24,825 nt of DNA from a virus: positions 1-24,825 of the IMG/VR virus record IMGVR_UViG_3300008264_000023, one strand, 5' to 3'. A program made the translations under genes and the position numbers. Of this stretch, positions 1 through 24,825 are shown piece by piece (the stretch's first letter is position 1; each line of letters opens with the position of its first letter). The notes below the pieces were generated by a model. The model was not told the origin of the DNA. It made no database searches and saw nothing but the letters and a program-made list of their open reading frames with translations.

Positions 1-4
1 GGGG

Positions 5-712
5 GTGATTTCAAAAAGCTTGACCTCTCTTGACCCCTTGCCCACCTTTCCAGTGCCAACACCTTCACCACTAGCCATGACCCAGCCAGCACCCAAGCGC
101 AAGCCAAAGCCATACACTCCCGAAGACATCCAACTGCTTACCGAGCTGGCAGGGGAGCTGCCCATGAGGTTGTTGGTTGCCGAATTCAACCGCCGCAGGC
201 CCCCCAGGTCCTGGAATTCCCTCCGCTCCAAAGCCTGGTCTATGGGGCTATCGACCAGATCAGAAGGTAAATATATTTCAACCGGGGCAATCAAAAAACT
301 TACAGGCCATAGCTATGATCGTATAAGTTATTGGTTAGATTCAAAGCAGCTTAAATATATTCAGTCATGCAATCCAAACAAAGGTCATCGTTTTGTGTCG
401 CGTGATAACCTTTGGAAATTTGCCAGAAAGCATCCTTGCCAGTTTGGGGGTATTGGTCATTCAGAGCTTACTCAGCTATTTGACTCGGAAATACGGGCTT
501 CTAAGATTGTAGCCATGAAATTGCCGCGATTGAGGCAACTTGTTGAGGTCGAATGTATCGAAACAGGTCAACGGTATAAATCATTAAAAGAAGCAGCTGT
601 TGCTGCTTTTGTTAATAAGTCTGGCATTTCTGGTTCAATTGATAAAGGTTGGGCTGTTAATGGTTTGCACTACCGGCGCGTGGTTCAACCTGCAAGGCCA
701 AATTTGAGGTAG
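5..712 (+). CDS. Putative multi-domain DNA-binding protein with NUMOD1-like C-terminus
   Basis: Function not established; probably binds DNA. The frame is open to the left edge, so the true start may lie outside the window. A GTG at 5 and an ATG at 77 are the candidates, and neither has a convincing ribosome site. From the ATG at 77 comes a basic stretch, then a Myb/SANT-like segment (about residues 36-80 counted from 5; YTPEDIQLLTEL ... SLRSKAWSMGLS). Next is a MerR/HTH-like segment (about 92-140) and a C-terminal NUMOD1-like segment (about 178-226; SLKEAAVAAFVNKSGISGSI), a module that usually accompanies homing endonucleases and recognises DNA. I see no HNH or GIY-YIG catalytic motif. The first 260 bases are GC-rich and the rest is AT-rich, which suggests a composite origin. 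It could be a regulator or the binding half of a former homing endonuclease. Confidence 0.55.
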   Translation: MISKSLTSLDPLPTFPVPTPSPLAMTQPAPKRKPKPYTPEDIQLLTELAGELPMRLLVAEFNRRRPPRSWNSLRSKAWSMGLSTRSEGKYISTGAIKKLTGHSYDRISYWLDSKQLKYIQSCNPNKGHRFVSRDNLWKFARKHPCQFGGIGHSELTQLFDSEIRASKIVAMKLPRLRQLVEVECIETGQRYKSLKEAAVAAFVNKSGISGSIDKGWAVNGLHYRRVVQPARPNLR

Positions 713-722
713 GGTTGGGAGC

Positions 723-1067
723 ATGGCGAACCCTTCCAAGGCAAAAGGCGACAGAGGGGAGCTGGAAGCTGCGGCCTTGCTCACCGAAGCCCTAGGGCTT
801 CTTGTTCGCCGCAAGTTGGGGGCAGGCAGGGCAGACGACACCGGCGACCTTGACGGCGTCCCAGGCCATGTTGTGCAGGTTGCCAACTGGGCCGATACCG
901 CAGCCGCTGCCAGGGTCAAGCCCTCAGCGGCAGAGCAGCAACGCATTAACGCTCAGGCAGACCACGCCGCCAGCCTGATTCGATTCAAGGGCGGCACATG
1001 GCGCGTCGTGCTCACACTGGAGCAGTGGGCGCGTTATCTCCAGGCCATGGGGTTGACGGGGGAATAG
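723..1067 (+). CDS. Holliday-junction-resolvase-like nuclease-fold phage protein
   Basis: A 114-residue protein resembling the small resolvase-like nucleases (PD-(D/E)XK fold) encoded by many tailed phages. Visible family features are an N-terminal KGDRGELEAA helix, a GAGRADDTGDLDG segment holding the expected catalytic Asp, a following beta strand, and a C-terminal LEQWARYL helix. In canonical members the second strand carries E-x-K; here the same place reads VVQVANW, so Glu and Lys appear as Gln and Ala. Catalysis is therefore uncertain and a DNA-binding or structural role is possible. A purine-rich GGGAG lies a few bases before the ATG. It is directly followed by the tail-completion gene, with start adjacent to stop. 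The fold assignment is from recognition of the pattern only. Confidence 0.5.
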   Translation: MANPSKAKGDRGELEAAALLTEALGLLVRRKLGAGRADDTGDLDGVPGHVVQVANWADTAAAARVKPSAAEQQRINAQADHAASLIRFKGGTWRVVLTLEQWARYLQAMGLTGE

Positions 1068-1721
1068 ATGGCGAATATCCGCCTAGACATCGACAGCAGC
1101 GGCATTAACAAGGCTCAGGCATGGCTGGCGGGGATTCAGAACCAAATGCCTTTTGCAGCATCAAGGGCCCTCAATGAAGTTGCCAAAGGGGCGTCCAAAG
1201 ATCTCAACCAGTCAACCAACCAATATTTCGACCGGCCCACCCAGTTCACCCAACGGGCCTACAGGGTCTCCAGATTCAGCAACAAGCGCAACCTGATCGC
1301 TGAACTGGCCCCTCAAGAGATCCAAAAGCGTTACCTGCTGCCATCCATCCAGGGTGGCGTTAGGCCCCAAAGGCCATCAGAGCGGCGCCTTACGGCTGCC
1401 CCAGCATGGCGCCCTGGGCGCGGGGCACGGCTCAATGCATCGGGCAACATGTCTAAGTCAGCAGCCGTCAAGGCGCTTAAGGGTGGGCCTGACACCTTCA
1501 TGCTTGACAAGCGCCGCGGCAAGCTCCGGCCTGGCGTCTACCGTCGCATCGGCTCAGGGAAGATGCGCAGGTATCGGCTCGAGTCCCTGATTCTCTTCAA
1601 CCAGCTGCCCAACATTCCGAAGCGCTGGCCGATTCAGAAGATCACCCAGGAGAGCGTCAGCAGGACTTGGGGGCCCGCACTGCAGCGATATGTGACCGAG
1701 GCGCTAAAGACGGCACGATGA
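1068..1721 (+). CDS. Minor tail / tail-completion protein, lambda gpZ-like
   Basis: This 217-residue protein resembles the prophage minor tail protein Z family, which acts at the head-proximal end of siphovirus tails and helps make tails competent to join heads. The family signature is visible near the N-terminus: a short strand, then MPFAASRALNEVAKGA, a polar helix and the FDRPTQFTQRAYRV segment, followed by basic strands and QKRYLLPSI. The C-terminal half is rich in Arg and Lys. The length is close to lambda gpZ (about 190 residues). Its position is unusual: in lambda, Z follows the head genes, while here it precedes the small terminase gene and is separated from it by the 1722-1946 gap. 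The start codon abuts the preceding TAG stop. The function is inferred from pattern and context. Confidence 0.6.
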   Translation: MANIRLDIDSSGINKAQAWLAGIQNQMPFAASRALNEVAKGASKDLNQSTNQYFDRPTQFTQRAYRVSRFSNKRNLIAELAPQEIQKRYLLPSIQGGVRPQRPSERRLTAAPAWRPGRGARLNASGNMSKSAAVKALKGGPDTFMLDKRRGKLRPGVYRRIGSGKMRRYRLESLILFNQLPNIPKRWPIQKITQESVSRTWGPALQRYVTEALKTAR

Positions 1722-1794
1722 GGCACCCCCCCCCATGGCTTGGGTCCTCCGACAGGGGTCTTGGTCGTGGGTAGACTCGCGCGCGATCTTTCTG

Positions 1795-1823
1795 TTGATA
1801 ACGCTTCTCAATAAAGGTACAAC
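1795..1823 (+). promoter_or_regulatory. Candidate promoter ahead of the terminase operon
   Basis: TTGATA at 1795-1800 and TACAAC at 1818-1823 are separated by 17 bases, a reasonable sigma-70-type spacing (5 of 6 and 4 of 6 matches to consensus). It lies in the largest non-coding gap of the left half, 225 bases between the gpZ-like gene and the small terminase gene. That is a natural place to start the late packaging/head/tail operon. Based on inspection only. Confidence 0.35.
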
Positions 1824-1924
1824 CCTTGCCGTAGACAATCTGCGATTGGCGTAATCGCTTAGCATCACTGGGTTGTAACCTATTTTGTACGTAGCTGGTT
1901 ACAATATGGCAATGGGTACAAATC
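1816..1924 (+). repeat. Cluster of GGT(T)ACAA motifs, possible operator
   Basis: Four related motifs lie in the gap before the terminase genes: GGTACAACCC at 1816-1825, its near inverse GGGTTGTAACC at 1870-1880, GGTTACAATAT at 1897-1907 and GGGTACAAATC at 1914-1924. ACAACCC (1819-1825) pairs perfectly with GGGTTGT (1870-1876), and TTGTAACC (1873-1880) pairs perfectly with GGTTACAA (1897-1904). The set overlaps and follows the candidate promoter, which suits an operator or an alternative RNA hairpin in the leader. It could instead be part of the packaging (cos or pac) site recognised by the adjacent terminase. The rest of the 1722-1946 gap shows only a run of nine C at 1726-1734 and no convincing gene. 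Confidence 0.35.
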
Positions 1925-1946
1925 CAATCCTGGTGACGCGGGCAGA

Positions 1947-2606
1947 GTGAACCTCCAGCAGTACGCCGATCACCGCCAGGCCCTGGGTCTCCGGGGGGCC
2001 ACCCATGTTTCGGTGCTCAGGGCGATTAAAGCGGGTCGGCTGCAGCCTCCAGCGGTTGAGCGTCAGGGGAAGGGCTGGGAGATTGATCCGACACTGGCTG
2101 ATGAACAGTGGGCCCAGGCCACCGACCCAGCGCCGCGTGGTACCAATGCCGGCCAAGACCAGAAGCCCAGGCCGAAGGTTGCCACGCCGGGAGGCCAGGC
2201 GCCCACGGCCAAACAAAATCAGCAGCCGGCAAAGCCCAGGTCATTGCCTAAAGCAAGGGCGAAAACGCTCGCAAGCCCCGCCGATCCAATCGACGGACTG
2301 GACGACGATCCAGACACAGAAAAAGCGGACTTTAACAAGGAGCGAGCGTTGCACGAACGCGAAAAGCGTTTGATTGCTCGAATGGAGCGAATGGAAAAAG
2401 CAAAACAGCTAGCTTATATTGAAGACATGGAAATAGCCTATAATGCTGTCCTACTCCAATTAACCACCTTAGCAAGCTCAGCTCATAAGCGAATCAAGGC
2501 AATGATTCCCCACCTTACTCACGAAGAACTAAGCGAGATCGAAAGGGTTATATCCGAGATTTTTGAGTCTGTATCTTCTAATGAGTTTGAGGAACTACCA
2601 GAATGA
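1947..2606 (+). CDS. Terminase small subunit, lambda Nu1-like
   Basis: The small terminase subunit recognises phage DNA and hands it to the large subunit for cutting and packaging. The protein has 219 residues and a GTG start. Residues about 3-55 look like the Nu1-type winged helix-turn-helix (QQYADHRQALGLRG, then SVLRAIKAGRLQPPAV and a wing with KGWEIDP). A long Pro/Ala/Lys-rich linker (about 58-120) is followed by a charged helical region (about 125-155; EKRLIARMERMEKAKQLAY) and a C-terminal helical part likely to contact the large subunit. Its stop overlaps the next gene's start (ATGA), typical of coupled terminase pairs. The sequence changes from GC-rich to AT-rich near 2330, at the linker to helix boundary. 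Confidence 0.8.
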   Translation: MNLQQYADHRQALGLRGATHVSVLRAIKAGRLQPPAVERQGKGWEIDPTLADEQWAQATDPAPRGTNAGQDQKPRPKVATPGGQAPTAKQNQQPAKPRSLPKARAKTLASPADPIDGLDDDPDTEKADFNKERALHEREKRLIARMERMEKAKQLAYIEDMEIAYNAVLLQLTTLASSAHKRIKAMIPHLTHEELSEIERVISEIFESVSSNEFEELPE

Positions 2607-4597
2607 TTGATCGCAATATCCGAAAGATGGCCAAACGGCTTGCCGCGATGGTAAAGCCTAAGCCGTTTATGACGATGCTGGAATATAGTAACACTCACTA
2701 CTATGTGACAAGCGCAACTGATGGCCGGCAAAAATGGCGTACTAGGCCATATCAGGAAGATTGGTTTTTAGCGCCAACTGACCCAGAAGTTGAGTGCATG
2801 GTTTGCCAGAAGCCGTCGCGGGTTGGCTGGTCGGAGTATGTGAAAGCGGTAATTGTGTTTTTCTCCGACTGGCGCCGGTCTAAGATTATGCTGGTGCAGC
2901 CTACAGACTCTGAAGTACAGAAATACAGCACCGAAGATATAGATTCAATGTTTGACGACAATCATGGAATCCCAAGATTAAAAGGACAATTAAATAACAA
3001 AAAAACAAAAGGAGCGTTAAAAAATAGCTACGATTTTAAACAGCTTGTCAATGGTGCGTTGATCCACTTGGTAAGCGCCGCAACGCCCCGGTCTGGTCGT
3101 CGGGTGGAGCGAAGCCCAATTCTGTTCGAGGAGCCAGCCACTTACGATAGCCCCGAAGGTGACACCATTGGAAACCTGTTTCAACGGGCCGGTAACATTT
3201 GGGATCCGTTTTTTACGATTGGCGGCACGCCAATATATCCTAACGATTACATGGAGCAAGCCTTTAAGAAAGGCGATCAACAGTATAGATATTATCCGTG
3301 CCCGCACTGCAATCACTATCAACAACTGCGCTGGGAAAATTTTATAAAGGAGGGCCCTGATGAAGGGCGGATTCGTTGCGAGCATTGCGAAACCCCAATT
3401 GATTACAGCAACCTGTATTCAATGGACAAGGCGGCTGGTTGGGCCTGCCCGCTAGGCCTGGATCGCAGCAAGCAAGTTTTGCGGAACGGTGTGCCGATCT
3501 GGCGATCACAGCAGGTAGGCCCTGGCATGTCCTACCACCGAGCGGCTATGTGGCCCGAGTTGGTGGCTCGGCATCGGGTGGCGCTGGAACAGATGAAAAT
3601 GGGTAACGTGGCGCCAATGCAGACGTTTCACAACACAGATTTAGGGGTGCCGTGGGCCGATGAGATCACCAGCAAGCTCACCGGCGACGGCTTGGCCGAG
3701 CGCCGCAAAAATGCAGGCTTTGGCAATGGCTACCCATGGGACGGCGAGGAATGGGACATTCCGACCGGAGTGCTTCTGCTGACCGATGGTGTGGACGTGC
3801 AGGGCGGCGGCGGCACCGTGGGTGAGCGGCTGGTCTACACCCTCTGGGGTTGGGGGACCGGCGAGGAAGGGTGGCACATTGCCCACTTCGAGATCGAGGG
3901 GGACCCCCAGCAGCCGGATGTATGGGAGCAGTTGGACATCATCAGCCAAAAGGCTTGGGCTCGCCAGGACGGGGGGACCATGAAGGCCAACCTGGGGGGC
4001 GTTGACCATGGCGGCTTGTGCAGCAAACAGGTCGAGGACTTCTGCCGGGCTCGCCATGATCGGTGGGTGGCCATGAAAGGATCGGGCACCAAAGGATTGC
4101 CGATCATCCAGAAGGGCAAGCCGACGGAGGTCAACCGCAAAAATCAATCAGTCACCCGGCGCGGTGGATTGCTCTACACCACTGGCTACGACGCCAGCGT
4201 GAACATGCTCAAGGCCATGCTTCGGGTTGAGCAGCCGGGGCCTCGATACCTGCATTTTGGGCAGGCCTCCACAGATGAGTTTTTGCGGGAGCTGTTCCCC
4301 TGGAAGTACGTCCCCAAGACGAGGGCCCGCACCGAATACCACTGGATCAAGCCCCCAGGCTGCAACGACGAAGGCGGCGACTGCACCAGGATGGCCTATG
4401 CCGCAATGTTGCTGGTGTCCCGCCGCTATGCCAAGGGAACCATGTGGGCCCAGCTCGCCCGCAGCCTGGGCACCCAGGCGCCGGGGGTGGGAGGGGGAGG
4501 GGTGGCGCCCCCAGCCCGAGACCCCCAGCGATCGGGCTGGCTGAAGAGCTCCAGCGCAGGCGGCCCGGCCAAGCGCAAAGGCTGGCTAAAGAGGTAA
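2603..4597 (+). CDS. Terminase large subunit, GpA family
   Basis: This is the ATP-driven packaging motor and the nuclease that cuts concatemeric DNA. It has 664 residues, close to lambda gpA (641). The Walker A-like loop is QKPSRVGWSE (residues 69-78), matching the GpA-type deviant loop. The Walker B-like strand is ILFEE (173-177). A zinc-binding insertion typical of the family has CPHC at 233-236 and CEHC at 259-262. The C-terminal RNase H-like nuclease begins with LLLTDGVDVQ (391-400), whose Asp395 and Asp398 are likely metal ligands. Further acidic positions are DHGG near 468 and a late DEGGDC segment. The C-terminus is a Gly/Pro/Lys-rich tail. The first 770 bases are clearly AT-richer than the rest. 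Confidence 0.93.
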   Translation: MIDRNIRKMAKRLAAMVKPKPFMTMLEYSNTHYYVTSATDGRQKWRTRPYQEDWFLAPTDPEVECMVCQKPSRVGWSEYVKAVIVFFSDWRRSKIMLVQPTDSEVQKYSTEDIDSMFDDNHGIPRLKGQLNNKKTKGALKNSYDFKQLVNGALIHLVSAATPRSGRRVERSPILFEEPATYDSPEGDTIGNLFQRAGNIWDPFFTIGGTPIYPNDYMEQAFKKGDQQYRYYPCPHCNHYQQLRWENFIKEGPDEGRIRCEHCETPIDYSNLYSMDKAAGWACPLGLDRSKQVLRNGVPIWRSQQVGPGMSYHRAAMWPELVARHRVALEQMKMGNVAPMQTFHNTDLGVPWADEITSKLTGDGLAERRKNAGFGNGYPWDGEEWDIPTGVLLLTDGVDVQGGGGTVGERLVYTLWGWGTGEEGWHIAHFEIEGDPQQPDVWEQLDIISQKAWARQDGGTMKANLGGVDHGGLCSKQVEDFCRARHDRWVAMKGSGTKGLPIIQKGKPTEVNRKNQSVTRRGGLLYTTGYDASVNMLKAMLRVEQPGPRYLHFGQASTDEFLRELFPWKYVPKTRARTEYHWIKPPGCNDEGGDCTRMAYAAMLLVSRRYAKGTMWAQLARSLGTQAPGVGGGGVAPPARDPQRSGWLKSSSAGGPAKRKGWLKR

Positions 4598-4606
4598 GAT
4601 GGGGCC

Positions 4607-4813
4607 ATGGCCTATACGCTGACCCAATTACAGGAGCTACGCAACGCAATTGCGGAGGGGGTTTTAAGCGTTCGGTTTAGCGACGGCCGGCAGTTGACCT
4701 ACCGAAGCCTTGACGAAATGCGCCGCATTGAAGCTGTAATGGCGGCAGAGCTGGAAAGCGGTTCGAAGCCCCGCTTGCGGCGTACCTACCTCAGCATGTC
4801 TCGGCCAACCTGA
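4607..4813 (+). CDS. Head-tail joining protein, gpW family
   Basis: This 68-residue protein matches lambda gpW (68 residues) in length and pattern. It starts MAYTLTQLQELRNAIAEG, continues with a beta hairpin (SVRFSDGRQLTYRS) and ends with a helix, LDEMRRIEAVMAAEL. gpW sits under the portal after packaging, closes the filled head and makes the platform on which gpFII and the tail bind. The position between terminase and portal is the same as in lambda. The stop overlaps the portal start (TGATG), so translation is probably coupled. Confidence 0.9.
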   Translation: MAYTLTQLQELRNAIAEGVLSVRFSDGRQLTYRSLDEMRRIEAVMAAELESGSKPRLRRTYLSMSRPT

Positions 4814-6315
4814 TGGGTAAGGGTAAGAGCAAGGCAAAAGGCAAGCGGCTAAGGGACGACCGGGAATTCGCCCGTCGCACCATGGCCCGGTTTGAGGCCG
4901 CAGAGGACACCCGGCGAACCTCTGGCTGGTGGACAAACAACAGCGGCCCCAATAGCGATCTGCGTCAGGCGTACTACTGGCTGGTCAAACGGCACCAAGA
5001 TCTTGCCGATAACGATGCCTACGCCTCCAGAGCGATTGGTGTGATTATAAATAATTGGATTGGCGATGGGATTATGAGCACTCCCATAGGCGCAACTAGC
5101 AAATATAAATCAAGCTATAATACCTGGGCGGAATCACGACATAGCGATTTTTACGGTACTCATGATTGGTACGGCAATCAATCCGTTGGGGCCAGAACTA
5201 CAGCGGTACGCGGCGCCGTTCTAGTGCGAAAACGGATATATCCCGAACTGTTTGAGCGTTACGGAATAGTGCCTTTGCAAGTGCAGATGCTTGAGCCTGA
5301 CTGGTTAGATTTTAATAAAGACAATTCTCAAGACATTTTATTTGGCCAGCAGTTTGATAGCGCAGGCCGTTTGATGGGTTACTGGATTAGAGATAGCCAC
5401 CCTGGCGAAACGTCGCTAGGTATTGGCGTTAGGGTGCAAAGCACCTTTGTGCCAAAAGAAGAGATAAGTTTACATTTTGACTGCAGGCGGGCTGGCCAGC
5501 GGATGGGGCTTCCGTTTGGCACGGCAGCGATTTTGACCCTGCGTGATATGGGCGACATTAGGGCGGCTCAGCAGATGAAAGATAAAATTTCAGCTTGCTT
5601 TTTTGGGGTTACAACTGATTCTGATGTACAGCAAGAGAGCAATTACGCAGCACTAAAAGCTGATGGTAAAGGTTTTGGGTTTGACGAAATTGAGCCTGGC
5701 GCGGTTGAGCATCTTCCCCCCGGTCGAGCTTTTGAAGCATTTACTCCGCCAAGCTCTGGTGATTTTGTTAGCACCCATCGTGAGTACGCCCATGCTGTAG
5801 CAGCAGCCTACGAGATTACCTATGAATCAATGACGGGTGATTTGTCAAACGTTAATTATTCGAGCTTTAGGGGCGGATGGCTTGAGTTTAGTAGGCGAAT
5901 TGCTTATTTACGGGGGAAAGTTTCCATCCCCGGAATGCTGGCGCCGGTGTGTGAGTGGCATGACGAATTAGCCCGGATGGTTGGCCTGCTGAAAGGGCCA
6001 ATGAGCTGGACCCATACCCCGCCGCGTCGGGAGATGATTGACCCAACCAAGGAAATTCCAGCGCTGATTTTGGCGGTGAGGGCTGGATTTATGAGCTTGT
6101 CAGAAGTACAGCTATCATTTGGCTATGTGCCTGAAGAAGTAATTGAAGAGCTGAGCAGAGATATGCAAAGAGCCAGGAACGCCAGCCTGATCCTGAGTAC
6201 AGATGCCGCGTTGGTTTCCAATGCTGGCGTAACCCAGGCTCGCCCGGCAGGGTCTGCATTCACCAACTCAGCGCCTGACCCTGGCGCAGAAGAGGGCAGC
6301 GACCCGCCGGACTGA
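4813..6315 (+). CDS. Portal protein, lambda gpB family
   Basis: This is the dodecameric portal at the single packaging vertex, docking the terminase and later the head-tail connector. It has 500 residues (lambda gpB has 533). Typical features of the Phage_portal_2 family are the basic N-terminus, the segment SGPNSDLRQAYYWLVKRHQDLADNDAYASRAI (split here around residues 44-75), NNWIGDGI, a central LEPDWLD segment, a DMGDIRAAQQMKDKISACFFG helix region, and the late SYSSF-like segment NVNYSSFRGGWLEFSRR. The C-terminus after about residue 455 is low-complexity and acidic. The middle (about 5040-6180) is AT-richer than both ends. No internal protease region is fused here; the protease is encoded in the next gene. 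Confidence 0.92.
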   Translation: MGKGKSKAKGKRLRDDREFARRTMARFEAAEDTRRTSGWWTNNSGPNSDLRQAYYWLVKRHQDLADNDAYASRAIGVIINNWIGDGIMSTPIGATSKYKSSYNTWAESRHSDFYGTHDWYGNQSVGARTTAVRGAVLVRKRIYPELFERYGIVPLQVQMLEPDWLDFNKDNSQDILFGQQFDSAGRLMGYWIRDSHPGETSLGIGVRVQSTFVPKEEISLHFDCRRAGQRMGLPFGTAAILTLRDMGDIRAAQQMKDKISACFFGVTTDSDVQQESNYAALKADGKGFGFDEIEPGAVEHLPPGRAFEAFTPPSSGDFVSTHREYAHAVAAAYEITYESMTGDLSNVNYSSFRGGWLEFSRRIAYLRGKVSIPGMLAPVCEWHDELARMVGLLKGPMSWTHTPPRREMIDPTKEIPALILAVRAGFMSLSEVQLSFGYVPEEVIEELSRDMQRARNASLILSTDAALVSNAGVTQARPAGSAFTNSAPDPGAEEGSDPPD

Positions 6316-6321
6316 TGGCGC

Positions 6322-6356
6322 TGACCACTTAAACTACCCTCAGCATCTGAGCATCA
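6322..6356 (+). promoter_or_regulatory. Leader motif before the capsid fusion gene
   Basis: TGACCACTT at 6322-6330 is followed by AAAC, a C-rich stretch and CTGAGC just before the ATG at 6357. The same arrangement occurs before the decoration gene (8543) and the G-like chaperone gene (15797). No Shine-Dalgarno motif is visible. It may be a late promoter, a translational leader or an RNA processing signal; I cannot tell which. Confidence 0.3.
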
Positions 6357-8528
6357 ATGGCCCCAGGAGTAACCGTTAAAGCCGCCGCCACTGCCCCAGT
6401 TTTGCGGCTCTATGGCGAAGTGGGGGTTGACGTGTTGGTTGATGACGTAGCCCGAGCGCTGGACGCTGCAGGGGGGCGTGATGTGGAGATTCACCTGTTT
6501 TCGCCTGGCGGCGCGGCGGCCGAAGGGATTGCAATCCATAACGTGTTGGCGGCTTACAAGGGTAGAAAGGATTATGTGGTGGATGGCTTGGTGGCATCTG
6601 CCGGCTCGATTGTCCCAATGGCCATCAGCAAGGCCAAGGGTGATCGCCGCTTGATGCCAAGCAATGCCCTGCTGATGATCCATAACTGCTGGGGTGGATC
6701 GGTTGGAGACGCCGATTCGATGGATGCCGCTGCGGCCATGCTGCGCGTTCACTCCCAGGTTTATTCCACCACCTATGCCAAGGCATCGGGCCAATCGGTT
6801 GAGCAGATCCTGGAGTGGATGGGCGCGGCCCAGGGGGGCGGCACCTGGTTCACCGCCGAAGCGGCCCTGGCGGCTGGTCTGATTGATGCAGTGATCGATC
6901 CGGTAGATGTGCGGGCCAGCGTCCCGCCGTTGCCTGCGGGACGCTTCCCAGACCCTCCAGGGTGGGTATCTAAGGCCCTGGCGTCAATGGTTAGAATAGA
7001 ATCAGGAGATCACCCTGAACACTCCCGAGCTGAAAACATGCCCACGCAAGATCAGGCCGGGAGCGTACCGGCCGCCATTACTGAAGCGCCTTCCGTGGCT
7101 GCTTCCATTGAAGCTGTTCCTGTTGCCCCTGTTGCCCCTGTTGCCCCTGCAGCAGTGCAAGCAGCTGCCAGCCCTGTTGTCTCGGTCGCTGTTGCGGATT
7201 CAGTTGCCCTAGCCAATGCACAGCGCGAAATTGAAATTCGCCGTTGCGCGGCCGAGGCCAATATCGCTCCCATCGCGGTGCAGGCCATGGTTGACAGCGG
7301 AAAGCCGTTTGCTGATGTTGCCCTGGAAATCGTGAGGGCCCACGCCGGCCCGCTTGAAACTGTCGCCAGCAAGGCGGGCCACCCTGCTCGCATCCAGGTC
7401 ACCCGCGACGCGGGGGATACGCTGATGACCGGATTACAGGATGCGATCTGGGCCAAGATCAGGCCTGAGCAGGCTATGAGCGACGCGGCCCGGCCTTATG
7501 CCGGAATGCGGATGATGGAGATCACCCGCGTTTTTGCTGAAAGCCGAGGCCATAACACAATTGGCCGATCCGCTCACCAGCTAATTGCGTTGGCATTGCA
7601 TACCAGCGACGATTTTACAAACTTGCTGGCGAATGTTGCCAACAAGACAATGATGGACGGGTGGGCCGAGGAAAACCATAGATGGGAGCTTTTCTCAACT
7701 CGTCAAGATTTGCCCGACTTAAAGCCTGCCAATCAGGTGTTTATCGCTGGCAATCTTGAGCCTATCAGGGTGGTAAATGGCGAGCCAACCGACAAGACTA
7801 AAGCGGACGCCCGAGTAGAAGGAGGTGAATATCAATTCGCCACTCTTCAAGACGGGAAAGTGACTTGGCAGTTGAGCAAATATACGCGGGGTTTGCGTGT
7901 TGCTGAAGAAGTGTTTATCAATGACGACCTTAGCGGACTAGCCGAAGTGCCTGATATGTTTGGCCGAGGCGGTCGGCGTGTTCAGGCTAAAGGCATTTAC
8001 GGCCTTATCACTGGCAACGCAAACGTTGGTATTGATGGTCTGCCATTGTTCCATGCCAGTCATAACAACACTGGAACCGGAACTATTGGCAACACCGGAT
8101 GGAACAATGCTGTTCTGAAATTGTCTACGCAAACCGACCCAGCCGGTAACCCGCTGGAGCTGGATCCAGCCTTGACGCTAGCCCCTGCTGCTCTGCGCGG
8201 GCCTATGCAGCAATTCCTAAGGCCAAACAATTACATGCCTTCACAGCTTACAGGTAATGCCGGGCCTGCAACTTCTTCTTATTCAGGTGCTATTGAAGAC
8301 ATTTACTCTGCTCGGCTTGATAGCGCTAGCGCACTTCAGTGGTACGTTATGGCGGCAAAAACAGCCTCTAAGGGAATTGTTCAAGGGTATCTTCAGGGCG
8401 AAAGCGGCCCAACTTTGACCACTGAAACCAAGCGGAATCCTGACTGCTTGGAATTTCTGTTTCGCATGTATTGGGGCTGCACGCTTAGCGACTATCGCTT
8501 TATCTATCGCTCTTCTGGCGTTGATTGA
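6357..8528 (+). CDS. ClpP-type prohead protease fused to major capsid protein
   Basis: One 723-residue frame joins two functions usually encoded separately. Residues 10-185 are a ClpP-like serine protease: FSPGGAAAEG at 48-57, DGLVASAGS with likely nucleophile Ser81, MIHNCWGG with likely catalytic His109, and a probable third residue at Asp177 in AAGLIDAV. Residues 205-350 are a low-complexity Ala/Pro/Val linker and charged helix, probably acting as an internal scaffold removed during maturation. Residues from about 350 to 723 are an HK97-fold major capsid protein of the Mu gpT-like type (GEYQFATLQDG, YTRGLRVAEEVFINDDL, DGLPLFHASHN, YRSSGVD). Protease/capsid fusions of this kind are a recognised phage family. 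Start chosen because it is the first ATG after a short leader. Confidence 0.9.
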   Translation: MAPGVTVKAAATAPVLRLYGEVGVDVLVDDVARALDAAGGRDVEIHLFSPGGAAAEGIAIHNVLAAYKGRKDYVVDGLVASAGSIVPMAISKAKGDRRLMPSNALLMIHNCWGGSVGDADSMDAAAAMLRVHSQVYSTTYAKASGQSVEQILEWMGAAQGGGTWFTAEAALAAGLIDAVIDPVDVRASVPPLPAGRFPDPPGWVSKALASMVRIESGDHPEHSRAENMPTQDQAGSVPAAITEAPSVAASIEAVPVAPVAPVAPAAVQAAASPVVSVAVADSVALANAQREIEIRRCAAEANIAPIAVQAMVDSGKPFADVALEIVRAHAGPLETVASKAGHPARIQVTRDAGDTLMTGLQDAIWAKIRPEQAMSDAARPYAGMRMMEITRVFAESRGHNTIGRSAHQLIALALHTSDDFTNLLANVANKTMMDGWAEENHRWELFSTRQDLPDLKPANQVFIAGNLEPIRVVNGEPTDKTKADARVEGGEYQFATLQDGKVTWQLSKYTRGLRVAEEVFINDDLSGLAEVPDMFGRGGRRVQAKGIYGLITGNANVGIDGLPLFHASHNNTGTGTIGNTGWNNAVLKLSTQTDPAGNPLELDPALTLAPAALRGPMQQFLRPNNYMPSQLTGNAGPATSSYSGAIEDIYSARLDSASALQWYVMAAKTASKGIVQGYLQGESGPTLTTETKRNPDCLEFLFRMYWGCTLSDYRFIYRSSGVD
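7122..7148 (+). repeat. Three tandem 9-base repeats in protease-capsid linker
   Basis: GTTGCCCCT occurs three times head to tail (7122-7130, 7131-7139, 7140-7148), encoding repeated Val-Ala-Pro. It lies in the linker between the protease and capsid domains, where length variation would be tolerated. Confidence 0.8.
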
Positions 8529-8542
8529 TCAATGCTTTCTTT

Positions 8543-8585
8543 TGACAACTTTCAGCCCATCCCATCCCATTCCTGAGCTAATTCA
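8543..8585 (+). promoter_or_regulatory. Leader motif before the decoration protein gene
   Basis: TGACAACTT at 8543-8551 is followed by a CCCATC repeat and CTGAGC shortly before the ATG at 8586. It matches the leaders at 6322 and 15797. TTGACA at 8542-8547 could be a -35 box, but no good -10 lies 16-18 bases downstream. Confidence 0.3.
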
Positions 8586-8939
8586 ATGGCTAAAAACGAA
8601 ATTCAAGAAGGCAAGACGATGCCGTTTCCCGCTCCTTACGCGGTTGCGTCAGGCGCTGGTGCTTTGATTGGCGCTGTTTTTGGTGTTTCGCTGGCGGCCT
8701 TGGCTAACGGCGAGGTCGGGCAATTCAGCCTTGTAGGCGTATGGCAGCTACCCAAGGCCACTGGCGCCGCCGCCAGCCTTGGCGCACGGGCCTACTGGAA
8801 CGACACCAACAAAAACGTAACTGCCAGCGCCAGCGGCAACACCCTTATCGGTGTGTTCGTGCCGGCGGTGCCAACCCAAACTGCTGCCTATGCCTCTGGC
8901 GACGCCTTGGCCCACGTCCGCCTTAACGGCGCCTTCTGA
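8586..8939 (+). CDS. Capsid decoration (cement) protein, DUF2190 family
   Basis: This 117-residue small beta protein has the DUF2190 pattern: MAKNEIQEGKTMPFPAPYAV at the start, SGAGALIGAVFGVSL (22-36), GEVGQFSLVGVWQLPK (42-57), an ARAYWNDTNKNVT turn and TLIGVFVPA. Family members bind the outside of the capsid and stabilise it, replacing lambda gpD. The position right after the major capsid gene fits. It is preceded by a leader of 57 bases rather than a stop-start overlap, as expected for a gene made in large amounts. The stop overlaps the next start (TGATG). Confidence 0.8.
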   Translation: MAKNEIQEGKTMPFPAPYAVASGAGALIGAVFGVSLAALANGEVGQFSLVGVWQLPKATGAAASLGARAYWNDTNKNVTASASGNTLIGVFVPAVPTQTAAYASGDALAHVRLNGAF

Positions 8940-9355
8940 TGAGCTGGGCCCGCCTATCGGCCCATGCAGATCGGGCGGCCCTGGATCACATGGGCGGCGT
9001 CAGCGTAATTGCTGGCGCCGTTTCTGGTCGTGGTTTTTTGGAGGAAAACTACGAATTAATTTTTGATGGCCAGGTAAGGATTGTTCCTTGGCTGTTAAAA
9101 ATTAGAACTGCAGAATTTGGCCATTTAGATTACAACGCTTTTGTCGTTGCCAATGGCATTGCATTTAAGGCGGTGCGCGGGCCCGAGCCAGTCCCAGGTA
9201 GTGAGGCCAGGGAGCTGGGGTGGAGCATGGTGGAGCTAGCCAGGGTTGACGCCCCAGCCCCGCTGTATGTCATCCTCAACGGCGACCCAAGCGGCACGAC
9301 CAACGATCCCGCCCCCATGGATCCGCCGATCCTGATATTCGACGGTGATCCGTAA
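8939..9355 (+). CDS. Probable head-tail attachment protein, gpFII-like
   Basis: This 138-residue protein begins MSWARLSAHADRAALDHMGG and has a central beta-rich part (GRGFLEENYELIFDG, FVVANGIAFKAV, LGWSMVELARV). The order of a helix, then strands carrying an Asn-Gly turn, resembles the lambda FII / Gifsy-2 head-tail attachment proteins (117 residues). The gene sits where FII does in lambda, right after the decoration and capsid genes. The C-terminus is a Pro/Asp-rich tail (PAPMDPPILIFDGDP) absent from lambda FII. It overlaps both neighbours by one base (TGATG and TAATG). The call depends mostly on position. Confidence 0.45.
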   Translation: MSWARLSAHADRAALDHMGGVSVIAGAVSGRGFLEENYELIFDGQVRIVPWLLKIRTAEFGHLDYNAFVVANGIAFKAVRGPEPVPGSEARELGWSMVELARVDAPAPLYVILNGDPSGTTNDPAPMDPPILIFDGDP

Positions 9356-11397
9356 TGCCATATCAAGAGCAAAAAGCGCTATTTCGCCAAAGAACATCAA
9401 CCTTTGCCCAGGCAACGGCCCAGAATTTCATATTACTTGAAGGTGAAAAATGGTGGGAAGTTGACGCGGCAAATCTAACAACCGGGCGCAGCAAAACCGG
9501 GAAAGATGGCCGTGTTGTTAACGATGTGCTTATCGGCACTGCGTTTAACGATCTGCCGTTTGATCCCACCGGCACGGGGGAAGGCGGCCCCGGCGACCCC
9601 ACCAATCTATCAATTGTCAACCGCACGGCCGAGGGGCTGACGATTGCCTCCTCGACCGGGGCCGATGCACCGGTACCCTTGGCAAGCCTCACCCTGGCCG
9701 GCCTGGAAAGTGCCGACGACAAGGCAAAACTTGACTCAATCATTGTCGATAGCGCTCGAATAATCAGGATCCCGATTAGAAACAATTCAGGCGTCACCAT
9801 CCCCAAGGGCGCTCCGTGCTATCAAACGGGCAGCAGCGGAACAGCCATCACCGTGGCGCTGGCTGACGCATCCAGCGAGGCGACGGCATCGCAAACCCTG
9901 GGGCTGGCAGAAGCAGAGATACCTAATAATTCCAACGGCATTTTGATAGAGCGTGGCTTGCTTGATGGTCTTAATACTTCAGCGTTAACGGAAGGGCAAA
10001 TCGTTTGGTTGAGTGAAACCACGGGAGCATTAGCAACCACCAGGCCAACCCAGCCAGGGCATGGCGTTGTCTGTGGATATTGCATAAAACAAGGGGCTGG
10101 TACTAGCGGGATTCTTTATGTTAGGGTCTCCAATGGCCAGGAGCTTTATGAGCTGCATGATGTCCTGATTACCGGGGCGCCCGATAGTCAGGCGCAAGTT
10201 CTGCGGCGGTTTGCTGATGGGCTGTGGCGAAATTCGGTACTGGGCCCTGGCGACGTGGGCGCGGCCACCGCAGCACAGGGCGCTCTGGCCACGACGGCTG
10301 TGCAGCCTGGTGAGATTGGCAGCAGTGGCCTGACGATGACGGCAGGGATTTTGGGCCGCGAAAGCGGCTCGGGTGCGGCGCAAGTGTTCACGCTGGGCTC
10401 GGGCCTGGCGATCGTTGGCGGGGCCCTGACCGTCACGGCCGGTCCTGGTGGTGGGTATCCGTCGTTGAGCATGCCACCGGGATTCAGCGTTAGCGGCAGC
10501 GGCACCGCCTTGCTGGGGGTGACGTTTGCCGCCGGCTACAGCCTGCCAACGACCGCGAAACAGACCGAGTGGGACGCGGCCTACAGCGAGCGGCTCCGCT
10601 GGGACGGCAGTAGCACGGGCTTAAACCCAACAACCGCCCGCACCAGCCTGGGGCTGGGATCGGCGGCGCAGTCAGCCGCCACCGACTTTGCCGCCACCAC
10701 TGCTCCTGCGGCGGTGGTGGCGGCGCATGAAGCCGCGACCGACCCGCATCCGCAGTACCTGACGACCGCCGAGGGGAACGCGGCCTATGCCACCGCAGCG
10801 CAAGGGAACTTGGCCGCGACTGCCGTGCAACCGGCGGCCCTCGCTGGCTATGTTCAAACCAACGACAGCCGCCTCAGCGACTCTCGCGAGTGGAGCGCAG
10901 CCACGGTTGCCCAGGCGGATGCAGAGGCCGGCACTAGCACGATTCGAGTCGCGTACAACCCGTTACGGGTGTTCCAGAGCATTGCTGCATGGTGGGCGGC
11001 CAGCTCGGCAAAAACAAAGCTTGACAGCATTGCCAGCGGCGCGACGGCAAACCAAACCGACGCCTATCTACTGAGCCGTGCCAACCACACCGGGACGCAA
11101 GCAGCGGGAACAATTACGGGCCTGGGCACCCTGGCCCTGCAATCAGGCACCTTCAGCGGCACCAGCAGCGGCACCAACACGGGCGATCAGGACCTCTCAG
11201 GACTGGTGGTCAGGGCCAATAACCTCAGCGACTTGGCCAACACAGCAACCGCACGCAGCAATCTGAGCGCAGTGGGAACGGTTCCAGCTGGCATCACTGG
11301 CGCAAGCCAAGTCGTAAATGTTGTTAAACTTACCAAAGCAAACTATAATGCAATAACAACGCCAGACGAAAATACTTTATACATTATTATTCCATAA
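9355..11397 (+). CDS. Long tail-fibre-like protein (680 residues)
   Basis: A fibre-type structural protein. Residues 27-69 (LLEGEKWWEVD ... GTAFNDLPF) match the N-terminal attachment domain common in phage fibres (GExxxExD ... KxGDG ... xLP). Residues 130-260 form a beta-rich domain of the kind starting IPIRNNSGVTIPKGA and containing RGLLDGLNTSALTEGQIVWLS, seen in many fibre proteins. The middle is low-complexity Ala/Thr/Gly sequence with two similar segments at about 304-319 and 479-494 (TAAQGALATTAVQP and TAAQGNLAATAVQP). Residues 566-620 carry the NHTGTQAAGTITGLG and GTNTGDQDLSGL motifs typical of trimeric fibres. The C-terminus ends LTKANYNAITTPDENTLYIIIP, a common capping motif. It lies between head and tail genes, so it could be a head fibre or a side tail fibre. 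Confidence 0.8.
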   Translation: MPYQEQKALFRQRTSTFAQATAQNFILLEGEKWWEVDAANLTTGRSKTGKDGRVVNDVLIGTAFNDLPFDPTGTGEGGPGDPTNLSIVNRTAEGLTIASSTGADAPVPLASLTLAGLESADDKAKLDSIIVDSARIIRIPIRNNSGVTIPKGAPCYQTGSSGTAITVALADASSEATASQTLGLAEAEIPNNSNGILIERGLLDGLNTSALTEGQIVWLSETTGALATTRPTQPGHGVVCGYCIKQGAGTSGILYVRVSNGQELYELHDVLITGAPDSQAQVLRRFADGLWRNSVLGPGDVGAATAAQGALATTAVQPGEIGSSGLTMTAGILGRESGSGAAQVFTLGSGLAIVGGALTVTAGPGGGYPSLSMPPGFSVSGSGTALLGVTFAAGYSLPTTAKQTEWDAAYSERLRWDGSSTGLNPTTARTSLGLGSAAQSAATDFAATTAPAAVVAAHEAATDPHPQYLTTAEGNAAYATAAQGNLAATAVQPAALAGYVQTNDSRLSDSREWSAATVAQADAEAGTSTIRVAYNPLRVFQSIAAWWAASSAKTKLDSIASGATANQTDAYLLSRANHTGTQAAGTITGLGTLALQSGTFSGTSSGTNTGDQDLSGLVVRANNLSDLANTATARSNLSAVGTVPAGITGASQVVNVVKLTKANYNAITTPDENTLYIIIP

Positions 11398-11401
11398 TAC
11401 A

Positions 11402-12814
11402 ATGCCATCTACTTTAGGCGAAATCTATCTAGGCACGACTCTTGTAGCAAGCGGCGAGAGCGGCGGAACCACCACCACTCAGTTGGTGGATGAATGGGTC
11501 AGAAACCCCGCCTGGCCAGCGATCCCAACAGTCTTGGCAAGCGAGCAAAAAATCGTTGGTCTCTATGCCGTCTGGCCCGGCGATGGTACAGGAAATGGCG
11601 CTAACTTTTTTGCCTTCAATGGCCAAGCCGCTTACACAATAAATTTCGGCGATGGAACAACAATAAATAACGCAAGCAATACCCAGGCAAACTATGAACT
11701 TAATTTTAATAACGCCGCACTGGCCGGCACCAATAAGCCTGTAACTTTTACGGCGTCAACTAACACGGTAAATCTAGCGGGCCACGGCTTTAACGCTGGC
11801 ACAGCACTCCCATTCTATAGCATTGTTACGACAACTGGATTAATCGAAGGCCGGCGATATTACGTTGTCAACCCTACAGCAAATACGTTTCAAATCTCTG
11901 CTACCCTTGGCGGCAATCCTGTTACGCTGACCAATGATGGCAGCGCTACACTGCTGCCCTACAAAATAGCAATCGTAACAATTACCCCTCAAGCTGGTCA
12001 AAATTTAACCGTCATAAATTTACAAGCAAAACATAATCAGACAGGGCTGCAAGCTTATACAAGTGGTTGGCTTGATCTTGCAATTTCGGTTCCCAACGTT
12101 ACCGGCGCTAATTATACGTTGGGCGGTACTGCCGTTGGCCATCGACTTTTGGAACGAGTCAACGTAGTCGCGTGTGGTGTTCTGACAAATATGGCAAACA
12201 TGTATAGCAATACCCCTTCATTGCGAAGTGTATCAGCGTTCCCGAGCGGCATATCTGAAGTGACGACCCTGGCCAGTCACTACCTAAACAGCGGCCTAAA
12301 AAATTTCCCGGTATTTTTAGGCACTGCCGCAAAGGTCCAGTCTGCTTCGCAGATGTTTAATAATTGTTTTAATGCGGAATACTTTCCAGCGTTGCCGGGC
12401 TCAATTGCTGCTTTAACTAATGTGAGTAACATGTATGCTTCAACAAGCGTAAAACAAATACCGGCGTTTCCAAGCTCAACGGCAAATATATCAAATTTTA
12501 CAAACATTTGTCAGGTAATGCCAAATTTAGTAGAGCTGCCAGTTTTTAACTTGAGTGGCGTAACTTCTGCTGGTAATGGCGCTAACATGTTTAGCAGCTG
12601 CCCGTCTGTAAGGCGCATACCTATGTCAGGTATGCGGTTTTCGTTTACAGTGGCAAACTGTCAACTATCAGCGGTTGCCTTGAATGAAATCTTTGCCGGT
12701 CTCCCGGTCGTTGCTACAAACCAAATAATTACTGTAACTGGGAATTACGGCATCAATCAAAGCGGCTATAATCAAAGTATCGCCACTGCCAAAAACTGGA
12801 CGGTAACAGCATGA
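11402..12814 (+). CDS. Adhesin-like fibre protein with BspA-type leucine-rich repeats
   Basis: Probable receptor-binding or fibre-tip protein (470 residues). The N-terminus (MPSTLGEIYLGTTLVA) resembles phage structural proteins that begin with a short beta strand. Residues 78-88 (YTINFGDGTTI) resemble a PKD-type turn. Residues 115-185 form a beta domain with GHGFNAGTALPF and RRYYVVNPTANTFQIS. Residues about 250-445 are irregular repeats of about 23 residues of the BspA type, each with N-M-(Y/F)-x-x-C/S/T followed by L-x-x-(I/V/F)-P-x-F (TNMANMYSN, ASQMFNNCF, VSNMYAST, GANMFSSC). The C-terminal cap reads ITVTGNYGINQSGYNQSIATAKNWTVT. Such repeats bind surface ligands in bacterial adhesins. The gene is clearly AT-richer than its neighbours, suggesting separate acquisition. 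Confidence 0.7.
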   Translation: MPSTLGEIYLGTTLVASGESGGTTTTQLVDEWVRNPAWPAIPTVLASEQKIVGLYAVWPGDGTGNGANFFAFNGQAAYTINFGDGTTINNASNTQANYELNFNNAALAGTNKPVTFTASTNTVNLAGHGFNAGTALPFYSIVTTTGLIEGRRYYVVNPTANTFQISATLGGNPVTLTNDGSATLLPYKIAIVTITPQAGQNLTVINLQAKHNQTGLQAYTSGWLDLAISVPNVTGANYTLGGTAVGHRLLERVNVVACGVLTNMANMYSNTPSLRSVSAFPSGISEVTTLASHYLNSGLKNFPVFLGTAAKVQSASQMFNNCFNAEYFPALPGSIAALTNVSNMYASTSVKQIPAFPSSTANISNFTNICQVMPNLVELPVFNLSGVTSAGNGANMFSSCPSVRRIPMSGMRFSFTVANCQLSAVALNEIFAGLPVVATNQIITVTGNYGINQSGYNQSIATAKNWTVTA

Positions 12815-13320
12815 CAGCAGGATTCTACCGGTTTCTGGATGGCGAGCTGCGTTGTGCTCCAACTTCGGTTCACTTGCCAAATGCTGAACCGCTGCTTGCG
12901 TCCCAAAAGGATTCATACAATTACCCATATCATGGCTGGAGTTGGTTTAATAGCATCACAGCAGCCGAAGCGTATTACCAAATCAACGGCGCAACCAATA
13001 CCGATTGGACGGGATTCCGGCGTGCAATCCTGACCGAAAACGGGTACGTGAATGCACTGGCGCTAGCCTTGGATTCTGAAAATAATAGCGCTCGCCTTGC
13101 GGTGACGTTTTCGCATTCTCGTTTAGACCGTTTCCAAGACAAAGGAGATTTTGCCGAATATTTGCAAGGACTCTTGCTGATTGTTTCGGTACAGCCTGAG
13201 CAAAACAAAGCGCCTTTGATCGAGGAATTTCTGGCCTTGGCTGTGCGATGCAATTTGCCGGAGGCTTTTGTAACTGCCCTCAATGAGGCTATAATCGCCA
13301 TGACTCCGCCTCCCGCCTAA
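12811..13320 (+). CDS. Unknown protein coupled to the fibre genes
   Basis: I do not recognise this 169-residue protein. It overlaps the LRR adhesin stop by ATGA, so it is probably co-translated. It begins MTAGFYRFLDGELRCAP, has an aromatic-rich stretch at about 36-50 (NYPYHGWSWFNS), then a moderately charged mixed fold (TGFRRAILTENGYVNALALAL, AVTFSHSRLDRFQDKGDF) and ends in helices rich in Leu/Ala. No signal peptide or membrane segment is seen. The size and position directly after fibre genes would suit a fibre chaperone or a small receptor-binding accessory protein, but no tail-assembly family motif is visible, so this is only a suggestion. Confidence 0.6.
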   Translation: MTAGFYRFLDGELRCAPTSVHLPNAEPLLASQKDSYNYPYHGWSWFNSITAAEAYYQINGATNTDWTGFRRAILTENGYVNALALALDSENNSARLAVTFSHSRLDRFQDKGDFAEYLQGLLLIVSVQPEQNKAPLIEEFLALAVRCNLPEAFVTALNEAIIAMTPPPA

Positions 13321-13322
13321 CC

Positions 13323-13445
13323 ATGGATCTATGGGATGTTGTCGCCATGACGGCGCTGCACCTGGTCTTGTTTCCAGCGGCGTGGTGGGTGTTGACTGCT
13401 ATTCCATTGGTACAGCGCTGGATGGCTAAGAGGCTGAAGCCGTGA
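13323..13445 (+). CDS. Small single-pass membrane protein (40 residues)
   Basis: A short ORF starting ATG three bases after the previous stop and ending in a GTGA overlap with the next gene. The translation MDLWDVVAMTALHLVLFPAA is followed by a WWVLTAIPLVQRW stretch and a basic tail (MAKRLKP). One hydrophobic segment (about residues 6-30) and a positive C-terminus predict an inner-membrane protein with the C-terminus inside. It fills exactly the gap between two genes with coupled spacing, which supports its being real. It could be a small holin-like or antiholin-like protein because two further membrane proteins follow; the role is not proven. Confidence 0.55.
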   Translation: MDLWDVVAMTALHLVLFPAAWWVLTAIPLVQRWMAKRLKP

Positions 13446-13936
13446 GCGAAGAACACCCCAGTCCAGACGGGTATATTTCGGCAAGCGCAATTAGCGGCTT
13501 GCTTGACATGCTAAATCGCGCTTGTAAGGAATTTTCAGAGGTCAAAAAAGAACTTAAAGATATCACGTCTATAAAATACGATTTAACAAACGTGCGCGAA
13601 AGCCAAGGACGGACAGAATCCGCAATATCAGAAATTAAAAAAGAACATGCAGACTCAAGAAAGGAACACGCTGAAGGATTAAGGGAACATGACCTAGAGA
13701 TTCTTTCGCTTCAGAAAGATGTAAGCGCTTGTAAAGAAAGTAACAAAGACCTAGTTAAGGCTGTTAAAGATTTACAGAATGATATGGGCGGCATATTTAT
13801 CAAAATGGCTTTTTGTAGCGGCGGAGCATTACTGGCAGGTTGGTTGATAATGCAGGCAATAGCTATTTGGGATAAAATGCCTCAACCAAAAACCACCAGC
13901 CTGTCACTCATGGCCATAGCGAGGGAACGGAGATGA
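13442..13936 (+). CDS. Coiled-coil protein with C-terminal membrane anchor
   Basis: This 164-residue protein has a GTG start overlapping the preceding stop. After a short N-terminus (SPDGYISASAISGLLDML), residues about 25-115 are a highly charged heptad-like coiled coil rich in Lys, Glu and Asp. A hydrophobic segment at about 122-143 (MAFCSGGALLAGWLIMQAIAI) is then followed by a short basic tail. The layout of coiled coil followed by one membrane helix resembles XhlA-type proteins that accompany holins, but the sequence is not diagnostic. Its neighbours are also small membrane proteins, so a lysis or membrane-tethering role is plausible. It is AT-richer than the genes after it. Confidence 0.65.
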   Translation: MSEEHPSPDGYISASAISGLLDMLNRACKEFSEVKKELKDITSIKYDLTNVRESQGRTESAISEIKKEHADSRKEHAEGLREHDLEILSLQKDVSACKESNKDLVKAVKDLQNDMGGIFIKMAFCSGGALLAGWLIMQAIAIWDKMPQPKTTSLSLMAIARERR

Positions 13937-14181
13937 ACGCCAGAGACGCCATTACCAGGGCGATTGCATTGTGCCTTCTGTCGTCCCCAGTCATTGGGGT
14001 CGGGGGGGCCTACCACGTGTGCCAGCGGCGGCAAAACGATTGCCTTCAGGCATGGACAGCGGCTGGATCCGGCTCGCTTGCGGCGGCCGGTTTGGGTGCC
14101 ACCTTGCTGGCAAAGCTGGACGACCCTCCCGGCGCAACAGGACTCACCGAGCCTCAACAGGACCGCACCCCTGACCCATGA
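13933..14181 (+). CDS. Small membrane protein, possibly holin-like
   Basis: This 82-residue protein overlaps both neighbours by ATGA. A hydrophobic helix (about 8-28; TRAIALCLLSSPVIGVGGAY) is followed by a Cys-containing polar turn (CQRRQNDCLQAW). A second, weaker hydrophobic stretch (about 42-60; GSGSLAAAGLGATLLAKL) comes next, and the C-terminus is Pro/Asp/Thr-rich and disordered. Two helices joined by a short loop would fit a small holin, but a single signal anchor with a periplasmic tail is equally possible. I do not recognise the family. It is the last gene before the tail terminator, closing the accessory block. Confidence 0.6.
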   Translation: MNARDAITRAIALCLLSSPVIGVGGAYHVCQRRQNDCLQAWTAAGSGSLAAAGLGATLLAKLDDPPGATGLTEPQQDRTPDP

Positions 14182-14678
14182 CGCTCTCTATCTCTTGCCG
14201 GATCATGGATGCCCTGGCCGATCTGCTGCAGGGCGCGGCTCCCGAGGGGGAGTCCGACATTCCGTGGCTGGTCGGCAACCCAGCCAACCGCCGCCCCCAG
14301 TTGTTTCTAGATGCCTCCCGCGTGGCGGGGCCTGGTGATGGGGTGGTGATCGGAATTGACCAAGGCGACGTGAACGAGGGCCGATCCAGGGACGAGATCG
14401 CAGACACCTGCAGGGTGCTGTCAATCATGCCGGTGGTGCTCACTATCTCGATGCCCCGGCAACCGGGAGACCCCCCTAACTGGCAGCTGCTGGACCCGTT
14501 CTACGTGGCGGCCCATAGCAGAATCATGGCCCCGCCCCGCAACTTGGGAGGGCTATGCCAAAGCATTCAGTCAGACGGGCGGGCGTTTCCCGATCCCAAT
14601 TTGCAGGCATGTTGGCTAAGGCTCCTCTACACTGTCACCTACAAGACCGCAGAGTCTGATGTGACCGTGATCAGATGA
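14178..14678 (+). CDS. Probable tail terminator, lambda gpU-like
   Basis: This 166-residue protein has its start overlapping the previous stop (ATGA). The layout is an N-terminal helix (SISCRIMDALADLL), then strands (QLFLDASRVAGPGDGVVIGID; LSIMPVVLTI), a helix after a proline loop (LLDPFYVAAHSRIMA), and a closing strand with CWLRLLYTVTYKTAESDV. That is the pattern of phage tail terminator proteins, which cap the tail tube and set its final joining surface. It lies two genes before the tail tube protein, equivalent to U before V in lambda. Sequence identity to known terminators is not obvious to me, so the call rests on pattern and place. Confidence 0.5.
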   Translation: MTLSISCRIMDALADLLQGAAPEGESDIPWLVGNPANRRPQLFLDASRVAGPGDGVVIGIDQGDVNEGRSRDEIADTCRVLSIMPVVLTISMPRQPGDPPNWQLLDPFYVAAHSRIMAPPRNLGGLCQSIQSDGRAFPDPNLQACWLRLLYTVTYKTAESDVTVIR

Positions 14679-14917
14679 GCACTGAAGCCCCCACGCCTCC
14701 CCCGCTCCCCCAAGGGGCTGGGCAATTCATTTGGGAACCGGGCCAAGCCGGTTGGCAAGAGGTTGTGCCCTCTGCCGCTGTAGAGCCCCCTGACACCGAC
14801 CAGCCAGACCCTCAACCATCACCCCCCGAGGATTCGACCGATGCCCTACCGCGACCAAATCTTCCTGCTGGGCCCCGAAGTAACCAGCGGCACAGCGGTA
14901 ACACTGACCGGGGCTAA
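14675..14917 (+). CDS. Small proline-rich ORF overlapping the tail tube gene
   Basis: This 80-residue ORF starts with an ATGA overlap on the terminator stop and runs 77 bases into the tail tube gene in another frame. The N-terminal half (MSTEAPTPPPLPQGAGQFIW, then EPGQAGWQEV) looks like real protein. The rest is Pro/Asp/Ser-rich, and the last 25 residues read through the start of the tail tube gene, so they may be fortuitous. The 14678-14841 interval would otherwise be a 162-base gap in a tightly packed operon. It could be a small tail accessory protein, or could be joined to the tail tube frame by frameshifting. Confidence 0.45.
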   Translation: MSTEAPTPPPLPQGAGQFIWEPGQAGWQEVVPSAAVEPPDTDQPDPQPSPPEDSTDALPRPNLPAGPRSNQRHSGNTDRG

Positions 14918-15785
14918 CGCGATCCCTTGCGGATCGTTCGATCCCAATGTGGCTGACTGGGTCGAGGTTGAGCGAACACAGCTAGGCGCTCGCCCTGGTG
15001 CGCAGCGAGCGGCGGCGATCACCGAGCGCAAGGTTTCTGCTGACATTCCGTTTGAGTTTGCGGGTTCGGGCACCCGTGGCGCGATCTCGGCCCTCAATCC
15101 GGTGATGCTGGCTGCGGGTTTCAATTCCAGCGTGGTCGCGGGGAGCAGCGGCAGCGTGAGCTATGCCCTGGCATGGCCCCCACCGGCGGTCACCCACACC
15201 GCACGGTTTCACCGCGATGGCGTGGTGTACTCCGCCGCTGGCGGTCGAGTCAGCAAGCTGGTAATCAGCGGCCAGGCTGGGCAGCCATTGAGCGGTGTTG
15301 CCAGCTACATGGGCCTCTACCGCCCCCCTGCAACCGTCGCCAACCCAACCCCGAGTTATCCGGCGCCGTTGGCTAATGCGGTGCCGTTTGATTCATCCAG
15401 CACTACACCAGGCTCGCTGACATTTGCCGGCGTTGGAGTTTGCGTAGAGGCGTTTGAGCTGACCATTGAAAATATCACCCAGTATTACGATAATGCCGGG
15501 TGCGTGCCTCACATTGATTTTACCGACCGAACCGTAACATTTACCCTTACAATTGCCCGGCTGCCAATTGAAACATTAGACGTGTTTACCAATGCCTCTA
15601 ACTCTCAGCTAGGCGCGTTGGTGCTTCCAGTCGGTACGGTGGCTGGCAACATCAACACCTTCAACCTGCCACAGGTTCAGGTAATGCCCAGCCTTGTCAA
15701 TGTCAAGAATAGCAACTACATTCAGCTTCAGGGCCGGATGGTTGCCGAAGCGGCTAACCAAGAGCTGACGATTGTTCAGACTTGA
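14841..15785 (+). CDS. Major tail tube protein
   Basis: This 314-residue protein is the likely subunit of the tail tube, equivalent to lambda gpV. It begins MPYRDQIFLLGPEVTSGTAV, then has VEVERTQLGARPGAQRAAAI and SADIPFEFAGSGTRG, a pattern common in siphovirus tube proteins where an N-terminal arm is followed by strands with small-residue turns. The centre has long beta strands (FELTIENITQYYDN, DRTVTFTLTIARLPIE), and the C-terminus ends NYIQLQGRMVAEAANQELTI. It lies just before the two tail chaperone genes, as in lambda. The start at 14841 lies inside the preceding ORF; no better start is visible, because the conserved-looking sequence begins right at this Met. Confidence 0.75.
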   Translation: MPYRDQIFLLGPEVTSGTAVTLTGANAIPCGSFDPNVADWVEVERTQLGARPGAQRAAAITERKVSADIPFEFAGSGTRGAISALNPVMLAAGFNSSVVAGSSGSVSYALAWPPPAVTHTARFHRDGVVYSAAGGRVSKLVISGQAGQPLSGVASYMGLYRPPATVANPTPSYPAPLANAVPFDSSSTTPGSLTFAGVGVCVEAFELTIENITQYYDNAGCVPHIDFTDRTVTFTLTIARLPIETLDVFTNASNSQLGALVLPVGTVAGNINTFNLPQVQVMPSLVNVKNSNYIQLQGRMVAEAANQELTIVQT

Positions 15786-15796
15786 TCACCCCAAGC

Positions 15797-15824
15797 TGTC
15801 AACTTTAACCCCTGATTTTCTCTC
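15797..15824 (+). promoter_or_regulatory. Leader motif before the G-like chaperone gene
   Basis: TGTCAACTT at 15797-15805 is followed by TAACCCCTGA and a pyrimidine stretch up to the ATG at 15825. It matches the leaders before the capsid fusion (6322) and decoration (8543) genes. No Shine-Dalgarno motif is present. Confidence 0.3.
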
Positions 15825-16289
15825 ATGGCTTTCGATCTGATCGACATTGAAGACGACTACCCCTGCGAAGTAGCGCTTAAGGGCGCTGTAATGAATGATG
15901 GAAAAATCGAAGACAAGGTGTTTACCGCTATGTTTAGGCGAATGGAGCAGGAAGAAATCAATAAATTATTAAAAGAAATTGACGATGCTGACGCTGTAGC
16001 TCAAGCTATCAAACGGGGCGATTTATTGCCTGGTGATTCAGTTGCGGCTGTTACAAATATTGAGTTTGCTGGCAGAATCCTTGTGGGATGGATTGATCTT
16101 ACCCGCAATGGTGAAGTGATGGAATTTAACGAGCAAAATCGAAGGGCTGTTTTGCAAAAGCAAGGCATGGCGCAGGCGATTGTTGGGGCATGGTTCAACA
16201 TTCACTACAAGATGACCACTAAGGAAAGCGACACTTTGGGAAAGCGGGCAACCTCAAGGCCATCGCAAGGGAATGGTTTCGGCAAATGA
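15825..16289 (+). CDS. Tail assembly chaperone, lambda gpG-like
   Basis: This 154-residue protein lies between the tail tube and tape measure genes, the fixed position of gpG. Such proteins coat the tape measure during tail assembly and are absent from finished virions. The sequence is mixed alpha/beta and acidic (MAFDLIDIEDDYPCEVAL, TAMFRRMEQEEINKLLKEID, RILVGWIDLTRNGEVMEFNE). The C-terminal part after residue 140 differs between the unshifted and frameshifted products, because a lambda-type slippery heptamer lies at 16238-16244. The unshifted product ends after a basic KRATSRPSQGNGFGK tail. Confidence 0.75.
   Translation: MAFDLIDIEDDYPCEVALKGAVMNDGKIEDKVFTAMFRRMEQEEINKLLKEIDDADAVAQAIKRGDLLPGDSVAAVTNIEFAGRILVGWIDLTRNGEVMEFNEQNRRAVLQKQGMAQAIVGAWFNIHYKMTTKESDTLGKRATSRPSQGNGFGK
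16238..16244 (+). promoter_or_regulatory. Programmed -1 frameshift site GGGAAAG
   Basis: The heptamer is in the X XXY YYZ register of the G-like frame: G|GGA|AAG, with GGA at 16239 and AAG at 16242 (residue 140). It is the same heptamer used in lambda G-T. A -1 shift enters the frame of the 16286-16651 ORF, which is open from 16238 onward (GKAGNLKAIAREWFRQM, then TQAPAK). The product would be about 275 residues. Confidence 0.85.
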
Positions 16290-16651
16290 CCCAGGCGCCT
16301 GCCAAAACACGGGAGCAGGAGGACGCCGGGCAGCACCAAGCGGCCGAAGCCATGGGCATCGTCTACGTGCCTCAGCCCCGCGAGGATCGGCCAGAACCCA
16401 TTGAGCCCACCTGCTGGATATGGCCCGAGAACTGGGAGGCCTTCCTGCTCTGGTGCCAAGTCCAGACCCAATGGCATTACGCCACCGAGTACACCCCAGA
16501 GGGGCATCCGTACCGAGTGCGCACCGGGCTCAACTATCCGGCGGTGATCGCCCTGGCGGGCCTGCGGCGCGGCCGTGGCGCGGTTGCTGCGCTGATGGAT
16601 GATCTGCGCGTCATTGAGCTGGAACTGCTGACACTGCTGAGGGGTTCCTGA
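16244..16651 (+). CDS. Tail assembly chaperone T part (DUF1799-like), made as G-T fusion
   Basis: This frame continues the G-like protein after a -1 shift at 16238-16244. It could also start alone at ATG 16286 (121 residues, ATGA overlap), but the codons before that ATG already encode protein-like sequence (NLKAIAREWF), which favours the fusion. The body resembles DUF1799 proteins: CWIWPENWEAFLLWCQVQTQWH (split near residue 45 of the 121), YRVRTGLNYPAVIALAGLRR, then DDLRVIELELLTLL at the end. In lambda, gpGT recruits tail tube subunits to the tape measure through its T domain. The stop overlaps the tape measure start (TGATG). Confidence 0.8.
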   Translation, partial: AGNLKAIAREWFRQMTQAPAKTREQEDAGQHQAAEAMGIVYVPQPREDRPEPIEPTCWIWPENWEAFLLWCQVQTQWHYATEYTPEGHPYRVRTGLNYPAVIALAGLRRGRGAVAALMDDLRVIELELLTLLRGS

Positions 16652-19485
16652 TGGCCGTCAATTTTGACGCGATTCTGAAAATTGGGGCCGAAGTCGCAGG
16701 GATGGGCAGCGTCACAAAGCTCTCCGACACCTTGATCAGTGTGTCGAAATCGGCCAAGCTGGCGGCCCAAGAGAATGCTCGCGTCTTCAGCACCGACGGG
16801 ATAGAGCGTCAGATGGCTGCGGCCACGGCAGCATCAATCCAGATCCTGGATGCCGACAAGCAGGTGCTGGCGTCACGGATGAAGCTGTTGGACAACGACA
16901 GGGACCGTGCAGCGGCCCAGAACCAAATGGCGGCCCTGGAGGTGAAGGGCGCGGAGTTGCGGCGCAAGCAGACAGAAGAGCAGTTGGCCGGCGAACTAAA
17001 GACAGCCCAGGCAAAAAAGACGGCCACCCAACTGGAGCTGCAGCGGGCCCAATCGGTGGTTTCTACTGCTGGCGCCTACGGCAAGATCACGCCCGAGATG
17101 TTGCGGCAGACCGAGGCCGCCAGGACCGCTAACCGAATTGCACAGGAAGAGCTAGTAATAGCTACAAACATTGTCGCCAAAAAAAGAGAAGTAGCAGATG
17201 CGCAACTCAGGGCGGCTCTGGCTCAGGCCGAGTCGTTGCGCGTGGTTCACGTAGAAGCCACCCGCCTTCAGTCGGTCCTGTCTGGCCTCAACAGGATCGA
17301 CGCATCTTTCAGCCGGGGATTCGATGCTGTGCTCAACAGCCGATCCTGGCAGGCTGCTGCTGCTGCTGCTGCAGGGTTTGGCGTTGCGCTGGCGACCAGC
17401 ACCAAAGCAGCCATCGACTTTGAGACCAGTGTTTCCCGCGTGCGCAAAGTCATGGATGGCCTGGAGACACCTAAGGCAATTAAGGAAATATCAACTGAGA
17501 TCATTGGCCTCTCCAAGCAACTGCCCGTTTCCGCCAAGGGGTTTGCAGAGATTTACGCTGCTGCAGGGGCTTCAGGTATCGCCAGGAGCGAGGTCAAGGC
17601 ATTTGCCAAGGACGTGGCGGGCCTTAGTGTTGCTTTTGAGATGACAGCAGATCAGGCCGGCACGTCTATAGCAAAGTTGCGCAACAGCCTTGGCATGACT
17701 CAGACCGAGGTTATGAAGTTGGCCGATGCCATGAACTACCTCGACCAAAAAACAGCGGCCAGAGCCTCCCAGTTGGTTGAGTTTGCCTTGCGTTCTGGCG
17801 CCGTTGGACAACAGGCAGGACTGGCAGCAGAAAAAACAGTAGCGTTTGGCGCGGCCATGATCTCGTCTGGTGCTGACACGGAGGTAGCCGCGACCTCGTT
17901 TAACAACATGGTCAAAGCGCTGACGCGGGGCAATTCGATGACCGAACGGCAGGTTGCCGCGTTGCAGACCTTAGGCTTTGTCGGGAAAGATGCAGGCCTA
18001 AATTTAGCCAAAGCAATGCAAGAGAGCGCCGAGCCTACAATTAGAGACTTTATTAGCCGTATCAAGGCAATGCCCAAAGAAATGCAGGCGTCTATAATTT
18101 CTGATTTCTTTGGTGACGAGACAAGGGCTTTGCCTGCGTTAATTCAGAACGTCGATACCCTGGCAAAGTCTTTAGACGCTGTTGCCGGCCCAGGTAATTA
18201 CGCTGGATCAATGGCTAAAGAACTTGGCGTGCAAATGGGCACTACTGCGGCGCAAATGCAGCTAGCAAAAAATAACGTAGAAGCGCTGCAGATAGAAATA
18301 GGCAACTTAATAGTGCCAATTATTAATAATCTAGTTCCTGGTCTTATTGCAATAGTTCGGGCAATTTCAGGACTTGCCGAATTCAATCCCTTGCTCACAC
18401 AAATAGCAATTGGAATTGGCGCTATTGGAGCAGCGGCGATCATCGCCCTGCCCGTTGTGGCTGGGCTTGGGATGGCCATCAAAACCATTGCCGGCTTTGG
18501 CCTGGGGGCCACTCTTGCCGGCTGGGCTGGGGCCATGCCGGCGGTAACAGCAGGTCTGGCGGGCATGGCCAGCACCATCGCCTCAGTCGCCACCGGCCTG
18601 GCTGCCCTGGTTGCCGGGTTCGTGACCGCCCCGATTCTGATCGGCGCGGCAGCCGTGGCCACGGCTGTTGTTGTTTTCTCATTCCGCGACCAGATCGCCG
18701 ATGCCTTCCGGGGGCTCTGGGATCTGATCGCCAACCCCACCACCGGATTCGTCGCAATGATCGGCGGCGGCTGGAACATAATGATGGACGGCATCAGCAG
18801 CTATGCCAGCAACATCCTCACCAATCTGGGCGAGAACTGGACGGCCTTCATCGACACCATCATCGGGTCAGAGAATGGCTTGATTGCACGCCTGGGGCAA
18901 ACTTGGAACCTGGCTATGGATGGGATGAGGGACTATGCCGTGGGCCTGGGGCAGCCCATTACCGATGCCTGGGAATCGATCGTTGGCACGGTGCGGGGGG
19001 TGATCAATTCGGCCCTCAGCCTGGCAGGGCGGGCGGTCAATGCCTTCATTGAGCAGATCAACCGCCTTATTCAGGCGGCCAATTCGGTGAGCGCCGCCGT
19101 GCGGGGTCCGCAGTTGGGGATGATCCAACCGGTGCAGGTGCCCCAGTTTGCCGTAGGCGGCCGGGTGGATCGGCCAACGCTGATCATGGCCGGCGAGGCG
19201 GGCCCCGAGTACATCGTTCCTCAGAAGAAGGTGCCGCAGTTCATTGCTGCGCAGATGGGGGACCAGGGCCTCGGCATTCGCCAGGGTGCCGCTGCTGGCG
19301 GGGGCTCCAGAGGCGGCACCTTCGCCCCAACGATCCAGGTTCAAACCGGCCCAGTCCAGCAGCAGCCCGACGGCTCCCAGTGGATCCGGCGCGAGGATGC
19401 CGAGGCCATGGTGGCCGATGGTGTTGGCCAGCTCTGGCACCACCTGCAGAGCTATGACGGGCGCAAGGCCCTGGGCATGGCCTGA
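16651..19485 (+). CDS. Tape measure protein, TP901 type
   Basis: This 944-residue protein is the internal ruler of the tail and probably helps DNA pass the host envelope. Residues 40-215 are long Ala/Gln/Glu/Lys helices. An (Ala)6 run encoded by GCT repeats lies near residue 235. Residues 255-560 match the TP901 tape measure core (SVSRVRKVMDGLE, LSKQLPVSAKGFAEIYAAAG, AFEMTADQAGTSIAKL, SFNNMVKALTRG, DFFGDETRALPALIQN, QLAKNNVEALQIEIG). Several hydrophobic segments follow at about 580-680. The C-terminus has the recurrent FAVGGRVDRPTLI and AGEAGPEYIVP motif (about 834-862). By the usual 0.15 nm per residue the tail would be roughly 140 nm, similar to lambda. Confidence 0.93.
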   Translation: MAVNFDAILKIGAEVAGMGSVTKLSDTLISVSKSAKLAAQENARVFSTDGIERQMAAATAASIQILDADKQVLASRMKLLDNDRDRAAAQNQMAALEVKGAELRRKQTEEQLAGELKTAQAKKTATQLELQRAQSVVSTAGAYGKITPEMLRQTEAARTANRIAQEELVIATNIVAKKREVADAQLRAALAQAESLRVVHVEATRLQSVLSGLNRIDASFSRGFDAVLNSRSWQAAAAAAAGFGVALATSTKAAIDFETSVSRVRKVMDGLETPKAIKEISTEIIGLSKQLPVSAKGFAEIYAAAGASGIARSEVKAFAKDVAGLSVAFEMTADQAGTSIAKLRNSLGMTQTEVMKLADAMNYLDQKTAARASQLVEFALRSGAVGQQAGLAAEKTVAFGAAMISSGADTEVAATSFNNMVKALTRGNSMTERQVAALQTLGFVGKDAGLNLAKAMQESAEPTIRDFISRIKAMPKEMQASIISDFFGDETRALPALIQNVDTLAKSLDAVAGPGNYAGSMAKELGVQMGTTAAQMQLAKNNVEALQIEIGNLIVPIINNLVPGLIAIVRAISGLAEFNPLLTQIAIGIGAIGAAAIIALPVVAGLGMAIKTIAGFGLGATLAGWAGAMPAVTAGLAGMASTIASVATGLAALVAGFVTAPILIGAAAVATAVVVFSFRDQIADAFRGLWDLIANPTTGFVAMIGGGWNIMMDGISSYASNILTNLGENWTAFIDTIIGSENGLIARLGQTWNLAMDGMRDYAVGLGQPITDAWESIVGTVRGVINSALSLAGRAVNAFIEQINRLIQAANSVSAAVRGPQLGMIQPVQVPQFAVGGRVDRPTLIMAGEAGPEYIVPQKKVPQFIAAQMGDQGLGIRQGAAAGGGSRGGTFAPTIQVQTGPVQQQPDGSQWIRREDAEAMVADGVGQLWHHLQSYDGRKALGMA

Positions 19486-19970
19486 TGCCTGCCACCGGCC
19501 CCTACGTCTGGACCCAGACCATCAAATGGATGGACCCCGGCGGCGTGGCCCGGGCCCGCTGGCACCGGCTCGACCTGGTGAACAACAGCCCCTTCAGCAG
19601 CTGGGATGCAGGCGACGGTGACGGGCCCCAGGCCTGGCGGTATCAGGAGTTCAACTGCCCAGGGTTTGATTCGGGCCTGGTGGCTTCATCGGTGCAGATC
19701 GCGTGCGCTTACTCCGCAGCGGCCCTGGCCCTGGCACGGCAGGCGGAGGCCGCGGGCTGGTTCTTTGATCTCACCCACTACCAGATCGTCGCCAGCGGCC
19801 TGGTGCGGGTTGATTCAGTCCTGATGGGCAGCGTCACCGTTTCAGGCGGCTTGACGGGGTTCACGATCGCTGCTGAACAGACCCTGCCACCGGTTGCGGT
19901 TTCGGTGCCGTCGCTGCTCCTGACGCAGCAGAACATCGGCACCCCCTGCAGGCTGGAGTTCCGCCAATGA
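19485..19970 (+). CDS. Minor tail protein, distal end, family not recognised
   Basis: This 161-residue protein sits between the tape measure and the tail hub, where lambda encodes M, L, K and I, so it probably belongs to the tail-tip initiator. It begins MPATGPYVWTQTIKWMDPGG, has WRYQEFNCPGFDSGL and LALARQAEAAGWFFDLTHYQ in the centre, and beta strands after (LVRVDSVLMGSVTVSGG). The alternation of strands with short Gly/Pro turns suits a distal-tail ring protein. No cysteine protease or iron-sulphur motif like lambda K or L is visible. It overlaps both neighbours (TGATG, ATGA). It is GC-rich throughout. Confidence 0.6.
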   Translation: MPATGPYVWTQTIKWMDPGGVARARWHRLDLVNNSPFSSWDAGDGDGPQAWRYQEFNCPGFDSGLVASSVQIACAYSAAALALARQAEAAGWFFDLTHYQIVASGLVRVDSVLMGSVTVSGGLTGFTIAAEQTLPPVAVSVPSLLLTQQNIGTPCRLEFRQ

Positions 19971-22141
19971 TTGCGTTTTCGAGCTCCAGCCCCAGCGGCT
20001 CCCGGCATGGCAAAACGTCAATCGCCCTGGGCGCCGCCGCTCCTGCCGCCCTAGGTGGCGCGGCCAAAGTCTCGGCCACCGGCGGTGTCGAACCAGCCAG
20101 CGACTGGAACTCCCCCCAGCGGGCGGTGCAGCTCCTTGAACGAGCCCCTATCATCTGGTGCCGGCGGATCGGCGACAGCTGCAGCAGCCCCTCGGACGCT
20201 GGCATCGGCGGGGTGATTGTCTCACCTGGGGCATCCGCCTGCCGGTTCGATTCACCAGAGATCGACGGTGATCCGGTCGCCAATGCCGTTGCCGCGAAAT
20301 ACCGGTTAGTCGTCAGCCAGGGAAGGCTGGGAGGCATCCATGTGCGCGACGTTTTCCAGGGCCGTTGCCGAGTCGGTGCGTTTTCCCAGGCCTACGGCAA
20401 GCCCGCGGGCAGGTGGACCCCCGGCAATTTCCTGGTCGATGTTTATGACGGCGCTCAACTTATAGCCAATAAAGTCGAAGCCCCTACCCAATGTGGCACG
20501 GCTGGAACATATGAAGGACTAACTACTTTCAGTTTTGCTGCTACATATTTCAACGGCTTTGACGAAAACGGCGTCGGCCTGCCAGACCGTGGCCACTGGA
20601 AGCGGCAGATTCATCTATTCATTCGCAATGGCGTCGAAACAACCAGGCTCCTGGATAACACTTACGGCAGCTCTAATAACCTGGCTGATTTATACTTATT
20701 CCTTCTGAACAATGATGGCCACACTTCAGATGTGCAGATTGATCGAGAATCACTAACTACAGCAGCTCGATTCATGGATGTTAATGGGCTGTTTTGGAAT
20801 GGCGAGCTATCTGGCCCAACCAGTATCAGCGATTTGATGAGCAAGATTGGGCCCTATTACATGGTCCGAGAAACTAAAATCAATGGCCGCTACGGCCTGC
20901 GGCCATTGCTGCCCGTTACGCCATCGGGCGCGATTGACACTGGCCCGCTGCAGCCTGAATGGGTTTTCAACAACGAATCGATTGTTGATGGCAGCTACAC
21001 ATTTCAGGGTGTGGGTCCCGAGGCTAGAAGGCCTTATGTGGCGCTAGCGGCATGGCGGCAACAGGGTGGCGCGGGACTGGATCGAATGATCCGAACCACG
21101 CCAGTAAGCTACGGCGACACCCCAGATACTGCGCCAACAGAGGAGCATGATCTAACTCAATCCGTTACCACCGAAATTCATGCAGTTAGGGCGATGCGGT
21201 TTGGTCAGGCAAAGCGCCGATACATCACCCACACAGCATCTGTGGCCATCAAGCCTGGCTATTGGAATTCCACCCTGGGCGAAGGTGAGTTGATTGCATT
21301 GCAGCTGGATCGCACTGATCTGGAGGCCGGAACGACTGATCAGCTGCGCGAGTGGTACTGGATCACCAGCACCAATATCAGCCGAGATGGTCAGCTGAAA
21401 CTGGCCCTGGAGCAATGCCCGGTTGACGCACTGCATCGGTCGCTGGTGGCCCTCGATGTTGCGGCGGTCACTGCCCACGGCGGCATCTGGCCATCAGGGG
21501 ATTCCGCCCCCTCCTGCGATGCGGATCCCAGCAGGGCCACCGATTGCTCGATCCCCCCCGAGGATGCTGACGCCTGGACAGATGATCAGGTCTGGTTCTA
21601 CGCCCGTAACGGACGCAAGCCTGGGCCAGGCGAATTTGTGGACGGCGGTTGGCGCAGCGGGCCATCCCCGGTTCCTCCAGCTGGGCCCACGGGTGGCGGT
21701 GGTGGCGGTGGTGGTGGCGCCCCTGCTCCGCTGCCACCGACTGGCCCTGTCGAGCCCCCTGGCATCCCGACCTACCCCAGCACGCCTGACGGCCCGGCAG
21801 ATCCGCCGTTACCACCTCAACCCCCGGCAGACTTCACAAAATATACGCTCATTGTTGGTCTTAGACGTATAAACGAAAGCGCGTGGGGCGGGCTGGACCT
21901 GAGCGGCTTTCCAGAGGCTCGAATTGAGCAACGGAATATTTTCATCACCCCTGGCCAGACAGCAAGAGTAACCAATATAACCCAAGACGACAACGGAATT
22001 GACTATCTTGTGGTCAGTGTTTTTAATGCAGACGGGAGCTTTGCTGTTGCAAACGATTACTTTAAGTCCGATTTTGTAGGCGGCGTAAATGGGTGGGTGT
22101 ATCAATGGCTAACCCAATCATTAAGTCCTGGCTACATATAA
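19967..22141 (+). CDS. Tail hub / tip attachment protein, gpJ-like
   Basis: A 724-residue central tail-tip protein. Residues about 150-260 carry strands (RWTPGNFLVDVYDGA, KRQIHLFIRNG). Residues about 268-315 (DVNGLFWNGELSGPTSISDL, then IGPYYMVRE) match the segment of gpJ-type hubs in which a short helix leads to the second hub domain, and residues 390-500 continue that barrel (HTASVAIKPGYWNSTLGEG). Much shorter than lambda gpJ (1132 residues), it lacks long fibronectin repeats. After residue about 500 come a Cys-bearing loop, a Pro-rich linker with nine consecutive Gly near 576, and a final 100-residue AT-richer domain (FTKYTLIVGLRRINESAWGG onward) of unknown fold. The stop overlaps the next start by TAATG. 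Confidence 0.75.
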   Translation: MIAFSSSSPSGSRHGKTSIALGAAAPAALGGAAKVSATGGVEPASDWNSPQRAVQLLERAPIIWCRRIGDSCSSPSDAGIGGVIVSPGASACRFDSPEIDGDPVANAVAAKYRLVVSQGRLGGIHVRDVFQGRCRVGAFSQAYGKPAGRWTPGNFLVDVYDGAQLIANKVEAPTQCGTAGTYEGLTTFSFAATYFNGFDENGVGLPDRGHWKRQIHLFIRNGVETTRLLDNTYGSSNNLADLYLFLLNNDGHTSDVQIDRESLTTAARFMDVNGLFWNGELSGPTSISDLMSKIGPYYMVRETKINGRYGLRPLLPVTPSGAIDTGPLQPEWVFNNESIVDGSYTFQGVGPEARRPYVALAAWRQQGGAGLDRMIRTTPVSYGDTPDTAPTEEHDLTQSVTTEIHAVRAMRFGQAKRRYITHTASVAIKPGYWNSTLGEGELIALQLDRTDLEAGTTDQLREWYWITSTNISRDGQLKLALEQCPVDALHRSLVALDVAAVTAHGGIWPSGDSAPSCDADPSRATDCSIPPEDADAWTDDQVWFYARNGRKPGPGEFVDGGWRSGPSPVPPAGPTGGGGGGGGGAPAPLPPTGPVEPPGIPTYPSTPDGPADPPLPPQPPADFTKYTLIVGLRRINESAWGGLDLSGFPEARIEQRNIFITPGQTARVTNITQDDNGIDYLVVSVFNADGSFAVANDYFKSDFVGGVNGWVYQWLTQSLSPGYI

Positions 22142-23394
22142 TGGCCAACTTTCCCGCTTTGATCCCTGCCGACGCCATCATCACCCCAGGTGCAATCCCT
22201 GCAACGGTGGTTCAGGGCTATGACGGCAGCACCGTCACCACCACGGCAGACACGCTGGCCACCGGCGATCTGTTGACCCTGCCGTTTCAGAACCTTTCCG
22301 AGGCCGAGGCCAACAGCGTACGCGCACACCAGGCCAGCCAGCAGGGCCGGCCGTTTGCGTTCGATGCCATCACCCTGGCCCCGGCGCTGTCGCAGCCTGG
22401 CTACGCCTGGGTCTACGCGAGTGCCCCTCAACAAGAAGATATTCGATCGGTTGCGGGCTCCGAGCTGTATTTCCTGACCTGTGCTTTTCGGGCGGTGCGG
22501 GTGCGGGTGGCCCAGGTGCCGAGCGCCACATCCCGCATCGTGCTGCGAGCCTATCCCGCCCGGTCACTGCCAGCCGGGCCGCCGGGGGCTACCTCGAGTA
22601 TCCGGCTGACACCCACAGCGGCCGGGGTCGTGACGACACCCCCAGGGGATCGCTCGTTTTTGGTGCTCAGGCCAACGGCAGCAAGTGTTATTTCTACACC
22701 GCTTAATGATCCTTTGTACGGTTCTGTTATTTTGCATTTGCCAATGACTGGCGAAAATAACAGCCCAACATTTTTCGATGCCAGTGAAACGGGTTCAACC
22801 GCAACCCCACAAGGCAACACAAAAATCAGCACCGCTCAAAGCAAATGGGGCAATGGTAGTGCTTATTTTGATGGTGATAGAGATTGGCTTGCAGTTGCAT
22901 TATCAAGAAGCATAAATACAAGTGATTATACAATTCGTTTTTGGTTCCGATCAATTGGTGTTACAAACAATGGCTTGTTTGAATTTGCCAATGTCAGCGG
23001 AACAACTAGCGGATTGCGTGCTGGGCTGTATAATGTAATAAACAATCAAAGCAGCGTTCAAATTCAGAAGGATAATGCTACCATTAATGAATCATTATCT
23101 AACGTCTTCGACAACACTTGGTATTTTTTCCAGCAAACTCGCACTAATGGAGCGGTAAGAACATCTATTGGCACAACCGCAGACGGCATTCTCTCCTGTG
23201 ATCCAGTGCTAGCAGAACCGGGTAGAGACTGGCCTGATAATTTTTCACAAGGGTTTATTGATATTGGTCTTTACGCTGGTACTTACGGTTTCAGTATTGG
23301 GGTTTTCGGCTTCCATGGTTATATGAATGATTTCCAGGTAACGCTAGCAGCCAGGCCCCATGTTGTTCCTGCCGGACCGCTGCCGATTTTTTGA
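22141..23394 (+). CDS. Tail-tip protein with LamG-like carbohydrate-binding domain
   Basis: 417 residues. The start at 22141 is chosen over the in-frame ATG at 22093 because it gives the TAATG overlap used throughout this operon and because the family sequence begins MANFPALIPADAIITPG. Residues 1-125 are a tail-tip connector domain (LPFQNLSEAEANSVRAHQAS, WVYASAP, FRAVRVRV). A linker holds two copies of a 17-residue repeat (154-170 and 174-190; PTAAxVxxTPxxD). Residues about 193-403 look like a concanavalin/LamG fold (SVILHLPMTGENN, GSAYFDGDRDWLAV, YTIRFWFRS, NTWYFFQQTRTNGAVRTSI, GYMNDFQVTLAARP), probably binding surface sugar. The LamG part is AT-rich while the connector is GC-rich, suggesting domain exchange. 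Likely a host-recognition protein. Confidence 0.75.
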   Translation: MANFPALIPADAIITPGAIPATVVQGYDGSTVTTTADTLATGDLLTLPFQNLSEAEANSVRAHQASQQGRPFAFDAITLAPALSQPGYAWVYASAPQQEDIRSVAGSELYFLTCAFRAVRVRVAQVPSATSRIVLRAYPARSLPAGPPGATSSIRLTPTAAGVVTTPPGDRSFLVLRPTAASVISTPLNDPLYGSVILHLPMTGENNSPTFFDASETGSTATPQGNTKISTAQSKWGNGSAYFDGDRDWLAVALSRSINTSDYTIRFWFRSIGVTNNGLFEFANVSGTTSGLRAGLYNVINNQSSVQIQKDNATINESLSNVFDNTWYFFQQTRTNGAVRTSIGTTADGILSCDPVLAEPGRDWPDNFSQGFIDIGLYAGTYGFSIGVFGFHGYMNDFQVTLAARPHVVPAGPLPIF

Positions 23395-23742
23395 TCATTG
23401 CACGGCGACCACCGACACCCCAGTCACCAGCCACAGCCCCCCAGGTCGCAGGCCCCACCTGGGCGCCGACGCATAGCGCCACAAAGTCACCGGCGGCGGT
23501 GATGCCCGGCCCACCCATGCGGCAGCCGGCAGGCTCCAGGCTGACAGCAACCCCACCGTGCGCCAGTGCTCCTGGAGATCATCGAACTGCGAAGGGTTCA
23601 ACAGTGGCAACGGCAGCTCCAGGGTTTGGCCCCGGATGGCATCGCCCGTCCGGAACTGCCGGTCAAATTCATCGGCGATGCTGAATCCCCCGAGGGTGTG
23701 CGGCCTACCGATGAGGGATAGGGATGCAGGAAAATTCATCAA
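23395..23742 (-). CDS. Tail-tip connector domain protein on the minus strand
   Basis: This 115-residue protein is read leftward. It appears to be a paralogue of the first 125 residues of the 22141 gene on the other strand: MNFPASLSLIG versus MANFPALIPA, LPLPLLNPSQFDDLQEHW versus LPFQNLSEAEANSVRAH, and LWRYASAP versus WVYASAP, both ending in strands. It has no added C-terminal domain. Its ATG overlaps the stop of the upstream minus-strand gene (ATGA). Its stop abuts the stop of the plus-strand tail-tip gene, the two forming TGATCA at 23392-23397. It probably forms a second tail-tip ring or adaptor. Identity is low at nucleotide level, so the relation is ancient. Confidence 0.7.
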   Translation of the reverse strand: MMNFPASLSLIGRPHTLGGFSIADEFDRQFRTGDAIRGQTLELPLPLLNPSQFDDLQEHWRTVGLLSAWSLPAAAWVGRASPPPVTLWRYASAPRWGLRPGGLWLVTGVSVVAVQ

Positions 23743-24593
23743 GAAGTTAGTGCAGAAATTTCTATGGTGTTATCTCCAACGGCAAACACGTTACCGCCTG
23801 AGGAGTATGGGGCTCCGAAATTCATTATTAAAATCACTCGATCAGCACTGGAAGCACCACCAAGCCGCTGGTAAAATGCAACGTACTGGGCTGTATATGT
23901 AGCGGCTGGAAAGATTGGCCCATTAAATTTAATGATTGTTTTGTTTGCTGTGTCATCGCGATTAATAGTCAGCTGGCACACGATACCCCCAGCAGTGTAG
24001 CCAGCGGCTGACACCTCAAAAGCTGTCAGGCTCGACCTAAAGGAATGCGCTACGTTTGGCGTGTAGCTTGCTGTCAGAAGCATCGCGTAAACCGTGGCAG
24101 TAGAAAGTATTAGCTGTTCATTGAAAATGGCTGTGAGGGTGGCGGTCGGGACTGTGTGCGCACCGCCTCCCAGGAAAGCCGCGTCAAAGCTCACAGCCTC
24201 AACCCTGAAAATTCCGCCTACGTGATTTTGCGGCGACCCGAAATTGTTCCATCCTAGTATGTATTGTTCAGATGGTATCGAGCCTGTAGGGCGATAATAA
24301 ATCAGCATGCCCTGAGCGCCCGTAATGTTGGCGTCGCTCCATTGCGTCTGGGCGATGGTCGTTGTGACGATCGCGCTTGCCGTGGCGATGGTTACGGCAA
24401 CGGCTTTGCCGCCTGCTGCGTAGCTGCCTACCGGGGTGATTTCGCCACTGGTTACCGATGCCCGTGTGTCCATGGTGTCAGGGTCGAACACAAACTCAGG
24501 CCCCATTAATTGCCCGTACCATGTGCCAGTCAACGGGGCTGCTGGGGTTGCGATGGAAGTTAGGTAGGCATTGGCGTAGGTGAACGAGGGCAC
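23739..24593 (-). CDS. Minus-strand tail protein with duplicated domain
   Basis: 284 residues, GTG start. Two related beta domains appear in tandem. Copy one (about 25-119) has FDPDTMDTRASVTSGEI, YAAGGKAVAVTI and QWSDANITGAQGMLIYYR and ends GWNNFG. Copy two (about 168-260) has YTPNVAHSFRSSLTAFEV, YTAGGIVCQLTI and PAATYTAQYVAFYQR and ends IMNFG. The pattern of helix-free strands with a Y-(A/T)-A-G-G-(K/I) turn is one I recognise from small tail proteins of tailed phages, usually present once per gene. The N-terminus starts MPSFTYANAYLTSIATPAAP. It is transcribed away from the peptidase gene and coupled to the connector gene downstream. Likely a fibre or tail accessory protein. Confidence 0.65.
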   Translation of the reverse strand: MPSFTYANAYLTSIATPAAPLTGTWYGQLMGPEFVFDPDTMDTRASVTSGEITPVGSYAAGGKAVAVTIATASAIVTTTIAQTQWSDANITGAQGMLIYYRPTGSIPSEQYILGWNNFGSPQNHVGGIFRVEAVSFDAAFLGGGAHTVPTATLTAIFNEQLILSTATVYAMLLTASYTPNVAHSFRSSLTAFEVSAAGYTAGGIVCQLTINRDDTANKTIIKFNGPIFPAATYTAQYVAFYQRLGGASSADRVILIMNFGAPYSSGGNVFAVGDNTIEISALTS

Positions 24594-24639
24594 GCGAAAT
24601 CAGGCCTAGGATCTTGACAGCAGCTTAATCCCGCTGGTC

Positions 24640-24825
24640 ATGGCCTCATTGCCTACCGTCAGCCTCCCAGTTCCATTTTTTTCCCAGCTTGACCTGAGCG
24701 ACGGGCCCGAGGGGTGGCGCCAATGCCAGACCAGCTCGATCGCCATGGCCCTGGCCTACTTGAAGGTGCCGGGGATTGCGGACGACACCGATTACCTGGC
24801 CATCGTGCGCCGGCTTGGTGACACC
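24640..24825 (+). CDS. Partial C39-like cysteine peptidase, possible endolysin
   Basis: The frame runs off the right edge (62 residues seen). It begins MASLPTVSLPVPFFSQLDLS, then GWRQCQTSSIAMALAYLKVP and DDTDYLAIVRRLGDT. This is the N-terminal pattern of papain-like C39-type peptidases: V-P-(F/Y)-F-S-Q, a probable catalytic Cys29 in the WRQCQTSSIAM segment, a following helix, then D-D-T-x-Y and a (L/G)-G-D-T end. Such domains occur in phage cell-wall lysins. The His and Asp of the triad would lie beyond the window. An in-frame stop (TAG at 24607) lies upstream, and ATG 24640 is the first good start. TTGACA at 24614-24619 lies in the 46-base divergent gap, but no good -10 follows. Confidence 0.65.
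   Translation, partial: MASLPTVSLPVPFFSQLDLSDGPEGWRQCQTSSIAMALAYLKVPGIADDTDYLAIVRRLGDT

Follow-up and report, generated by a model that had tools for sequence, protein, structure and literature searches.

We compared the six open reading frames at positions 9355-14181 of the window (the whole 24,825-nucleotide stretch of viral DNA analysed here, whose source virus probably infects freshwater cyanobacteria) with those of its relatives, and the comparison suggests that they probably form a modular host-adsorption cassette at the head-tail joint, accompanied by small membrane proteins that most likely serve lysis. Alignment of the relatives showed that the docking end, the tip and the N-terminus of the chaperone-like protein vary modularly between them. 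Reading these functions from sequence, we propose that the FII-like neck protein ends in a short tag on which the 680 aa fibre would dock by its N-terminal domain, that the leucine-rich-repeat (LRR) adhesin would be carried as a tip on the fibre C-terminus, as the matched termini suggest, that p169 may aid tip folding, by analogy with the chaperone gp25 of phage Pam3, and that the LRR surface, judged by its hypervariability, would bind a variable host receptor.

The initial annotation had placed the six frames between an FII-like head-tail joining gene and the tail terminator, and their positions agree with the open reading frame calls. The left flank is the FII-like neck protein gene (8939-9355), which matched PF05354 in the Pfam search with E 0.0083 and 17.1 bits, under the family cut-off of 26, and the right flank is the tail terminator (14178-14678, plus strand; phrog_4204, E 2e-7). 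Between them, all on the plus strand, lie the fibre (680 aa, 9355-11397; PF24243, E 5.9e-7), the tip adhesin LRR470 (470 aa, 11402-12814; a beta N-terminal half followed by an LRR domain), the chaperone-like p169 (169 aa, 12811-13320), p40 (40 aa, 13323-13445; one predicted transmembrane helix), the lysis-accessory-like coiled-coil protein p164 with a C-terminal transmembrane helix (164 aa, 13442-13936), and the possibly holin-like small membrane protein p82, which carries a cysteine pair (82 aa, 13933-14181). p40 is shorter than the length limit of the open reading frame listing and was taken directly from the sequence. The five frames after the fibre are supported as coding by a pN/pS below 1 in every compared pair, with values of 0.14-0.44 for LRR470, 0.17-0.41 for p169, 0.30-0.63 for p40, 0.25-0.37 for p164 and 0.18-0.32 for p82, against 0.06-0.12 for the tail tube and terminator as reference. 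Among the relatives, chosen by portal (n=80), 25 span the site and 23 of these carry a fibre/adhesin block of 2.3-4.9 kb there; in L152 the terminator directly follows the FII-like gene with no block, and in L170 an adhesin-like gene lies upstream of the FII-like gene instead, with the terminator again directly after it.

The C-terminal tail of the FII-like protein (9242-9355, plus strand), the proposed fibre-docking tag, contains two hydrophobic-NG/DG motifs and ends in PILIFDGDP. The fibre comprises an N-terminal docking domain (residues ~1-73, divergent Mtd_N-like), a repetitive shaft and a C-terminal Phage_tail_C domain (655-679). By profile, window-type fibre N-termini resemble bona fide Mtd_N N-termini: the fibre N-terminus aligned with a group of nine N-termini, including that of L026 (Pfam Mtd_N E 1.8e-12), with an hhalign probability of 96.9 and E 1.5e-10. 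Pfam Mtd_N (PF18454) had no match at E up to 10 among nine window-type N-termini, nor at E up to 0.1 in the whole 680 aa fibre, and we therefore do not file the window fibre as a member of that family. Across relatives, the type of the FII C-terminal tail matches the type of the fibre N-terminus, and the tail is absent in L152 and L170, both of which have no fibre after the FII-like gene; the exception is L121, where a fibre is present and the FII tail is not clear by alignment. This correspondence, which is new here, suggests that the fibres are anchored at the neck through the FII tail. The neck region of S-CBS1 and S-CBS3 resembles that of the window, in that an FII-like gene, whose product ends in a DG-bearing tail, is followed in the same order by an Mtd_N-like fibre gene and the terminator (gp08, gp09 and gp10 in the cyanosiphovirus S-CBS3), but the fibre there is just 202 aa and there are no tip, chaperone-like or membrane genes before the terminator. 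The Anabaena phage A-1(L) is likewise reported to have a neck-anchored fibre of several proteins in series, although its anchoring and fibre proteins are, by their description, different ones (PMC10966104).

Alternatively, these could be ordinary side tail fibre genes whose product attaches to the tail tip, the order of the genes saying nothing of its place in the virion. We consider this unlikely. In its favour, a protein's place in the virion does not have to follow its gene's place in the genome, the second Mtd_N-like fibre of S-CBS3 (gp19) comes after the tail-tip-region gene gp18, and the tagged gene beside the fibre carries a tail-related annotation (tail, tail assembly, minor tail or tail fibre protein) in FoX4, Suzuki, Summit and 315.1. 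Here, however, the matching tail sits on the head-tail joining protein and is missing from the two loci with no fibre after that gene. Even if anchored at the neck, the fibre may not be the principal receptor-binding protein, because the tail-tip protein p433 has an extra C-terminal domain (phrog_15525, a minor tail protein, in its N-terminal part, and phrog_24074 and phrog_701 beyond); in A-1(L), the neck fibre tip was reported not to bind the host (PMC10966104).

At the other end of the fibre, its C-terminus and the N-terminus of the tip sort together into four types, matched in all 18 of 18 loci, and these types are not tied to one docking end, fibre N-terminal types being found with more than one of them. 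The tips are exchanged among relatives (LRR470, LRR378, a Gly-rich tip (PF21722) and others). Residues 256-410 of LRR470 (12167-12631) are hypervariable, and the mean pairwise identity of 11 tip sequences is 51% in the LRR part vs 72-87% in the other parts. The model of LRR470 forms a leucine-rich-repeat solenoid, which we take to be of the BspA-like type, as VIA-align superposed it first on 6mlx_B (Z 13.4, rmsd 3.5, 195 residues) and then on many other LRR proteins; Foldseek gave no hit with E below 0.001, Pfam gave no LRR match, and the Gly-rich tip of L004 had no match among solved structures at E up to 1. The exchangeable tips, the hypervariable LRR region and the matched ends of adjacent genes thus lend sequence support to the host-range or adsorption module that had been suggested for the block. 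The matched ends need not mean that the proteins touch: the FII-like and fibre genes, like the fibre and tip genes, are neighbours and could simply have recombined as linked pairs. Several of the loci are near-identical to each other. Variable blocks of host-recognition genes in otherwise conserved genomes are known from the metaviromic islands of marine phages, which differ in having been detected by read recruitment and for which the accessible part of the account describes no docking rule (PMC3909814).

Adjacent to the tip gene, p169 consists of an exchangeable N-terminal domain and a constant helical C-terminal domain (~63-169), as seen in an alignment of 17 sequences; where the tip is Gly-rich the N-terminus is different and the C-terminal domain is kept. 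This tip-coupled variable N-terminus, the constant helical C-terminus and the position of the gene after the fibre and tip genes are of the chaperone type. In Pam3, gp25, the chaperone of the tail fibre gp24, is described with a variable N-terminal and a constant helical C-terminal domain, and gp24/gp25 resemble the clade in the Gly-rich tip, found in some of our relatives, and in a partner protein of p169-type architecture; Pam3 differs as a myophage with its fibre on the baseplate (PMC9608196). Pam3 proteins had no sequence match to p169 or to the 195 aa protein among solved structures. The structure model of p169 (pLDDT 82.5) found no significant fold in the PDB (best VIA-align Z 6.2) and its sequence no PDB match, so that p169 is at most a candidate member of a known chaperone family; the 195 aa protein gave two weak matches to solved structures of unrelated proteins (E 0.65 and 0.71).

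The block ends with the small membrane proteins. The PBSX lysis pair XhlA/XhlB, encoded after the fibre genes, consists of a coiled-coil protein ending in a helix and a small membrane partner. p164 and p82 share this layout, judged by hydropathy and by eye, with no significant sequence match to the PBSX pair; p82 has one clear hydrophobic segment, and two in some relatives. Proteins like p164 are encoded upstream of an endolysin gene (phrog_10051, E 4.9e-52 and 8.3e-53) in L063 and L062, which have another phage backbone. Because of these homologues near endolysin, we regard holin-type lysis proteins as the most likely identity of p40, p164 and p82, at roughly even confidence. Profile searches with p164, p82 and their variants found no significant match to a lysis family, the best being a non-significant one of the L114 variant to a 'hemolysin' PHROG (E 0.041), and weak coiled-coil matches to unrelated families were discarded. 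The suggestion of a lysis module therefore stands for the small membrane proteins only, on topology and on the homologues in the other backbone, and is weakened by the endolysin-like gene of the clade, which in one relative (G013) lies elsewhere and does not adjoin p164. That location would also suit a moron, with the membrane proteins serving superinfection exclusion or membrane remodelling instead of lysis, as would the fact that the slot takes cargo, a cyclooxygenase-like gene lying between the coiled-coil and small protein genes in L004 and L058-L061. The sequence analysis gave no sign of superinfection exclusion. We regard this alternative as rather unlikely, given the p164 homologues upstream of endolysin in L062 and L063 and given that, by eye, a helix-bearing coiled-coil protein and a small membrane protein precede the terminator in 20 of the 23 filled loci; the pair is represented by several unrelated sequences, as one would expect if a function is retained. 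p40 was matched in 11 of the 25 spanning loci, and its 3' end is a recurrent limit of homology to relatives. The oxygenase gene found among the membrane-protein genes of some relatives is absent from the window, and searches among open-licence PMC papers turned up nothing relevant on a phage cyclooxygenase.

The block had also been called an island of lower GC. Against 0.561 for the whole window, GC is indeed low in LRR470 (0.464), p169 (0.498) and p164 (0.424), but average in p40 (0.561) and above average in the fibre (0.599) and p82 (0.643); TAC1, outside the block, is equally low (0.456). The three low values, and the absence of the block from its site in L152, would fit a recently imported foreign island, which we nevertheless find very improbable: the site is filled in 23 of 25 relatives, the LRR and p164 genes are low in GC in all six measured LRR-bearing relatives, and S-CBS1 and S-CBS3, whose tail tube is 26-28% identical to that of the window, have a short Mtd_N-like fibre at the same spot. 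Recent foreign insertion of the whole block is ruled out by the occupancy and the recurrent GC, although individual cargo genes can still be recent. The block is largely, but not fully, core: its position is near-core and its composition recurs, while its contents are exchanged, L152 is empty and L170 has an adhesin-like gene on the other side of the FII-like gene. Contig L010 shares the stretch 9784-13447 (plus strand) with the window, at 97.4% over 9784-10473 and 99.1% over 10563-13447, lacks the ~90 bases between, and has divergent flanks; its value as proof of cassette exchange is weakened, and it is possibly an assembly chimera, because its fibre frame is broken. Finally, the least credible explanation is that a diversity-generating retroelement acts on LRR470, as one does on Mtd of BPP-1. 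The hypervariable LRR part would fit it, as would the gene that S-CBS1 and S-CBS3 have between their decoration and neck genes, annotated as mtd. Against it, the LRR sequence is identical in L002 and L014, and a search of 24 records, many being fragments and all other than the window's own, found no reverse transcriptase (PF00078).

A tag of this kind is also frequent beyond the clade. Among 24 sampled phages outside it, the gene upstream of the Mtd_N fibre ends in hydrophobic-DG in 17 and lacks the tag in 7, compared with 2/35 other genes of the same stretches and 54/1105 background frames ending in this way. The 'TITGLPNASALSGTERVP' fibre type occurred in one record of the phage search (L187), and we do not generalise a second tag/domain pair because its upstream gene shows no clear tag. 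Searches among open-licence PMC papers turned up nothing relevant on a DGG docking motif or on docking of Mtd-type N-termini. We tentatively put forward, at slightly less than even confidence, a general plug-and-socket code, in which a short C-terminal hydrophobic-DG(G) peptide of whatever virion protein is encoded upstream (neck, tail tip or hub) docks Mtd_N-type fibre N-termini. The phages using it would have cyanobacteria, proteobacteria, actinobacteria, streptococci and perhaps Bacteroidota as hosts, and fibres of other types would rely on different pairs of tag and domain. The position of a fibre in the virion is difficult to read from sequence; if the FII tail is a docking tag, sequence alone would place fibres at the neck and show which fibre and tag fit, and the code, if true, would make fibre position and interchangeable fibres predictable. 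The association of tag and Mtd_N also occurs in unrelated phages and is therefore testable at once in laboratory phages, and the clade itself offers a natural series in which the docking end, the tip and the chaperone-like protein have been reshuffled.

Six ORFs occupy 9355-14181 between the FII-like head-tail joining gene (8939-9355) and the tail terminator, as the initial annotation had described, and they encode a 680-aa fibre, a 470-aa putative tip adhesin (LRR470), p169, p40, p164 and p82 (numbers give lengths in aa). The window spans 24,825 bases of viral sequence and its gene order is lambda-type, with terminase, portal, protease-capsid fusion, decoration and FII-like genes before the block and tail terminator, tube, chaperones, tape measure and tip after it. 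For the five block ORFs other than the fibre, pN/pS was below 1 in all pairs compared. Relatives were picked by a portal protein search, so that the loci were not chosen by the block itself, and the best 80 of 102 were retained; 25 of the 80 span decoration/FII to terminator/tube, several of them being contigs also reached by tube or block searches. Twenty-three carry a gap of 2.3-4.9 kb containing fibre or adhesin genes, which in L164, L165 and L167, where the right end is a tube match, includes a probable terminator. In L152, FII overlaps the terminator with no gene in between, and in L170 the terminator directly follows FII, upstream of which lies an adhesin-like gene (matching the tail protein phrog_5939, E 1.9e-19). 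The distant cyanosiphovirus S-CBS3 has the same order (gp08 FII-like, gp09 a 202-aa Mtd_N-like fibre, gp10 the terminator by phrog_4204, E 1.9e-41). In Rhodovulum RS1 the annotation shows only small genes ahead of the tube gene; at that distance, then, the fibre is not always present. The synteny check qualifies the idea of a block present or absent as a unit: the site is filled in 23 of 25 loci, empty in one and, in another, has an adhesin-like gene upstream of FII instead, and the contents vary. The lower GC noted for the block holds for LRR470, p169 and p164 and not for the remaining block genes. In six LRR-bearing relatives, LRR genes have a GC of 0.45-0.49 and p164 genes 0.45-0.47, in stretches of 0.56-0.585; the Gly-rich tip gene of L004 is GC-rich (0.669). 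A low GC has also been published for the tail fibre gene of the freshwater cyanosiphovirus S-LBS1 (53.8% versus 60.2%; PMC6157547). Occupancy and the GC pattern of relatives together indicate, at the level of sequence, a near-core site whose content is exchanged.

The exchange proceeds by modules. The fibre C-terminus and tip N-terminus sort into four types, which match each other in all 18 loci (3, 9, 3 and 3 per type, some loci nearly identical to each other), while most fibre N-terminal types pair with more than one of the four, consistent with a putative tip order within the fibre cassette. Tips in relatives include LRR470, a divergent LRR378, a Gly-rich protein (PF21722, E 7e-17) and others. 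Across 11 sequences, the LRR470 repeat region is hypervariable, with a mean identity of 51% versus 72-87% in other parts, and may bind receptors. Confidence in its predicted model is concentrated in the second half, with pLDDT of about 79-96 beginning at residue 251. The fold is similar to that of LRR proteins, scoring Z 13.4 against 6mlx_B over 195 residues (rmsd 3.5); Foldseek alone gave the model no match with E <0.001. In p169, modeled with N-terminal strands and C-terminal helices, residues from about 65 onward are conserved and the N-terminus, which resembles stand-alone phage proteins of 59-63 aa (best E 8.6e-4), differs in the three Gly-rich loci aligned. The N-terminus thus changes with tip type while the rest is kept, the logic described for the Pam3 chaperone gp25 with its variable N-terminus and constant C-part (PMC9608196); p169 may be a chaperone. 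Nucleotide matches to the window stop at 13,424-13,452, the end of the 40-aa gene, in L002, L004, L007, L010, L013, L014, L018, L021, L026, L031, L034 and L058, and continue through p164 in L005, L011, L017 and L032. L010 shares 9784-13447 with the window at 97-99% between divergent flanks, but a break in the L010 fibre frame means that this contig could be chimeric through assembly. In L021 (9947-11536), the LRR protein is in two ORFs and p169 is shortened, by decay or sequencing error. At the start of a 277,244-base contig (L031, 1-1129), homologues of p169, p40 and the C-part of the LRR protein (62-73%) adjoin genes without a match in the window, which points either to transfer between phages or to a chimeric assembly. 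The 53,303-base contig G020 (L054, L056) has two different copies each of the block and of the tail terminator, and is possibly two phages joined in assembly.

Among 59 distinct FII rows, each recurring fibre N-terminal type has its own FII C-terminal tail: IFDGDP-like with MPYQEQK, ILDGSG-like with MTTYNRQK/MTTYQVQK, YIYDGGGA-like with Mtd_N, LLVTGSGRSLQTQPS with MTQTP, TLDGR/TQDGR-like with TITGLPNA/TISGLPNA, TTPAGIPLIAI with MAVQPGSIS, and VLILDGDFL with MT.YQS, some types being one locus each. Fourteen rows have no downstream ORF on the contig and L136 only a short unclear one. The two loci with the terminator directly after FII have tail-less FII proteins of 98 and 99 aa. In L121 the alignment shows no tail even though a fibre lies downstream. 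Because recombination can link neighbouring genes, the association was examined outside the clade: Mtd_N is matched in 554 phage records, of which 24 were taken so as to cover a spread of hosts. In 17 of these 24, the product of the gene preceding the Mtd_N fibre ends in a hydrophobic-DG motif, placed within the final 20 residues (the exceptions are Kabocha, Kurt, GRU1, Lollipop1437, S-CAM8, S-B64 and P-SSM3), versus 54/1105 ORFs of IMG/VR loci, tagged FII genes among them, and 2/35 other complete annotated genes of the same stretches; several of the phages are mutually related, so P values overstate independence. A strict DGG within 45 residues occurs in 16/28, including four S-CBS genes, versus 12/1105. 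The upstream proteins are variously annotated as tail protein, minor tail protein, endopeptidase, structural or hypothetical. At its N-terminus the window fibre is related to Mtd_N but divergent (hhalign probability 96.9, E 1.5e-10), and Pfam Mtd_N does not match it even at E 10. The covariation and enrichment suggest that the FII tail docks the fibre N-terminus, which would place the cassette at the neck. S-CBS3 has a second Mtd_N-like fibre after a tail-tip-region gene (gp18-gp19, L035 17582-18651); gp18 itself ends FILDGDDA...LILQAGGAES, and next come genes for a helix-plus-coil protein, a small membrane protein and a lysozyme.

Hydropathy predicts a single helix for p40 and a C-terminal helix for p164, whose sequence also shows a coiled coil; p82 has a cysteine pair and one clear hydrophobic segment, or two in some relatives. 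Counted by eye, 20 of the 23 filled loci have a helix-bearing coiled-coil protein together with a small membrane protein ahead of the terminator. The sequences involved are of several unrelated kinds (94-102 aa in L097, L102, L114, L132 and L135), and the helix comes first in L145, L164, L165 and L167. Both proteins are missing from L147 and L155, and L151 has a single one. Of the 25 spanning loci, 11 have a match to p40. On another phage backbone (L062, L063), a p164 homologue and a cyclooxygenase-like gene, separated in L063 by a small membrane protein, lie upstream of an endolysin gene (phrog_10051); the L064 contig stops short of this position. The endolysin-like gene of G013, which is related to the window, is instead placed past the tip module. 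Topology, recurrence before the terminator and endolysin proximity in L062/L063, set against the distance in G013, lead us to favour a lysis role for the small membrane proteins, with a chance that we put at about even. A 284-aa protein of unknown function, encoded at 23739-24593 on the reverse strand, has 47-93% identity in many relatives, and its homologue adjoins the endolysin-like gene of G013.

The cyclooxygenase-like haem peroxidase gene occurs in nine viral contigs (L004 7436-9124, L034, L058-L064) with no internal stops, and is cut by the contig end in L034 and L064. In L004 and L058-L061 it is flanked by the p164-type gene on one side and, on the other, by the small membrane gene that precedes the terminator; in L034 it comes after the p164-type gene. 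The L004 protein (562 aa; PF03098, E 2.6e-40) has COX-2 as its best solved match (E 4.9e-59). The viral proteins retain the Tyr/proximal-His motif of COX and have Asp at the position aligned to the distal His, as do the cellular homologues examined. None of 50,697 phage records matched the protein at E 1e-5, and its best cellular matches are from Synechococcus (72-73%). Among named phages (8 records in all), the tail tube matches Synechococcus S-CBS1 (27%) and S-CBS3 (26%), and Rhodobacter RC1 and Rhodovulum RS1 (25.6%). The tube matches and the Synechococcus affinity of the relatives' cyclooxygenase-like gene point to a freshwater picocyanobacterium as the probable host of the window virus.
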